From the NCBI GenBank assembly GCA_012031265.1, contig JAAUTY010000011.1, positions 1-64,000 on the forward strand: a stretch of DNA of 64,000 bases, given 5' to 3'. The notes under the pieces were generated by a model. It did no database searches. It was not told where the DNA came from and saw only the letters and a list, made by a program, of their open reading frames with translations. Made by a program: the position numbers and the translations under genes. Shown here piece by piece: positions 1-64,000 of this stretch (the stretch's first letter is position 1; each line of letters opens with the position of its first letter). Origin of the DNA: Spirulinaceae cyanobacterium SM2_1_0. GTDB taxonomy: Bacteria > Cyanobacteriota > Cyanobacteriia > Cyanobacteriales > Spirulinaceae.

Positions 1-104
1 CAGCAGGCTTCAGGAGTCCGAAGGCCTCGTCCAGTCTGACTTTTACTGAGTTAGGTAGACCGCAGTTCGGTCAGGAAGGATCTCAAGTTATGTGTACACG
101 GTAG

Positions 105-150
105 CCCAAGCTGGGAGAAGGGGAGCTGGAAGTCCCTCTCTCAGCTTGGG
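105..150. repeat. Inverted repeat / hairpin downstream of mtnA
   Basis: Two arms of about 17 bases pair with two mismatches. The left arm begins CCCAAGCTGGGAGA and the right arm ends CTCTCAGCTTGGG, with a purine-rich loop between. It lies about 80 bases past the mtnA stop codon and could end mtnA transcripts, although no T run follows on that strand. A hairpin of related sequence and position lies at 26679-26724. The rest of 1-229 holds no gene that I can see. Confidence 0.5.
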
Positions 151-229
151 AGAGGGATTGAGGGTGTTGGCGGAGCCTGTTCCGTAGGAGCGCAGAGCTT
201 CCAAACTGGGATGCTCCCAATACGTCAAA

Positions 230-1282
230 TTACTCTCCAGACCGCCACGCGATCAGCTTTTCTGGGGGAACTGCACCTTTCTCGGTGATGATCGCCGCAA
301 TCAATTCAGCCGGGGTCACGTCAAAAGCGGGATTGTAAAACTCCGCCCCGTCCGGACAGAGCCGCGTCGTCCCCACCTGATAAATTTCGGCGGGATCGCG
401 CTCCTCGATCGGGATCTCGGCACCGCTCGCCAGCTTGAAGTCCACCGTCGAGAGCGGCGCAGCGACGAAAAAGGGAACCTGATGGGCGCGGGCGATCAGC
501 GCTAATCCGTAAGTGCCGATCTTGTTCGCCGCATCGCCATTCGCGGCGATGCGATCTGCGCCGACGACGACCGCATCGATGCGACCCTGCTGCATACAGT
601 GCGCCGCCATATTGTCGGCGATGATCGTGACTGGGATGCCGTCGTGGACACATTCCCAAGCTGTCAGCTTCGCCCCCTGCAAGCGTGGTCGCGTCTCGTC
701 GGCATAGACCCGCGCTAGCCGTCCCGCCTGCCAAGCGGCGCGGATGACCCCCAGCGCCGTGCCATAACCGGCTGTCGCCAGTGCCCCGGCATTGCAGTGG
801 GTGAGCAGCGTCAGCGGCTGGTCGCCCTGGGGCAAGACGGTCAGTCCTTGCTGGCCGATCGCCTGACAAGTCTGGAGATCCTCCGCCTGGATCGCTTGGG
901 CATCTTGGAGCAGGGCGGCGCGGATGTCAGCCACCGCACCGGCCGTCTGGCGGGCGATCGCCAGTTGCCGGTCGATCGCCCAGAACAGGTTCACGGCCGT
1001 CGGTCGCGTCCGCCGCAGCCGTTGCGCTACTGCTTCCAGTTCGCTCAGAAATTCATCGCGCCTCTCACACTCAATTTCCCGCGCGCCGAGAGCCATGCCG
1101 TAGGCGGCGGCGACACCGATCGCGGGCGCGCCCCGCACGATCATCGTCTTGATCGCCACCGCCATCGCCTCGCTGCTGTCGATGTTGACGGTGGTGTAGC
1201 GGGCTGGGAGCTGGGTCTGGTCGATCAGCACGGCGCGATCGCCCTGCCAGATCACGGGAAAAATGTCGCTCGGCGCAGTCAT
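230..1282 (-). CDS. mtnA: S-methyl-5-thioribose-1-phosphate isomerase
   Basis: This enzyme converts 5-methylthioribose-1-phosphate to methylthioribulose-1-phosphate in the cytosolic methionine salvage pathway. The 350-residue product has the usual family length. It shows RGAPAIG near residue 50, the catalytic-cysteine segment [18 protein letters not shown], the [13 protein letters not shown] loop, and the catalytic-aspartate motif [20 protein letters not shown]. The frame stays open upstream to 1486, but the extra 68 residues are low in family similarity. The ATG at 1282 ([10 protein letters not shown]) places RGAPAIG where the family expects it. The gene stands alone, with the next minus-strand gene ending 41 bases upstream. 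The identification is secure; only the start is inferred. Confidence 0.96.
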
Positions 1283-1322
1283 CGCGGGGTTGCCTGAGAA
1301 ATCACTGGTTACCACTCTACCC

Positions 1323-2240
1323 TTAGAATGAGTGCTGCTGAAGCCAGGCGATCGCCCGCTCATAGTCCTCAAACTGCCGCTCAGCAGCCCGAAAATCAGG
1401 CGTATGGGCACGCTGACGGCCGTTTTGCCAGTATATGCCGCAATGTTTGTGCAATAGCTCGTGGTAGAGCACGTAGGCGACGACATAGGCGGGAACTTGC
1501 GGCGAGTCGAGGCTACGACTGAGGACGACGCGATCGCGGCTACCCTCGTAGTGCCCCAGCTTGCGGCGCGTCCGGCGTTGTGTCCAGGCGAGTTGTGGCG
1601 CGGTCAGTTGGCCCTGGAAGTAGTGCTGATTTAGCTCGGCGAAGAAGGACTGAAGATCGTAGTGCGAACCTCGCGCCGCCTGTTTCGCGTCGCTGCCGAG
1701 ACGGGCGAGGGATTGCATCACGGCGCTGTAGGCTTTGGTCTGAGCGAACAGATGCAGTTGCGGCGAGTTGAGGCGCTTTTCGCGGGCACAGACGCTGCTC
1801 AGCGCCATGTGAAAAATGTCGCGACTGGCGGTGATGAACCCTTCGCTGAACTGCACCGTAATCTGCTGGTGGTCGCTGACATATTTGAACAAGCCGGTGT
1901 AGTCGGTGAGGTGGACAAAGATGCGCGATTCCGGGCGATCGCTGCGCGCCAGCAGTTCAGCCGCCAATTCTTGCCCCTGCTGCGTCGCCGTCAGGTGGTG
2001 TGTGAGGTGATTCTTCTGACCCAGGAACTTGAACCAGGCATAGGCACGCCGCGAGGGAGCCGGTAGGGCGGTGGGAGCCGAACCATTTTCAGCACAAAGC
2101 CGCTCGATATTCTCGGTCAGGCTGGTGATCACCTCGGCTAATTCGGCGATCGCCTCCGGTTGACGCTCGGGGGTGATCGCCAGTTGCCAGAGTCGTTCCT
2201 GAATGAAGCTTTGCTGTTTTTTGACGTTCCGCAGACGCAT
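1323..2240 (-). CDS. SprT-like / M48-type zinc metallopeptidase domain protein
   Basis: A protein of about 305 residues whose C-terminal third carries the zinc-protease signature [10 protein letters not shown]. It is preceded by a strand-rich segment ([18 protein letters not shown]) and followed by [12 protein letters not shown], which could provide the third zinc ligand. This order (fold, HExxH-like helix, downstream His/Asp) is that of SprT-like and WLM-type domains. The N-terminal 200 residues are helical and unrecognised. The first ATG is at 2240. The frame is open to a TTG at 2312, which would run into the rlmN upstream region, so the ATG is preferred. It is divergent from rlmN with a short shared upstream region. 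The substrate is unknown; DNA-protein crosslink repair, as in the Spartan relatives, is only a family analogy. Confidence 0.75.
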
Positions 2241-2400
2241 GGGGAGCAGGGGTAGACCATCTAAGGAGCCTAACTTGCTGGGTGGCTGCTGTGAGTAATT
2301 TAGCACTCTCAACGGCCGTCACCTCATCCTTGACGCCCCCAGCAGCTTTCGCGAGAAATTGCTACGATGAAAGGCTGCAATCGTTAAGAGACGCGCCAAG

Positions 2401-3450
2401 ATGGTCATCAATAATCCCGTACCCACAGACTCTGCTGAAGTGCTGCTGGGCAAGTCGCTCCCGGAGCTGACCGCTTGGGTACAGGCGCAGGGGCAGCCCG
2501 CCTATCGTGGCAAGCAGTTGCAGCAGTGGATCTATCAACAGGGGGTGCGATCGCTCGCCGAAATCTCAGTCCTACCCAAAGCCTGGCGCGCCGAGCAAGC
2601 CAATGTGGCGCTCGGGCGCTCGACCCTGCACCACCGCAGCGTCGCCCCCGACAAGACGCGCAAATATCTGCTCCGCCTCACCGATGGAATGCTCATTGAA
2701 ACCGTCGGCATCCCCACCGCCAAGCGGCTGACCGTCTGCGTCTCCTCGCAGGTCGGCTGCCCGATGGCCTGCGACTTCTGCGCCACCGGCAAGGGTGGCT
2801 TTCGGCGCAACTTGGCGGTTCACGAGATTGTTGATCAAGTCTTGACGGTTCAAAACGATTTTGAGCGGCGAGTCAGCAATGTCGTGTTCATGGGCATGGG
2901 CGAGCCGCTGCTGAATATCCCGGCGGTAGTGGCGGCGCTGCGGGTGTTGAATCAGGAGGTGGGCATCGGGCAGCGATCGCTCACCGTCTCCACCGTTGGT
3001 CTCCCCGATCGCATCCGCGAATTTGCCGAGCACCGCCTACAAGTCACCTTTGCCGTCAGCTTGCACGCCAGCAACCAAGCGGATCGCGAGCAGTTGATCC
3101 CCAGCGCTCGCCACTACAAGCTGCCGCAGTTGCTCGCCGATTGCCGCGAATATGTCGAGATCACCGGCCGCCGCGTCAGCTTCGAGTACATTTTGCTCGC
3201 CGGGTTCAATGATCGTCCGCAGGATGCGATCGCCCTGGCAAAGTTGCTGCGCGGCTTCCAGTCCCATATCAATCTGATTCCCTACAACCCGATCGACGAG
3301 GCCGACTACCAGCGCCCAACTCCCGCGCAGCTTCAGGCCTTTCGCGACATCCTCGAACAATCAAAATTGGCAACCAGCGTGCGCCAGTCGCGCGGTCTGG
3401 CAGCGGATGCTGCTTGTGGTCAACTGCGAGCTTCGCAGTTGGCATCCTGA
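2401..3450 (+). CDS. rlmN: 23S rRNA (adenine-2503-C2)-methyltransferase RlmN
   Basis: This radical-SAM enzyme methylates C2 of A2503 in 23S rRNA (and A37 of some tRNAs) using a [4Fe-4S] cluster. The 349-residue product has the cluster motif [11 protein letters not shown] (Cys120, 124 and 127), the [11 protein letters not shown]-binding stretch, VSLHASN, and the [11 protein letters not shown] segment. The mechanistic Cys lies near the C-terminus in DAACGQL (about residue 339). The N-terminal helical domain ([15 protein letters not shown]) binds RNA. The ATG at 2401 is followed directly by family-like sequence. The 3' end is normal, and about 180 bases separate it from the next start. Confidence 0.97.
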
Positions 3451-3629
3451 GCCTTGGGGCGGGGCTGGGATGCTCCCTCGCGAACGACCTCAATGCCTGG
3501 TGCGTGGCGGCTGACGGCTGGGGGAGCGGGCAAAATGTTGGACATCCCGATTGCAGATGTGACCCGATCAACTCGCCCCGCAACGTTTTAGAATTTTGGC
3601 ATCATCTCCTGACGCCTCGAGCGGAATCA

Positions 3630-3914
3630 ATGATGGCTGATCTCCTGACCCCCGAAGTGAGCGATCGCATTTGCAAACACATGAACGACGACCATGCGGA
3701 TGCAATCATCCTCTACGCCCAGACCTACGGCGGCACACCCAACGCCGCCTCGGCCCAGATGCTGGCCATCGACCCCCAGGGCATGGATCTCGCGGTACAA
3801 GCCGATGACAAAAACCTCACGCTGCGGGTTCAGTTCGACCATACTCTGGCAGACTCCGAGGACGCCCACCAAACCCTGATCGCGATGGTGCGCCAAGCCC
3901 GCACCCATCGCTAA
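3630..3914 (+). CDS. DUF2470 domain protein
   Basis: A 94-residue protein consisting almost entirely of a DUF2470 domain. It shows the hallmark HMNDDHADAIILYAQ near the N-terminus and a C-terminal DAHQTLIAMVRQAR helix. The domain is related to the heme-utilisation/pyridoxamine-oxidase-like split barrel and occurs alone or fused in cyanobacteria and plants. Its function here is unknown. The frame is open upstream from a TTG inside the rlmN tail, but the paired ATG ATG at 3630/3633 is where similarity starts. It has no signal peptide, so it is cytosolic. The next gene is convergent, 41 bases away. Confidence 0.85.
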   Translation: MMADLLTPEVSDRICKHMNDDHADAIILYAQTYGGTPNAASAQMLAIDPQGMDLAVQADDKNLTLRVQFDHTLADSEDAHQTLIAMVRQARTHR

Positions 3915-3955
3915 TCGGTCTGAGCGTGATTTTTGTCGTTGGTGACTGGGCGGCG

Positions 3956-4639
3956 CTAGGTGGCAGTGGCGAGCGATGTTGATGCTGGCGACTGCAAGCG
4001 CTTAAGCACTGTGACGATCTCGACGGGATCGAGACGCTGCGTATAGTCGGCATTGACGAAGCAAAATTGAATGCTCTGGTCTTGGGCAACGATGAAGGTG
4101 GCGGGGACAGGCAGCTTGTGAGAATCGTCGCCATTGAAGTGCACAAGATCAATGCCCAGATCACTGTAAATCTCGCGCACCGGCTCAGGCATCGTGAAGG
4201 TGATTTGAAGTTGCTCTGCCAGTTGGTTGCCGCGATCATGGAGTAGCAGATGATTCGGAGCCGTCTTGAGCGCGGCGCGGCGGGCGCGACGCGGCAGCTC
4301 CGGGGAGATCGAGACTAGCGTGGCTCCGAGTTCGGCGATCGCGGGCAGCGCCATATCCAGTGCCTTCAGCTCCGCTGAGCAAAAGGTACACCAAGAGCCA
4401 CGATAAAACGAGATGACTACCGGCCCGGTCGCGAGCAGTTGCTGCAACTCGACGGGATCAGCCGCAATCGTCGGGAGCACAAAATTAGGCATCGCATCCC
4501 CGACTTGCAAGCTCTGCTGCTCGATTCCCGTTTGCTTGAGGGCAGCCGTATCTGCTTGTAACGTTGCGGCCTGCGCAGGGCTAAAAACCTCGCGCACAAG
4601 CTGTTCTTGCCTTGCTGCCAGTTGCTGCGACAGATTCAT
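3956..4639 (-). CDS. AhpC/TSA-family peroxiredoxin-like protein
   Basis: A 227-residue protein with a thioredoxin fold. After an N-terminal helical region of about 45 residues comes the peroxiredoxin core: GDAMPNFVLPT, then VVISFYRGSWCTFCSAEL, which holds two cysteines (CxxC) where classical peroxiredoxins have one peroxidatic Cys. LVSISPELP and a C-terminal PATFIVAQDQSIQFCFVNADY follow. The family is probably a thiol peroxidase or thiol-disulfide reductase acting on peroxides in the cytosol. The CTFC arrangement is thioredoxin-like, so the exact chemistry cannot be settled. It starts at ATG 4639. No partner gene is adjacent; the 160 bases upstream hold no gene. Confidence 0.85.
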   Translation of the reverse strand: MNLSQQLAARQEQLVREVFSPAQAATLQADTAALKQTGIEQQSLQVGDAMPNFVLPTIAADPVELQQLLATGPVVISFYRGSWCTFCSAELKALDMALPAIAELGATLVSISPELPRRARRAALKTAPNHLLLHDRGNQLAEQLQITFTMPEPVREIYSDLGIDLVHFNGDDSHKLPVPATFIVAQDQSIQFCFVNADYTQRLDPVEIVTVLKRLQSPASTSLATAT

Positions 4640-4799
4640 GGTGATTTGCCTATATCGATGCGAAGTGAATTCCCTGTAGGTTAGCGATTGAATCTGAGTA
4701 AATGCTGAAATTCAGCTTGGACTACAAGCGACTTGAATTCTCTCTAGCGACGCAAAAATATGCCTTGCTAATGGCGGTAGTTCTCGACGCCCAGAACCG

Positions 4800-6140
4800 T
4801 TACGCTCCTGGCAATTCCAGCGCCGGGATTTCGGGAATTTGACCACCAATGATCCCCTGCATATCGCCGTACAAACCAGTTGTGTTCTTGATGACTCGCT
4901 CGATTTGCTTCTCGCGCTCCTTCCATTGCTTCTCCATGGCTCGCCGTTCCTGCTGAATCTGCGTTTGCATAGCGACAAATGCATCCACAATGCCGCTGAT
5001 TTTCTGTTGAAACTCTGTCCCGGAAAGATATTGATAAATAAGATCCATCTTCTCATTTTTACCAATCGCAGCCTGTCGCTCTCGCTCCAGAGCAATCAGT
5101 TGTTCCCGCAATGCCACCGCCAACGGAATCGCTGAGAGCAAATCTGATACCCAGACACCCTCCACTAAGCCAAAACGTTGCAGATCCTTGGGAAGGGTGA
5201 CCGAAACCAGAATCGCGATCGCGGCTCGTGCCTCCGTCACATCATCCTTCAGCTTCGGAATCCATTGATTGCTCCAAGTTTTTGTATTCTTAATTTCCCA
5301 AAGGATCGAACCACAGTCTGCTCCTGTCATGGCTCGCACATTGTGAACTAGGTCAGCTCCATAAATGCCCTTGGGCACGGGCTGAAATTCATCGTAGACA
5401 AAGAATGCCCGGAGTTGTTTTTCTAGGTCAAGCTCTAGTGCTTCCCCCTGCCGCTCCATCGAACTCTGTTCAGCCTTCTGCTTTGCTGCTTCCAGAGCGG
5501 TTTTGAGATCAGCAATCAACTTATCTTTTTCCAAATTCTTCAGATGTTGTTCCTCAGCTGCCTGCTTCAACACCTGCTGCCTGATCTCGCTGCGCTCCGC
5601 ATCCAGCTTGCGCGCAATCTCAAGCTCAATCTGTTCCTTCGCTTCTTCCAACTCCCGCTTCTGCTTTAGGAGTTCCTGTTCCTGCGCGCGAGATTCCTTC
5701 AGCTTCGCCTCACGCTCCTCTAGCGTTGCTTGTAGCTCCTGCATCTTCTCTGTCAGCTCGCTCGCCGCTTTCTTAGCGGCCTTGTCTTCGGCAGCCTTGA
5801 GCTTTTGCTTCAGTTGGTCGCTGACTGCGGCTTCGATCTTGTCCGCCAACTCCGCTTGAGCTTGCTCGAGAGCCTCGCGCTCTCGCTTGAGCTTTTGCTC
5901 TGAGGCGTCCAGTTTTTGCTTCAATTTGCGCTCAACTTCTTCATCAACTGCTGATTGCGCTTTTGCGAGTGCCTCTTGCTCAGTCTCAAATTCATCCCAT
6001 CTCTGCTTGAGCTGGCGTTCTCGCTCTACAATCCCCTGTTGTAATTCCGATTTGAGATGTGCGCGGATTTGACCTGTGAGGGCTTCCGAGATCTCGAATT
6101 CGTGATCGCAACTCGGACAGGCGATTGTACTTTGTGGCAT
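4800..6140 (-). CDS. DUF2130 domain coiled-coil protein
   Basis: A 446-residue protein. The N-terminus has a short zinc-ribbon-like CPSCDHEFEIS. Residues about 30-240 form one long Glu/Lys/Gln-rich coiled coil, and the C-terminal half is a DUF2130 domain (SILWEIKNTKTWSNQWIPKLKDD, then VSVTLPKDLQRFGL). DUF2130 resembles PD-(D/E)XK nucleases: E-x-K lies in WEIKNTK and an upstream acidic residue is available, but activity has not been shown for this family. The ATG at 6140 sits directly before the zinc ribbon and is preferred to an upstream in-frame ATG. Base composition is lower in GC than the neighbours, and no operon partner is visible. Confidence 0.8.
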   Translation of the reverse strand: MPQSTIACPSCDHEFEISEALTGQIRAHLKSELQQGIVERERQLKQRWDEFETEQEALAKAQSAVDEEVERKLKQKLDASEQKLKREREALEQAQAELADKIEAAVSDQLKQKLKAAEDKAAKKAASELTEKMQELQATLEEREAKLKESRAQEQELLKQKRELEEAKEQIELEIARKLDAERSEIRQQVLKQAAEEQHLKNLEKDKLIADLKTALEAAKQKAEQSSMERQGEALELDLEKQLRAFFVYDEFQPVPKGIYGADLVHNVRAMTGADCGSILWEIKNTKTWSNQWIPKLKDDVTEARAAIAILVSVTLPKDLQRFGLVEGVWVSDLLSAIPLAVALREQLIALERERQAAIGKNEKMDLIYQYLSGTEFQQKISGIVDAFVAMQTQIQQERRAMEKQWKEREKQIERVIKNTTGLYGDMQGIIGGQIPEIPALELPGA

Positions 6141-6349
6141 GGTTGACTTCCCCATTCTGTAAGTTGTCTCCAAGGCATGGAATGCAAAGATGCACACCTT
6201 GTCTAATGCTTGAAGTATCTTACGATGGATCGCTAATTCAAGCCAATTCTATGTGTCAGAATACTGTACTCCAAAAGGAGAGTCTGGCAACTTAAATGGG
6301 AACCAGGCTCTCCAGTATTCAGATTGAGGCGATCGCCCCACTCAGTCAT

Positions 6350-9118
6350 TTACAGGTTTTTGGTGGCGCGGATCACGGCTTCGCTCTCGATGGTTTCGAG
6401 CTGGAAGTCGAGCTTGGCACAGGCGCGTTGCATCCCGGCATTTTCGGGCAGGATGTCGGCGGTGAGGCTCTGCAAGCCCTCGCATTCACCAATCTCGACC
6501 AGGCGGCGCAGCAGTTCTGTGCCGATGCCATGGCGTTGGTAGCGATCGCTGACAATCATCGAAAACTCCGCCGCTTCGCTGCCGTGCAGGCGGCTGAGGC
6601 GGCCGATCCCGAGAATTTCGCGATCGCCATTGTCCCCCTTGCGCTCCGCTACCAGGGCGATTTCGCAATCGTAGTCGATGAAGCAGATCCGCGACAGGCG
6701 ATCATGTGCCACCCGCGTCTTCAGCGCCATCAAATGGAAGTAGCGCAGGTAGATGCTCTCCTCCGAAAGCGGCTCGTGGAATTTCACCACCAGCGGCTCA
6801 TCCTCCGGACGGATCGGGCGAATCGTCAGCGCTGTACCATCCGCCAGCGACCAGGGCCAGATGTACTGGCTGGGGTAGGGACGGATCGCGGGTTTCGGTA
6901 ACTTGCTTACTGGGGTTTCGGGCGGATGCAGCACCACGCGGGCATCGAGGGCGATCAAGCGTTCTGACGAAACCAGCAGCGGATTGATGTCGATCTCTTC
7001 GATCCAGGGCTGCTCAATCGTCAACTGGCTAAACCGCACCAGCAACCGCTCCAGGGCCGGCATATCGACCCCCTCTTGACCGCGCACCCCTTGCAAGGCT
7101 TGATAAATCTTGGTCTGCTCCATCATCCGTCGCGCCAGCGTCGAATTGAGCGGCGGCAGCGCCAGCGAGCGGTCTTTGAAGACTTCCACCAGCGAGCCAC
7201 CGGTGCCAAAGAGCAAGACGGGGCCAAACTGCGGATCGAGGCTGCTGCCGATGATCAGCTCGTAGTCGCCCTGACCGATGGGCAGCATGGGCTGAACCGT
7301 AACCCCTTGGAAGTGCTCCGCGCCGACCTTGGCACTGACGGATGTTTCGATCGCCTCATAGGCTTCGCGCACGGCCGCCGCTGTCTGCAAGCGCAACTTA
7401 ACGCCACCGACATCGGTTTTGTGAGTAATCGTCGTCGAGTTCAGCTTCAGAACTACTGGGTAGCCAATGGCTTCGGCTTCGGCGATCGCCCCTTCAGCAT
7501 CTTGCGCCAAGCGTGTCTCGACGGTAGGAATGCCGTAGGCCGACAGCAACTGCTTCGACTCAAACTCAGTGAGCAGACGGCGACCCTCCCCGCGCACTTG
7601 GTTCAAAATCTGCGCCGCCTTTTGGCTATTGGGAGCCTCATCGCCCTCCTCAGACAGCAGCGCCGGGGTTTCATAGAGACCGCGCAGATTGTAGCTATAG
7701 CGCCACATATAGTTGAAGACGTGCGCCGCCGCATCGGGGAACGGCAGCGTGAAAATCCGCGAGTGATTCAAAATCTGCTCTCCGGGCGCAATACCATCGC
7801 CGCCCATCCAGCTCGCCAAGATTGGCTTCGTCTGGCGGCCGCGCTCCTGCAAGATTTCGATAAAGCGACGCGCCGTCTGGGTCGGGTCGGTCATCGCCTG
7901 GGGCGTGAGGATTGCCAGTAGACCGTCACTGTTGGGGTCACTCAGCGCCACATCGATCGACTTAGCATAGCGCTCCGGATCGGCGTCGCCGAGAATATCG
8001 ACCGGATTGCTGTGGCTCCAGTGCGGCGGCAAGATGGCATCGAAGGCCTGCTTGGTCTCTGGCGAAAGTTCCGCCAGTTGACCCCCTTCGGAGATCAGTG
8101 CATCGGTAGTGAGGACGCCAGGACCACCGGCGTTGGTGAGAATCGTCAGGCGGTTGCCTTGGGGGCGCGGTTGCTTCGCCAGGACTTCCGCCATGTTGAA
8201 GAGGTCGTCGATCGTATCCACGCGCAGCACACCGCAGCGCCGGAATGCTGCATTCAAGACCTCATCGCTACCCGCGAGCGCCCCGGTATGCGAGGCTGCT
8301 GCCGCCGCTGCTGCCTCGGTGCGCCCCGATTTGATGACGACGATCGGCTTCGTCAGTGCTACCTCGCGCGCGGCAGAGAGGAAGGAGCGCGCATCGCCGA
8401 TCGTTTCCATGTAGATGACGATGCTGTGGGTGTTGGGGTCATCACCGAGGTAGTAGATCAGGTCACCCCAGTTGATGTCCAGCATCGAGCCGATCGAGAC
8501 GAAGGCACTGAAGCCGACGTTTTCACGGAAGCTCCAGTCGAGAATCGAGGTGCAGAGGGCACCACTCTGGCTGATGAAGCCGACGTTACCGGGCCGGGCA
8601 ATAACCCCGGCAAATGTCGCATTTAAGCCATTATTCGGACTCATGACCCCCAAACAGTTGGGGCCGATGATACGGAGTTTGGCAGCGCGCGCCTTTTCGA
8701 GGATTTGCTGCTCGAGGGCTACCCCCGCTGCGCCAATTTCTTTGAAGCCAGCGGAGATGATGATGACGCCACTAATGCCAACACTGGCACAGTCGGCGAT
8801 CGCCTGCGGCACTGCCGCTGCCGGGATGGCAATAATCGCTAGGTCAACGGCTTCCGGCAACTCGGTAATACTCGGATAGGCCTTAATGCCGAGGACGCTC
8901 GACCGCTTCGGGTTCACCGGAAAGACCGTGCCACCAAAAGGGCTACTGATTAAGTTCCAAAGCAAGGTACGACCAACACTCCCCGGCTTTTCGCTCGCTC
9001 CGATGACCGCTACATTGCGGGGAGCGAAGAAGACATCCAGGGGTTGCTGCTCATAGCGCAGGACATTATGGGCTGGGTCGGGAGTTTGGGCAGCGGGCGA
9101 TCGCGTAGCATTCAGCAT
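6350..9118 (-). CDS. Fused acyl-CoA synthetase (NDP-forming) / GNAT acetyltransferase
   Basis: A 922-residue protein with four parts. These are a CoA-binding Rossmann domain (about 20-150: [18 protein letters not shown]), succinyl-CoA-ligase-like domains, an ATP-grasp domain (about 490-700: [19 protein letters not shown]), and a C-terminal GNAT domain (about 760-920, with [15 protein letters not shown] as the acetyl-CoA loop). The conserved phospho-His motif SHTGALAG is present, so ligase chemistry may be retained. The architecture matches the Pat/PatZ protein lysine acetyltransferases that modify acetyl-CoA synthetase. Either regulation of acyl metabolism or acetate-CoA ligation is possible. 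The start at ATG 9118 is chosen because GGAGGT lies 13 bases upstream; a TTG at 9136 is the alternative. Confidence 0.92.
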
Positions 9119-9570
9119 AAAAATCTCAACCTCCAAGATGCAGAGCGCTAGACTTGCCGACCCGCTAAGGTATCCGCAAGCGCCTAGGTCACTCTGACTC
9201 TAAAGGGTAAATCCTGAAGGACGGCATTATTTAAGACGGCATTAACATTACGTTCAGCGTCCTGACTTCAAACCGTGACCGGCTTTACTTTTGTCATCTG
9301 AAATGCAGTCTAAAGTCGGCAAAGCCAGTGAGCACCGAGAATTTGCCGAGTTGTTATATACGCTACAAATATCAGGGGACAAAATTGCCGGTGCGCACTT
9401 GATTGAGTGGGCTGTCCTAAACCAATCTGCGACCAAAAATTACGATAATTCCTGACAAATTACCAGTCTAGTAATTAGGTGGCAATCGATTGGGCTTTTC
9501 GGAAACCTAGGCATCAAACGCGGTCAAACGATTGAACTGGATCGAGAGCTTGAATTCCCCGATGTGGCGA

Positions 9571-9650
9571 TAAATATGCGGTAGGGGTAGGCTTCAAACC
9601 CGCCCGATGTTGCAATTTCTGGGGTTTACGATACAGATTGAGCATCAGTT
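9571..9650 (+). repeat. Dispersed repeat, copy 1 (second copy at 60511-60588)
   Basis: This stretch aligns over about 75 bases with 60511-60588, at roughly 70% identity. The shared blocks run in the same order: GTAGGGG, TT-AAACCC, CCCGATG, ATTTC-GGGGTT, GAT and GAGCA. The core forms a small hairpin (GGGT...ACCC). GTAGGGG(N)GGGTTT-type repeats are common between genes in cyanobacteria. Both copies lie in noncoding DNA. Confidence 0.6.
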
Positions 9651-9669
9651 CCCCAAGTACCACGTCAAC

Positions 9670-9699
9670 AAAAAAGCTGCTCTCGCTTGCGAGAACAGC
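9670..9699 (-). terminator. Rho-independent terminator of phoX
   Basis: Read on the minus strand: a stem GCTGTTCTCG / CGAGAGCAGC (one mismatch) with a CAAG loop, followed directly by six T. It sits 74 bases after the phoX stop codon, in the right orientation to end that transcript. Confidence 0.88.
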
Positions 9700-9772
9700 C
9701 TTGCCGAGGTGTGAAACGTTGGATCAATGGAGAATCCCAGCCGTATCTAGGCGACGATTTTGAGCCAATCGC

Positions 9773-11971
9773 CTAGTAGAGACCGCGAATCGGCGCTGAC
9801 GAGGTACGACGGATCGCCACCACCGAGGGCTTCGGCGGATCGTTGGGGCCTTTGCCCGGCCAGTTGGAGCCAAGGGGCACAACGCGGTCTTGCATGAACT
9901 CCTGACCATCCGGCGTCTTCATCGCGAACTTGCGCGTTTCTGAGGCCATGCTTTGGCGCATCCCGTGGGTCTCGCCTGGGTGTTGGATCGCCGCAAACAG
10001 CGTCTGCTGGTCGCGTGTCAGGAACGGCCCGCAGGTTTCCGTCTCCATCGGCCCAATGGCAAAGGGATAAGCATTGCCAGCATTCGGCCCAGAGGTAGGA
10101 ATAAACCAGGTCGAGTTGTTGCCAAAGATGCCGCGCAGATTGCTCTGGCTGACATCTGTCCGGGTTGGCACGGCAAGGTTGTGCTTGTCGGTGGACATAT
10201 CGGTCACCATCCAGACGTGGCCTTCGGCGTCGATCTCGATATTGTCCGGGTTGGAGAAGCCAGCGCCGCCTTCAGACGGTTCACCGCCCATCGCCAGACT
10301 GTCCCAGCGGAAGTTCATCGCCGCCGGGTCACCGCCGTTGTCCTTGAGCGAGATGATCCAGCCGTGCTCGTAGGGCATCTCCCCATTCGGGCCCTTGAAG
10401 ACGCTGGCATCGGGGCCGCCATCGCCACCGGGTGAACCGGAGGTGAAGGCAATGTACAGGGTGCCGTCTTGAGCGACGATCGTGTCTTCGGGACGCGCCG
10501 TCGTCGTGACGCCAGCCGCTGTCGCCGCATAGTGGGCGTCGATCAGGATCGCGCCTTGCTTCTCTTCGGGGCTATTGCCCATGTAGAGGTCGCCAAGGGT
10601 GCGGAACTGCTGCTTGAAAGTCATAGCATCGGCATCGCTCTCGATCGTGACGAAGCCACCGGCTTGGCGATCCGGATTGGGCAGCTTGATCTTGCCACCG
10701 GCAACAGTGCTGGGCAGGATCGGGTCAACGGGTGTTTCTGGGGCGAGCGCGATCCAGGTGCCAGTGCCATTGGCATTGAACTTCGCGCCGTAGAGCATCC
10801 CGTCAGCCAGCAGGCGTGAGTTGGCTTTGTCGGTGACATTGCGCACCGTGCCGTTGCTGACGAACTTGTAGAGGTGACCGCCCCGGCGATCGCACCCTGA
10901 ATAGACAGCCAATCGCTTGCCTGCTTCAACGAAGAAGCCGACGGCCTCGTGACGGTAGCGACCGAGCCAGGTGTGCTTGGTGCCGTAGTCGTTGGGATTG
11001 GCGGGATCGACTTCGACCATCCAGCCGTACTTGTTACCGGCGAGACCGAGGGTGCTGCCCCGACCATAGATGTCTTCGTCGCCGATCGAGAAGGCGTGCT
11101 CGCTGGGGCTGAAAGCGGAGCCGTCGGCCATGACCGGCTCGAGCACGGTGTCTTGGAAGTTTTCTTCGGCGCTGAAGGCGGTGCCCCAGGGGCTGGTGCC
11201 ACCTGCACAGTTCTGGATCGAGCCGATGATGCGATCGCCCAGTCCGTCGTCGTAGCCCATTTTGTCCGACTTGTTGAAGACGGCAGTCGCGGGGCCGGTG
11301 GCCTTGGCGTAGCGACCATCTTCAAGACCCGAAATGCCGGTGATGCGGCGATCCGCATTGCTAAAGGTGCGTACCCAGCGGCCGTCAGCGGTGCGGCGGA
11401 TCGAGATGACGCCGATGCCTTGGTCGATTAGGGCTTCCTTGGCGATCGCGTCGATCTTCGCTTTGCGAGGGTCACTAGCCGGCAGACTGAACGCATCGAT
11501 CTCTTCGTCTAGCGGCAGGACATTGAAGTCCAGTGCCTTGCCGACGACCATCGGATAGGTCTCGCGCCAGGTCTTGCCGCTGATGTATTCAAAATTGATT
11601 GTCAAGAAGCCTTCATTGGGGCTGGTCTCGATGAAGGAGAGGTAGTCGTTGTTGTAGCCGAAGCGGGAGTCGCCGACGCGATCGCCCCAGGAACCGATGA
11701 CATCGTAGGTGAAGCCCTCCGGCAGCACGATGTCATCTTGGACTTCGTAAGTGCGATAGGCCTCCATTTGCTTTGCCGTCGTCATGCCATCGATCTCTAG
11801 AGGAATCGGCAGCTTGACGGGCGTGAAGCTCAGCCCTTTATCGGTCATCGCAGCCATATCGTCTGCAAAGGGCATGGAAAATGCTTTTTCTGATGTAGCC
11901 AATGAGCCGAGCGCCACGCTACCGGCGCTAGCACCCAGGAACAGTAAGAAATTGCGACGCTTGATACCCAT
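9773..11971 (-). CDS. phoX: PhoX-family alkaline phosphatase (DUF839)
   Basis: A calcium/iron-dependent phosphomonoesterase family exported folded to the periplasm, where it releases phosphate from organic phosphates. The 732-residue product starts MGIKRRNFLLFLGASAGS, a Tat signal with the twin arginine followed by FLLFLG. The mature part carries PhoX features: YDVIGSWGDRVG, NNDYLSFIE, NCAGGTSPWGTAFSAEENF, RYRHEAVGFF, FSNPDNIEIDAEGHVWMVTD, and near the end CGPFLTRDQQTLFAAIQHPGE. The upstream in-frame ATG at 12040 would bury the Tat signal, so the ATG at 11971 is used. A Pho box lies 112 bases upstream (12083-12112) and a strong terminator downstream, which indicates a single gene induced by phosphate starvation. 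Confidence 0.94.
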   Translation of the reverse strand: MGIKRRNFLLFLGASAGSVALGSLATSEKAFSMPFADDMAAMTDKGLSFTPVKLPIPLEIDGMTTAKQMEAYRTYEVQDDIVLPEGFTYDVIGSWGDRVGDSRFGYNNDYLSFIETSPNEGFLTINFEYISGKTWRETYPMVVGKALDFNVLPLDEEIDAFSLPASDPRKAKIDAIAKEALIDQGIGVISIRRTADGRWVRTFSNADRRITGISGLEDGRYAKATGPATAVFNKSDKMGYDDGLGDRIIGSIQNCAGGTSPWGTAFSAEENFQDTVLEPVMADGSAFSPSEHAFSIGDEDIYGRGSTLGLAGNKYGWMVEVDPANPNDYGTKHTWLGRYRHEAVGFFVEAGKRLAVYSGCDRRGGHLYKFVSNGTVRNVTDKANSRLLADGMLYGAKFNANGTGTWIALAPETPVDPILPSTVAGGKIKLPNPDRQAGGFVTIESDADAMTFKQQFRTLGDLYMGNSPEEKQGAILIDAHYAATAAGVTTTARPEDTIVAQDGTLYIAFTSGSPGGDGGPDASVFKGPNGEMPYEHGWIISLKDNGGDPAAMNFRWDSLAMGGEPSEGGAGFSNPDNIEIDAEGHVWMVTDMSTDKHNLAVPTRTDVSQSNLRGIFGNNSTWFIPTSGPNAGNAYPFAIGPMETETCGPFLTRDQQTLFAAIQHPGETHGMRQSMASETRKFAMKTPDGQEFMQDRVVPLGSNWPGKGPNDPPKPSVVAIRRTSSAPIRGLY

Positions 11972-12082
11972 AAAACTCGCTCGAAATACAGATTCGGTAA
12001 TGAGTGATTCAGACAAATCGGCTAGAAAACCTAGCCACAAGCTTTAAGAGTATGAGCAGCAGTTTAGAAGGGCGCGAAGCTT

Positions 12083-12112
12083 TGGTAATACTTTGATTAA
12101 GCGCTGATTAAG
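12083..12112 (-). promoter_or_regulatory. Pho box upstream of phoX
   Basis: On the minus strand three 8-base direct repeats lie 3 bases apart: CTTAATCA, CTTAATCA, TATTACCA (12105-12112, 12094-12101, 12083-12090). A weaker CTTCGCGC follows in the same phase (12072-12079). This is the layout of the cyanobacterial SphR/PhoB box (PyTTAAPyPy(T/A) octamers, 11-base period). It stands between the permease stop and phoX and points at phoX. Confidence 0.85.
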
Positions 12113-12144
12113 TCCAGGGAAACTCGCGGCGGTGTCGATGGCGC

Positions 12145-13029
12145 TCAGTGCGGCTCAGTCTCGCCCCAAGCGCGGAGTTGCCAGTAGACGAAGAGACTGG
12201 CGATCGCCAGCAAAACAACCGCCGCCGCCGCCGCATAACCAAAATCGAACAGTGCAAAGGCTTGCTCGTAGATGTAGTAGACCAACAGATTCGTAGCATT
12301 GCGCGGGCCGCCACCCGTGACCACATATACCGGCTCAAAGCTGCGGAGCGTGAAGATGGCGGTGGCGATCGTGGCAAACACCAGTGTCGGGCGCAGTCCC
12401 GGCAGCGTAATGTGCCAAAATTGTGCCCAGGCATCGGCCCCATCCAGCGCCGCTGCCTCGTAGCGCGTCTGGGGAATGACCTGTAGCCCGGCAAGGAAGA
12501 CGACGAGATTGAACCCGAGCTGCTGCCAACTGCTGAGCAAAATCAATACCGGCAGTGCCCAGACGGTACTGCCCAGCCAGGGGATCGGCTCGAGACCCAA
12601 GGCGCTCAGGACGCTGTTGAGCGGGCCTTGGGTCTGGAACAGCCAGCGAAAGCTGAGACCGGCGGCGACGAGGGAGGTGATCGAGGGGAGAAAGTAGAGC
12701 GATCGCAACAAAGTCCGCCCAAAAAAAGCGCGATCAAGCAAAACCGCCAAACCCAGCGGCACGACTAAGCTCGGCAGCACCGTTGCGACGGTGAAAGTCA
12801 GCGTATTCCGCAACACTTGCCAAAAGTCCGGCTCGGTCAGTAGCCGCCAATAGTTGCGAACCCCGACCCAATGCACCCCCGCGCGCGTGAAGCTGCCACT
12901 GGTGAAGCTCAGCCCCAGCAAATACACCAACGGGAAAACGAGGAAAATGCCGAGCAGGATGGCGGCGGGCGCGAGGAAGAGGCTCGCGGCGATCGCCTCG
13001 CGGTCGATCCATACCGAAATCTTTTTCAT
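12145..13029 (-). CDS. Sugar ABC transporter permease (MalF/UgpA type)
   Basis: A 294-residue inner-membrane permease with six predicted transmembrane segments. The first is LFLAPAAILLGIFLVFPLVYLL. The permease EAA loop (YEAAALDGADAWAQFWHITLPGLRP) near residue 195 contacts the ATPase. It belongs to the family that imports disaccharides, glycosylglycerol or glycerol-3-phosphate. No binding protein, second permease or ATPase is beside it, so the substrate is unknown. Its stop lies about 30 bases before the Pho box of phoX; glycerol-3-phosphate uptake (UgpA) is therefore tempting but unproven. The ATG at 13029 has AGGGAG about 12 bases upstream and is preferred to a GTG at 13038. Confidence 0.88.
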   Translation of the reverse strand: MKKISVWIDREAIAASLFLAPAAILLGIFLVFPLVYLLGLSFTSGSFTRAGVHWVGVRNYWRLLTEPDFWQVLRNTLTFTVATVLPSLVVPLGLAVLLDRAFFGRTLLRSLYFLPSITSLVAAGLSFRWLFQTQGPLNSVLSALGLEPIPWLGSTVWALPVLILLSSWQQLGFNLVVFLAGLQVIPQTRYEAAALDGADAWAQFWHITLPGLRPTLVFATIATAIFTLRSFEPVYVVTGGGPRNATNLLVYYIYEQAFALFDFGYAAAAAVVLLAIASLFVYWQLRAWGETEPH

Positions 13030-13248
13030 TGCGATCACTCCCTACCGCCAGATGTGAAGTCAGCATAGAGCCGGTACATGGGGAGATATTCGCCAATATT
13101 ATGAAGCGAAGACGGTCAGGGAGAGACCTGGCTCTCGCGATCCAAAAAGGTTAGATCTCCTGACTGTGACTTACATTATAGGATGCTGTTCTTCACAAGG
13201 GCAAGCGTTCCGGCTGAGGATGGAATTGCAGTGCCCCGACAATTTGTT

Positions 13249-13899
13249 ATGACCGAGCCTGCCGCTACTCCCTCCGCCATTGTGTCACCGCCCGTCGCCG
13301 CGCTCCCGAAATTTGACCCGCCGCTGGCGCTGGGTGTGCTGGCGTCGGGGAGTGGCAGCAACTTTGCGGCGATCGCCCAAGCCATTACCAACGGCGGACT
13401 CCAGGCCGAGATCCGCGTCCTGATCTACAACAATCCAGGTGTCAAAGTTGCCGAGCGCGCCGCTGAACTCGGCATTCCGGCAATCCTGCTCAACCATCGC
13501 CACTTCCGCCAGCGCGAAGACCTCGACCGCGAAATTGTCCGCACGCTGCAACAACACGGCGTCGAGTGGGTGGTGATGGCGGGCTGGATGCGGATTGTCA
13601 CCCCAGTGCTGCTCGATGCCTACGACCAGCGGGTGATCAATATCCACCCCAGTCTGCTGCCCAGTTTTCCTGGCATTCATGCAATCGAGCAGGCGCTGGC
13701 GGCGGGGGTCAAGATTGCCGGCTGCACCGCACATATCGCTTGCCTGAAAGTCGATAGCGGGCCGATTTTGCTGCAAGCGGCGGTGCCAGTATTCCCTGCT
13801 GACACCCCTGCAAGCCTGCATGCGCGCGTCCAGGTGCAGGAGCATCGGATCTTGCCAGCGGCGATCGCCCTCGCCGCTCAGCAGGCGGGACAGCGCTAG
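13249..13899 (+). CDS. purN: Phosphoribosylglycinamide formyltransferase
   Basis: Transfers a formyl group from 10-formyl-tetrahydrofolate to GAR, the third step of purine synthesis. The product is 216 residues. An N-terminal extension of about 25 residues precedes the Rossmann core LGVLASGSGSNFAAI. YNNPGVKVAERA follows, then the signature MRIVTPVLL...INIHPSLLPSFPGIHA with the catalytic Asn/His, AGCTAHIACLKVDSGPIL with the catalytic Asp, and the C-terminal helix. The ATG at 13249 is taken; an ATG at 13183 would add 22 unconserved residues. Its TAG stop lies within CTAG, which is also the stop of the convergent gene at 13896. Confidence 0.95.
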   Translation: MTEPAATPSAIVSPPVAALPKFDPPLALGVLASGSGSNFAAIAQAITNGGLQAEIRVLIYNNPGVKVAERAAELGIPAILLNHRHFRQREDLDREIVRTLQQHGVEWVVMAGWMRIVTPVLLDAYDQRVINIHPSLLPSFPGIHAIEQALAAGVKIAGCTAHIACLKVDSGPILLQAAVPVFPADTPASLHARVQVQEHRILPAAIALAAQQAGQR

Positions 13900-15179
13900 A
13901 AACCCGTCGGGAAAATGTAGCCGATCCCCACGGTCAAACCAATGTCCGTGTCGTCGCGAAAGAAGCCCGCATTGATCCCCGTATTGATGACGATGCTTTC
14001 GCTGACGCGCACGTCAATGCCACCACTCACCAGCGGGCCGACATTGTTGCCATCGTTCGTCGTGAGGATGATGCCGCCCCCAACGTAGGGCACAAAGGAC
14101 GCCGGCCGGAAGGGGTCACTCTGGCCCACGGCGATGTCGTAGGTCAGCGGCAGCAGGAAGGTGACGCGATCGCCCAAGAGTGCCATTGGTCGCGCCGAGA
14201 GGTAAGGCGTCAAGCCAATCTTGCTGCCGATGGCGAAAGCCGTATCGCTCAGCTCAGTGCGGCCGTCGTTGAAGCCGAAGTTACCGCCGAGGCTGATGTA
14301 GCTCCAGGGTCGATTCACGGCCCGCCGCGCTGACGAGCGTTGGGCGAGCAGAGGCGAGCCAGCCGGTTCCGTATCGGCGAGGAGGGCGGCGGCAGTCGCG
14401 GTGCCGTCCATGCTGGCGTCGAGCACGGTGGGTTGCAGGATAGCCAGAGTTTCAAGATCAACCGGGGGCAGCGCGGCGGGGGCCGCCGACGGCTGCGCAC
14501 GGCGGCCACGGGGATTGATGCCGACCGAAGCGGTGATTTGCGGGGGGGATGCCGGGGTGGCGGCGTCTTTATCCTTGACCACCAGCCCAAAGGAGTGCGA
14601 GATCGAAATTGGGGCGAGGGGACGGGTCGAAGCGGAGGCGATCGCCGCCGGTTCCGCCACCCCGGCCATTGCTGGCGCGGGTGCTTCGACGGGCAGGACT
14701 TGAGCCGTAGAAACAGGGTTATTGGCGTTCGTGGCCGGCGGTTTGGGGGCGATCGCCACAGGCGCAGGGGGCAACTCCACCTCAGCCGCTAGCACCGTCG
14801 GCAATTCTGGGACAACCGCTGTGTCGCTCACGTCTGAAGTAGCGGTAGTTCCCGCCGCCACTTCGGAAGGCAACGACCCCGCGCCTTGTTCGAGGCGAGT
14901 CGTTGCACTCGCCGAAGCAGTCGCCTCGAGAGGTTGTGCCTCGGGGCTGATCGTTTTTGCGATGTCTAGCTCGGTCGTGCCCGGCCGAATGCTGATCGTG
15001 TGGTCATACTCCAGCGGTTCAAACTCGGCGAGCCGCTCGGCGCTCAGGGGTTCAAGGGCAAAATCTTCGATTGTTTTCGCAGGCTTGGTCTGCGCGATCA
15101 GCTGCGTCGTAGAAGCAGCGATCGCGGCTAGCGCTGCCAAAGCCGCGGTCTGTTTGTGCGGAAACCTACTCACATTCAC
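13896..15179 (-). CDS. Secreted protein with C-terminal beta-barrel-like domain
   Basis: A 427-residue protein that I do not recognise beyond its organisation. A signal-peptide-like start (AALAALAAIAASTTQLIAQ) is followed by about 230 residues rich in Ala, Pro, Thr and Glu, likely disordered. The C-terminal region of about 135 residues has alternating strand pattern (YISLGGNFGFND, FVPYVGGGIILTTNDG, IVINTGINAGFF) and ends IGLTVGIGYIFPTGF, with a terminal Phe typical of outer-membrane barrels. An OmpA/OprB-like small barrel anchored in the outer membrane with a periplasmic linker is likely. It converges on purN; both stop codons share one CTAG, a 4-base overlap. Confidence 0.6.
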   Translation of the reverse strand: MNVSRFPHKQTAALAALAAIAASTTQLIAQTKPAKTIEDFALEPLSAERLAEFEPLEYDHTISIRPGTTELDIAKTISPEAQPLEATASASATTRLEQGAGSLPSEVAAGTTATSDVSDTAVVPELPTVLAAEVELPPAPVAIAPKPPATNANNPVSTAQVLPVEAPAPAMAGVAEPAAIASASTRPLAPISISHSFGLVVKDKDAATPASPPQITASVGINPRGRRAQPSAAPAALPPVDLETLAILQPTVLDASMDGTATAAALLADTEPAGSPLLAQRSSARRAVNRPWSYISLGGNFGFNDGRTELSDTAFAIGSKIGLTPYLSARPMALLGDRVTFLLPLTYDIAVGQSDPFRPASFVPYVGGGIILTTNDGNNVGPLVSGGIDVRVSESIVINTGINAGFFRDDTDIGLTVGIGYIFPTGF

Positions 15180-15251
15180 TCCTCAACAACAGGTTGGTGA
15201 TGCCATCTGTCTGCCCGCTACTCTACCGGATTCTATGGGTGATCGCCAGCA

Positions 15252-16193
15252 TCAGCTCAGCTCAGTAGCCGCTCGTGCAAAGGCGCGCGACAGTTCCGGG
15301 AGGAGTTCGCGGTTTTGGCTCTGCTCGCCGCCCGTCGTAAAGACCGCCAGCAGATAAGGATGAACGTCAGGAATTTCAATATACGCGACATCGTGCCGGA
15401 CTTGGCTCGTCCAGCCCGCTTTTGACCAGAGCCTGGCGTTTTCAGGCAGGCCGCCGCCGAGAAAACCGTTGACCTGATTTTCTGCCGCGCCGGGTAATGG
15501 CGGCGGCAGATTCGGTTGCCGCTGCAACAGCGCCAGCATCGCCTGACTGCGGGGAGCCGAGACAGCGACCCCGCCGACAATACTGTGCAACAACCGCGCG
15601 CAGGCATCGGTCGTCAGTCGATTGCGATTTTCGAGCAGCGGCCCGACGAAGGCGCGCTCGCGGCCGTAGGGGCCGTCGCCCCAGGTTTTCTGGTTGACAT
15701 TGATGCTCTCCAGCTCCTGCCAGCCCAGCGCCTGATAATAGCGATTCACCAGATTGCGCTGCTGCTGCCAACTGGCAAAGGGGCCGGGCGGCAATTCGGG
15801 GCCGCTGGTGGTGCCGGTGAGTGCATCGACCAGGAGGCTGGTGGCATCGTTGCTGGAGGTGGCGATCGCATCCTGCATCGCCCGCTCCAGTTCCGCATTC
15901 GGCTCCAGCATCCCTTTGTCGAGCCATTCATGCACCGCGACTAGGTAAAACAGCTTCACGACGCTCGCGGGATAAATTGGCTCCAAGCCGCGATAGCTGT
16001 AGCCAGCCGGGACATATTGCCAAAAATCTTCCGGCGTGATCGCCCCGCTGGTATTGACGCGGTAGGGCGGCTCGTACAGCAGCCAGGTCAGCGCCAGTTG
16101 GTTGCGCGCCAGTCGCGGAAATTTTGCCCAAATCTCTTCCAGAATCGTCGTGGCCTGTTGGGTGAGGCGGTCATCGGGCGCAAAAAAAGGCAT
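15252..16193 (-). CDS. Class A beta-lactamase-like serine hydrolase
   Basis: A 313-residue protein of the class A beta-lactamase/penicillin-recognising fold. The S-x-x-K motif is in YPASVVKLFYL (about residue 90), the second motif is SSND (expected S-D/S-N) near 127, and WSKAGWTSQ near the C-terminus stands where K-T/S-G is expected (here KAG). No convincing signal peptide follows ATG 16193, which is unusual for a beta-lactamase and hints at a cytosolic or non-classical esterase/peptidase. Drug resistance should not be assumed. No regulator or operon partner is adjacent. Confidence 0.78.
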   Translation of the reverse strand: MPFFAPDDRLTQQATTILEEIWAKFPRLARNQLALTWLLYEPPYRVNTSGAITPEDFWQYVPAGYSYRGLEPIYPASVVKLFYLVAVHEWLDKGMLEPNAELERAMQDAIATSSNDATSLLVDALTGTTSGPELPPGPFASWQQQRNLVNRYYQALGWQELESINVNQKTWGDGPYGRERAFVGPLLENRNRLTTDACARLLHSIVGGVAVSAPRSQAMLALLQRQPNLPPPLPGAAENQVNGFLGGGLPENARLWSKAGWTSQVRHDVAYIEIPDVHPYLLAVFTTGGEQSQNRELLPELSRAFARAATELS

Positions 16194-16304
16194 GGGGCAG
16201 AGCGGCAATAGTCGCAGTCGATTGTAGCAAGTCGCGTACTGGGGGCGATCACCGCATCGCATCCTGAATCAGGCCGACGCGCGCGCCTGAGGGCGAGCGG
16301 TTGC

Positions 16305-17477
16305 TCACAGTTTTTTCAGTCTGGGCTTCGATGCGCTGCTCATCTGCGCGGCGATCGCCGCCACTGCTTTTAGTAAACGCGCCTGATCCCAGTCGGCCCG
16401 ATGCGCCGCGATCGCACAGCCCCCCGCACCGACCCCTTCTTTCACAAATCCTTGCTCATAGGCTCGCAGCGCTGCATAGTCGGAGTCAGCGAAACTAAGC
16501 CGCGTCGCCAGTAACGGCACGGTCTCCAGCCGCCGTGCCAGTTCGACCGCACCGCCGGTCGGATCTTCAGTAACCCAGCGCGTCGTCCCGACCACCACCC
16601 GCTCCAGCGGCCAGAATGCTGATGCCTCGGTTTGAGCGATCGCCTGCATCAATGCATAAACCGCCAGCATTTGCGTGCCTCCGGCTAGGAGTACATCGCG
16701 GGTGCGACTGGCGGCGATCGCCATGCCCGCCACAACGATCTGCATCGGGTCACCCACTGCCGCCACGGCTGCCCACGGCCCATGCTTTGACGCCTCTGAC
16801 CATCCGGCTGCCGTCAGTCCTTGCTGCACCACAGCCCACTTCTGGGCATGGTTGCAGTGCGGATGGCTGCTGCTGACCAGGCCGGCGGCGTCGATTCCTA
16901 AAGCGGTTAGCAGAGCTAAGGCGGTTGTCGTGCCGCCGACGACACACTCGGCGATTAGCAAATAGCGATTTGGCTGGGCGAGGCGATCGCCCCAGGCCAA
17001 TCCTTGCTGAAAAAGCTGCCGCACAGTTGCGTGAGGCAAGGCTTGCCCGGTCGTCAGACAGCGAGCCGGTTGACCACCAAGATCGATGGCGGGGACGCTG
17101 GGGGGCTGGGGCAAACCGGCGTTGAATAAATGCACGGGCAGGGTTAAACCCGCGACCACCGCACGGCTAATTAGAACGGGAGACGCGCCGGCCGTCAGCG
17201 GTGGCAGCGGGTAGCGCGGTTGGGGCTGCGGGCCGTTGATGAGAAATTCGGCATCGGCGATCGCGGTCAGACGACGCGCCGCCGGGGTCGCTCCAGCCGC
17301 CGAGATGCCCGCCCGCAGCCCGGTGTCGGTGAATCCGAGCACACAGGCCAACTGTGGCTGGCGTCCGGCCTGTCGCTGCCACCAGCGCTCCCCCAGCTCG
17401 GGCTGCGTGTAGCAACAAACATCGGCTGCAATCGCGACGGGGGCGGGGTTGGGTGAATACTGGCGATCGCGCTTCAC
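16305..17477 (-). CDS. CobT-like nicotinate-nucleotide phosphoribosyltransferase (TIGR00303/UPF0284 type)
   Basis: A 390-residue protein of the cyanobacterial/archaeal CobT-related family, thought to activate the lower-ligand base during cobamide assembly by forming an alpha-ribotide from nicotinate mononucleotide. Supporting segments are VLGFTDTGLRAGISAAGATPAARRLTAIADAEFL, AECVVGGTTTALALLTALGID, SSSHPHCNHAQK and VLLAGGTQMLAVYAL. It starts with GTG at 17477, and that GTGA overlaps the TGA stop of the upstream hydrolase, so translation of the two is coupled. No other cobalamin genes are in view. Confidence 0.85.
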   Translation of the reverse strand: MKRDRQYSPNPAPVAIAADVCCYTQPELGERWWQRQAGRQPQLACVLGFTDTGLRAGISAAGATPAARRLTAIADAEFLINGPQPQPRYPLPPLTAGASPVLISRAVVAGLTLPVHLFNAGLPQPPSVPAIDLGGQPARCLTTGQALPHATVRQLFQQGLAWGDRLAQPNRYLLIAECVVGGTTTALALLTALGIDAAGLVSSSHPHCNHAQKWAVVQQGLTAAGWSEASKHGPWAAVAAVGDPMQIVVAGMAIAASRTRDVLLAGGTQMLAVYALMQAIAQTEASAFWPLERVVVGTTRWVTEDPTGGAVELARRLETVPLLATRLSFADSDYAALRAYEQGFVKEGVGAGGCAIAAHRADWDQARLLKAVAAIAAQMSSASKPRLKKL

Positions 17478-18544
17478 CGTCTCAGCACCTCAACCCGGTC
17501 GATGCGGCCGCGTCGATAGGGAGCGAGTCCGGCCGCGGTCAATGATTGTAGGGCGGCGCGATCGCCCTTGAGATAGGCGTCAAAAAATAGCAGCGTCGCC
17601 GCGCGTACCAACGGCTGAACATCGGCACGGGTGCGCGATGGTAGCATTCGGCTTGGTGTGCCGGTCGAGTCCGAGAAGGCCGTGTGGTCAGCATTGACCA
17701 GCCAGATGAGATATTTATCCCCGGGCGGCCAGAGAGCGAACCCGCGACGGCGATTTTCGGGGCGTGCGCCTTGTTGGCGATCGCGGCTGCCACTGATGCC
17801 CAGCAGCGGTCGCCGCAGCGAGGCATAGCTCGTGGGTAAAAAAAACGGCTCCCCCGGCCCCTGGGGTGACAGTGCCACGCCGCAGTCCACGCGGGCATCG
17901 AACCGATCCAGCCCCAAACCCTGACCAGGTGGCACAATCGGTGTCAGCCAGTCTAGAGCCGGCCGCGCACCCAGCACAGCGAGCGTTGTGTAAGCGCCAA
18001 AAGAGTGACCCAGAACGCCGACATGCTGAAGATCCAACTTGCCCCGCAGGCTGGCGTCGGTCTGGTTCCAGCGCTCAGCCTGGTCGAGGGCAAAGCTGAC
18101 ATCTTGCGGCCGTCCGAGCACTTCGTTAGCATCGCGGGACATCGCTCGGAGATTAGCCCCAAATCGTCCACCGCGCTGCATCACGGCGGTATTGCTACCA
18201 ACATGCTCCAACGCCAGCACAGCATACCCATGCGAAGCGAGATGGCGCGCTTGGGCAAAGTTGGCGTCCCAATGCCCGCCGCCGCCGTGTGAGATCACCA
18301 CCACCGGAAACGGCCCCGCAGTCACTGGGAATTGCACCTTGATCGGCACACGCCGCTGGCGAGCGGCATCGATCAGAGCCGGAAATTCTAAAACCTCGAC
18401 TGCCAGTGGGCCTGGAGCCGCCAGAGCGGGAGTCGTAGGGAGCGCCGCCGACGTGCCGTGCTGACAGTTGGCGACAGCGAGCACCAGCCAGCCAACCAGC
18501 CAGCCACCGATCAGGACTCTGAACCAGGATTTGAAAATTCTCAT
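17474..18544 (-). CDS. Exported alpha/beta hydrolase (PAF-acetylhydrolase/dienelactone-hydrolase-like)
   Basis: A 356-residue serine hydrolase. An N-terminal hydrophobic segment (VLIGGWLVGWLVLAVANC) is a membrane anchor or signal peptide; Cys27 is not in a good lipobox. The oxyanion region is PVVVISHGGGGHWD and the nucleophile elbow is VGVLGHSFGAYTT. The acid and base lie further on, a His in VNADHTAFSD. The family contains esterases acting on short acyl chains; the substrate is unknown. It is upstream of, and overlaps by 4 bases, the CobT-like gene, so the two are co-translated. No shared pathway is obvious. Confidence 0.8.
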   Translation of the reverse strand: MRIFKSWFRVLIGGWLVGWLVLAVANCQHGTSAALPTTPALAAPGPLAVEVLEFPALIDAARQRRVPIKVQFPVTAGPFPVVVISHGGGGHWDANFAQARHLASHGYAVLALEHVGSNTAVMQRGGRFGANLRAMSRDANEVLGRPQDVSFALDQAERWNQTDASLRGKLDLQHVGVLGHSFGAYTTLAVLGARPALDWLTPIVPPGQGLGLDRFDARVDCGVALSPQGPGEPFFLPTSYASLRRPLLGISGSRDRQQGARPENRRRGFALWPPGDKYLIWLVNADHTAFSDSTGTPSRMLPSRTRADVQPLVRAATLLFFDAYLKGDRAALQSLTAAGLAPYRRGRIDRVEVLRR

Positions 18545-18623
18545 ACCGGTGTTCTGACTTGGGTTGGTCAGGCTCCTCTACAATCCGAACCGCTGCAACC
18601 GGAACGCCACCCCCCCAGCCTCG

Positions 18624-20078
18624 TCACCCCTGACTCTCCATAACCGGCAGTTGGGGCAAGCGGCAGATGTAACGGTAGCTTGCATCGGCGATCTCTTGCA
18701 TCTCGAGGGTGCCGCCGTGGGCACTCAACAACTGGTAGCTGAGCAGCAGGCCTAGGGCTTCGCGCGTATTGGGAATCTCTTCATCCTCCGCCTCGGCTTC
18801 CTCAAAGGCGTTGGTGGCTTGGCTGACGAATTGATCAAAGGACGCCGCCTGGGGTGCCCCACTCATGGGTAAGCCGTCATCCAGCCAGGGATGAATCGCC
18901 CAGAGGGCAATGTGCAGCGGGAGGTCGGCGTGGGTCTCGGAATTGGCCTTGCGGGAAATGTGCAGGCGAATCTCGCTGCCGGGTTCGGAATCTTTCAGCA
19001 GGTTGAGGGCGAGGTAGTAGATTGCTTGGCGGACTTTTTCTTTGTCCAAGGGCCAAATACGCTGGCCGGGTTCGATGGTGATCTGGAAGCTCTGTTGCTG
19101 CTGACGGGCCAGGGGTTGCAGATTGGCAGTCGCTTGCTGACAGAGCATCCCCAAGTCCACGGAGGCGACCTGGAGGGGCACCTCGCAGCCGGTGATCTCG
19201 CCGAGATTGACGATCTCTTCCACCAGCGAGAGCAGATACTCGCCGCTGGTGTAGATGATGCCCAGGTATTTCTGTTGTTTGTCAGTCAGCGCTCCGTAGA
19301 CTTTTTGCTCCAGCACTCGCGCCATGCCCATGACCGAGGTGAGCGGGGCGCGCAGTTCGCCAGTGAGTTGGGCGAGGAGTTGCACCTTGAGGGTGTCGAG
19401 TTCTGAGGGGGACAGGTCGGGCAGCGAGGGTTCAGGGCGGGCGGTGGAGGGGCTGGCAGGAACTGTAGCGGGCGGTGGCGTGGCTGCCAGCGCTGGCGGC
19501 AAGGTGGCGTTGCGATATTCGCTGGTACACCACCGCGCTGCGAGGGCTAGCAAGTCGAGATCCTGTTGGCTAAAAACGTGGGGATCGAGGTCCCAGACTG
19601 TGAGCGTTCCCCAACATTCACCCTCTGGCGCAAATAGGGGCACGCCAGCATAGGCACGGATGCCATAGTCCAAAAACAGGGGATTTTGGGCAAAAAAGGG
19701 ATCGCTAGCCGCATCCTCGATCACTAGCGGCTGCTGGCTGTCGATGGCGTGTTGGCTAAAGGATTCGGCGCGCAGGATTTCGCGGCGACTGGCGATCGCA
19801 TTCATCACGCCCAGAGCCGAGAGGCCGACGCAGGCCTTGAGCACCAGATGCTCAGGCGTCGCGACGCTGAGAAAGGCGATCGGAGCATTGAGCAAGCGTG
19901 CCGCGAGCTGGACGGCTTCCTCAAAGACGGGCACGGGTTGACCCGACAGCAGCGCGAGGGCGGCGATCGCCTGCTGGCGTTTTTGCTCACGCTCAGCCGT
20001 TTGCAGACCATCCAGGCGGCAAAACAGTCGATTTGTCGGGCGGCTTTTGCCGCTAGCCTCTGAAGATGACATGGGCAT
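18624..20078 (-). CDS. GAF-domain histidine-kinase-like protein lacking the phospho-acceptor His
   Basis: A 484-residue soluble sensor-like protein. Residues about 45-190 form a GAF domain (FEEAVQLAARLLNAPIAFLSV ... YAGVPLFAPEGECWGTLTVWD). A Pro/Ala-rich linker follows, then a HisKA-like helix pair from about 230. The usual HELRTPL is here GELRAPLTSVMG, so Gly240 replaces the phosphorylated His. The C-terminal ATPase-like region keeps only a weak G-box (ALGLLLSYQLLSAHGGTLEM), and the N-box is degenerate. A scaffold or binding role, or action through another kinase, fits better than autophosphorylation. The GAF may bind a small ligand or bilin, but no obvious chromophore Cys motif is seen. Confidence 0.8.
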   Translation of the reverse strand: MPMSSSEASGKSRPTNRLFCRLDGLQTAEREQKRQQAIAALALLSGQPVPVFEEAVQLAARLLNAPIAFLSVATPEHLVLKACVGLSALGVMNAIASRREILRAESFSQHAIDSQQPLVIEDAASDPFFAQNPLFLDYGIRAYAGVPLFAPEGECWGTLTVWDLDPHVFSQQDLDLLALAARWCTSEYRNATLPPALAATPPPATVPASPSTARPEPSLPDLSPSELDTLKVQLLAQLTGELRAPLTSVMGMARVLEQKVYGALTDKQQKYLGIIYTSGEYLLSLVEEIVNLGEITGCEVPLQVASVDLGMLCQQATANLQPLARQQQQSFQITIEPGQRIWPLDKEKVRQAIYYLALNLLKDSEPGSEIRLHISRKANSETHADLPLHIALWAIHPWLDDGLPMSGAPQAASFDQFVSQATNAFEEAEAEDEEIPNTREALGLLLSYQLLSAHGGTLEMQEIADASYRYICRLPQLPVMESQG

Positions 20079-20555
20079 TTCAAGGCCCCGATGGGCACAG
20101 CTCTAGGGATGAATGGGCGCTCAATTGCGGCTCGACCTGCTCTGTACTTGCTAGCGACCCCGACTTGGGATCATGGCAACCACAGTCGTTCTCCTCCATT
20201 ATGCGGCCCGGATCACCGGGGTCGGGAGGGGATGTCAAGTCACAGCCCTCGCAGACCCGTTTCCCCCGTTAATGCTTGAGCGGGGCGACGGTATTGGGCT
20301 GACCCAGCGCTTCGCGGGGGCGTGGGGTGGCAGCGCGAGCGATGAGCGATGCTGTGAGCGCTTCGGAACAGCGGGTAGCGTCGCTACGCAAGCGGCACCA
20401 AGGTCGCGATGCAAGTGTCTGCTCAGCCGCCGAATGCTTTATGATGCGGTGTGGGCTTGCTCTTTGTCCAGTGGGGCTTCCACCGATTTGGCTAGTAGCT
20501 TGTGCTGCTACCCTCACAACTGAAATTACGGAGTGATTGACCGTGCCGCTCCGGT
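20079..20555. other. Intergenic region between the GAF protein and gun4
   Basis: About 480 bases without a supported gene. It includes short AGCGATG/GCTACGC-rich direct and inverted motifs (20330-20400) of the kind scattered in cyanobacterial spacers. A weak hairpin (CCGCT/AGCGG) lies next to the gun4 stop. I see no convincing small photosystem peptide. Confidence 0.5.
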
Positions 20556-21281
20556 TTAAGCGGTCGTCGTCCAGGCCGGATGCGATAGCAGCGAGGTCAA
20601 GACGCGCGCGCCACGCAATTGGTTGGACAAGGGCAGGTGACCGCGTGGGGCGCTGAGATCCCAGGTGAATTCGTTCGGGTAGCGGGTCCAGCGGTTCCCC
20701 GCTTTCCAGCCAATCTTGGCCCAGAGCTTGACGAAATCCTTACCCTGGGCGAGCCAGAGTTGGCGCTGTACGGAGTAGCCGAAGCGGTCGGCAGAATACA
20801 CGCGCCAGAGCTGATCCAAGCTAAGCAGATCGGCACTGGGGAACTTTTCGACTTCCGAGAAATAGAGCCAGTTGCGCTGCTGGGCGGTGGGACCTGCTAG
20901 TTCGCAGAGTTTTTCCAAGGTGAGGCGATCGCCCGTTTCATAATCCCCGGCTACCAGCGCCTGCTGCACTGGCTGATAGTCGATGCCCCGCTCGGAGACT
21001 AGCGGCACGAGACCGTTGGGGAACTGGTTGCGTAGCAGCGCGCGCAGATCCGGGATGCCGCTCTGGGCGAGGATTTGGTAGGCGCGGCCACTGGCAGGCG
21101 TCGGCTCGGTATCGCCTTGGGTGAGCAGGAAATCTTGGAGGAGTGGCCAACCGCGATCGCCACAGTCTGCGAGTTGGGCGATCGCGGTCAGTTGGCTTTT
21201 GAGTGGGGCTTGCTGCAACTGGGCGCGCAGGGCTTCAAAGTCAGCACCCGCCGCCGCCGAGGACAAATTGGAATCGGTCAT
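20556..21281 (-). CDS. gun4: GUN4 domain protein, porphyrin-binding regulator of Mg-chelatase
   Basis: Binds protoporphyrin IX/Mg-protoporphyrin and stimulates Mg-chelatase (ChlH) in chlorophyll synthesis. The 241-residue product has the cyanobacterial two-part layout. An N-terminal helical-repeat domain (about 1-90) is followed by the GUN4 core from about 100 (DYQPVQQALVAGDYETGDRLTLEKL). The characteristic FPSADLLSLDQLWRVYSADRFGYSVQRQLW and the GHLP segment near the C-terminus follow. Single-domain paralogues also exist in cyanobacteria; this length fits the original Gun4 form. It starts at ATG 21281. No chlorophyll genes are adjacent. Confidence 0.93.
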   Translation of the reverse strand: MTDSNLSSAAAGADFEALRAQLQQAPLKSQLTAIAQLADCGDRGWPLLQDFLLTQGDTEPTPASGRAYQILAQSGIPDLRALLRNQFPNGLVPLVSERGIDYQPVQQALVAGDYETGDRLTLEKLCELAGPTAQQRNWLYFSEVEKFPSADLLSLDQLWRVYSADRFGYSVQRQLWLAQGKDFVKLWAKIGWKAGNRWTRYPNEFTWDLSAPRGHLPLSNQLRGARVLTSLLSHPAWTTTA

Positions 21282-21543
21282 GGGCGCTCAGTGACGATGC
21301 GAATCGTTGGTTGAGGGCGGCGTGACCGCCGCAACCGAGCTGCGGGGCCGCCAGTCGGGGTCGCACCCCAATTCGCGATTCGTTCTATCAGCTTAAGCGG
21401 CGAGACGGGTTCGACACAAGCACGACGCCCGCTTTCGGTGTCCGTTCGGGAGAGCCGGTCGCCCGTCCCGACAGCGACCCAAAACGCGGAATTCCCCGCG
21501 CGCGATCGCCCGCCCGTGTCCAGCCTCAGTGCCTACCCTGACT

Positions 21544-23301
21544 TCACCCAAGCTGCAACTTTTCGGCCAGCAGCCAACCGCCCGCCGCATTGGGATAGGC
21601 CCAGACCCCCAGCGTTTTGCCGTTGGGGAAATCCGCCAAGCGCCGCGCCACCTCCGGCCGTGCCGTGATCAGCGACCAGTGCCGCTTCGGAGCAGACGAG
21701 TCCGTCAGATCGAGCCGGTAGTCGCCAGCTTCGCTGGCGGAGAAGTAGCCAGTGTAGAAGTGACCCACTGCGACTTCGCTGGAAAAGTTGCTGTCACAGG
21801 GACAATTGCCGTCTAGCGGGTAGGTGTCGGGGCGATCGCCATATTCACACTGCCACTGCACCCATTGCGGATGCTCCGGCGGCAGATTTAGCAACGGAAT
21901 GATCGCAGCGGGTGCGTCCGGGTCGGTCAGCAAGGCCGCTTGCAAGGCTCTGACCGACAACTCGCGCGGCTGACAGCCTTGCTCCACGCAGAGCGCCGCC
22001 GCCATCCCGGCCGCTTGGCCAATGCCCATGACGATCGGTTGCAGGCGCGTCGCTCCATTGGCGATGTGTGAGACCGAAATATTTTTTTCGCAGGCCAGCA
22101 AACCATCGACGGTGGCGGGGATCAGCGCCTCGTAGGGAATCGCAAAGGGGGTTCCCGTCCAGCGCCCCCCCCAGCGCATCGACTTCGGGGCGAGGGGAAA
22201 TTCGACGCCGGGGTAGTGGTGGTCATTGGGGTAGTTGCCGAGGGCGATCGCGCTCATCTCTCCCTGTTTATTCATCGGGAGCGCTGCCACCTGCCCACCC
22301 GCACGGGGCAAAATATCCCGCTCGGTCACCGTCGCCAGTCCGCGCAGGCGGCGGCTCTCGCGGTAGTAGGCTTGCAGCGCCAGCCCCGGTGAGGCTGGGT
22401 CAGGAAACACAGCGCTCGCCAGACCATAACGCGAGCCGAGGTTTTCCTGAATGTAGCGGGCAAAGGCTTGGCTGTGCCAGCGGGCTTCCTGTTGCCACTC
22501 GCGGCGGGCGGCCTCGGAGGTGAGCAAACGGTCGAGGCGATCGCCCCAGTCGTTCCCCTGCTGGGGCCAGTTGAGCATGAACAGATCCGAGCTGAGGCGA
22601 CCGTAGTGAAGGAACGGCTCGCCGCCATAGCCGTCCCAGGCCCCGGTGAAACAGTTGGGGTCAGCAGTCGGCGGGGCCGCGATCGCCGGCGCAATTTCGC
22701 CATAATCTTGCAAAATCGCCACCCAGGTCGGCGCTTGCACCGGATAGCGCTCGGTCAGCTCATTCGCCGCGACGGGGGCGCTCGGTTCGTCAAATTCGGC
22801 CTGCCACTCCCAGCCCCAGCGGTGCGGCACATCCCCCAGGGCCAGTAAATCGCCAAGTTCGGTGCCGTCGAGAATGACATCGGCACGAATTTCATAGTCC
22901 GGGAAACGCACGCTTGCCAGGCGATCGCCCACCCGCTGCACCTCAAGCGGCACTTGCCCGACGAGCCAGCGCAGGTTCGGCAGTGCCTGCACCCAGTCGG
23001 CGAAAATCTGCGCACCGACACGAGGATCGTAGGCGAACAGGCTCACCCAGCTCCAGTCCAGCCCGCCGACTTGGCGTTGACGGAGGGCTTGCAAATAGGC
23101 CCCCCAGATTCCAGTTCTCAGAGCCACCAGTTCGTTGCCGTCGGGGGCGGCGACTCCGGCGGCGGTCAGCATCCCGCCTAGCCACGGACCCGCACTGACC
23201 AAAACGGTCTGCGCGCCGCGTCGGGCGGCTTGGATGGCGGCGGCGGTGCCCCCCGTGCCACCCCCGACGACTAAAACTTCGGCCGTAATCGTTACGAACA
23301 T
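21544..23301 (-). CDS. FAD-dependent oxidoreductase (FAD_oxidored family)
   Basis: A 585-residue flavoprotein. The N-terminal dinucleotide fold reads AEVLVVGGGTGGTAAAIQAARRG, followed by WLGGMLTAAG. The second FAD-contacting segment is ADVILDGTELGDLLAL near residue 145, and a C-terminal flavin motif is in VSHIANGATRLQPIVMGIGQAAGMAAAL. The last 110 residues form an extra domain (GHFYTGYFSASEAGDYRLDL), an added beta domain typical of the group. The substrate is unknown; relatives are annotated as FAD-dependent dehydrogenases or xanthan-lyase-like proteins. It is divergent from the succinic semialdehyde dehydrogenase gene across 190 bases. Confidence 0.85.
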   Translation of the reverse strand: MFVTITAEVLVVGGGTGGTAAAIQAARRGAQTVLVSAGPWLGGMLTAAGVAAPDGNELVALRTGIWGAYLQALRQRQVGGLDWSWVSLFAYDPRVGAQIFADWVQALPNLRWLVGQVPLEVQRVGDRLASVRFPDYEIRADVILDGTELGDLLALGDVPHRWGWEWQAEFDEPSAPVAANELTERYPVQAPTWVAILQDYGEIAPAIAAPPTADPNCFTGAWDGYGGEPFLHYGRLSSDLFMLNWPQQGNDWGDRLDRLLTSEAARREWQQEARWHSQAFARYIQENLGSRYGLASAVFPDPASPGLALQAYYRESRRLRGLATVTERDILPRAGGQVAALPMNKQGEMSAIALGNYPNDHHYPGVEFPLAPKSMRWGGRWTGTPFAIPYEALIPATVDGLLACEKNISVSHIANGATRLQPIVMGIGQAAGMAAALCVEQGCQPRELSVRALQAALLTDPDAPAAIIPLLNLPPEHPQWVQWQCEYGDRPDTYPLDGNCPCDSNFSSEVAVGHFYTGYFSASEAGDYRLDLTDSSAPKRHWSLITARPEVARRLADFPNGKTLGVWAYPNAAGGWLLAEKLQLG

Positions 23302-23490
23302 TTACAATGAGCGGAAGCAAGTGACCACTACACCCACAGAGTCGCAGTGCCTTCAATCTCTCACCCTGACAGGGTTTTGTTAAGTGTTGTGTTAGGAGCA
23401 ATACATTTTGATGGAACCAAAACTGCTACCCGGACTAGACTGAAGAGTAAGGGATGATTAAAAAAGAATTAAGACCAGGAGCAGCAGGCT

Positions 23491-24855
23491 ATGGCGATCG
23501 CCACTGTCAGCCCAGTTACGGGTGAAACACTGAAGACGTTTCCCCCCCTGACCACCGCAGAACTCGAAGAAAAGTTGACGCTCGCTGAAGCGGCGTTTCG
23601 CTCCTACCGCCGCACCACTTTTGCTGAGCGAGGCGCTTGGCTGCGGCGGGCGGCGGAAATCTTGGACGCCAAGCGCGATGAGTATGGGCGGCTGATGACG
23701 ACGGAGATGGGCAAGACCCTGAAGAGTGCGATCGCCGAGGTCCAGAAATGCGCCCTCGTCTGCCGCTACTACGCCGACAACGCCGCTATCTTCCTCGCTG
23801 ATCAGCCCGCTACGAGCGATGCCAGTACCAGCTTCGTCCGCTATCAACCCCTGGGAATCGTGCTCGCGGTCATGCCTTGGAACTTCCCCTTCTGGCAAGT
23901 CTTCCGCTTCGCCGCTCCGGCGCTGATGGCCGGCAATGTCGGTCTGCTCAAGCACGCCTCGAATGTGCCCCAGTGCGCCCTGGCGATCGAGCAGGTTTTC
24001 CAGGCGGCGGGGTTTCCGGCAAATGTGTTCCAAACGCTGCTGATCCCAGCGAGCGCAGTCGAGACGGTCATCCACGATCCCCGCGTCCAAGCCGCAACAC
24101 TGACCGGCAGCGAAACGGCCGGGATGAGCTTGGCGGCGGCGGCAGGTCGGCAACTGAAGAAGGTCGTGCTCGAGCTGGGCGGCAGCGATCCCTTCATCGT
24201 CTTATCCAGTGCCGATCTGGACGCGGCGGCAACGGCGGCTGTGACCGCACGGATGTTGAACAACGGGCAATCTTGCATTGCCGCCAAACGCTTCATCTTG
24301 GTGGCGAGTATCGCCGATGCGTTTATCGAAAAGCTGGTCGCCCAGTTCAGCGCCCTGAAGCTGGGTGATCCCCTGGATGCAGCCACCGATATTGGCCCGC
24401 TGGCGACGACGGCGATCCGTGACGAGCTGGCCGCGCAAGTCGAGCAACTGGTGGCGCAAGGGGCGAAACGGTTACTGGGAGGACAGCCAATGGCGGGGAT
24501 GAGCAATTTTTACCCGCCGACGATCTTGACCGGGATTGACCCGGATTGGCCCGAAGCCCGTGAGGAACTGTTTGGGCCGGTGGCGATGGTGTTTCGGGTG
24601 CCGAATCTGGACGCGGCGATCGCTCTCGCCAATGACACTCCCTTCGGGCTGGGTGCCAGCGCCTGGACACAAGATCCGGCGGAGCGCGATCGCTGCGTCG
24701 CCGAACTTGAAGCGGGTGCGGTGTTTATCAACGGCTTGGTCAAGTCTGATCCCCGCCTGCCCTTCGGCGGCATCAAGCGCTCCGGCTACGGCCGCGAGCT
24801 GAGTCGGGAGGGGATTCTCGAATTTATTAATGTCAAAACTGTTTGGATTGCGTAG
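23491..24855 (+). CDS. gabD: Succinic semialdehyde dehydrogenase (NAD(P)+)
   Basis: Oxidises succinic semialdehyde to succinate. The 454-residue product is an aldehyde dehydrogenase with the Rossmann segment LTGSETAGMSLAA, the catalytic Glu in KVVLELGGSDPFIVL, the catalytic Cys in NNGQSCIAAKRF, and the C-terminal PFGGIKRSGYGRELS. The shortened length and the NNGQSCIAAKRF signature match GabD-type enzymes. The gene is followed after 105 bases by 2-oxoglutarate decarboxylase on the same strand. The pair is the cyanobacterial route from 2-oxoglutarate to succinate that bypasses 2-oxoglutarate dehydrogenase. The sequence GACCAGGAGCAGC just upstream contains a Shine-Dalgarno-like AGGAG. Confidence 0.94.
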   Translation: MAIATVSPVTGETLKTFPPLTTAELEEKLTLAEAAFRSYRRTTFAERGAWLRRAAEILDAKRDEYGRLMTTEMGKTLKSAIAEVQKCALVCRYYADNAAIFLADQPATSDASTSFVRYQPLGIVLAVMPWNFPFWQVFRFAAPALMAGNVGLLKHASNVPQCALAIEQVFQAAGFPANVFQTLLIPASAVETVIHDPRVQAATLTGSETAGMSLAAAAGRQLKKVVLELGGSDPFIVLSSADLDAAATAAVTARMLNNGQSCIAAKRFILVASIADAFIEKLVAQFSALKLGDPLDAATDIGPLATTAIRDELAAQVEQLVAQGAKRLLGGQPMAGMSNFYPPTILTGIDPDWPEAREELFGPVAMVFRVPNLDAAIALANDTPFGLGASAWTQDPAERDRCVAELEAGAVFINGLVKSDPRLPFGGIKRSGYGRELSREGILEFINVKTVWIA

Positions 24856-24960
24856 AATTCCTAAGATAAGCGCGACCGTTCCAGCCATTTCTACCGAAAA
24901 GACGGGCGGCTGCTCACTCTGAATTAAGAGACCCAATTTAACTGGCGGATACTAAATCTT

Positions 24961-26607
24961 ATGGGCACAATGAATACAGCTGAACTGCTCGTTCGCTGTT
25001 TGGAAAACGAAGGCGTCGAATACGTTTTTGGACTTCCCGGCGAAGAAAACCTGCACGTTCTGCAAGCACTAGCGAACTCCCCTATTCGCTTCATCACCAC
25101 CCGTCACGAGCAAGGCGCAGCGTTTATGGCCGATGTCTACGGGCGTTTGACGGGTAAGGCGGGCGTCTGCCTTTCGACCCTCGGCCCTGGCGCGACCAAC
25201 CTGATGACGGGTGTGGCTGATGCTAACCTGGATGGCGCACCGCTGGTGGCGATCACAGGTCAGGTCGGCACCGACCGGATGCACATCGAGTCGCATCAGT
25301 ATCTCGATCTGGTCTCGATGTTCGACCCGGTGACGAAGTGGAACAAGCAGATCGTGCGGCCGAGTAACACGCCAGAAATCATCCGCAAAGGCTTTAAGTT
25401 GGCGCAACAAGAGAAGCCCGGTGCTGTTCACATCGACTTGCCAGAAAATATCGCCGCCATGGCCGTGGAGGGTCAGCCGCTGGAGACGGATGGGCGCGAG
25501 CCGATCTATGCCTCGTTCCGCAGTTTGACCAAGGCTTCAGAAGCAATTTCCAAGGCGAAGAATCCGCTGATCCTGGCTGGCAACGGGACAATCCGCGCTG
25601 AGGCGAGTGAGGCCTTGACGGAATTTGCGACTCGGATGAGCATTCCGGTGGTCAATACCTTCATGGGCAAGGGGACGATTCCCTACACGCACCCGCTGGC
25701 GCTCTGGACGCTGGGTTTGCAGCAACGCGACCATATTACTTGCGCGTTTGAACAGACGGATTTGGTCATCGCCGTTGGCTACGATCTGGTCGAATATTCA
25801 CCGAAGAAGTGGAATCCCGGTGGCTCAATCCCGATTGTGCATGTCGGCACACAACCGGCGGAAATTGATAGCAGCTATATTCCAGCGGTGGAAGTGGTTG
25901 GGGATATTGCGGATTCCCTTTTGGAGATCACCAAGCGGGCGGATCGGGAAAGGCGTCCGACCCCGGCGATCGCTGACCTCCGGGCCAATATTCGCGAGGA
26001 ATACGAGCATTACGCCAATGATGCCGAGTTTCCGATCAAGCCGCAGAAGCTGATCTACGACCTACGGCAGGTGATGGGACCGGAGGACATCGTGATTTCC
26101 GATGTCGGCGCGCACAAGATGTGGATGGCACGGCACTACCATTGCGATCGCCCCAACACTTGCCTGATCTCCAATGGTTTCGCCGCCATGGGGATCGCGA
26201 TCCCCGGCGCGCTCGCCGCGAAGTTGGTCTATCCGGAGCGCCGCGTTGTTGCTGTGACGGGGGATGGCGGCTTCATGATGAACTGTCAGGAGCTGGAGAC
26301 GGCCCTGCGCGAGAAAACGCCATTTGTAACGCTGATCTTCAATGACAATGGCTATGGCTTGATCGAGTGGAAGCAGTTGGCTCAGTTCGGCGAGTCGCAT
26401 TTCATTGAGTTTACCAATCCGGATTTTGTTAAGTTCGCCGAGAGCATGGGTCTGAAGGGCTACCGGGTGGAGTCGACGGCTGATTTGATCCCGACGCTGA
26501 AAACGGCGCTCGAGCAGGATGTTCCGGCGGTGATCGACTGTCCCGTGGACTATCGTGAGAATTTGCGCTTCTCGCAGCGGGCCGGTGATCTCAACTGCAA
26601 GATCTAG
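24961..26607 (+). CDS. 2-oxoglutarate decarboxylase (ThDP enzyme, acetolactate-synthase-like)
   Basis: A 548-residue thiamine-diphosphate enzyme that decarboxylates 2-oxoglutarate to succinic semialdehyde. The N-terminal Pyr domain has the catalytic Glu in FITTRHEQGAAFMADVYGR. A central domain follows, then the PP domain with the cofactor motif VTGDGGFMMNCQELETALREKTPFVTLIFNDNGYG (GDG...NDN). Sequence alone resembles acetolactate synthase large subunit, and such genes are often so named. The adjacent semialdehyde dehydrogenase and the absence of a small regulatory subunit point to the decarboxylase described in Synechococcus PCC 7002 and Synechocystis. It starts at ATG 24961, with a second in-frame ATG at 24970. 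Confidence 0.85.
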   Translation: MGTMNTAELLVRCLENEGVEYVFGLPGEENLHVLQALANSPIRFITTRHEQGAAFMADVYGRLTGKAGVCLSTLGPGATNLMTGVADANLDGAPLVAITGQVGTDRMHIESHQYLDLVSMFDPVTKWNKQIVRPSNTPEIIRKGFKLAQQEKPGAVHIDLPENIAAMAVEGQPLETDGREPIYASFRSLTKASEAISKAKNPLILAGNGTIRAEASEALTEFATRMSIPVVNTFMGKGTIPYTHPLALWTLGLQQRDHITCAFEQTDLVIAVGYDLVEYSPKKWNPGGSIPIVHVGTQPAEIDSSYIPAVEVVGDIADSLLEITKRADRERRPTPAIADLRANIREEYEHYANDAEFPIKPQKLIYDLRQVMGPEDIVISDVGAHKMWMARHYHCDRPNTCLISNGFAAMGIAIPGALAAKLVYPERRVVAVTGDGGFMMNCQELETALREKTPFVTLIFNDNGYGLIEWKQLAQFGESHFIEFTNPDFVKFAESMGLKGYRVESTADLIPTLKTALEQDVPAVIDCPVDYRENLRFSQRAGDLNCKI

Positions 26608-26678
26608 CGGGAAGCGCCTCAGATTGGCCGCTCCACGCTGCCATGGATCAGGTCTCATCGATATACCCAATCACTCTT

Positions 26679-26724
26679 CCAACCCTGGGAGCGGGGCTGC
26701 CAATTCCCGTTCGCCCAGGTTTGG
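26679..26724. terminator. Hairpin between convergent 2-oxoglutarate decarboxylase and mnmE
   Basis: Arms CCAACCCTGGGAGCGGG and CCCGTTCGCCCAGGTTTGG pair over about 17 bases with a few mismatches. It lies between two convergent stop codons and could end either transcript. No T run is present. It resembles the hairpin at 105-150 in sequence. Confidence 0.5.
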
Positions 26725-26859
26725 GAGAAGGGGTCGGGAGATAACGACAATGGCGACACCAAACTGTGATGTGGCCATTTTCTATCGCTGGGGTTAAGAC
26801 AAGGCATCGCTTGAGTTTTAGCCTGCTGTAAGGCTTGTTTTATCAGTATCCGGTGCCGA

Positions 26860-28239
26860 TCATTTGCCGATGCAAAAGCGGCTGAAAATGCGCTCAAGCA
26901 CGGCTTCTGTGACCGTTTCCCCGGTCACTTCGCCGAGCGCTTGAATCGCGGCTCGCAAGTCAATCGTCCAGAAGTCCAAGGGGAGTGTGTCGGCGATCGC
27001 CCGCTCCACCTCAGCCAGCGCCAACTGAGCACGGGTCAAGGCTTGCGACTGACGTTGATTGATGGCGATTTCCAGATCAGCGGCGTGCAGCTCGCCCTGA
27101 GCGACGACGCTGAGGATCGCCTGATCCAGAGTTTCCAGACCGCGATCGCCCGCCGCTGCGGTGTAGGCCACTTGAGCAATTTCCGGCGGGTAGTCCACAG
27201 TGGCAGGGTCTCCGAGGTCGATCTTGTTGATGACGAGGATGAGCGATCGCCCCTTGACCTGCTGATAAATTGTCGCATCGGCGGCCGTCCAACCCGCACT
27301 GGCATCGACCACGAGCAAGACCAGATCAGCGGTTTGGGCGACGGCGCGCGATCGCTCGATCCCCAGCTTCTCGACCGCATCGGTCGCGGGGCGGATGCCC
27401 GCCGTATCTAGCACCTGCACCGGAATACCGCCGACGGTGAGGCTGGATTCGATGACATCGCGGGTCGTACCCGGTAGCTCAGTGACGATGGCGCGATCGC
27501 TGCGACTCCAGGCATTCAGTAGGCTCGACTTGCCGACATTGGGCTGCCCGACAATCGCCACCTTCAGACCACTCCGCAACAGTTCGCCGCGCTCGGCGGT
27601 GGCGGCAATGGCGGCGACTTGGGCAGAGACGACTTGCAGTTGTGCCTGAATGTCGGTCTCATCTAAGGGCGGCAAGTCATCCTCAAAATCGATGCGCGCT
27701 TCGATCTCAGCCAAAATATCGAGGCAGGTTTGGCGCAAGGCTCGCAGCGGGCGGGCGAGTTTGCCTTGCAGGCCAGCCAGAGCCAATTGCGCTGCCTCGG
27801 GCGATCGCGCGCTGACCAGATCGGCAACACTTTCGGCTTGGGTCAGATCCAGCCGCCCATTGAGAAAGGCGCGCAGACTAAACTCACCCGGCTGCGCCAG
27901 TCGTGCCCCGGCGGCCAGGCAGAGTTGCAGCACGCGCTGCACCGGGATCGCGCCGCCATGACAGTGAAACTCCACCACATCCTCGCGCGTGAACGAGCGC
28001 GGCGCGAGCATCAGCAGCAACAAGCCCTCGTCCACCACTTGTCCTGTGTCTGGCACGCAGATATGCCCGTAGAGAATGCGGTGGCTCTCCCAGGCTTGGC
28101 GGCCGGGAGCGCGGAACAGTTGACGGGCGATCGCCACCGCAGTCGGCCCCGAAACCCGGACAATGCCAATGCTGCCCTGACCGGGCACAATTGCGGAGGC
28201 GATCGCCGCAATTGTCTCTTCTGAATACAAATGTTGCAC
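26860..28239 (-). CDS. mnmE: tRNA modification GTPase MnmE
   Basis: With MnmG it installs the carboxymethylaminomethyl group at U34 of certain tRNAs. The 459-residue product starts with the N-terminal folate-binding domain ([23 protein letters not shown]). A helical domain follows, with an inserted Ras-like G domain at about 220-380: [14 protein letters not shown] (G1), PGTTRDV (G2), DTAGIR (G3) and NKID (G4). It ends with the diagnostic FCIGK, whose Cys is needed for activity. The start at 28239 fits the family. A single gene; MnmG is not in the window. Confidence 0.97.
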
Positions 28240-28608
28240 TCCCTACTGCGGTGAATGAATGGTTCCAGTGTCAATCATTTGCTCCCCTTTGAGGGCTTGG
28301 GTATACTCTAAAACGTTGATGAGCATTCGTGTTGAGTGCCACTGAGACCAAATCCTGTTTTCGGAACCTGAAAATTCTCTCCCGCATCCCCAGCCCTTCT
28401 CGGCCCTTGGTACAAAAGAACCAGTTAAAAATGGACACACTAATCCTATCAAGTGCCAAATTCAACATCGTGGAAGTAGTGATCTAAACCAATGAACATA
28501 GCTGATTTTTTCACACATGAAAATCTAGAAATAGTAGGATTTACTGAGCGGTTTATTGCCAAATCATCTTGGAATTTCGACCATCAGTAACAGTAGATAT
28601 AGCGTTTC
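28240..28608. other. AT-rich spacer upstream of mnmE bordering the IS630 remnant
   Basis: Holds the presumed mnmE promoter. In its last 120 bases a small plus-strand frame lies at 28492-28590 (separate entry). Composition is clearly lower in GC than the genes around it, which suggests acquired DNA. No other feature seen. Confidence 0.5.
28492..28590 (+). CDS. Small AT-rich ORF beside the IS remnant, possibly a truncated gene
   Basis: An open frame of 32 codons starting ATG with MNIADFFTHENLEIVGFTER and ending at TAA 28588-28590, only some 20 bases before the transposase stop codon. Amino-acid content looks protein-like and AT-rich codons dominate. I recognise no family. It may be the 5' remnant of a gene cut by the insertion, or chance. 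Confidence 0.25.
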   Translation: MNIADFFTHENLEIVGFTERFIAKSSWNFDHQ

Positions 28609-29420
28609 CTAAGCGAGAGAGGTACAGTAGCAGCAGTGTGCAAACCAATGTTGAATGTCAGTCTGTGTGATTTGCGCATAAGCTTGCTCAAGCGCAGCCA
28701 GTAAGTCTGGAGCAGCGCGTGCCCCCAGGGAACGCAAAATATGCTTGAGTTTCGACCCTAAATTTTCAATCGGAGAGAAGTCAGGAGAGTAAGTTGGCAG
28801 ATAAAGCAGATGTGCGCCAGCAGCGCGAATCATCTCGGCGACGGGGTCGCCCTGGTGAATGGAAGCATTATCCATAACCACGTCAGCGCCCGGCCAGAGC
28901 TTGGGCACTAGCTCGCCGGCGACAAAAGCCTCAAAAGTGAGACCATCAACAGCTCCCAGCAAGCTGGTTTGGGCGATAACACCCCGCAGACTCAAAGCGC
29001 CAATCAGAGAGACATTCTGACCGCGCCGTTCTGGGCGAGCGCCATAAGCTCGTTGTCCGCGCCGAGCGCGCGCGAAGAGAGGGATTAAGGAGAGGTTCAC
29101 CCCCGCTTCGTCCATGAAGATCAGATCTTCCGGTCGAATCAGGCGAGCGGTTTGCCAGTAGACGACCCGTTGTTGCTGGACGGACTCACTGGCTTTCTTG
29201 GCTGGGTAGAGGCTTGTTTTTTGCGGCTGAAGCCGAGTTTCTTGAGCATCCGGTCGATGGTTGAACGGCTGACGTTCACTTTTAGCTTCTCGGCTACGAG
29301 TTCCCGCAGTTCATTGAGCGTCGCCTCGTTGTGAGTCTGCACGAGTTCGCTGAGTTGTTCGAGCTGGGCGGGATTCAGCTTGGTGGGAGTTTGCTCGGTG
29401 CGGACTTATCGAGGCCGCCC
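28609..29420 (-). pseudogene. IS630-family transposase, frameshifted and 5'-truncated
   Basis: Two overlapping frames together make one IS630/Tc1-type transposase. The upstream frame (29405 down to 29139) gives the helix-turn-helix end (LNPAQLEQLSELVQ, then TLNELRELVAEKL, STIDRMLKKLGFSRKK). The downstream frame gives the DDE catalytic domain: LIFMDEAGVNLSL (first Asp), VVMDNASIHQGD (second Asp), LPTYSPDFSPIENLGSKLK (Glu). The frames join by a -1 shift at a run of six A (T6 on plus, 29217-29222), after which the text continues KKTSLYPAKKASESVQQQRV. Upstream of TAA 29406-29408 only a GRPR fragment is left, so the first DNA-binding helix is missing. No second terminal inverted repeat is found. 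Probably inactive. Confidence 0.8.
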
Positions 29421-30011
29421 ACTCACGCTGTCGATGGGTCACGATCTTTTGATCGTTGCGCCCGGGGACAGCCTGGAGACGGTGATCTCGCTGAAGGTTG
29501 AGGTGGGTTGACCCCTACCACAGTCCCAGCACGATCGCGGCAGCGGGCGATCGCTCGCCCAGTTCGTGGCACGGCTCGAATTCCCGCTGATCTGCGGTAG
29601 CCGACCGCGATTTGACTGGGCGTGGTGATTCTGAGTTCTTGATGTGAGCGGCTGGTGCTTGCCGTTCAGTCCCTACCATTGCCGCCGTGAGTGCGAGTGT
29701 CAGCATGGGGTTGTCCCTCTTGGTTACGTTTGTTTGCCATCTGAATGCATTGTCGCCAGTGCCTCTCATTGCCGGGGCAGACCGCGTGGCGGTTACCCAG
29801 GTGGTAGGCGGCGATCGCCAGTGAATGACGCTGGCTTCGGGATTGCAGCGTTCAGTCACCGCTGCTGGGCGTGACAATTCTGCGATTGACTCTAGATATT
29901 TCCGTGATCCCACGGACAACCCGGATGGTTTTCTCCGTAATTGTGATGAGGCGATCGCCGCTCGAGACGGCAGCACTACGACCACCGGTTCGCTCTGCTC
30001 GAATTTCCCGG
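29421..30011. other. Region between the IS630 remnant and the Uma2 genes
   Basis: Apart from one doubtful small frame (29515-29706, separate entry) I see nothing with family features. It may contain the decayed 5' part of the insertion sequence near 29421-29500. Confidence 0.4.
29515..29706 (-). CDS. Doubtful small ORF, 63 residues
   Basis: Starts at ATG 29706 with GAGGGA about 7-12 bases upstream, a fair ribosome site. The first ten residues (MLTLALTAAMVG) are hydrophobic and the rest is charged (for example DQREFEPCHELGERSP). No known family. The frame is open well upstream, so this could be chance in GC-rich DNA. Confidence 0.25.
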   Translation of the reverse strand: MLTLALTAAMVGTERQAPAAHIKNSESPRPVKSRSATADQREFEPCHELGERSPAAAIVLGLW

Positions 30012-30647
30012 TCAGCGATCGCCCTGTGCCCGCACCCAGGCCCGCACTGCCCGCCGCATCGCCAACCGTCCCGCTGCCCGCTGGGCTTCGATGAGCTGGG
30101 GCAACTCGCGCACAGGAATTTGTGGCAGAGCGAGGCTGGTTTCGACCTCGCGATATTCCTCGCTACAAAGCTGGTAAATCTTCAGCGCTCCCTGCTCATA
30201 GCACCAGATTTCGGGCACCCCGAGGCGAGCGTAAATGGGGAAGCGATTGAGTGACTTGCTGGTGATGTCAATTTCGAGCACTAAATCTGGTGGCGGATCG
30301 CCCTGGCTCAGATCCAAGTCGAGCCGACCGCGAACCACCGCTTCGTGTTGGAAATAGAAGCAATTGTCTGGCTCTACCCCGGCCATTTTGAGACGTTGCC
30401 GCCAGGTGGTAGAACCATAGCTTTCGTAATTGATTGCTAGCTCATCAGCAATGTCTTTGACGGCATCGCCCAGCGTTTCCTTGAAATACTCGTGCTCGGG
30501 CAAAGGCGTCATGATTTCCAGTGTGCCATTGTCATAGGCAATCCGAGCCGCCCGCGAGTTACCAAGGTCTAGCAGCAAATTCTCGAACTGCTCCCAACTG
30601 ATGTTGTGCAGTAGGACGCGATCGGCTCGAGGGAGTGTGGTGATCAT
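30012..30647 (-). CDS. Uma2-family (DUF820) nuclease-like protein, copy A
   Basis: A 211-residue protein of the Uma2 family, which has a PD-(D/E)XK nuclease fold and is greatly expanded in cyanobacteria. Features: SWEQFENLLLDLGN, then the fold core DNGTLEIMTPLPEHE, and PPDLVLEIDITSKSLNRFPIYARLGVPEIWCYE, which holds the D...ExD..SK catalytic pattern (D in PPDLVLE, E-I-D, and Lys in TSKS). The biological role is unknown. Its ATG overlaps the TGA stop of the upstream paralogue (ATGA at 30644-30647), so the two are co-translated. Its 3' 376 bases are almost identical to those of copy B. Confidence 0.88.
   Translation of the reverse strand: MITTLPRADRVLLHNISWEQFENLLLDLGNSRAARIAYDNGTLEIMTPLPEHEYFKETLGDAVKDIADELAINYESYGSTTWRQRLKMAGVEPDNCFYFQHEAVVRGRLDLDLSQGDPPPDLVLEIDITSKSLNRFPIYARLGVPEIWCYEQGALKIYQLCSEEYREVETSLALPQIPVRELPQLIEAQRAAGRLAMRRAVRAWVRAQGDR
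30013..30388 (-). repeat. 376-bp near-identical direct repeat, copy A
   Basis: This block and 30657-31032 match at every position but one (CTGCCC versus CGCCC context near 30078/30722), a constant offset of 644 bases. It covers the 3' 60% of each Uma2 gene. The 5' parts are clearly diverged, so the identity reflects recent gene conversion or unequal crossing over and not a young whole-gene duplication. Confidence 0.9.
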
Positions 30648-31291
30648 TGTTTATCGCAGCGATCGCCCTGTGCCCGCACCCAGGCCCGCACTGCCCGCCG
30701 CATCGCCAACCGTCCCGCCGCCCGCTGGGCTTCGATGAGCTGGGGCAACTCGCGCACAGGAATTTGTGGCAGAGCGAGGCTGGTTTCGACCTCGCGATAT
30801 TCCTCGCTACAAAGCTGGTAAATCTTCAGCGCTCCCTGCTCATAGCACCAGATTTCGGGCACCCCGAGGCGAGCGTAAATGGGGAAGCGATTGAGTGACT
30901 TGCTGGTGATGTCAATTTCGAGCACTAAATCTGGTGGCGGATCGCCCTGGCTCAGATCCAAGTCGAGCCGACCGCGAACCACCGCTTCGTGTTGGAAATA
31001 GAAGCAATTGTCTGGCTCTACCCCGGCCATTTCAGGACGTTGCCGCCAGGTTGTTGAGCCGTAGCTTTCGTAGTCGATGGCGAGTGCTTCAGCAATATCT
31101 TGCACCGCAAGACCGATCACTTCCTTGAAATGCTCGTGCTCCGGTAAAGGCGTCATGATTTCCAGCGTGCCATTGTCATAGGCGATTCGAGCTGCCCGAG
31201 AATTGCCAAGGTCTACGAGCAAATTCTCGAACTGTTCCCAACTGATGCTGTGCAGCAGGACGCGATCGGCTCGCGGCGGAGCAGTAACCAT
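30644..31291 (-). CDS. Uma2-family (DUF820) nuclease-like protein, copy B
   Basis: A 215-residue paralogue of copy A with the same motifs (DNGTLEIMTPLPEHE, PPDLVLEIDITSKS). The N-terminal 95 residues differ at many sites (for example HFKEVIGLAVQDIAEALAID versus YFKETLGDAVKDIADELAIN), while the C-terminal part is identical until the last residues, where it continues CDKQ. Alignment with copy A sets the start at ATG 31291 (MVTAPPRADRV) and not at the upstream 31330. First gene of a two-gene unit with a 4-base overlap. Confidence 0.88.
   Translation of the reverse strand: MVTAPPRADRVLLHSISWEQFENLLVDLGNSRAARIAYDNGTLEIMTPLPEHEHFKEVIGLAVQDIAEALAIDYESYGSTTWRQRPEMAGVEPDNCFYFQHEAVVRGRLDLDLSQGDPPPDLVLEIDITSKSLNRFPIYARLGVPEIWCYEQGALKIYQLCSEEYREVETSLALPQIPVRELPQLIEAQRAAGRLAMRRAVRAWVRAQGDRCDKQ
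30657..31032 (-). repeat. 376-bp near-identical direct repeat, copy B
   Basis: Partner of 30013-30388. Sequence similarity drops sharply at 31033 (first mismatches in the GAAATGGCC/AAAATGGCC context), marking the edge of the homogenised tract. Confidence 0.9.
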
Positions 31292-31347
31292 GGTTTGTTT
31301 TGGGGCGGTTGATGACCGGTTTGATATCATACTGACGCGCTATTTTC

Positions 31348-31569
31348 CTAATCTGCAAGTGGCTCGAATGACTGCACCGCCAACACCGGCCCGCTCATCG
31401 CCAGCGTCATCACATTCTCCTGAATTTCACCCGTGACCTGAACCCGCTGTCCGGCTTGCTTTAGCGCCGCCGGAGCCTGGCGCAGTTCGTAGGTTTCGCC
31501 CGCGTCGGTCACGAGCACCCAAGCGCCCGTGCCGAGATCGCGATGTTCGATGCGGCCGGTGAGGTTCAT
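31348..31569 (-). CDS. Small OB-fold-like protein
   Basis: A 73-residue protein, MNLTGRIEHRDLGTG..., with five short strands typical of a small OB-fold: GAWVLVTDAGETYELR, AGQRVQVTGEIQEN, MTLAMSGPVLAVQSFE. Similar cyanobacterial miniproteins are annotated DUF5818 or as hypothetical. It starts 36 bases after the stop of the subtilase gene on the same strand, so the two are probably in one transcript. No signal peptide. Confidence 0.7.
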   Translation of the reverse strand: MNLTGRIEHRDLGTGAWVLVTDAGETYELRQAPAALKQAGQRVQVTGEIQENVMTLAMSGPVLAVQSFEPLAD

Positions 31570-31605
31570 GGCGTGTCTCCGTTGCAGTGAGTGTGATGGT
31601 TGAGA

Positions 31606-33378
31606 TCAGGCGCTGCGGCGATCGCCCGTCACCGCCAGTCGCGCCAGCCCGAAGCAAAGCGCAGCATTGCCCAGCAGGTAAACCCGTGCCAGCCAACCAC
31701 CGCCCAGTAGCCAAACATCCGGCGCAATCACGGCACTGATCGCCAAACAAGAGGCCACCCCCAGCGCTGTACCGACCGCGAACCATTTGCCGGTTGGGTG
31801 GCTGAGCAGCAGCGCGATCAGACCGAGGGGAATCAGTACGCTGGCAAAGAGCGGATTCAGCGTCGTGCTACCCTGCACCGCCCCACCCAGCTCCGGAATT
31901 GAACTCCCCAGCACGCGGAAGGGGGCCTGCGGCAGATCGAAAATGTAGAAGCCGCGCAAGAAGAAGAGTCCGGAGCTACCAGCCACCAAACCGCTCGCTA
32001 GCGACCAACTCCAGCCGAAGGGAAAATAATTGCGTAGCAGCCAAGCCAGCAGGTATGACCCCAAAACCATCGCCAGCTTTGGCGCGAGGGCGACGACGCC
32101 GCCATCAAACCAGAAGCGCAGATTTAGGTAGCCATTCTCGCGCAGCCAGCGGAAGAAGTCGCGGGGGGAAAACTGCCCTTTGCGCGCCAGTTCTACAGCG
32201 GCACCGGCATCTAGTTGACCCGCGCCGTAGTGATTCAGCGGGTCTTCGGTCACGGTACGCGCCGACTCGCGCAGGATCTGCCCGACTTGCTCGGGTTCCT
32301 CGACGCCTGATGCCTTGAGCAGCGCCGCTACACCGGCAACGTGCGGAGCCGCCATGCTGGTGCCTTGGAAGCTGGCAAAGATGGCTTCACCGGTTTCGGG
32401 GTCGATCGTGTTTTGCAGAATGCGGCCCTCGCCGCCGCCACCGGGAGCCGCGATGTCCACGCCCGCCCCGAAGTTGGAGTAGTCCGCTTTTTTGCCCGTG
32501 GAATCCAGGGCCGCGACGCTGATGACATGCGGGTAGCGGGCGGGGTAGGATGCCGAGTTGCGGTTCTCGTTCCCGGCGGCGGCAACCACCACTACGCCCC
32601 GGTCGTAGGCATAGTTCACCGCTTCTTCGAGGAGCTTGCTCTCGCCCGCGCCCCCAAGGCTGAGGTTGATGACTGTGGCGTCGTGGTCGGCGGCAAATTT
32701 GATCGCTTCGGCAATGTCGCTGACCGTGCCGCCACCATCGGCGGCGAGCACCTTGAGCGGCATGATTTTGGCTTCGTAGGCGATGCCCGCGACCCCGTAG
32801 CTATTATCCGTGGACTGGGCGATCGTGCCCGCGACGTGGGTGCCGTGACCGACATCATCTGGCGTTTCTACGCTGTCATGCACGAAGTCGTAGCCGGGGA
32901 CAAATTCGGTTTGCTTCAGGTCAGGGACGCGCGAGACGCCGGTGTCAATCACGGCAACGGTGACGCCTGCGCCTTTGGTTTCATCCCAAGCCTTTTCGAG
33001 ATTAATGCTCTGGAAGTTCCACTGCTGGCTGTAGTCGGGATCGTTGGGGCGGAAGCGGTTGTAGTAGCGGTAGTTGGGTTCGATAAATTCGGTGGCGGTG
33101 CGGAAGGGTTTAGTCCGACGTAACTCACGCAGGGCGGCGCGATCGCCCGCCACGACATACACATTATCTGCACCGGAAAACTTGCTATTGAGTCGCGGTT
33201 GGTCACCGGTTTGCTGGGCGATCGCCCCCAGTAATTCCTCAACCTGCGCTGCTGGCACGTCTTCGCGGAAGTCGAGGATTAGTGTGTCGTAGTCACGACT
33301 CACCGCGAGGCCCTGAAAGTTCCATAACGCTAAGCTCAGGCCCAGCACCGCTAGCGCCAGCAACAAAAGCTTCTTCAT
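31606..33378 (-). CDS. S8 subtilisin-like serine peptidase with membrane C-terminus
   Basis: A 590-residue protease. An N-terminal membrane anchor or signal (LLLLALAVLGLSLALWNF) and an inhibitor-like prodomain (about 30-100) precede the catalytic domain. The triad is visible: Asp in VAVIDTGVS, His in GHGTHVAGTIAQ, Ser in GTSMAAPHVAG, with oxyanion Asn in AAAGNENRNSAS. From about residue 410 on there are around five hydrophobic segments (KLAMVLGSYLLAWLL, LFASVLIPLGLIALLL, and others), an uncommon addition for the family. It would place the protease at the plasma or thylakoid membrane. Likely in one transcript with the OB-fold miniprotein. Confidence 0.9.
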   Translation of the reverse strand: MKKLLLLALAVLGLSLALWNFQGLAVSRDYDTLILDFREDVPAAQVEELLGAIAQQTGDQPRLNSKFSGADNVYVVAGDRAALRELRRTKPFRTATEFIEPNYRYYNRFRPNDPDYSQQWNFQSINLEKAWDETKGAGVTVAVIDTGVSRVPDLKQTEFVPGYDFVHDSVETPDDVGHGTHVAGTIAQSTDNSYGVAGIAYEAKIMPLKVLAADGGGTVSDIAEAIKFAADHDATVINLSLGGAGESKLLEEAVNYAYDRGVVVVAAAGNENRNSASYPARYPHVISVAALDSTGKKADYSNFGAGVDIAAPGGGGEGRILQNTIDPETGEAIFASFQGTSMAAPHVAGVAALLKASGVEEPEQVGQILRESARTVTEDPLNHYGAGQLDAGAAVELARKGQFSPRDFFRWLRENGYLNLRFWFDGGVVALAPKLAMVLGSYLLAWLLRNYFPFGWSWSLASGLVAGSSGLFFLRGFYIFDLPQAPFRVLGSSIPELGGAVQGSTTLNPLFASVLIPLGLIALLLSHPTGKWFAVGTALGVASCLAISAVIAPDVWLLGGGWLARVYLLGNAALCFGLARLAVTGDRRSA

Positions 33379-33504
33379 GACCGTGATTTTGCTCCATCGA
33401 CCCGCATTTTGTCCCTACCACGATAGCAAGCTCGTCTCCGGATTGGGCGCGGTGTTCTGAGTGTCTAACGACTGACTGTTCACGGATAACTGCTAAGCTT
33501 TGGC

Positions 33505-34461
33505 ATGGCAATGGCAACTGGAAATCAGGAGTGGCAGGTGGAGTCGATTATCCTGGGCATACATGGATTGAACAACAAGCCGCCGCAGGCGCAAATTGAG
33601 GATTGGTGGCGGGCGGCGATCACCGAAGGCTTGCAGAAGAATTGCCAGATTGTGAATCCCGAATTTCACTTTGAACTGGTCTATTGGGCGGATCTGCTCT
33701 ACAAATATTCGCTGCATGACGACACCGATTTCAGCTTCGACCCGCTCTACAACAGCCAACCCTACCGCCCAGCTCAATCTGGGGCGATTAAAGAGTATAA
33801 AGATGGCTGGCTCGATAGTCTGCAACGGGGCAGCTTTGATGTGCTTGGCAAAACAGCGGACTCGCTGCGGCTGCGCTTCGAGATTGAAATTCTGAGCGAT
33901 GTGTTGCTCAGTCGCTTGCTGCGCGATTTGCATTTCTACTACGATGGCGATCGCTTCATCAACAATCGCCAAGGACAGTCAGAACTAGCCCGCTTGGCCC
34001 TGCGTCGGGAGTTAAATGCAGCAATTCGCCGACATGCGAGCAAGCAGATGATGGTCGTCGCACACTCGATGGGATCGATTGTCGCCTACGATGCGCTGCG
34101 CGATCTCGGCCAACGCGATCCCGATTTGGAGGTCCCCTACTTTGTTACCATCGGCGCGCCCCTCGGCCTGCCCTACGTGAAGACGAAGATTATCCAGGAG
34201 CGCGGCTATGATCCCCGCGTCCGCACGCCGTCGCTGGTCACGGAGCGCTGGGTCAACTTCGCCGACAAGCGGGATACGATCGCCGTTGACGCCCACCTCG
34301 CCGACGACTACGGAGCCAATCGCCTCGGGGTACAAGTGGAGGATGACCTAATCGCCAATGATTTCATGCTCCGCGACGGCCAACCCAACTACCACAAGTC
34401 CTACGGCTATCTGCGTGCGCCGGAGTTTTCGCGACTGGTCAAAGAGTTTCTGAGTCGGTAG
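33505..34461 (+). CDS. Alpha/beta-hydrolase (lipase-like)
   Basis: A 318-residue protein with a lipase-type fold. The N-terminal strand and oxyanion turn read SIILGIHGLNNKPP, and the nucleophile elbow is MMVVAHSMGSIVAYDAL near residue 185. YFVTIGAPLGLPYVK follows, a Ser-hydrolase feature of GPI-inositol-deacylase/PGAP1-like lipases. An acid is in WVNFADKRDTIAVDAHL and the likely base is a C-terminal His. No signal peptide. Four bases separate its stop from the aminopeptidase start, so the two form an operon. The substrate is unknown. Confidence 0.78.
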   Translation: MAMATGNQEWQVESIILGIHGLNNKPPQAQIEDWWRAAITEGLQKNCQIVNPEFHFELVYWADLLYKYSLHDDTDFSFDPLYNSQPYRPAQSGAIKEYKDGWLDSLQRGSFDVLGKTADSLRLRFEIEILSDVLLSRLLRDLHFYYDGDRFINNRQGQSELARLALRRELNAAIRRHASKQMMVVAHSMGSIVAYDALRDLGQRDPDLEVPYFVTIGAPLGLPYVKTKIIQERGYDPRVRTPSLVTERWVNFADKRDTIAVDAHLADDYGANRLGVQVEDDLIANDFMLRDGQPNYHKSYGYLRAPEFSRLVKEFLSR

Positions 34462-34465
34462 CGAG

Positions 34466-35848
34466 ATGCTCCTGTCACCTCTGCCGCTTGCCGCACTCCA
34501 GCACCGCCGCCAAAAGCTGGCGGCAGAATTTGACCGGCCGGTTGTGCTGTGGGCCGGTCGTGCGCCCGCGCGCAACTTTGTCGCCAATCGCTACCCGTTT
34601 CGTGCCAGCAGTCACTTTCTCTACTTTGCTGGTCGGGCGATTGAGGATGCGGTTGTGTGGCTTGAGCAGGGGAAGTTGACGCTCTATGTCGATGAACCCA
34701 GTCCTGCCAGTGTCCTCTGGCACGGGCCGACGCCGAGTCGCGACGATCTCGCGGCGCAGATTGGGGCGCGCGTGGCTTATCCCTTAGCAGAATTGCCGAC
34801 CGTTAGTCCAGCCGCGACGCTGGGGCTGCCCGATGACCGCGTTCGCCAGCAGCAGAGTCGCGTGCTCCAGCGTCAAGTCTTACCCGCAGCCAAGAGCCAG
34901 GGGCGCGATCGCCTCCTAGCCGCAGCCATCATCCAGCTCCGTCTCCAGCACGATGAAGCGGCGATCGCCGAACTACGCCAAGCCGCGACTGCCAGCATCG
35001 CGGCGCATCAGGCAGGACTGCAAGCGGCAGCCTGTGCGCAGACAGAAGCTGAAATCCGGGCGGCGATGGAGGCCGAGATCCTGGCGCGCGATCGCACCTG
35101 CGCCTATCCCAGCATTGTCACGGTGGCGGGCGAGGTGCTGCACAACGACCAGTATCATCGGGCGATCGCCGCGACTGATTTAATCTTGGCGGATGTTGGC
35201 GCTGAGAGCGCAGGCGGCTGGGCAGCGGACATCACCCGCACCTTTCCGGCGCGGGGTCAGTTTTCGCCGACGCAGCGGCAGATCTACGAGCTGGTGCTGG
35301 CGGCTCACGATGCCTGCATTGCGGCGATCCGGCCGGGGGTGGAGTACCGGGACATTCACCTGTTGGCGGCGCAGGCGATCGCGACCGGTTTGGTCGAGCT
35401 GGGCATTCTGTGCGGCGAGCCAGAGGCGCTAGTTGCCCGCGACGCGCACGCACTCTTTTTTCCCCACGGGGTCGGGCATCTGCTGGGGCTGGATGTCCAC
35501 GACATGGAGGATTTGGGCGACTTGGCGGGCTACGCGCCAGGACGGCAGCGGAGCGATCGCTTTGGTCTCGCCTATCTGCGCCTCGATCGCCCGCTCGCGG
35601 CGGGCATGGCCGTGACGATCGAACCCGGCTTCTATCAAGTCCCGGCAATTCTCAACGACCCGGCGCGGCGCGAACAATTTGCTGATTGCGTCAACTGGGA
35701 ACGGCTGGCACAGTTTGCGGATGTGCGCGGCATCCGGATTGAGGATGATGTGCTGGTGACGGCGACAGGGGCGGAAGTGTTGACCGCTGCCTTACCCACG
35801 ACAGCAACCGCGATCGAAGCCTTAGTCCAGGCTGGCAAGGCCGTTTGA
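34466..35848 (+). CDS. M24-family Xaa-Pro aminopeptidase-like protein
   Basis: A 460-residue pita-bread-fold metalloprotease that removes N-terminal residues before proline. An N-terminal creatinase/PepP-type domain begins LAALQHRRQKLA. The dinuclear metal ligands follow: two Asp in ADVGAESAGGWAADITRTF, His in FFPHGVGHLLGLDVHDMED, Glu in AVTIEPGFY and Glu in GIRIEDDVLVT. All five ligands are present. It starts ATG 34466, four bases after the hydrolase stop. It converges on the DUF2996 gene with only 11 bases between stop codons. Confidence 0.92.
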   Translation: MLLSPLPLAALQHRRQKLAAEFDRPVVLWAGRAPARNFVANRYPFRASSHFLYFAGRAIEDAVVWLEQGKLTLYVDEPSPASVLWHGPTPSRDDLAAQIGARVAYPLAELPTVSPAATLGLPDDRVRQQQSRVLQRQVLPAAKSQGRDRLLAAAIIQLRLQHDEAAIAELRQAATASIAAHQAGLQAAACAQTEAEIRAAMEAEILARDRTCAYPSIVTVAGEVLHNDQYHRAIAATDLILADVGAESAGGWAADITRTFPARGQFSPTQRQIYELVLAAHDACIAAIRPGVEYRDIHLLAAQAIATGLVELGILCGEPEALVARDAHALFFPHGVGHLLGLDVHDMEDLGDLAGYAPGRQRSDRFGLAYLRLDRPLAAGMAVTIEPGFYQVPAILNDPARREQFADCVNWERLAQFADVRGIRIEDDVLVTATGAEVLTAALPTTATAIEALVQAGKAV

Positions 35849-35859
35849 TCCCAGAAGGG

Positions 35860-36267
35860 TCAGTTTTTACCCAGCCACTTCTCGCCATTGAGACGCTGGA
35901 GCGTGTAGAGCACCAGCAGGTCGAGATTCACCCGGCGCTCGTCGATCATGAAGGACTCGATCGTGCTGGGTGAACCTTCACCCGTAGAGCAGGAGAAGCC
36001 TTTCTGACCCTTGATATTCTCGTCGAAAAAGTAAATGCTGAAATGGCGGTAGCCTTTGTCCCAGGTGCCAGCGACCTGCCAAATCAAATCGGTGCTATTG
36101 GGGAGCGGCAGCGTTTTTTGGGAAAAATCCAGGCTCAAATCCTTCGTGCCAGCCTCAGACATCGCTTCCTGGAGACTGGGCAAAAAGTGCTGTTGGATGA
36201 ACTCCGGAAAGGGCTTGTCTTCAATTGGCGGCGCTTTTTCCTTCTTGGCCTTTGTCTCTTCTGCCAT
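35860..36267 (-). CDS. DUF2996 family protein
   Basis: A 135-residue protein found in cyanobacteria and plant chloroplasts. A short charged N-terminus (MAEETKAKKEKAPP) leads to the DUF2996 domain: FPEFIQQHFLPSL, DLIWQVAGTW, YRHFSIYFFDENI, STIESFMIDERR, and a C-terminal LYTLQRLNGEKW. A role in photosystem assembly has been discussed for the family, but nothing in the sequence shows the activity. An upstream open frame to 36618 overlaps the next gene and is not conserved in pattern; ATG 36267 is used. Confidence 0.88.
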   Translation of the reverse strand: MAEETKAKKEKAPPIEDKPFPEFIQQHFLPSLQEAMSEAGTKDLSLDFSQKTLPLPNSTDLIWQVAGTWDKGYRHFSIYFFDENIKGQKGFSCSTGEGSPSTIESFMIDERRVNLDLLVLYTLQRLNGEKWLGKN

Positions 36268-36325
36268 GGCTTGCCCGAGTGATACGCAAAAATCTTCCCG
36301 CTCATTGTAAACCAGGCAGGGTGGG

Positions 36326-37381
36326 CTACGGCGCGATCGCCCCTCTCTCGAGGGACGGATTGATCGTCTCGGCGTGGTGACAAGCGACCCAGTGACCCTC
36401 GAGATTGCGAAACTCCGGTTCAGGAGCCTGGCGGCAGACCTCGGTGGCGTAGGGACAGCGGGTATGGAAGTTGCAGCCGGTGGGCGGTGAGAGCGGGCTG
36501 GGCACGTCGCCCTGAAGGATGATGCGCTGACGCTGGGCTTCGAGGACAGGGTCAGGGATCGGGATCGCTGACAGCAGAGCTTGGGTGTAGGGGTGCAGGG
36601 GTCGCTCGTAGAGGGCATCGCGATCGCTCAGTTCGACCAGTTTCCCCAGATACATGACGGCGATGCGATCGCTGATATGTCGCACGGCACTGAGGTCGTG
36701 GGAGATGAAGAGGTAAGTGAGACCAAACTCGGTCTGGAGGTCTTGGAGCAGGTTCAGCACCTGGGCCTGGATCGAGACATCGAGGGCGGCAATCGGCTCG
36801 TCGCAGACGATGAAGTCGGGGTTCAAAGCCAGGGCACGAGCGATCGCCACCCGTTGGCGCTGGCCACCCGAAAATTCGTGGGGGTAGCGCTGGCTGAATT
36901 GCGGACTCAGTCCGACCACTTGCAGCAGCGATTCCACCCGGTCGCGCTTCGCCCGGCCGGTGGCGAGATTGTAGACGCTCAGCGGTTCACCGATGATGTC
37001 GCCGACCGTCAGACGGGGATTGAGCGAAGCGTAGGGGTCTTGGAAGACCATCTGCAAGTTGCGGCGACTCTGGCGTAGCGATTCGGGGTTGAGTTGGGTG
37101 AGGTCGCGATCGCGAAACCAGACCTGCCCGCCCGTCGAGCGCTGGAGTTGCAAAATCGCCCGTCCGGTCGTGCTCTTGCCGCAGCCCGACTCGCCGACCA
37201 GACCCAGGGTTTCGCCCTGGCGGACACTGAAGCTGACCCCATCCACCGCTTTGACGGCTCCGACTGGGCGCTGGAGAAGCCAGCCCTGCAAGACCGGAAA
37301 ATGCACCTGCAAGTTCTCGACCCGCAGTAGGGTCGCAGCATCGCGGTCAGTGGGTGGGGTTTGGGACGCAGTGGCGGTCAT
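36326..37381 (-). CDS. Oligopeptide/dipeptide ABC transporter ATP-binding protein (OppF/DppF type)
   Basis: A 351-residue ATPase. Walker A is [17 protein letters not shown], the Q-loop is in [18 protein letters not shown], the signature is [16 protein letters not shown], and Walker B is [14 protein letters not shown]. The OppF/DppF C-terminal extension holds [24 protein letters not shown], whose cysteines bind a [4Fe-4S] cluster in some members. It energises peptide (or nickel) import at the plasma membrane. Permeases and the binding protein are not adjacent, which is common in cyanobacteria. A MITE copy (37410-37513) starts only 29 bases upstream of the start codon and may disturb its promoter. 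Confidence 0.9.
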
Positions 37382-37409
37382 CGGCAGTCAGGAGTTGAGT
37401 TCGCTATCG

Positions 37410-37513
37410 CTAGTACAAGACGGCGGAAATAAGAGATCCATTGGCAATCGGCAGGATTCCCATATTGCCGGTATCCAGAACTCAAAATTCAGAACTCCGC
37501 GTAGCGGTACTAG
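37410..37513 (+). mobile_element. CTAG-flanked MITE-like element, copy 1
   Basis: A 104-bp element bounded by CTAG on both sides. It starts CTAGTACAAGACGGCGGAA and ends CCGCGTAGCGGTACTAG. The ends are imperfect inverted repeats of about 20 bases (TAC...ACGGCGGAA against TACCGCTACGCGGAA). The inside contains AACTCAAAATTCAGAACTC. No coding capacity. Four-base CTAG duplications fit the YTAR targets of the IS5 group, so it is probably mobilised in trans. Confidence 0.82.
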
Positions 37514-37554
37514 TGGTCGCAGCCTAAGCGAGAGCGTCACTATGATTCGGTAAG

Positions 37555-37722
37555 TTACACAACAAAATCATCGCCACGACTGGCGTCAGCGTCATGAGTC
37601 TGGAGGATGAATTTCGATAGTGACACCCAGGACGAGTTAACTGGCGCAAAAATCCTATTAGCTTCGACGAAGTAATTGAACTCTTCAGCAAGTAAATTGG
37701 GATTGATTGAGTCTCCATTCAT
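37555..37722 (-). CDS. Small AT-rich protein downstream of the broken DUF4365 gene
   Basis: A 55-residue frame from ATG 37722 to 37555 (MNGDSINPNLLAEEFNYFVE..., ending ASRGDDFVV). Its ATG overlaps the TGA stop of the DUF4365 frame (ATGA), the classic sign of translational coupling. Codon use is AT-rich like that of the pseudogene and unlike the neighbours. The same frame stays open upstream, but there it runs through the pseudogene in another phase. I recognise no family. It may be the partner of the DUF4365 protein. Confidence 0.5.
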   Translation of the reverse strand: MNGDSINPNLLAEEFNYFVEANRIFAPVNSSWVSLSKFILQTHDADASRGDDFVV

Positions 37723-37963
37723 AATCCCCCTTCGGCAGTTAAATACATTAATGCTTTTGACGTGAATCTCTGCTGAGTTGGTATATTGACTATCTTGCTT
37801 TTCGAGGAGATTTCCGACCATCCTTTGATAGAAATTTAGTAAGCTGATGCCCTGAATATACTTAAAATTCTCTCCTTTCTCATACCATGCAAAACCCATG
37901 AAGAAACGTCCTTGGGAACAATAACAACGATCAGTATTTGAGGCGTCTGCGTGTTTGGATGAA

Positions 37964-38060
37964 CTAGTACAAGACGGCGGAAATGAGAGACCTATTCAAA
38001 ATCCCCAGGATTCCCGTATTGCAGGTACTTAGAACTCAAAATTCGGCGCAGCGGTACTAG
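37964..38060 (+). mobile_element. CTAG-flanked MITE-like element, copy 2
   Basis: A 97-bp copy. It starts CTAGTACAAGACGGCGGAA and ends GGCGCAGCGGTACTAG, and is slightly shorter in the middle than copy 1. It lies inside the DUF4365 gene and shares its right CTAG (38057-38060) with copy 3, so the two copies are joined head to tail. Confidence 0.82.
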
Positions 38061-38167
38061 TACAAGGCGGCGGAAATGAGATCCCCATTCAGGATCCGTA
38101 GGATGCCTGTACTGTCTGCACTCATCACTCAAAACTCAGAACTCAAAATTCCGCGTAGCGGTACTAG
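38057..38167 (+). mobile_element. CTAG-flanked MITE-like element, copy 3
   Basis: A 111-bp copy. It starts CTAGTACAAGGCGGCGGAA and ends CCGCGTAGCGGTACTAG, with an internal tandem of ACTCAAAACTCAGAACTC. It has the same orientation as copies 1, 2 and 4. Its right end marks the exact point where the DUF4365 reading frame is broken. Confidence 0.82.
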
Positions 38168-38404
38168 CCTGTTGTATCTTTTTGCGTCTAGAGGGTATTT
38201 GATAATGCCTTTCTTAATGTGAACGCCTTCAGGGTTAGTGGACATCATGACAATCTGGGCTAGCTTGATTGGCGCTAAGTTGACTTACCCCTAAATTTCC
38301 TACTATTTGTGTCTAGAAGCTAGGTCATAGTTGAGGCTTGAGCAAGAGACCATGCAATTTATAGCAACTATTGGCTTACCCAAATTAGAGGATATCGACA
38401 CAAC

Positions 38405-39094
38405 CTAAACGCGCAGTTGCGTCACAGCGATGTGCCCCTGGAAGCAGATGTCGATGTCCGTTCCAGGCGCGCGCTGCCGCTCGGCGTAGACACCGGTGTA
38501 GACGTAGGCGTTGCCTGCTTGGCGATAAACGACTGGTAGTGGCTGAGTGCTGGCTTCGCAGAAGATGATCGGCGGTTGCATCGCCCCTGATTCCAGATGG
38601 GGCAGATTGACATTCCAAAAGGCAGCCGGAGGTAGGGTTAGAGAAAGTAGTTTTTCCAAAACTGCGTGGGTCCATTGAGCGGCTTGCTCCCAGTCGATCG
38701 TCAGGGGGCGGGCAACGAAGTGGGAGATCGCGATCGCCGGAATGCCGTGCATCGCCGCCTCGCGCGCCGCCGCTACGGTGCCCGAGGTGTAAATGTCCAC
38801 ACCCAGATTTCCCCCCGCATTCACTCCCGACAGCAGCCAGTCAATCTGCTGCGGATAGAGGGCGTGGAGGGCGAGGCGAGTGCAGTCGGCGGGGGTTCCA
38901 GACACGGCATAGGCACGCTCGCTGTGACACTCGACTGGTAGTGGCTGCTGGGTCGTGGTCTGGTGGCCGCAACCGGAAAATTCACCGGCGGGTGCGACGA
39001 TGGCGCTGGGCTGATTGAGGGTCTGTACGGCTTGCTCGAGGGCGCGCAGACCGGGAGCATCAATACCGTCGTCGTTAGTCAGGATGAAAACCAT
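38405..39094 (-). CDS. surE: 5'/3'-nucleotidase SurE
   Basis: A metal-dependent phosphatase acting on nucleoside monophosphates (and exopolyphosphate in some species). The 229-residue product begins MVFILTNDDGIDAPGLRAL with the two metal-binding Asp residues. The catalytic Ser region is EFSGCGHQTT, followed by AVSGTPADCTRLAL and the Asn motif LLSGVNAGGNLGVDIYTSGTVAAAREA. ATG 39094 places the NDDG motif at residues 7-10 as in the family; the upstream ATG 39145 is rejected. The gene ends next to the AT-rich DUF4365/MITE island. Confidence 0.95.
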   Translation of the reverse strand: MVFILTNDDGIDAPGLRALEQAVQTLNQPSAIVAPAGEFSGCGHQTTTQQPLPVECHSERAYAVSGTPADCTRLALHALYPQQIDWLLSGVNAGGNLGVDIYTSGTVAAAREAAMHGIPAIAISHFVARPLTIDWEQAAQWTHAVLEKLLSLTLPPAAFWNVNLPHLESGAMQPPIIFCEASTQPLPVVYRQAGNAYVYTGVYAERQRAPGTDIDICFQGHIAVTQLRV

Positions 39095-39469
39095 GCGTTG
39101 GGGAGTGGCGATCGCTGCCAGAGTGTAACCTGAGAGTCTGGTCAAAGTGTAGACGCCTAACTGCTTGCGAGTCTATGGTCAGTACTGGCAACATCTCTGG
39201 CGATCGCTGCCTCGAGTCAATCTGCGGATAACTGTATGGGTGGCCGCTACGAGCCACCCGACGACATGATGAGCTGTCAGGTCGCCAAGCGGAGAAATCT
39301 GGTTGGTTACAATGACCTTGCTGGATCTGGGGATGCAATCTGACGGTCAATTGGGATGCCCGTAGCATCAGAGGCACCCCACCAAACTGTCATTGGCATC
39401 AACACTCAGACCCCAATATCAACCAGAGTCCTAGAAACAGTTGACAACAGACTCTCGCAACGACACCGC
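39095..39469. other. Spacer between sufS and surE with a hairpin
   Basis: No gene seen. At 39238-39259 a perfect 7-bp stem GGGTGGC/GCCACCC with an 8-base loop could help end the suf transcript, though no T run follows. Confidence 0.45.
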
Positions 39470-40735
39470 TCAAGCTAGAGCACTTTGGAAAAATTCGATG
39501 GTTTCCTGCAAGGCAGCCGCGAAGCGATCAATCTCAGCCAGCGTGTTGTAGAAATACAGACTCGCCCGAGCGCTGCCTGTCACGCCGAGCAACCGGTGCA
39601 GCGGCTGTGTGCAGTGGTGACCGGTGCGGATAGCAACACCCTCGTGATCCAGCAGTGTGGCGAGATCACTCGCATTTAGCCCCTCAACATTGAAAGCCGC
39701 CAGTGCCGCGCGGCCCGTACCATCTGCATGAGGGGCCGGGCCGTAGATCCGCAGACCAGGGATTGCGCCCAGCCTGGCGAAGAGATGGCGGGTGAGTTCG
39801 GCTTCATAAGCATGGATGGCATCTAGACCAAGCTGGTTGAGGTAATCTATTGCCGCACCAAGGGCGATCGCCTCGCCAATCGCGGGGGTCCCGGCTTCAA
39901 ACTTGTGGGGCAATTCCGCCGTAGTGAAGCGATCCAGAAACACATCCTGAATCATCTCACCGCCGCCCAAAAACGGTGGCATCGACTCCAGCAACGCCAG
40001 CTTGCCGTAGAGAAAGCCCACGCCGGTCGGGCCACACATTTTATGCCCCGAGGCGACTAACCAATCACAGTCCAGCGCCTGCACATCGACCGCCATATGC
40101 GGCACACTCTGGCAGGCATCGAGTAACACCTTAGCGCCGTACTGGTGCGCCAACTCAATGATCTCAGTCGCCGGATTCAGGCAGCCCAGGGTATTGGACA
40201 CATGGACAACAGCAACCAGCTTTGTCTTGTTCGACAGCAACTGCCGGTAGGCGTCCAGATCGAAGCTCTCATCGGCATTCAGCGGCACGTGCTTGAGCAC
40301 CGCCCCCGTTTTCTGCGCCACCATCTGCCAGGGTACAAGATTGCTGTGGTGCTCCATGACCGAGAGGATAATTTCGTCACCGGCTTGCAGATGGCTTAGA
40401 CCCCAACTGTTAGCGACTAAGTTAATTGCTTCACTGGCATTGCGCGTAAAAACGATCTCATTGCGCGATGTCGCCTTAACGAATTGGGCAATTTTGTCCC
40501 GTGCTCCCTCATAAGCCTCGGTCGCCCGCGCGCTCAGTGTATGCGCGCCGCGATGGACATTGGCATTAGTCTGCTCGTAGTAGTCGCGCAGCGCGTGGAT
40601 GACTGCCAGTGGTTTCTGCGAAGTGGCCGCATTGTCCAGATAGAGCAGAGGCTGATCACCAACCCGTTGGTTGAGGATGGGAAAATCAGCGCGAGCGCGC
40701 TCGGCGAGGCTGGGGGCTTGAGTTAGAGCAGTCAT
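39470..40735 (-). CDS. sufS: Cysteine desulfurase SufS
   Basis: A PLP enzyme that takes sulfur from cysteine for Fe-S cluster assembly on SufBCD. The 421-residue product shows the class V aminotransferase pattern: [33 protein letters not shown], the PLP lysine in [20 protein letters not shown], and the active-site Cys in [17 protein letters not shown] (RxGxxC, type II). Last gene of the sufBCDS operon, 98 bases after sufD. SufE is not beside it. Confidence 0.97.
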
Positions 40736-40833
40736 CAGCGAACAGTTGACGGTGAATAAAATCGGCAGTAGGCAACGAACAGATTAACGCGGCTCAGGCG
40801 ACCGGTGAGTCCATCCTCGTCAGCCCACTGACT

Positions 40834-42231
40834 CTAAGTCGTGGGGGCTGTCTGAACATCGGTGCGGCAGGCAATGCACTGGGTGAGTTGTCCGCGCAGA
40901 GAAGCGATCGGAACCTGCTCCAGGATTTCAGCCGCGAAGGCATCCAAGAGCAGGTTGCGGGCTTGGTCAGCAGCGATCCCACGACTCTGAAGATAGAACA
41001 GTTCATCGGCCTCAATCTGGCTGACGGTCGCGCCATGGGTACATTTCACATTGTCGGCAGTGATTTGCAGCTCCGGTTTTGTGTTGACCCGCGCCTTGTC
41101 CGAGAGCAGCAGGTTGCGATTGAGTTGCGCGGCATTCGTCATCTGCGCCGCCTGGGGAACCAGTACCTTGCCGTTGAAAACGGCGTGGGCGCGCTCATCT
41201 ACAATGCACTTATGCAACTGGTCAACATCGCCATAGGGATAGGCAAGGCGCATCGTGCTGTGGGTGTCGGCAGTCTGCGAGCCGCGAATCGCCGTTAAGC
41301 CGTAGAGCTGGCTTTCCGTTTGCTCACCGCCCTGCTCAACCTCCCAGTTGTGCCGCGATAGCTGGGCACCGAGGCTGAGGGCGTAGCCGCTGTAAGTGCT
41401 GGCGCGCGCTTGGCTGACCCCTGTGCGCCCAACATGAAGGGCATTCCCAGCTTCACGCTGGTAGCGAATATGGCGGAGACGTGCATTCTCCTGAACCACG
41501 CAATCGGTCACCGAATTTAGCAGATAAGGATGGGGAGTATCGGCGTCCGGGCACGCCACCACTGCTCCAGTGAATTGTTCAACTACGGTCAGACTAGCAC
41601 CGCGTTCCGCCACGATCAGAGCGCGTGGTTGGTTAAAACTGGGAACGGTGGGAGCCGTGAGGCAGAGCAGGTGAATTGGGGTTTCGATCTGGGCATCGGG
41701 TTCCGCCCAAATGGTCGCGATGTCCGGAAAACCAGCGGCGTTCAGGGCGGCGAATACTTCGCGATCGCCCACTCGTGCCGCCACATACTCGATCGCCGCC
41801 GAATTCAGCTCTAGCGGCAGATCGGCTAAGCTCCCAACCTGCACACCCGCTGGTAAAGCGGACAGATCCGAGAGCAACATATCCACACGACCATTGACCA
41901 CAACCAGTCGGCAGCCCTGGCTTTCGGGCAGTATCCAAGGCGCGATCGCTCCCAGATCCAACGGCATCGCCCGCGCCGGTTGCAGCTCGAGTGCTAGCAG
42001 AGCGCTCAGATCCGTGAAGCGCCAGTCTTCATCCCGGCGCGACGGCAGTCGCTGCTGTGCTGCGTGGTAAGCCGAGCGCTGACGGAGTTCTTGTAACCAA
42101 CCCGTGACCTCGGAGCGGACGTGCGATCGCTGCTCTTCGGCATAGCGCAACAACGCCTTCAGATAATCGACCTGGGGGCGATCCGCGTCCGTCACCGCCA
42201 GCAGTGGTTCTGAGGAAGTCTTAACCGTCAT
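40834..42231 (-). CDS. sufD: Fe-S cluster assembly protein SufD
   Basis: A 465-residue scaffold partner of SufB and SufC. The N-terminus is helical (YHAAQQRLPSRRDEDWRFTDL with the family DEDWRFT motif). A right-handed beta-helix follows (SLTVVEQF, VVQENARLRHIRYQREAG). The C-terminal part reads VDQLHKCIVDERAHAVFNGKV, then LLLSDKARVNTKPELQI, KCTHGATVSQIEADELFYLQSRGI, with the conserved His in CTHGA. Its ATG directly follows the sufC stop codon, so translation is coupled. Confidence 0.97.
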   Translation of the reverse strand: MTVKTSSEPLLAVTDADRPQVDYLKALLRYAEEQRSHVRSEVTGWLQELRQRSAYHAAQQRLPSRRDEDWRFTDLSALLALELQPARAMPLDLGAIAPWILPESQGCRLVVVNGRVDMLLSDLSALPAGVQVGSLADLPLELNSAAIEYVAARVGDREVFAALNAAGFPDIATIWAEPDAQIETPIHLLCLTAPTVPSFNQPRALIVAERGASLTVVEQFTGAVVACPDADTPHPYLLNSVTDCVVQENARLRHIRYQREAGNALHVGRTGVSQARASTYSGYALSLGAQLSRHNWEVEQGGEQTESQLYGLTAIRGSQTADTHSTMRLAYPYGDVDQLHKCIVDERAHAVFNGKVLVPQAAQMTNAAQLNRNLLLSDKARVNTKPELQITADNVKCTHGATVSQIEADELFYLQSRGIAADQARNLLLDAFAAEILEQVPIASLRGQLTQCIACRTDVQTAPTT

Positions 42232-43023
42232 CTAGGCTCCGACCTCCGCCACCACTTCACTATCCAAAAACTCGTAGCCCCGTGACTCCAGTTCCAGCGC
42301 CAGTTCTTTGCCACCGCTCTTGACGATGCGACCGGCGTGCATGACGTGAACATAGTCCGGCTCGATGTAGTTAAGCAGGCGCTGATAGTGGGTGATCATC
42401 ACCGTGGCATTCTCCGGCGTCGCGAGCTGTTTGACACCCGAAGCAACAATTTTCAGGGCATCAATGTCGAGACCCGAATCAGTTTCATCGAGAATCGCTA
42501 GTTTTGGTTCCAGCAAAGCCATTTGCAGGATCTCGTTACGCTTTTTCTCGCCACCCGAAAAGCCTTCGTTGACACTGCGGCCGAGGAAACGCGCGTCCAT
42601 CTGCACGACACCCAACTTTTCTTCGACTAAATCCTCGAAGCCAAAGGCGTCCAGCTCCTCGAAACCCAGATGTTGGCGGCGTGAATTGTAGGCAACCCGC
42701 AGAAAGTCGAGATTACTAACGCCGGGAATTTCGAGCGGGTACTGGAAAGCGAGAAAAATCCCTGCCAAAGCCCGCGCTTCCGGTTCTAATTCGGTTATAT
42801 TCTCCCCGTAGTAGGCAATCTCGCCACCCGTCACCTCGTAGTCAGGATGACCTGCGAGCACTTTAGAAAAGGTGCTTTTTCCGGAGCCATTACGACCCAT
42901 GATCGCGTGGATTTCACCGGCTTTGATCTCCAGGTTGAGTCCCTTGAGAATCGGTTCGCCTTCGACGCTGGCGTGCAGATCACGGACTTGCAAAATCGTT
43001 TCGCTATCGGCGCGGATCGTCAC
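42232..43023 (-). CDS. sufC: Fe-S cluster assembly ATPase SufC
   Basis: The ABC-type ATPase of the SufBCD complex, 263 residues. Walker [17 protein letters not shown], signature [19 protein letters not shown], Walker [17 protein letters not shown], and the H-loop in [10 protein letters not shown]. It starts with GTG at 43023 in the frame that gives the family N-terminus. It is 163 bases downstream of sufB and abuts sufD. Confidence 0.97.
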
Positions 43024-43185
43024 AGTGTAGTTCTCCTCTCAACTGGGGGCGATCGCCCGCCCCCATGACAATTTAGTCTCGATGATGTAACCAGTTAAGT
43101 ACTTTTGGAAACCCAGCTTCTCCATTGGCTGATGGCCGAGATTGAGCACTTCTCAGACCAGAAACTGGGTTGCTGTACCGGCGCC

Positions 43186-44628
43186 TTAGCCGACCGTCCC
43201 TTCTAGCTTCAGGCTCAGCAGCTTATCCGCCTCCGCCGCAAACTCCATTGGCAGTTGGTTGAAGACATCTTGGCAGAAACCGCTGATCAGCATCGAAATC
43301 GCCGCTTCGCTATCGATGCCCCGCTGCGCAAAGTAGAACAGTTGGTCTTCACCGATCTTCGAGGTCGATGCCTCATGCTCGACCCGCGCCGACTGGTTTT
43401 CGACCTGGATGTAGGGGAAGGTATTGGCTTCTGCGGTATCACCAATCAGCATCGAGTCGCACTGCGAATAATTACGCGCCCCCTTCGCCTTCGGCCCCAT
43501 CTTCACCAAGCCCCGGTAGCTGTTTCGTGAGCCGCCTGCCGAGATACCTTTGGAAATAATCGTACTGCGGGTATTGCGACCGATGTGCACCATCTTGGTG
43601 CCAGTATCCGCTTGCTGCTTATTATTAGTCAGCGCGATGGAATAAAACTCGCCAACCGAGTTATCGCCGACCAAGACACAACTGGGGTATTTCCAGGTGA
43701 TTGCCGAGCCAGTTTCTACCTGTGTCCAAGAAATTTTGGAGTTGACGCCTTTGCAGAGACCGCGCTTGGTGACAAAGTTATAGATGCCACCTTTACCATT
43801 TTCATCACCGGCGAACCAGTTTTGCACGGTTGAGTACTTGATCTCGGCATTATCCAGGGTCACCAGCTCAACGACAGCCGCATGAAGCTGATTGCTGTCG
43901 TACATGGGCGCGGTGCAGCCTTCGAGATAGCTAACTGAAGCACCTTCTTCAGCCACAATCAGCGTGCGCTCAAACTGACCCGTATCACCGTCGTTGATCC
44001 GGAAGTAGGTGGACAGCTCCATCGGGCAGGTGACACCTTTGGGAATGTAGACGAAGGAGCCATCGCTGAATACTGCCGCATTCAGGGCAGCGAAGTAGTT
44101 GTCGCCAGCGGGGACGACCGAGCCGAGATACTTTTGCACCAATTCGGGGTGCTCTTGTAGCGCCTCCGAGATTGAGCAAAAGATGACGCCCGACTCAGCC
44201 AGTTTTTCCTTGAAGGTCGTGCCAATCGAAACGCTGTCGAAAATCGCATCAACGGCGACATTGGAGAGCCGCTTCTGCTCAGAGAGGGGGATGCCAAGCT
44301 TCTCAAAGGTGTCGAGGAGTGTCGGATCGACCTCATCGAGGCTGTCGAGCTTCTTTTTAGCTTGCTTAGGAGCCGAGTAGTAAACGATGTCCTGGTAGTC
44401 GATCGGCGGATACTCCACGTGCTGCCAGTTCGGCTCGGTCATCTTGAGCCACTGCCGATAGGCCCGCAGGCGAAAGTCGAGCATGAACTCAGGCTCATTT
44501 TTCTTCGCCGAGATCAGCCGCACCACGTCCTCGCTCAGGCCGCGTGGGATCGTGTCTTTTTCAATATCGGTAATAAAGCCGTACTTGTAGGGCTGATTGA
44601 CGAGGGTCTTGACCTTAGTTGCGCTCAT
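43186..44628 (-). CDS. sufB: Fe-S cluster assembly protein SufB
   Basis: The main scaffold of the Suf system, 480 residues. Typical segments are [80 protein letters not shown] and GAKNY-like [15 protein letters not shown], ending with [23 protein letters not shown] 44628 gives the usual cyanobacterial length; a TTG at 44673 lies 15 codons upstream. First gene of sufBCDS, divergent from sufR, with two operator-like palindromes between them. Confidence 0.97.
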
Positions 44629-44753
44629 GTGCTCGCTCTCAATACGTAAAAATCTCGATCCCTGATGGCTCAAGGCTACTGCCGACCTTGCTCAGAAGAG
44701 CCGCAACCAGCAAAGAGTCGCGGTGAATTGGGAGAGGTCGGCTCAACAGGGAT

Positions 44754-44773
44754 AAGCAACAAAGTTGTTGCTT
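44754..44773. promoter_or_regulatory. SufR operator, site 1
   Basis: A 20-base near-perfect palindrome with 9-base arms AAGCAACAA / TTGTTGCTT and centre AG. It contains CAAC-N6-GTTG (44757-44770), the motif bound by SufR in Synechocystis. It lies 125 bases upstream of the sufB start. Confidence 0.88.
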
Positions 44774-44796
44774 AAATATAATTCTAGGCTACATTA

Positions 44797-44812
44797 ACAA
44801 CAACTTTGTTGT
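44797..44812. promoter_or_regulatory. SufR operator, site 2
   Basis: The palindrome ACAACAA-CT-TTGTTGT contains CAAC-N6-GTTG (44798-44811). Its centre is 41 bases (about four helical turns) from that of site 1 and 55 bases before the sufR start. It probably serves autoregulation of sufR. Confidence 0.86.
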
Positions 44813-44858
44813 CAAAATTGTTAAGCTTGTGGTTGAGCGTTCCCTATACTAGGCTCTG

Positions 44859-45509
44859 ATGACGGCTTCCCAGCACGCCTCAACGAAAGATGACATTCTC
44901 CAATACCTGCTGCGACAGGGCAGCGCCACGGCGCAAGAGTTAGCGGAGACTTTAACGATCAGCCCACAGGCGATAAGGCGGCACCTCAAAGACCTGGCGG
45001 CTGAGGAGCTGATTGAGTATCGCTCTGTCCAAGTGGGTCTTGGCCGACCACAGCACCATTACTCGCTGAGTCGGCGGGGGCGCGATCGCTTTCCGCAGCG
45101 CCACGGCGAGTTCGCGGTTTCATTTCTAGATGCCCTCGTGGAAATGGTGGGCGAGGAGCAGGTCAGTGCTGTGCTGCGTAAGCAGTGGGAGCTTAAGGCT
45201 GAGCGCTATCGCCTCCGGATTGGTCAGGGTGGTTTGCTGGATCGCGTCGAAAATCTTGTCAAGCTGCGCCAGGATGAAGGTTATATGGCGGAATGGCATC
45301 CGGTCAGTAGCCAAAGTGACCACGAGCAGTATATTTTCGCGGAGCATAACTGCGCGATCGCCGAGGTGGCAGAGTCTTTCCCCAGCGTCTGTGGGCACGA
45401 GCTGGAGATGTTCGCGGCGATCCTGCCCGACTGCACGATCGAGCGCACACAGTGGCTGAATGACGGCGAGCATCGCTGCGGTTATCTGATTCGTCGTCGC
45501 CCTGACTAA
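44859..45509 (+). CDS. sufR: Fe-S-sensing transcriptional repressor SufR
   Basis: A 216-residue repressor of the suf operon. The N-terminal winged helix reads KDDILQYLLRQGSATAQELAETL, ISPQAIRRHLKDLAAEELI. A dimerising middle region follows, and a C-terminal cluster-binding segment with four cysteines: EHNCAIAEVAESFPSVCGHELEMF, ILPDCTIERT, HRCGYLI. Three of them are the ones reported to hold a [4Fe-4S] cluster in the family. The DNA-binding form represses sufBCDS and itself through the two CAAC-N6-GTTG sites in the 230-base divergent region. ATG 44859 begins the conserved frame. Confidence 0.95.
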   Translation: MTASQHASTKDDILQYLLRQGSATAQELAETLTISPQAIRRHLKDLAAEELIEYRSVQVGLGRPQHHYSLSRRGRDRFPQRHGEFAVSFLDALVEMVGEEQVSAVLRKQWELKAERYRLRIGQGGLLDRVENLVKLRQDEGYMAEWHPVSSQSDHEQYIFAEHNCAIAEVAESFPSVCGHELEMFAAILPDCTIERTQWLNDGEHRCGYLIRRRPD

Positions 45510-45561
45510 GGTAGGCTTTTGGCCGTCAATCGTGCAGACTGACGAGGAGAACGCAAAACCG

Positions 45562-45813
45562 ATGACCGACTCACCGAGCAACCAATTCCTCACTGCTGAG
45601 GAGTCGTCAGCTGTTGATATGGCGCTGCTAGCCGCCCATGAGAAGTTTTTGACGCGCCTGACCATTTCCTCACAACGTCTACTAGCGGTGATTGCCGCGC
45701 ACTATACCGTGGCGATCGAGGAACTGACCCCAGCGCAGATCATCGCCTGGTTTGAGCAGGATAGCAAAGTCCGCCGCGAGCAAGGTCCTGAGGCAGCCAT
45801 CCTCAAGTGGTAA
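45562..45813 (+). CDS. Small conserved-type hypothetical protein
   Basis: An 83-residue acidic protein (MTDSPSNQFLTAEESSAVD...) with three predicted helices: AVDMALLAAHEKFLTRLT, SSQRLLAVIAAHYTVAIEE and TPAQIIAWFEQDSKVRREQ. No family recognised. ATG 45562 is chosen because GAGGAGA ends 11 bases upstream; the frame is open to 45532. It begins 52 bases after sufR on the same strand and may be co-transcribed with it. Confidence 0.6.
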   Translation: MTDSPSNQFLTAEESSAVDMALLAAHEKFLTRLTISSQRLLAVIAAHYTVAIEELTPAQIIAWFEQDSKVRREQGPEAAILKW

Positions 45814-46435
45814 GGGGCGCGATGCTCGCACTTTTCTCTCAGCAAAAGTTATGATTTGTATAAGGTGCGACTGAGCTGAACAGGTTGCAGGGTGCTCAGC
45901 GCTGCTGCTCTCGCTTGATGGCGTCTAGGGCGGCTAGATGGGAGGCATCTGCATGGAGAGCGAGCATTCATAAGCTTTTGATCGAGTGATGTGCTGGGGC
46001 TGGATTGATTACCGCTAGATGGTGCGGGTCACGCGCCTACTTTGGGGACTGACAGGGCAGCCCAATGCGCAGAGGGTGGGGTATTCTGCTAGTGTCTCGT
46101 TTTGCTTGGCTCCGGATCTCCAGACTAAGACGGGCGACAGTGCGCGGGTAAACTCCGGCTCACGATTGGCACGGGTATCGCGCTGGTGAGGCGGCAACGG
46201 GAAAAACTTCGCCGCAAGTTTACAAACTTGCTATGAGGTAAAAATTTTCTGTGAAGTCTCTGCTCTGTCGCTGCAAAAATCCCTGGAAACAAGTCGTTGG
46301 CTTGTGTAGACAAGGCTTAGAATATGGAGCTTTAATGTAGTGACTGCAACTGGTACGATCGGCTTCACAGGCTGCGTTGCTCGCAGTACGTTGGTCAATC
46401 GCTGTCCTCCTGCTGTCTTGCACCGACCGACACGC
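45814..46435. other. Spacer upstream of the GGDEF gene
   Basis: About 620 bases without a supported gene. Short frames on the minus strand (46015-46590) lack family features. I looked for SRP RNA, tmRNA, 6S and RNase P RNA signatures and found none. It probably carries the promoter of the diguanylate cyclase gene. Confidence 0.45.
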
Positions 46436-47437
46436 ATGAAAGATGTTTCTGTTTTCGTCGCAGGCGACCCTCGGTTTCTGGCAGCATTTGCAGAGCGATA
46501 TGGGGGAATAGCTAACCAGCTGCTCGCGGTCACCGCTGCGGACGATTTTGCTGCACGGGTGCAACAGGCTAAGCCGGATATTCTCTTCATTCAGCTTGAT
46601 CTGTTATTTTGCCGCTTGGGTCATGAGTTGGCTTGTCGCGCTCGCTACTGTATTGCTCTGGATGCCCAACTGACTCTGACACCTGAAGGTGAAACCACGG
46701 CCCCCCTGCTGCGGGCGGCCGATGCCTTGACGCGGGCGGCGGATGCCTGCTTGCCGTTGCAACTGGAGACTGATCTGTCGGCTGAACTCGCTGACGCCCA
46801 GGAACAGCTTCTCCACGCTCAACTCCAAGCGGGCTGGCGTCAGGTGCAGCAGTATCAAGATGCCATGCAGACTAATGACTTCCTTTCGGCGATCGCGCTC
46901 TCTGACTCGCTGACCGAACTGAGTAACCGCCGTGCCCTGGAGTGGGAACTGCCGCGTCAAATCCAAGCGGCACGGGCACGCGGGATGCCGTTGAGTGCGA
47001 TTTTGCTGGATGTTGATCGATTCAAGCAGGTGAACGATACGCATGGGCACCTAGTGGGCGATCGCGTCTTGCAACTGCTGGCGGCGCGGCTGCGCGATCG
47101 CCTGCGGCTCCAAGACACGGCGTTTCGCTACGGCGGTGAAGAGTTTGTGGTCTTGCTCCAACAAACGGATGTGCAACAGGCGGCGGCGATCGCGCAACGT
47201 CTGCGGCGTTTGATTGGTGAGCAGCCCTTCAGTGTCAAGCGCAGTCTGGCGCTCGACATCACGATTAGTCTCGGTGTTGCCGGTTTGCAAGCCAGTGATG
47301 ACAGCCAAGGTACGAGTCTCATCAATCGCGCCGACCAGAATTTGTTGTGCGCTAAGTCTGGCGGCCGCAATCGTGTTGTGAGTACGCTAGTGGAATCTCG
47401 CCAACAGGAAGTAGAAAGTCTCCTGTCCAGCGAATGA
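46436..47437 (+). CDS. GGDEF-domain diguanylate cyclase
   Basis: A 333-residue protein expected to make cyclic di-GMP. Residues 1-100 look like a receiver-type fold (VSVFVAGDPRFLAAFAERYG, PDILFIQLDLLF) without the full phosphorylation Asp set, so it may be a pseudo-receiver. A coiled linker (QEQLLHAQLQAGWRQVQQYQ) precedes the GGDEF domain: LTELSNRRALEWEL, ILLDVDRFKQVNDTHGH and YGGEEFVVLLQ. The active GGEEF is intact, and the inhibitory I-site RxxD is present as RLQD five residues before it. ATG 46436 is preferred to one at 46340. It stands alone. Confidence 0.9.
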   Translation: MKDVSVFVAGDPRFLAAFAERYGGIANQLLAVTAADDFAARVQQAKPDILFIQLDLLFCRLGHELACRARYCIALDAQLTLTPEGETTAPLLRAADALTRAADACLPLQLETDLSAELADAQEQLLHAQLQAGWRQVQQYQDAMQTNDFLSAIALSDSLTELSNRRALEWELPRQIQAARARGMPLSAILLDVDRFKQVNDTHGHLVGDRVLQLLAARLRDRLRLQDTAFRYGGEEFVVLLQQTDVQQAAAIAQRLRRLIGEQPFSVKRSLALDITISLGVAGLQASDDSQGTSLINRADQNLLCAKSGGRNRVVSTLVESRQQEVESLLSSE

Positions 47438-47587
47438 ATACGCGCTATGGTCTACGTTGTGAGCTTCGGGATGCGGCGGCTGGCGATGCGTCTGCCCGAG
47501 GGTGTGATTCTTCCCGCTCGTCTCGTCCCCTACCGTGTCCCCTAGGCGGTTGAGGCTCAGTCCACGTCGCAAGCGCTGCTGTTTGAC

Positions 47588-47809
47588 ATGCACTTCAATT
47601 CTGAGGACTACTACGGCTGGATCGACGACGAATGTGACTGGCTCGCACCGCTAGTTTCCCTCATGAAAATTTTGCGTGACCTCCACGACCTCGCCGAGGA
47701 GCAACAGCGGTTGCCGGAGTTTCAACCCCAGCTAGCGCGACTGGCTGCCGCATATGATCGACGCTCCAGATTCCAGAACCGCCTCAAGCAAGCCCAGTTG
47801 CGGCCTTAG
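47588..47809 (+). CDS. Small hypothetical protein upstream of gluQ
   Basis: A 73-residue helical protein (MHFNSEDYYGWIDDECDWLA, MKILRDLHDLAEEQQRLPEF) with charged coiled-coil-like composition. It ends 15 bases before the gluQ start codon on the same strand, which supports expression with gluQ. No family recognised. Confidence 0.5.
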   Translation: MHFNSEDYYGWIDDECDWLAPLVSLMKILRDLHDLAEEQQRLPEFQPQLARLAAAYDRRSRFQNRLKQAQLRP

Positions 47810-47824
47810 TCACAGCGAACCAGC

Positions 47825-48682
47825 ATGAGTGACGATCACTCCCATCGCTATCGGGGTCGGCTCGCACCGACCCCATCGGGATTGTTGCATCTCGGTCATG
47901 CGCGCACCTTTTGGATCGCCCAGCAGCGTGCCGAGCAGGCTGGCGGCGACCTAGTCTTGCGGCTAGAAGACTTGGATCGGACACGCTGTAAGCCGGAGTA
48001 TGTCACCGCTATTTATGCAGATTTGACCTGGCTGGGGCTGCGCTGGCAGGAGGGGCCTGATGTCGGCGGCCCGCACGCCCCCTACGAGCAACAAGCGCGG
48101 CTGCCGTTTTATTCCGAGATTTGGCAGCAATTAAATGCAGCGGGGGTGATCTATCCCAGCCCACACTCCCGGCGGGATGTCCAACAGGCCTTGAGTGCTC
48201 CCCATGAGGGCGATCGCGAGTTGATCTTTCCCCCCGCCCTACGCCCCACCGCTTTTGCAGCCGTTCAGGAACCGGGGGCCGTGAACTGGCGCTTCTGCGT
48301 GCCCGATGGCGAGTCGATTCCTGTCGTGGATGGCCGCCTCGGTCAGGTTAGTTACAAAGCAGGCGTGGACTTCGGCGACTTCCTCGTCTGGCGCAAGGAC
48401 GGCTTTCCTAGCTATGAGCTGGCGGTGGTGGTGGATGACCACGCCATGCAGATTTCAGAAGTGGTGCGCGGTGAGGATTTACTCCTCTCCGCCGCGAAGC
48501 AAAGCCTGCTCTATCACGCCCTCGGTTGGGCGATCCCCGCCTTTTACCATGCCCCGCTGCTGCGCGATCGCCAGGGACGGCGTCTGGCGAAGCGGCATCA
48601 GGCGCTGGCGCTGCGATCGCTCCGCCAGGAGGGTGTGCAACCAGCCACACTGCGGCAAGCCTGGGCGAGCGAATTGGCGTGA
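47825..48682 (+). CDS. gluQ: Glutamyl-Q tRNA(Asp) synthetase
   Basis: A 285-residue truncated glutamyl-tRNA synthetase that attaches glutamate to queuosine-34 of tRNA(Asp). The HIGH motif is in RLAPTPSGLLHLGHARTFW, the ATP/Glu pocket includes LRLEDLDRTRCKPEY, and the KMSKS-like loop is RLAKRHQALAL. The anticodon-binding domain is absent, as expected. The zinc-binding Cys-x-Cys of the E. coli protein is replaced here by YPSPHSRRDVQQ, so the metal site appears lost. It starts ATG 47825. Confidence 0.93.
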   Translation: MSDDHSHRYRGRLAPTPSGLLHLGHARTFWIAQQRAEQAGGDLVLRLEDLDRTRCKPEYVTAIYADLTWLGLRWQEGPDVGGPHAPYEQQARLPFYSEIWQQLNAAGVIYPSPHSRRDVQQALSAPHEGDRELIFPPALRPTAFAAVQEPGAVNWRFCVPDGESIPVVDGRLGQVSYKAGVDFGDFLVWRKDGFPSYELAVVVDDHAMQISEVVRGEDLLLSAAKQSLLYHALGWAIPAFYHAPLLRDRQGRRLAKRHQALALRSLRQEGVQPATLRQAWASELA

Positions 48683-48698
48683 GCGCGAGGCATCGGAC

Positions 48699-49247
48699 TT
48701 AGGGGCGGCGATCGCTGCGATCGCGCTCATAAGCGATCAGTTTGCTGTAGTAGTCGTGCTTGGTGAGATTCAGCGAGAGGAAGACGTGCTTGCGTTCGTT
48801 GCCAAAGCCCTTGCGCTTGAAAAAGTTGATCGCGGGGGTGTTGGTGGGATCGGTATCGACCAAGATCATCCGCGCTCCTTCGGCGATCGTGCGCTCAATC
48901 AACCGATCGACGAGCATATCGGCGATGCCCTGGCGCTGGAACTGCGGATTGACGCCCAACCAAGTAATGTAACCATAAGTCCAAGAGGCTTTGACGATGA
49001 CCGTGCCGAGGACAAAGCCCGCGAGCACACCCTCATTCTCGGCAACGAGGCAATATTCTGGCTCGGTATTGAAGAGGCGTGTCACTTCCCACTCATCCCA
49101 GATGCGATAGAGCGAGGGGTAGCGATCACTGGTAAACAACTCCTCGCCAAGGTGGAAGACGGGCGCTAGATCATCAATGCCCAATTCGCGAATGGTCAGG
49201 TTGCGCGGTCGATGGGGGAACGGGGTGTCGCCCGAAACAGAAACCAT
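48699..49247 (-). CDS. GNAT-family N-acetyltransferase
   Basis: A 182-residue acetyltransferase. The fold motifs are NLTIRELGIDDLAPVFHLGEEL at the N-terminus, YGYITWLGVNPQFQRQGIADMLVDRL (motif A with the acetyl-CoA loop Q-x-x-G-I), and a C-terminal NFFKRKGFGNERKHVFLSLNL. It resembles RimI-like and cyanobacterial GNAT proteins; the substrate is unknown. The start at ATG 49247 is followed at once by conserved sequence; the upstream 26 codons are not used. Confidence 0.85.
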   Translation of the reverse strand: MVSVSGDTPFPHRPRNLTIRELGIDDLAPVFHLGEELFTSDRYPSLYRIWDEWEVTRLFNTEPEYCLVAENEGVLAGFVLGTVIVKASWTYGYITWLGVNPQFQRQGIADMLVDRLIERTIAEGARMILVDTDPTNTPAINFFKRKGFGNERKHVFLSLNLTKHDYYSKLIAYERDRSDRRP

Positions 49248-49330
49248 AAAAATTTTGCGGCGCGGGTGAGCGGTAAGTCGTGACCGTTTTTTCCAGGATA
49301 GACGGCGATCGCGGTTGACTGACAATCACT

Positions 49331-50547
49331 CTACAGACGCCGCAGGGCAACAATCGGATCGAGCTTCGCCGCCCGCTGCGCCGGGAGCACGCCAAACACG
49401 AGACCGATGCCGCCGGACACGCCCACCGCCATGATGATCGCCGGTAGCGAGACGCCCGCTTGCAGTGGCGTAATCAGGCTCACCAGCGTCACACCGCTGA
49501 TGCCAACGGCCGTGCCGATGACACCGCCGAGGGCCGCCACGATCGTCGCCTCGATCAGAAATTGGGCAAGGATGTCGCCTTGCTTCGCCCCGATCGCTTT
49601 CCGCAGACCGATTTCTTCAGTACGCTCGGTGACTGAAACGAGCATGATATTCATCACACCGATGCCGCCGACGAGCAGCGAGATCCCGGCGATCGCCGCC
49701 AGCATCGCCGTCAGGCCACTGGTCACTGTGCTGACGATATCAAGGACATCCCGTTGCGTATCGACGCTAAAGTCATCCTCAGTGATGATGTTGTGGCGCA
49801 AGCGCAGCAAGTTTTCAATCTGAAACGTGGCGGCACTGATGCTCGCTTCGTCCTGAGCCGCGATCGAAATGAAGCTGACCTCGGTGCCATAAGGAGAGGT
49901 GCGGCCGACCAGTTGATTGGCCGTGGTGGTGAGCGGCAGATACACCGTGTCATCCTGGTTAGTGCCGAGAAAGGAGCCTTTGGGCTGCAACACGCCCACG
50001 ACCTCGAAGCTGACATTGTTGACGCGGATCGATGTGCCAATCGGATCCGCGGCGTTGAACAGTTTCGTCGCGCGCTCGGAGCCGAGGACAGCAATGCGGC
50101 GGTTACTCCGCACATCATCAACAGTGATGAAGCGGCCGCTAGCGATATTAAAGGCGCGCACTTCGAGAAATTCTGGTGTCGTGCCGATGACCTGGACGTT
50201 TTCGGCTTTGTCGCGGTAGCTGACGGTGTAGCGGCCATTCACTTGGGGCGCGACGGCGGCAACACTGGGCACTTGTCGTGCGATCGCCTCGGCATCGGCG
50301 AGCACCAGGGTACGTGGCAGATCAAAGGTGGTGCGACGCTGCGATCGCGTCCCCGGCACCACAAAATGGTATTCGGCCCCAGGGCTTCAAACTCTTCCGC
50401 CGCCAGGCGTTGCGCCCCCTGACCAATGCCCACCATCGCAATCACCGAAGCATTGCCAATGATGATGCCCAACATCGTCAGCAGGCTACGCAGTTTATTG
50501 GCTCGCAGTGCGCTCACAGCCATATTTACACTTTCTGTCAACTGCAT
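49331..50547 (-). pseudogene. MacB/FtsX-type ABC permease with a frameshift
   Basis: The 5' frame starts at ATG 50547 (MQLTESVNMAVSALRANKLR, SLLTMLGIIIGNASVIAMVG) and reads up to ALGPNTIL near 50366. The rest follows in another frame from VVPGTRSQRRTTFDL on: the periplasmic MacB domain, then three C-terminal membrane segments (ISLLVGGIGVMNIMLVSVTERTEEIGLRKAIGA ... ending DPIVALRRL). One base is missing at about 50360-50366 (ATTTTGTGGTGCC). With it restored the protein would be about 405 residues, typical for DevC/MacB permeases exporting peptides or lipids. The partner ATPase is not adjacent. A true decay or a sequencing error are both possible. Confidence 0.82.
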
Positions 50548-50792
50548 TGGTTTAGTCCACCGTGATTTGCAGGTTTCAAACGGGCAGGATCGCCACTGCA
50601 ATTCTACAAAATCCCTGGTGTCAAAGCGATAGAGCGCGGCAGCAGCCAGTGGTGTATCAGGCCTAATTTTTTTCGAGCTGCCAGATTCTGTCTTAGCCAG
50701 AGGATGCGCCCATGAGCACCCAGATGCCAACCCAGATTTCTATCCTTGACCGACTACGAGAGCAGCAATGACTCTCACTGCTGCTCTCCAGT

Positions 50793-52148
50793 TCATCTGT
50801 TCACCGCAATCTTCATCTGCAAGCCTCCAGACGGCACGATGGTAATGCCGCGACGCACGGGACGGATGGGGGCTTGGGGAGCGAGATAAAGTTGAGAGGC
50901 TTGCAGGAGCGTCGCCAGGATCAGCTTCATCTCGTAGAGCGCAAAGGCGGCACCGATGCAGCTGCGGCTGCCGCCCCCGAAGGGAAAAAACTCGCAGGCT
51001 GAAAACTTGCGATCGAGAAAGCGTTGCGGTTGAAACTGTTGGGGTTGGGCAAAGGTTGCGGCGCGTTGGTGCGCCAGATAGATGCACGCCACCAGGATCG
51101 TGCCGGGCGCAAACTGGCGATCGCCCCACCCGAACGGTAACTGCACCACACGCGGCTGAGCGATCAGCGCAATCGGGTATAGACGCAGTGTTTCTTGACA
51201 AACCGCGTTGAGATACGGCAACTGGGTGAGCGCCTCCGTCTCTCCACTGCCCGCCAATTCTGCTCGTAACTGCGACAACACCTCGGGCTGCGAGTGAATC
51301 CAGTACAGCGCCCAGGCCAGCGATGAGGCTGTCGTTTCGTGACCCAGCAACAGCAGTGTAACCAACTGGTCGCGCAACTCGCGATCACTCATTGCCTCCC
51401 CTTGCTCATCCCGCGCTGCCAGCAAGAGGCTGAGGATGTCGGCGCGATCGCGATAGGCATCTCCAAGCCGCCGCGCCGCGATTTCCGCATAAATCAAGGC
51501 GTCAATCGCCGCCATGCGCCGCCGAAAATGCCCCCAAGGACTCCACGACCCCCAATCCTGTTGCAGGGGTGGGAAAAAGAAGAGACTAGAATAAAGCGGA
51601 TCGGTAATCGACTCTAGGAGGCGGCCGATCCGCACTCGCAACTGGTCGTAGCGTGACCCGGCGGTCAGGCCGAAGACGACGCGCAAAATGATTTGCAGGG
51701 TGATGTCGGCGAGCGGTTGTCGAATCGTGAACGGGCGATCACTCGGCAACGTCGCCGCAACCTCAGCCGTGATCGCGGCAATCGTCTCGCCATAGGTGCG
51801 CAGGCGATCACCATGCAGCGGCGGCATCAACAAGCGACGCTGGCGTTGGTGCTCAGCGCCATCGAGGGCAATCAGGGAGCGATCGCCCGTCAGCGGTTGG
51901 AAGACCTGCGTGACTTTTCCCAGAGCAAATTGCTCGGCTGGGGCCGTGAAAATGGCCTGGACGAATTCAGGATCGCCAGTAAAGATGACTGGGGGCGATC
52001 GCCAGCCCAACACTTGAGCGCTGAAGGTGTCGCCATAGCGCTGCTGCTGGCGGGCAAAGAACCGAATCGGGTCAGCGACCAGCGCCAGCATTTGCCAGAG
52101 TGCAGGGGGGGACAGAGCCGGGAGCGGCGTTGTGCAAGTGGTCAGCAT
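50793..52148 (-). CDS. Cytochrome P450 (CYP110-like)
   Basis: A 451-residue heme monooxygenase. The I-helix oxygen motif is LLLGHETTASSLAWAL, the ExxR is ETLRLYPIAL, and the heme-binding loop is FFPFGGGSRSCIGAAFALYEMK with the proximal Cys. The N-terminal part (FFARQQQRYGDTFSAQVLGWRSPPVIFTG) and lack of a membrane anchor fit the soluble cyanobacterial CYP110 group, which hydroxylates fatty acids, alkanes or terpenoids. ATG 52148 (MLTTCTTPLPALSPP) is used. No redox partner or terpene gene is adjacent, so the substrate is open. Confidence 0.92.
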   Translation of the reverse strand: MLTTCTTPLPALSPPALWQMLALVADPIRFFARQQQRYGDTFSAQVLGWRSPPVIFTGDPEFVQAIFTAPAEQFALGKVTQVFQPLTGDRSLIALDGAEHQRQRRLLMPPLHGDRLRTYGETIAAITAEVAATLPSDRPFTIRQPLADITLQIILRVVFGLTAGSRYDQLRVRIGRLLESITDPLYSSLFFFPPLQQDWGSWSPWGHFRRRMAAIDALIYAEIAARRLGDAYRDRADILSLLLAARDEQGEAMSDRELRDQLVTLLLLGHETTASSLAWALYWIHSQPEVLSQLRAELAGSGETEALTQLPYLNAVCQETLRLYPIALIAQPRVVQLPFGWGDRQFAPGTILVACIYLAHQRAATFAQPQQFQPQRFLDRKFSACEFFPFGGGSRSCIGAAFALYEMKLILATLLQASQLYLAPQAPIRPVRRGITIVPSGGLQMKIAVNR

Positions 52149-52529
52149 GATCCTAGCAGTACGCAACTTCGACAAACGACACCCCATCGGGGGCAAGTCA
52201 TGTCGCAGTATTTGGCTGTTATCCTAGCGCGTTGGTTAGCTGCCCGCGCAGCGATCCCCCCCCAGCCCCGTCCGTGAACCAGCAGACAGTCCATGGCAAT
52301 GATCAGCAACACTCATCAGCGCTGGGTGCAAAGTATGTCCTGGGATATGTTTGCAAGCGGAGCCCGGGAGTACAAAATATGAAGACAAGCTAAAAAAAGC
52401 AGTGATATCAGTGGCTGCTGCTTTCCCAAGCCATCGCTCGCGATTGCTCTGAGTTGTAGAGCGAACTGTTGCGATTGTCCTGTCTGACGACCCATTCGAT
52501 CGAATCGCGCGCTTCAGGAACAACAATTC
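52149..52529. other. Spacer upstream of the P450 gene
   Basis: About 380 bases with no supported gene. It probably holds the P450 promoter and that of the small ORF at 52530. A weak stem (AAAGCAG/CTGCTTT, 52396-52425) is the only structure seen. Confidence 0.4.
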
Positions 52530-52760
52530 ATGCGAAATACTACGACCTTACCCGAGATTGCCCGCGAGGGGTGGTCTGTGCAGATTTATAGCAGCGATCG
52601 CCGCTTGCTATGCAGCTTTGAGCCGTCTCATGCCTGGACGCTGGTTGCTGGCTTTGGGGCGGGCTTTTTGCTCGCTTTGCTGAGTGTCGGACATCTGCAA
52701 CCGCAGGTGACGGCTTCAGAACATTCGGCGGAGATGCAGGCACCTCTACAGTTGGACTGA
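52530..52760 (+). CDS. Small single-span membrane protein
   Basis: A 76-residue protein (MRNTTTLPEIAREGWSVQIY...) with one transmembrane segment (AWTLVAGFGAGFLLALLSVG) near residues 35-55 and a short polar tail. No family recognised. It starts at ATG 52530 without a clear Shine-Dalgarno, and codon use is like that of the neighbours. Confidence 0.5.
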   Translation: MRNTTTLPEIAREGWSVQIYSSDRRLLCSFEPSHAWTLVAGFGAGFLLALLSVGHLQPQVTASEHSAEMQAPLQLD

Positions 52761-52983
52761 CGGGAGTTGCTTACTTAGATTCAAAGTTGGCGATCACTAG
52801 CTTCAAATCAGATCGGGTCAAACCCCAAGCTGAAATTTTCTCGTGAGCCAATACAGTTTCTATTTCACACCCAATTCCGGTCTGTATACCCCAGCAACCG
52901 CAGCCCCTAACCAACCCCAAAGCGAGGAGAGGGCATCTTTCTCCCTTCCCCCGACACCGACCAATCCGCCTCAAAATAATCGT

Positions 52984-55158
52984 CTAGAACCAATCATCCT
53001 CCTCCTCGTCCCAGTCATTTTCGTATGGCGGCGGCTCCGGCGGTCGGCGGCGCTCGTAGCGACGGGGTTGGTCGTAGGGATCGCGCCGGGGATCCCGTCG
53101 CTCGTAGGAATTGGCGTCGCGGCGCTCATAGCGGCTGGGGGGGCGGCGGTCGGCGGGACTGGGTTCGCGGCGCTCATAGGGACCGGGTTCACGGCGGTCG
53201 TAGCGGCTAGGGGGGCGGCGGTCGGCGGGATTCGGGTCGTAATCGTAGGGCAAGCTGCCGTAGGGGGTGCGATCGCGCTTGTCATTGTCACCCAGCAATG
53301 TGCGCTTGAGTGAGCCGAGCAGGTTTTCGTCATCGTCGTTGTATTGCAGACGCACCTCGCGATTTAACTCGTAGAGCGCGTCTTGCAAATCAGCCTGGAC
53401 ACGGTCAATACCGCGTTCGTCGTCGCGTTCCAGGCTGGCCTCCAGTTCGCGGATCAGCGACTCAATCTGGCGGCGGTAGTAGCTGGCAAATTGCAGGCCG
53501 AAGTCGAGGGTGATTTCCTTGAGGCGGCGCTGGGCTTGATCGGTGAGGGCGCGGGCACGGTTACGCTTCTCGACCCGTTCCCGGCGCTCGCGGTCTTCAC
53601 GAGCAAACTGCTCAGCTTCGCGGATCATGTCGTTGACCTCAGCATCGCTGAGCGTCGAAGCGCCCTGTACAACGATGCTTTGCTCGCGGCCGGTGGTGCG
53701 ATCGACCGCCGTAACTTGTAGGATGCCGTTGGCGTCGATGTCGAAGGCAACCTGGATCTGGGGAATGCCGCGCGGTGCAGGGGGAATGCCGGTGAGCTTG
53801 AAGCGGCCCAGCGATTTGTTGTCCTGCGCCATCTCGCGCTCGCCTTGCAGGACATGGACTTCAACCAGGGTTTGGTTGTTGTCAGCGGTCGAGAAGATGT
53901 CGGAGCGCCGGACAGGGATCGTGGTGTTGCGCGGAATGAGTTTTTTGGTCACGCCGCTGATCGTTTCCAGTCCCAGCGAGAGCGGTGTCACATCCAGCAG
54001 CAGCACGTCCTTAACGCTGCCGGAGAGAATTCCGGCCTGGATCGCCGCGCCCACAGCTACAACCTCGTCGGGGTTAACGTTTTGGTTTGGCTCACGGTCG
54101 ATCAGGCTCCGCACGAGTTGCTTGACCATCGGGATGCGGGTGGAGCCACCGACGAGCACCACTTCGTCGATCTGCATCGGGTTCAGCGCCGCGTCCTTGA
54201 GGGCGCGCTTGAGCGGACGGCGGAGGCGGCTGACCAGATCGCCGCAGAGTTCTTCAAATTCGGTGCGGGTGAGGCGGGTTTCGATGTGTTTGGGGCCGTC
54301 TTCGGTGGCGGTGATAAAGGGGAGGTTGATGTCGGTGGTACTGACGCCGGAGAGTTCGATTTTGGCTTTCTCGGCGGCTTCGGTGAGTCGTTGCAGGGCT
54401 TGGCGATCGCTGCGGCGCAGGTCAATTTCCTCGGTTTCGAGAAATTTCTCAGCGAGCCAGTTGACAATCTTGTCGTCGAAATCATTGCCGCCGAGCTGGG
54501 TGTCTCCACTGGTAGCGCGCACCTCAAAGACGCCATCGCCGACTTCCAGGATCGAGACATCGAAGGTGCCACCGCCGAGGTCAAAGACCATGATCGTGCG
54601 ATTATCATTGCGCTCGAGGCCGTAGGCGAGCGAGGCGGCGGTGGGTTCATTGATGATCCGCAGCACTTCCAGACCAGCGATACGACCGGCATCCCGGGTC
54701 GCCTGCCGCTGGGAGTCGTTGAAATAGGCAGGGACGGCAATGACTGCACTAGTCACAGGTTCGCCGAGGTAGCGCTCGGCTTCCTCGGTGAGACGGCGGA
54801 GTACAAAGGCGGAGACTTCTTCGGGCGCGAAGTCTTTGCGCAGGCGGGGGCAGGGGATTTTGATGTTGCCGCTCTCGTCGCGGCGCACAGTGTAGGGGAC
54901 GCGCTTCGATTCGGGCGTCAGCTCGGCGTACTTGCGACCAATGAAGCGTTTGACGCCATAAAAGGTGTTTTGGGGGTTGAGGACGGCCTGGCGACGCGCC
55001 AATTGACCGACGACGAGTTCGCCGTCTTTGTTGAAACCGACTACGGAGGGCGTCGTTCGCATCCCCTCGGAGTTGGGGATGACGAGCGGTTTATCGCCCT
55101 CCATCACCGCCACAACTGAGTTGGTGGTTCCCAAGTCGATGCCGACTACTCTGCCCAT
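52984..55158 (-). CDS. dnaK: Hsp70 chaperone DnaK with Arg/Tyr/Pro-rich tail
   Basis: A 724-residue chaperone, most like cyanobacterial DnaK1. The nucleotide-binding domain reads [36 protein letters not shown] and [17 protein letters not shown]. The substrate domain begins near 390 ([17 protein letters not shown]). The lid ends near residue 625. The last 90 or so residues are a low-complexity tail of near repeats ([22 protein letters not shown]) closing with an acidic [10 protein letters not shown]; this tail replaces the usual EEVD-type end. Cyanobacterial DnaK1 also has an extended C-terminus, but the repeats here are marked. No dnaJ or grpE is adjacent. Confidence 0.94.
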
Positions 55159-55470
55159 TCGCGTTGCCGATTCCTAATAAATGTTAAGTGTCATTACCAG
55201 GTATTCTATCGCGTCCGCTAACCCTGTTCGGTCTGGAGCGGACGGCACTGCGGTCGGGGTGCGGGGATGGCGATCGCCTCGTCCCGGCAACCTCCCGATT
55301 CAGCATTGCAATTGTCCCCCGTGCCTAGCGCGTCGAACCGTATTGACGACGCTTCTGGGATAAGATGAGAGGCAAGCAACAAAAATTAATGGTGCCGATT
55401 GGATTGTTTAATGTCCAACATTATTTATCGAGTCTCTAGCTAAGAGTTTTGCTGAGGAGGATTTGAATTG
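55159..55470. other. Divergent promoter region of dnaK and psbU
   Basis: About 310 bases between the dnaK and psbU starts. The psbU-proximal 100 bases are AT-richer. A strong ribosome site GAGGAGG (55454-55460) lies 10 bases before the psbU ATG. No clear heat-shock CIRCE repeat is seen on the dnaK side. Confidence 0.5.
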
Positions 55471-55881
55471 ATGAGCAATTTACTGCGCTTGCTGATGGCC
55501 TTGGTGCTGGCTGTGGGTTGCCTAGTGGCAGGCCCTCAGACGGCTCAAGCACTGCCGATGACAGAGCTGACCCCAGTGTTGGTGGCAGCGGAACTGCGAA
55601 ATGCTGCCGATGAGATGCTGGGTACCGAGTACGGTCAAAAGATCGATTTGAACAATACCAATGTCCGGGCTTTTCGGCGACTGCCGGGTTTCTATCCGAC
55701 GCTGGCGAAGCAGATTGTGGCGAATGCGCCTTACGAAAATGTCGATGATGTTCTGAAGATTTCAGGGCTGAGCGATCGCCAGAAAAGTCGCCTCCAAGCC
55801 AATTTAGACAAGTTTACGGTGGTGGAAACGGCTGACGTCTTCACCGAAGGCGGCGGTCGGGTCAATAACGGGTATTACTAA
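55471..55881 (+). CDS. psbU: Photosystem II 12 kDa extrinsic protein PsbU
   Basis: A lumenal subunit that stabilises the oxygen-evolving Mn cluster. The 136-residue precursor begins with a signal peptide ([20 protein letters not shown] ... TAQA). The mature protein has two helix-hairpin-helix-like segments: [20 protein letters not shown], then [20 protein letters not shown]. It ends RVNNGYY. ATG 55471 is chosen over the TTG at 55468 because of the GAGGAGG 10 bases upstream. Single gene followed by a strong terminator. Confidence 0.96.
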
Positions 55882-55995
55882 ACCGAGGCCCAGGCACAAG
55901 ATTTCGCTGTCTGAGGTTTTGCCGGCAACCTTAGTGGCTGGCTACCATCGGCGTTGAATTCAGCCGCTTTGTGAGCATCAGCCAAACATCATCAG

Positions 55996-56027
55996 CCTCC
56001 AAGCCTGTTCAGGGCTTGGAGGTTTTT
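55996..56027 (+). terminator. Rho-independent terminator of psbU
   Basis: A perfect 10-bp stem CCTCCAAGCC / GGCTTGGAGG with a 7-base loop, followed by TTTTT. It lies 115 bases after the psbU stop codon and also just ahead of the convergent LuxR remnant. Confidence 0.9.
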
Positions 56028-56031
56028 GGTA

Positions 56032-56235
56032 TTAATTGGGGCTGATCGCTCCGGGATCGCCCACTGGCATTGGTAGCAGACGACTGACCAAGAGCGCGGC
56101 TTGAGTGCGATCGCGCAGTCCCAGGCAGCTGAGGATATTAGTGATGTGGTTTTTGACCGTTTTCTCAGCAATGTAGAGTGCTTGGGCGATTTTGCGATTG
56201 TTCGCGCTGGTCGCCAGCGGCGGCTGTGCCCGGAT
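56032..56235 (-). pseudogene. C-terminal HTH remnant of a NarL/LuxR-type regulator
   Basis: The reading frame shows the helix-turn-helix end of a NarL-type response regulator: NNRKIAQALYIAEKTVKNHI, then TNILSCLGLRDRTQAALL. It runs to a stop at 56032. The receiver domain and the first HTH helix (LTxREx..L) are missing. Upstream sequence belongs to the coiled-coil gene whose stop codon (56165) lies inside this remnant in another frame. A deletion probably joined the two. Confidence 0.75.
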
Positions 56236-59107
56236 CGAGCGCAACGGTGCTAGACGCTTGCCCTTGACCGGTTGCAAAGGTGGGACGGGGCGGCGAGACA
56301 GCAGAAACCGTCGGAACCGAGGGCTGACGGATCTCGCGCGCCATCGCAATCTGTTGCTCCGCCTGACGTTTGGCTTGCTGGGCAGCAGTGTGGGCCTCCT
56401 GGGCCTCGCGTTCGAGGCTGGCGAGTGCCGTGCGGCTCATGCCCTCAGTCGGTGTGCGGCTCGGCAACAGGCGCTCCGCCCGCCAGAGTGCTGCCTGCCC
56501 GGCCTCCCCGGCATCGCGATCATCCCGAGCCCGCCGTGCCGAGGCGATCGCCGACTCCGCCCGTTTGATTGCCTGCTCGGTATCCTGCAAGGCTCGCGCG
56601 TACTCCGAGCGCTCCCGGCGCAGCTTCGTCAAGGCCGTCGCCGCCGCCTGCTCCGCCGTTGCGTAGGCCGCGATCTCTGCCCGCAAGGCTGCTGCCCAAG
56701 CCTGGTCTTCTAGATTGCGCGCAGCGGTCTGCCGACGCGCTTGGCGTAGTTCCTGGCTGGCGGTCTGCACCAGTTCGCGCAGGTGAAGCGTCAGCACGAC
56801 TTGGCTCAGCTCCTGGGCCTGCTGCTGGACGCGATCACCCGCTTGCTCCGCCTCCTCCCGAGCACACTGCCGTTGCTGGAGGAGGTGGTCAAGTGCCGTG
56901 ACTTGTTGCTGGGCGCTCGCCGTGGCACGGGCGATCGCCTCACGGGCTTGCTGCTGCTCGCGAGCAGCCCGGATGAATTCTCGCTGGGCTGCCCAGTCAC
57001 GCGCTGCTTGCAGTTGCTGACGCGCCGTGTCGATTTGAGCGTCAATCTCCGGGGTGATTTTAATATCATCGCGATCGCGCCGCACCACCAAGGCCTGCAA
57101 CTCACGGTCAGTCTGGCGCAACAGTGGCTCAAGCTCAATTGCCAGCGCTTTAATCTCCGTATGCTCGTTCGATACTAAGAGCGCCTGCGTCTCAGCCATT
57201 TCTAAATTCTGGGCGGCTTGCAGCAGCTGTTGCTCAGCGGCGAGTAAATCCTGGACGGCGATCGCGTTAAACCGTTCAGCAGCGGGCAGGTGTTGCTCAC
57301 GCGCGGCGCTCAAGTGCGGTTCGAGCTGCGCGATCGCCACCTGCGCACCATCGCGATTACTCGCCGGATAGGCTTGCAGCGCCGTCCAAGCTTGCTGTGC
57401 CTCGACCGCCAACGCTTCCACGCGCATCAACTCCACCCGCAATTCATCGCCACATGCCAAGTTGCGTTCATGCAGCGCTTGCCAGTCCTGGGTTGTCGTC
57501 AGTGCCCGGGCGCTGTCTTGAGCCAGGGCCTCGAGACCACGCTGTACAGCGGCATAGTCCCCCTGATGAAAGGCGGTCTGAATCGCCTCGAGGTCAGTGT
57601 CAATCTCCTGGCGATCGCCCGCCAGATTTGGTGGCAGATAGCCGCGTGCCGTGATGGCGTCAATCTCGGTTTGGCGATCGCCCCACTCGGCATAACCCGT
57701 GACAAAAGCCATGGGGATGCTGAGAAATCCCTGAAGCGCCTCAATCTGCTGCACCGCTCGCAGCGACTGCCCCGACTCCAGCTTCGCTTCAATGCTATCA
57801 AGCTGGCTATCGACCCCCGCTAGCAACACATCGGCACTGAGCAAAAAATCGGCGGGAATGGTCGCGCTGATTGCAGCCCGGACTTCGCAGAGTTCCATGA
57901 GCCGGTTCGGGGCTTCAATCTTCGCTCTGTGCAAACGCATGATTTGTCCCTGCACACGGTCGATATAGCCCAGAATGCCTTCACTATTCACTGCCTGGGG
58001 ATCAACCGCGCATAACGCCACTTTCAACAGCGGCTGCGCCAAGTCACACTGCACTGGGGGCGATTGTGCGGCGAGATCGCTCTGGTCAGCTTCTTGCAGG
58101 GCCGTCGTGTCCAGCATCCCGACCGGATCGAGGAGAGCGTGCAACTCCGCTGCCGAGAGGGAGAGGAGGCGATCGCTACTCCCTACCAACGTTACATAGA
58201 GCGTTTCCCAGTCAGCGAGGCGCTTATTCAGCGGGCGACCCGCTTGAGTAGTCCGGTTCAAGAGTTGCTGATTGAGCGTGAACGCCTGCACCAGCGCCTG
58301 CTGGCTCTGCTCGATCCAGCTCGTGATCGCGGTGACCAATTCCGGGTAGCGCTCACCCCCCACCCCTTGAAAGGTTTGGTAAAGCAACGTTGCCGTCACT
58401 GGCTCACTACCGAGCAACTGGTCACAGGCGAGTAAGAGGTTCGCCACCTGCTGCTGCAATCGGTGCAGACGCTGCTGGCGTCGGTGACCCCTGGCGATCG
58501 CGGCGATCCCCAGACCCCCGCCCCCCAGCAAAATGAGCAAACCGACACCCCAACCCAACCCTCGCGGCCAAGCCGCCCCGACCGCTTCGGGATAGGCGAT
58601 CGCCCACGCCTCGTCCAACGCCGTGACCGTACCCGCCGTATACTCCGCATTGGCAAACTGGTTGGTCACTTCAGCCTTGAGCTGATTTAGCGCGACCTCA
58701 CTCGCTGCGCCAGCCAGCGGCGTCGCATCCAGCGCCTCACCAATGCTGAAGTTGAGACCCCAGGGGCGACTGGTATCCGTACTCGCCAGCAACGCAAAGG
58801 CATTTTTCTTGCCTTGTTCGGGCTGATCGGGCACCAGGAGCCCCGCTTCCGTCGCAACGGCATCCAGCAGCGCAAACCACTCGTCTTCGCTATCAGTGCG
58901 AACATCGGTGAGAAAAACCAGCACTTCGATCCCTTGCTCTGCCCAGGGTTCTGCCGCATCACAAATCGCGGCGGCATCGACCGGCTGGGCCGTATCGAGA
59001 CGTAGCCGGGCGTGGGGGCAGGTGAATTGGGCGCGGACGGGCGTGCTCGTGCTGGCGAGGGCGATCGCCAGCGGCAACGACAATCCCAACAGCGGGTTCC
59101 ACTTCAT
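56165..59107 (-). CDS. Large membrane-anchored coiled-coil protein with TPM-like domain
   Basis: A 980-residue protein. It has a signal peptide (LLGLSLPLAIALASTSTPVRA). A TPM-like periplasmic/lumenal domain (about 30-180) contains EQGIEVLVFLTDVRTDSEDEW and WGLNFSIGEALDATPL, as in the Psb32/YgcG group. One transmembrane segment follows (LGWGVGLLILLGGGGLGIAAIA). Then come about 700 residues of Ala/Gln/Glu-rich helices and coiled coil on the cytoplasmic side. TPM proteins of this group have been linked to photosystem II repair, but the long helical tail gives no function. The last 25 residues (from about GQGQASSTVALDP) are read through the DNA shared with the LuxR remnant, so the native C-terminus may be altered. 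ATG 59107 immediately precedes the signal peptide. Confidence 0.75.
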   Translation of the reverse strand: MKWNPLLGLSLPLAIALASTSTPVRAQFTCPHARLRLDTAQPVDAAAICDAAEPWAEQGIEVLVFLTDVRTDSEDEWFALLDAVATEAGLLVPDQPEQGKKNAFALLASTDTSRPWGLNFSIGEALDATPLAGAASEVALNQLKAEVTNQFANAEYTAGTVTALDEAWAIAYPEAVGAAWPRGLGWGVGLLILLGGGGLGIAAIARGHRRQQRLHRLQQQVANLLLACDQLLGSEPVTATLLYQTFQGVGGERYPELVTAITSWIEQSQQALVQAFTLNQQLLNRTTQAGRPLNKRLADWETLYVTLVGSSDRLLSLSAAELHALLDPVGMLDTTALQEADQSDLAAQSPPVQCDLAQPLLKVALCAVDPQAVNSEGILGYIDRVQGQIMRLHRAKIEAPNRLMELCEVRAAISATIPADFLLSADVLLAGVDSQLDSIEAKLESGQSLRAVQQIEALQGFLSIPMAFVTGYAEWGDRQTEIDAITARGYLPPNLAGDRQEIDTDLEAIQTAFHQGDYAAVQRGLEALAQDSARALTTTQDWQALHERNLACGDELRVELMRVEALAVEAQQAWTALQAYPASNRDGAQVAIAQLEPHLSAAREQHLPAAERFNAIAVQDLLAAEQQLLQAAQNLEMAETQALLVSNEHTEIKALAIELEPLLRQTDRELQALVVRRDRDDIKITPEIDAQIDTARQQLQAARDWAAQREFIRAAREQQQAREAIARATASAQQQVTALDHLLQQRQCAREEAEQAGDRVQQQAQELSQVVLTLHLRELVQTASQELRQARRQTAARNLEDQAWAAALRAEIAAYATAEQAAATALTKLRRERSEYARALQDTEQAIKRAESAIASARRARDDRDAGEAGQAALWRAERLLPSRTPTEGMSRTALASLEREAQEAHTAAQQAKRQAEQQIAMAREIRQPSVPTVSAVSPPRPTFATGQGQASSTVALDPGTAAAGDQREQSQNRPSTLHC

Positions 59108-59274
59108 GGCAATCGACGCGCGCGTCGCGGTGGTTTCGTCAGGGTGATCAACAGTTGGCCGGCATCCGGCTTGACATTGCAACGCCTCCCGCAAGGTGGT
59201 CAACCGCACGACTGCAAACCGGAAGCCGCCTTCTAGCATCCCCTAGACTAACACTGCACCTCAGCCCGCCGTAC

Positions 59275-60441
59275 CTACTCCCGGAGCACCAAATAGTACA
59301 GCTCGCCGCGATAGCCCATGACACCGGCGCGTTGCCCCGCGACATCGCCCGTACCCATGAAGACATCAACCCGACCCGGACCTTTAATCGCGCTGCCCGT
59401 ATCCTGGTCGAGCACAAAGCGGTTCACCCGCACTGGCGTGACACGCCCATTGCGATCAACTTGAGGGATCTGGGTATCGATCAGCGCCAATGCACCCGGC
59501 GGCATCAGATCCTTGTCGGTGGCGATCGAGCGGTCAGCGGTCACCGGCACGCTGATGCTGCCCGTCGCCGGTGCGCCAAAGGTTTCGCGGAAGAAAATGA
59601 AACGATTGTTGCGCGGGATGTAGACGCTGAGCAGCTCCGGGCGGCGGCGGAAGATGTCGATCATCTTCGGTAACGTAAAGCCGTCGGCGGGGTGCAGGCC
59701 GTCGCGGATCATTTCGCGGCCGATGCTGAGGTAGGGGTAGTCGGTGCTGCCGTGGAAGCCGATACTCATGATCTCGCCGTCCGGCATTTTCAGGCGCGCT
59801 GAGCCTTGGATGTGGACGAGAAAGGCCTCAAGGCGATCGCGCAACCAAACCAATTCGCCACCACGCAGTAAGCTCTCCTTGCCTTCACCGTCCATCCCTT
59901 CGAGTTGGGCACGACCGGGGTGCGGCGTGCGCCAGCTTTCCAGATTGCTGGGGCGGCGGTAGAGCGGATAGCGGTATTCGGCGGTCGGCGTGCGGCTGGC
60001 TTCATAGATCGGCTCGTAGTAGCCCGTGAAGTAGGTCTGACCGCCGTAGCGGGAGTCACCGACGGCGCGGTAGAAGACGAATTCGCGTTGAACTGCCGCT
60101 TGCAACTCCTGGGGCGATCGCACGGTCTGCGCCAGTTGCCGAAAGCGGACGAGAGAGCGGCGCACGCGCTCGCGAGTGATCCAGGGAATCGAGAAATTTT
60201 CATAATCCTCAACCGCTGCTGGCGTGTCGAGGTAGCGGAGGCTGTGGTCGATCGAGGCGAGCAGCGCGGCGCGATCACCCGCTTGACCACTGAGAAACTG
60301 GAAGAGTTGCTGATCATACCCCAAGCTGGCTTGACCCTGGGGATTGAACCATTCGAGCGGCGGGCGCGCCTGGGCGAGGACAGCAGGCGTGCCGAGAGTG
60401 AGGCTGAGGCCGAGCGCAAAGAGCGCTAAGGATTTACGCAT
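59275..60441 (-). CDS. mltA: Membrane-bound lytic murein transglycosylase A
   Basis: Cleaves the glycan backbone of peptidoglycan with formation of 1,6-anhydromuramic acid. The 388-residue precursor has a signal peptide (LALFALGLSLTLGTPAVLA). The MltA domain reads GQTYFTGYYEPIYEASRTPT, YPLYRRP and WLRDRLEAFLVHIQGSARLKMPDGEIM. The 3D domain with its conserved aspartates reads FGAPATGSISVPVTADRSIATD and VNRFVLDQDTGSAIKGPGRVDVFMGTGD. The signal ends with Ala and lacks a lipobox Cys, so this is a soluble periplasmic form. The single transcription unit starts at ATG 60441. Confidence 0.95.
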   Translation of the reverse strand: MRKSLALFALGLSLTLGTPAVLAQARPPLEWFNPQGQASLGYDQQLFQFLSGQAGDRAALLASIDHSLRYLDTPAAVEDYENFSIPWITRERVRRSLVRFRQLAQTVRSPQELQAAVQREFVFYRAVGDSRYGGQTYFTGYYEPIYEASRTPTAEYRYPLYRRPSNLESWRTPHPGRAQLEGMDGEGKESLLRGGELVWLRDRLEAFLVHIQGSARLKMPDGEIMSIGFHGSTDYPYLSIGREMIRDGLHPADGFTLPKMIDIFRRRPELLSVYIPRNNRFIFFRETFGAPATGSISVPVTADRSIATDKDLMPPGALALIDTQIPQVDRNGRVTPVRVNRFVLDQDTGSAIKGPGRVDVFMGTGDVAGQRAGVMGYRGELYYLVLRE

Positions 60442-60510
60442 ACCTTACAGAGATAACCGTTGAGATGAGAGGACAAATGATACCCAGTCCGAATTTTTTG
60501 CCCCAAACAT

Positions 60511-60588
60511 GAAATACGCAGTAGGGGAGGGGTTGAAACCCTCCCGATGCTGTGATTTCGGGGGTTCATGATCCGGATTTGGGTTGAG
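60511..60588 (+). repeat. Dispersed repeat, copy 2 (first copy at 9571-9650)
   Basis: Shares with 9571-9650 the ordered blocks AAATA-GC-GTAGGGG, GGGG/GGC-TT-AAACCC, CCCGATG, ATTTC-GGGGTT, GAT and GAGCA. The central GGGAGGGGTTGAAACCCTCCC can form a hairpin. It lies in the spacer upstream of mltA. Confidence 0.6.
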
Positions 60589-60599
60589 CAATGCAGCAA

Positions 60600-60854
60600 T
60601 CAAAAGTCGCGCTCGACGCTACCGGCGAAGACCGGTTCGACCCGGATCGCGGCGATCGCGCTCGGACGCACCACCATGTATTCACCCTGGACATTTTTGA
60701 TCGGGACGTTGATGAAGTTGGCGTCGTTCGCTTTCGGCAGGAGTTCGGCACTATACCATTTCTGGAAGTCCTGAATCGTGGCAAAGCGCACTTCTTCACG
60801 GTGACCGCCTGCCAGCATGATGAAAACGGCATATTCGTCTGGAGTCCTGGGCAT
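60600..60854 (-). CDS. Conserved-type hypothetical protein, 84 residues
   Basis: A small mixed alpha/beta protein (MPRTPDEYAVFIMLAGGHRE ... FATIQDFQKWYSAELLPKAN, NVQGEYMVVRPSAIAAIRVE). I do not recognise a family. A ribosome site AGGAGG lies about 7 bases before the ATG (minus strand, TCAGGAGGCGTTACC), which supports the start and the reality of the gene. No signal peptide. Function unknown. Confidence 0.7.
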   Translation of the reverse strand: MPRTPDEYAVFIMLAGGHREEVRFATIQDFQKWYSAELLPKANDANFINVPIKNVQGEYMVVRPSAIAAIRVEPVFAGSVERDF

Positions 60855-60984
60855 GGTAACGCCTCCTGAGAATACTGACCGCCCGCGCGACCAGTCTGAG
60901 TTCGTACAGAAACTCTCTTAGCAGTGCCGCTGTACTTTTGGCAAGCGATCAACCCCGCATCCACCGCTTTTTACCGCGCCGCCA

Positions 60985-61743
60985 TCAAGCCAGCAAGTTA
61001 AACCGCTTGAGTAATCCTTCCAGCAATGACGGCAGAGTTTGGGGCAACTCAGTCACGGCTTGAAACAGCAATTGCTGATGACCTGGCAGGTCAAAGGGCA
61101 ACATCCCGTCCAGACGCTCCAGTTGCGCGAGCAAAATTTGGTTGCCCTGCTTGCATTGGAGCGCGTAGCCGAGTTCGACACAGATATAGGGACTCAACAG
61201 CCGCGTGCCAGTTCCGCTGGCGAGGCCAATTGGTGTACCGTCCGCGATGAAGAGCAGGCTTTTGCGGATGGCGCGCAGTTGGTTAGCGCTGAGGCGGAGG
61301 GGAGCATCTTCGGGGCGCTCCGCGAGCACGAGGCTCAGGGGTAGGCGCGATCGCCGGTTGAAATCAACAATCGCCTGCTGCAAGCTGGCTTGCAGCGCTT
61401 CACTGCTGGCGGCGTACTCCTGCTGGTAGCTAAAAAAGATCGTCGGTTCGAGGCTGGCGGCGCTGTCCTGCTTCGCGAAGTAGATTTCGTGCGAGACAAG
61501 ATCGAGATTAGCGATCGCATAGCTGCCGCTGCCTTCGAGATAAAACTCCACCGTCTCGCCGGTCAAGTAGCGCTGAAACCAAGCCGCTTCCTCAACCGTG
61601 TGGCGATCATCAAGGAAGTCGGCGCGCAACCCAGACTTGAGTAGGCTACTGCGACTCAGGCGCAGATCATGCGGCCGCTGAGTCACTTCGCGGAGCGGTT
61701 CGTAATGTTCGAGATACCAGGCGCGCAGTTCGATAATTGCCAT
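60985..61743 (-). CDS. Unknown protein with TIR-like C-terminal half
   Basis: A 252-residue protein. The first 100 residues are unrecognised (LRAWYLEHYEPLREVTQRPHD, then AAWFQRYLTGETVEFYLEGS). From about 115 on: AIVDFNRRSRLPLSLVLAERP, LRAIRKSLLFIADGTPIG, SPYICVELGYALQCKQGNQI and MLPFDLPGHQQLLFQAVTEL. The order 'disfavoured-strand, S-x-x-x-x-E-x-G-Y-A, then PFDL' resembles TIR-like and deoxyribosyltransferase-like nucleotide-binding folds, with the Glu of VELGYA in the catalytic position. This is pattern reading, not a firm assignment. It may be co-transcribed with the 84-residue gene 130 bases downstream. Confidence 0.55.
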   Translation of the reverse strand: MAIIELRAWYLEHYEPLREVTQRPHDLRLSRSSLLKSGLRADFLDDRHTVEEAAWFQRYLTGETVEFYLEGSGSYAIANLDLVSHEIYFAKQDSAASLEPTIFFSYQQEYAASSEALQASLQQAIVDFNRRSRLPLSLVLAERPEDAPLRLSANQLRAIRKSLLFIADGTPIGLASGTGTRLLSPYICVELGYALQCKQGNQILLAQLERLDGMLPFDLPGHQQLLFQAVTELPQTLPSLLEGLLKRFNLLA

Positions 61744-61799
61744 GCAACCCGTTCGCAGGTCGGTTGCCCAGGCCTGCGGTCAGCAGTATTGATGGCATC

Positions 61800-62171
61800 T
61801 TAGCAGTAGGGGCTAATATCTTCGCCACACTCCTCGGCCAGATAGCTGAGAGCGCGGAAGCGCAGCATCATCAGCTCGTCGTAGACCGGGTTGAGCTTGC
61901 AGAGCGGCGGAATACTCAGCAGCGTGTGCCCGAAGAGTTTCACCGTGCGGGCAAAGGGGCACTGCGACGGAATCAGAGTGCAGAGGCGGTGTGCCTGCCG
62001 GGGCGTGCGAATCTCGAGCTGGTCGAGCCACTGGCGCAGGGGGCGGAGGGGCTGCCAGCGCGATCGCCCGCGACGGAGCCAATCCCCGCCGATGAAATGG
62101 GCGAGAGTCGGGTGCGCCTCCAGCCAGTTGCTGAGTCGGGTGTGCTGAATGGGGTGATGGGTGACAGTCAT
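61800..62171 (-). CDS. Mo-dependent nitrogenase C-terminal-like domain protein
   Basis: A 123-residue protein matching the family named Mo-nitro_C, which occurs as free-standing genes in cyanobacteria, many without nitrogenase. Motifs are WLEAHPTLAHFIGGDWLR, IRTPRQAHRLCTLIPSQCPF and the hallmark IPPLCKLNPVYDELMMLRFRALSYLAEECGEDISPYC. Six cysteines are present (LC, QC, LC, EC, YC among them), which could hold an Fe-S cluster or metal. Upstream lies a tandem array with three CAAC-N6-GTTG sites, the SufR-type motif, the nearest 56 bases before the start codon. Function unknown. Confidence 0.85.
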   Translation of the reverse strand: MTVTHHPIQHTRLSNWLEAHPTLAHFIGGDWLRRGRSRWQPLRPLRQWLDQLEIRTPRQAHRLCTLIPSQCPFARTVKLFGHTLLSIPPLCKLNPVYDELMMLRFRALSYLAEECGEDISPYC

Positions 62172-62226
62172 GATCGTTTGCCTAAGTTCTAATCACTGGA
62201 TGCTGGTGTTTTAGGGTGTCGAAAAA

Positions 62227-62240
62227 CAACTTTTTGGTTG
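62227..62240. promoter_or_regulatory. CAAC-N6-GTTG site 1 of the array
   Basis: CAAC-TTTTTG-GTTG. Closest to the start codon of the gene at 61800-62171 (56 bases upstream), a position suited to block RNA polymerase. Same half-sites and spacing as the sites at 44757-44770 and 44798-44811. Confidence 0.65.
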
Positions 62241-62284
62241 CTAATTACGAGGTGTCATTCCTGAACATTTAAGGCATGGTTAAA

Positions 62285-62298
62285 CAACTTGCTGGTTG
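62285..62298. promoter_or_regulatory. CAAC-N6-GTTG site 2 of the array
   Basis: CAAC-TTGCTG-GTTG, 58 bases from site 1. Confidence 0.65.
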
Positions 62299-62343
62299 CT
62301 AATCATTGAGCCTGACATCAGGAACTTTAAACACCTCGTAAAA

Positions 62344-62357
62344 CAACTTGAGTGTTG
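62344..62357. promoter_or_regulatory. CAAC-N6-GTTG site 3 of the array
   Basis: CAAC-TTGAGT-GTTG, extended to 5-base arms ACAAC/GTTGT, 59 bases from site 2. Confidence 0.65.
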
Positions 62358-62781
62358 TCATTGCCGGGGTGCAGCCCTGCGCTTCCTTAAGCTCCCATAC
62401 CTTTGAGGATCAGGGTTTTGCCCAGTGTTAACTTTTGTTTCAGGATTCTGCGAGTGAGTAAACCGTAGTTTATGGCATTCGATTTCGGCTCGCAGTCGCG
62501 GAACAATCGTCAACATTATCCTTCGCTTCTTGGCTCAAGTACAAGCCATTGGCAGCGATAATTGAGGCAATGTTCTCTCATTCTATGGTTCACTTTCAGG
62601 CTTGGTTGTGCCGTATTTGACATCCCGACTGGCATCACTACAAATTGGTGATTTTGCTCACCATTTTCCCGAAAGTTATCGCTGCCCCATAGACAGGGAA
62701 CTCCACCACCGCGATCGCCATCAATAGCAACCGGGCGGTCAATGATCGCCACCTCACTCACCCTCTCTACATCTGCCGCCC

Positions 62782-63309
62782 ATGTTGCTCCGTCTGACCC
62801 GCCCGCTGAGCGCCCTGTTCCTCAGCAGCAGCCTACTGTTGACCCTGAACTTGCCTGCCCATGCCGCTGAGCGCGTGACCCTCAGCTACGGTGGCATCCA
62901 GGACAGCATCACCGTCGCTGACCTCGCCGATTTCGCTGAAACCGGCCAACCCTCCGCGAAGCTCGCCGCCTACCTCCTGCTCACCAATCGCCAACCCGAA
63001 GAGTTGCGCGACATCCTCACACGCAGTATCCCGATGGAGAGTAGTCTGTTGTCCAGCGCCCTCAACAGCTTCGTCGGCGATCTGTTGCTGAATCAAGTGG
63101 ATGATGTGGTGATAAACCCAGACGGCAACAGTCGCGACGCACTCCGCACGGCGCTGATCGAGTCAGCGGCGACCAACAATCGCCTGACGTTGCTGGAGGT
63201 GTTACAAAATCACCCGGCTGACGATGTGCAGATCGATGGCGATCGCCTCGTCCAATTCATCGACCAATTGCAGTCCCTGTACCAAGGCATCTCCGACTTC
63301 GGACTCTGA
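62782..63309 (+). CDS. Secreted DUF1400 (alpha/beta hydrolase-associated) protein
   Basis: A 175-residue precursor with a signal peptide (LSALFLSSSLLLTLNLPAHA, cleavage after AHA). A stand-alone DUF1400 domain follows, which in other cyanobacterial proteins precedes an alpha/beta hydrolase domain: AERVTLSYGGIQDSITVADLADFAETGQ, LAAYLLLTNRQPEELRDILTR, FVGDLLLNQVDDVV, LIQ-type C-terminal VQFIDQLQSLYQGISDF. No hydrolase part is present. It probably acts in the periplasm or lumen; the function is unknown. Confidence 0.85.
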   Translation: MLLRLTRPLSALFLSSSLLLTLNLPAHAAERVTLSYGGIQDSITVADLADFAETGQPSAKLAAYLLLTNRQPEELRDILTRSIPMESSLLSSALNSFVGDLLLNQVDDVVINPDGNSRDALRTALIESAATNNRLTLLEVLQNHPADDVQIDGDRLVQFIDQLQSLYQGISDFGL

Positions 63310-63330
63310 GCACAGCCGCAGGCCATAAAC

Positions 63331-63375
63331 AACGCTCCCCTGCCTGAAACCAACGAGGTCAAGCGGGGGAGCGTT
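63331..63375 (+). terminator. Hairpin downstream of the DUF1400 gene
   Basis: A perfect 10-bp stem AACGCTCCCC / GGGGAGCGTT encloses a 25-base loop, 21 bases after the stop codon. GAGATTGAGATTTTT follows, with a T run 13 bases further on. Probably a terminator, although the T run is distant. Confidence 0.6.
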
Positions 63376-63443
63376 GAGATTGAGATTTTTAGCTTGACGA
63401 CCGGCCCGATCGCGAACCGTTGTCAGCAGGTTGGTGTGGCAAT

Positions 63444-63548
63444 CTAGTCCACGCAGGCGAAAGTGAGGGTGCCATTCAAATTGGCTGGAAGCCTTGAAAA
63501 TATTAGCTTTCTGACTTCCGAATTCTGACTTCCGCATCGCGAGACTAG
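63444..63548 (+). mobile_element. CTAG-flanked MITE-like element, copy 4 (diverged)
   Basis: A 105-bp relative of the elements at 37.4-38.2 kb. It starts CTAGTCCACGCAGGCGAAAG, shares TGAG and CCATTC blocks with copy 3, and ends CTTCCGCATCGCGAGACTAG, against CTCCGCGTAGCGGTACTAG in copies 1 and 3. CTAG flanks both ends, and the right one (63545-63548) overlaps the dps stop codon. Same orientation as the other copies. Confidence 0.68.
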
Positions 63549-64000
63549 AGCAGGTCGCTGCGTTGCGTCAGATGCGCCTCCAGGAACCAGAGGCGCTTGT
63601 CAACCGTGCGCGAGATTTCGGTGTAGAGGTCAGCCGTATCAGCGTCACCGGCTGCATCGGTTTTATCAATGCTCTCACGGACGTGCTGGGCGTAGGTGGC
63701 ATAGCGATCCGCCAGTGCCGTAACATGCTCCGCACCGTTGACGGCTTCGAGGTCATACTCCGGCAGCAGCGAGTTGTCCGCCGCGATCCGCGCGGTTCCG
63801 TAGGCGATCGCGCCCAGAGCTGTGACCCGCTCGGCGACCATATCGACATACTCTTCCAGTTCGGTCGCCATCTCGTCAAATAGTTCGTGGAGCTGGAAAA
63901 AATCCATGCCCTTGACATTCCAGTGTGCCTGCTTGACCTGGGTTTTGAGATCGAGGGTAGTCGCCAGCGTCTGCGTCAACACTTCAACCACCGTCTGGCG
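63545..64000 (-). CDS. dps: Dps-family ferritin-like DNA-protection protein (5' end beyond window)
   Basis: At least 151 residues are in view. The ferroxidase signature is DLKTQVKQAHWNVKGMDFFQLHELFDEMATELEEYVDMVAERV, which holds the His, Asp and Glu iron ligands between subunits. AHVRESIDK-type helices follow, then SRTVDKRLWFLEAHL at the C-terminus. Dps stores iron, uses peroxide, and protects DNA. Codons for RQT precede the first in-window start (GTG/ATG-like near 63991), and this matches the family's continuing helix, so the real start lies past 64000. The stop codon TAG sits in the CTAG flank of MITE copy 4. Confidence 0.9.
   Translation of the reverse strand, partial: RQTVVEVLTQTLATTLDLKTQVKQAHWNVKGMDFFQLHELFDEMATELEEYVDMVAERVTALGAIAYGTARIAADNSLLPEYDLEAVNGAEHVTALADRYATYAQHVRESIDKTDAAGDADTADLYTEISRTVDKRLWFLEAHLTQRSDLL

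Follow-up and report, generated by a model that had tools for sequence, protein, structure and literature searches.

A tandem array of three predicted SufR operators upstream of a Mo-nitro_C (PF06967) gene in a Spirulinaceae cyanobacterium

The stretch of DNA analyzed here, hereafter the window, comprises 64,000 nucleotides of contig JAAUTY010000011.1 from Spirulinaceae cyanobacterium SM2_1_0. Positions 60600-62171 of the window hold a conserved cluster of three genes, all read from the minus strand, the last two of which belong to no Pfam family. The first gene of this presumed target operon (61800-62171) encodes a 123-aa protein of the Mo-nitro_C family, which matches PF06967 over positions 2-83 of 83 with 138.5 bits (cut-off 27). 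It is followed by a conserved gene for a 252-aa protein without a Pfam or NCBIfam match (60985-61743) and then by a conserved gene for an 84-aa protein without a Pfam match (60600-60854). The 252-aa gene follows the Mo-nitro_C gene in other cyanobacteria too, being found near it in 19 of 216 loci in one search and in 3 of 15 in another, and most of these loci also hold the 84-aa gene. PF06967 itself is present in 58 of the 59 genomes searched, with three copies in the genome studied here. On the other side of the intergenic region, a DUF1400 gene (PF07176) starts at 62782 and is read away on the other strand.

The same window contains a suf locus, in which sufB (43186-44673, minus strand; an open reading frame that served as the sufB query) and sufR (44859-45509, plus strand) are divergently arranged. 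The product of sufR, the presumed regulator, matches TIGR02702 with 337.6 bits (cut-off 178.8), so that a SufR is encoded in this genome, and it is the only protein of the genome that matches SufR at E <= 0.001. Two SufR operators with the core CAAC-N6-GTTG lie between sufR and sufB at 44757-44770 and 44798-44811, with centers 41 bp apart.

The region upstream of the Mo-nitro_C gene, 17 kb from sufR, carries three further copies of this core, as the sequence-only reading of the window had claimed, and they were confirmed at 62227-62240 (site 1, which with its flanks reads AAACAACTTTTTGGTTGCTA), 62285-62298 (site 2) and 62344-62357 (site 3), with no strand assigned to any of the five sites. The center-to-center spacings are 58 and 59 bp. 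These agree with the repeat units of 58-59 bp proposed earlier, but the likeness of the units proved to lie mainly at the palindrome: unit 1 shares 78% and 61% identity with the others over 36 nt, and the cores with their flanks are the best-preserved part. The array was not reported by Tandem Repeats Finder at a score of 30. The three sites span 55 to 186 bases 5' of the Mo-nitro_C start codon (ATG at 62171), with 55 bases between the ATG and site 1, the nearest, rather than the 56 counted previously. A simple scan of 62100-62800 found no sigma-70-like promoter. Beyond the DUF1400 gene, 1.4 kb from the array, the window ends in a Dps-type gene (63545-64000).

To what extent the core is informative depends on the scale at which it is counted. 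The window contains seven copies of CAAC-N6-GTTG against a mean of 0.98 and a maximum of 4 in 100 shuffles, in line with the earlier estimate of about one by chance. In addition to the three array cores and the two between sufR and sufB, there are two others (40660 and 41337), both with negative scores on the SufR matrix described below. Genome-wide, there are 126 copies of the bare core and 122 of the reversed pattern; the core alone is thus uninformative, and we rejected it as evidence. The information is in the flanks of the core. The sufR-sufB sites of other genomes have common flanks, roughly TTAA(A/G)CAACA....TGTTG(T/C)TTAA, and from the list of these sites we drew up an extended operator, WARCAACN6GTTGYTW, with the array already known to us. 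Sites 1 and 2 match it perfectly and site 3 with one mismatch, and the right flank of site 3, GTTGTCA, is that of the second suf site. The 5.03-Mb genome contains three perfect matches, two in the array (sites 1 and 2) and one at a suf site, versus one for the reversed control; at one mismatch there are ten matches versus 12 for the control, five of the ten being suf and array sites. The other matches with up to one mismatch were set aside: those at L145, L148 and L149 lie inside reading frames, L146 falls in the gap that separates an RNA-binding protein gene from a hairpin followed by a T-run, and L147 is located upstream of moaA.

For a graded measure, we used a SufR matrix made from 43 distinct sufR-sufB sites at 32 loci, with the genome under study left out. 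The five highest scores in the window are those of the second and first suf operators (34.5 and 31.9), array sites 2 and 3 (25.8 each) and array site 1 (23.1), and the sixth, 11.8 (at 13428), falls inside a reading frame. All array scores are below that of the lowest training site (27.5), and the array sites are therefore predicted to be weaker than suf operators. The moaA site scores 13.7 in this genome, and that of a relative (G010) scores 26.4.

We assessed the recurrence of such sites in a sample of 216 PF06967 loci, 209 of them distinct and 22 of them syntenic orthologs of the gene in the window. The sequence-only reading had named exact sites upstream of orthologs as a check. An exact core was found within 500 bases of the PF06967 gene at 7 of the 216 loci (six distinct genes), versus one for the reversed pattern and 1.3 for shuffles, and at none of the 22 syntenic orthologs. 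Two of the six genes have the extended operator, L110 (genome G041) and L214 (G001, of the same family as the genome studied here), whereas the hits at L117 and L132, which lie in coding-like upstream sequence and have negative matrix scores, were rejected. A matrix score of at least 12 within 400 bases was obtained for nine of the 209 distinct other PF06967 genes (L110, L214, L250, L160, L134, L030, L083, L181 and L086; 86 kb in total), whereas the remaining noncoding DNA of these loci (131 kb), in which reading frames of at least 120 codons were masked and composition was unmatched, yielded no such score. By this measure, 4 of the 22 syntenic orthologs have a site, two of them (L083 and L086) with a poor second half. 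Within the family, the scores before Mo-nitro_C genes are 25.6 (G001), 19.2 (G004), 18.7 (G012) and 14.4 (G008), the genes of G004 and G008 being syntenic orthologs, and in G010 a score of 19.5 occurs just past 400 bases. In G041, two sites 42 bp apart precede the Mo-nitro_C gene in an arrangement like that between sufR and sufB. A second sample, of 36 genomes, showed by eye no strict site at a PF06967 gene among the matches listed (75 of 87).

The recurrence is visible only with the flank-aware matrix, and the unbiased evidence for it consists of the matrix result against the noncoding control together with the strict hits at L110 and L214. Given the small number of exact and matrix sites and the negative second sample, the link between SufR-type sites and Mo-nitro_C genes appears to be real in a minority of lineages and not general. 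Many Mo-nitro_C orthologs (L001, L002, L005, L014, L081 and others) have, by eye, a different common upstream sequence, comprising a CRP-like GTGAT...TCAC and, near the start, TCCGGTAA followed by TGTAG.

The search was widened with a long palindrome, TWAARCAAYN6RTTGYTTWA, which was relaxed after the matrix hits were known. In 13 genomes of the family, this pattern with up to one mismatch occurs at 54 places versus 17 for the reversed control. Nineteen of the 54 are perfect, with 12 at sufR and three before Mo-nitro_C genes (G001, G004 and G008); hoxE, chlB, a phosphoketolase-like gene and a PAS-domain gene are each preceded by one. The 35 places with one mismatch are distributed over chlB (three, one of them in an egtD-chlB gap), ado (three), nifJ, hoxE, petF and phosphoketolase-like genes (two each), and suf, Mo-nitro_C, chlL, feoA and an acetate-CoA ligase gene (one each); 10 of the remaining 16 are inside reading frames. 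The products of chlB and chlL belong to the light-independent protochlorophyllide reductase, hoxE to the bidirectional hydrogenase and feoA to ferrous iron uptake, while nifJ encodes pyruvate:ferredoxin oxidoreductase and ado the aldehyde-deformylating oxygenase. Target genes were named by NCBIfam or Pfam, and their remaining copies by tblastn to the named ones. Since the ado, petF, nifJ and phosphoketolase hits all come from one genus, each counts as a single lineage; in that genus the palindrome precedes ado (L340, L345, L349), nifJ (L303, L341), a [2Fe-2S] ferredoxin gene (L342, L343) and a phosphoketolase-like gene (L338, L363, L365). Palindromes before chlB (L336, L353, L369, L347, L378, L388) and chlL (L364, L280) come from several genera of three families, and those before feoA-feoB (L300, L298, L382) from three genera. 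Four family genomes, including the one studied here, have a palindrome before hoxE (L319, L069, L335, L360); two of the four are weak, scoring only 9.9 (this genome) and 2.9 (G002) on the matrix, and at L069 two sites 35 bp apart face an adhE-like gene.

Outside the family, 16 genomes, chosen with the G041 and G035 sites already known, yielded 24 perfect palindromes versus two for the reversed control. The 17 loci fetched comprise sufR-sufB or sufB (ten), a lone sufR, chlB (two), Mo-nitro_C, feoA-feoB, a NifU-domain gene and one unexplained case (one each); G035 has a further site before chlL, and a site in G015 lies 330 bases upstream of a pyruvate formate-lyase gene. Over all 29 genomes, 4 of 43 perfect places lie before Mo-nitro_C, for which the Poisson probability is 3e-10, or 5e-7 if only noncoding DNA (assumed 15%) is considered, but these figures are too favorable because the pattern was relaxed after two of the four had been seen and G041 was chosen with its site known. 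At L051 (G199; 1501-1550, and the same in G153), a short redoxin-like reading frame lies 300 bases downstream of a pair of strong SufR-type sites, which are 36 bp apart. The core also occurs in tandem 42-bp repeats (2 x 21 bp) at L037 (1298-1479), by eye before a carotenoid-oxygenase-like gene, and at L061 (3044-3099), by eye before an antitoxin/PIN-like pair.

The array is also a 134-bp imperfect inverted repeat centered on site 2, in which parts of the linkers repeat each other in inverted orientation; an 11-base arm at 62245-62255 (plus strand, TTACGAGGTGT) pairs at all 11 positions with an arm at 62331-62341 (plus strand, ACACCTCGTAA). It is predicted to fold as one long imperfect hairpin, which could act as a structured leader RNA or as a cruciform. 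The gene-strand RNA fold has a z-score of -3.68, unmatched in 200 shuffles, the DNA fold has a z-score of -2.88 with 1 of 200 shuffles as good, and when the linkers alone were shuffled, 1 of 500 sequences attained the observed energy. However, the RNA fold energies of the two strands are -53.7 and -53.8 kcal/mol, meaning that there is no strand preference. No Rfam family matched the region up to an E-value of 1, by which a known RNA family was rejected, and a DNA search of 12 other family genomes returned only short matches. We therefore consider a role in RNA or cruciform structure very unlikely. It is equally improbable that the array is a neutral tandem or inverted repeat, with the sites as its by-product. 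Repeats with the same core do exist elsewhere in the order, with five units at L037 and two at L061, and one array linker weakly resembles the L061 unit (p 0.035), but the three other linker comparisons gave p-values of 0.16 to 0.25, so that kinship is weak at best. The sequence-only reading had named as a refuting outcome that the array be a neutral repeat with copies elsewhere in the genome, and this was not seen: a DNA search of the genome with 62172-62480 returned the region itself and one 20-bp match, without a second copy, and the array as a dispersed repeat was rejected. A search of plasmids gave nothing of note, the one match being 35 bases at 86% identity on a Serratia plasmid (E 0.9). 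The conservation of the cores and flanks over the linkers and the recurrence of the sites before the same gene family also argue against neutrality.

Two further alternatives accept the sites as operators and differ on the gene or the protein. That they serve the DUF1400 gene is conceivable given the divergent orientation of this gene on the opposite strand, but its start is 424 bases from site 3 as against 55 bases between site 1 and the Mo-nitro_C gene, and in G001, G004, G008 and G041 the sites precede Mo-nitro_C amid other neighbors, making this reading highly improbable. Binding of the array, and of such sites in related genomes, by another protein with the same half-sites, such as a low-oxygen regulator of chlB, hoxE, nifJ and feoA, is unlikely, with arguments on both sides. 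The inner bases of the array sites (CAACT..., ...GGTTG) differ from those of the suf sites (CAACA...TGTTG), and the other targets resemble a low-oxygen set. In opposition to this, the matrix that picks out these sites was built from sufR-sufB sites alone, and the one SufR-like protein had no rival in the genome at E <= 0.001, in a search confined to SufR-like proteins as distinct from distant winged-helix ones.

The most probable explanation, to which we assign a likelihood of about two in three, is that all three sites of the array are SufR operators within the promoter region upstream of the Mo-nitro_C operon, which would be one target of a broader SufR regulon covering Fe-S and low-oxygen enzymes. 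The earlier proposal of SufR-type control is partly supported: it is strengthened by the suf flanks of the sites and by their recurrence before the family, and weakened by the rarity of exact sites in orthologs. According to the parts of PMC13421787 and PMC7058544 consulted, SufR with an oxidized cluster binds CAAC-N6-GTTG and represses suf, and reduction or loss of the cluster leads to derepression; the corresponding parts of PMC4755962 also served as a source for the motif and mechanism. By analogy, SufR dimers with intact [4Fe-4S] clusters would bind the array sites and repress the Mo-nitro_C operon, and the loss of the cluster upon iron shortage or oxidative stress, or its reduction, would release SufR and allow the operon to be expressed together with suf. 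That control would take the form of repression rather than activation is something we infer, because no promoter was found. With scores below those of the suf operators, the array sites should be vacated first. Adjacent sites are separated by approximately 5.5 helical turns and the outer pair, sites 1 and 3, by approximately 11.1, which would put that pair on one face of the DNA. Pairs of RCAACN6GTTGY at array-like spacing were found in 2 of 388 genomes, this one and G193, where the repeat is inside an 832-codon open frame; a promoter array with this spacing was found in none of the others among the 388 genomes.

Together with sites of this type that some related genomes have before the same gene and before Fe-S enzyme genes, the array suggests that the Mo-nitro_C gene belongs to an iron-sulfur response. 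Its product contains cysteines that are candidate Fe-S ligands: in the 214 aligned rows, Cys71 and Cys91 are invariant, while Cys115 is found in 196, Cys64 in 180 and Cys123 in 131. The AlphaFold model contains a confident helix-helix-strand-strand-helix domain (63 of 123 residues with pLDDT >= 90), for which no PDB match was obtained by sequence or fold at E <= 0.001 (best E 3.0). A broader and more tentative view, for and against which the balance is nearly even, is that SufR acts as a wide Fe-S/low-oxygen regulator in the order, with operators before chlB, chlL, hoxE, nifJ, feoA, NifU-domain, ferredoxin and ado genes in various lineages, and that the Mo-nitro_C family, whose nitrogenase-derived name would then have long been a misnomer, is a Fe-S/low-oxygen factor in this regulon. 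Should the sites be functional, this conserved cluster of cyanobacterial genes would gain a testable setting, namely Fe-S cluster status, and SufR would link Fe-S supply to dark or low-oxygen enzymes.

In the parts of the literature searched, we found no published SufR site at Mo-nitro_C, chlB, hoxE or nifJ. Papers that mention both SufR and Mo-dependent nitrogenase draw no binding-site link between them in the parts consulted; one of these reports a -5.6-fold change in low CO2 for alr1713, the Nostoc homolog of Mo-nitro_C. The cyanobacterial SufR targets reported in the parts of PMC13421787 consulted are sufR, sufBCDS and ftrC. The array resembles the operators of Synechocystis SufR (sll0088) between sufR and sufBCDS in its core, 6-base spacer, flanks and the presence of more than one site per intergenic region. 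It differs from suf operators in having three sites rather than two, centers 58 and 59 bp apart rather than the 41 bp of the same genome, T and G rather than A and T as inner bases, lower scores and another target gene. Like the array, the repeats at L037 and L061 carry several cores in register, but their 42-bp units are near-identical, whereas the 58/59-bp units of the array differ outside the cores. A parallel to the proposed target is ftrC of PCC 7942, which the same parts of PMC13421787 describe as controlled by SufR although it is not one of the sufBCDS genes; it is transcribed jointly with suf, whereas the Mo-nitro_C operon stands apart with predicted operators of its own.
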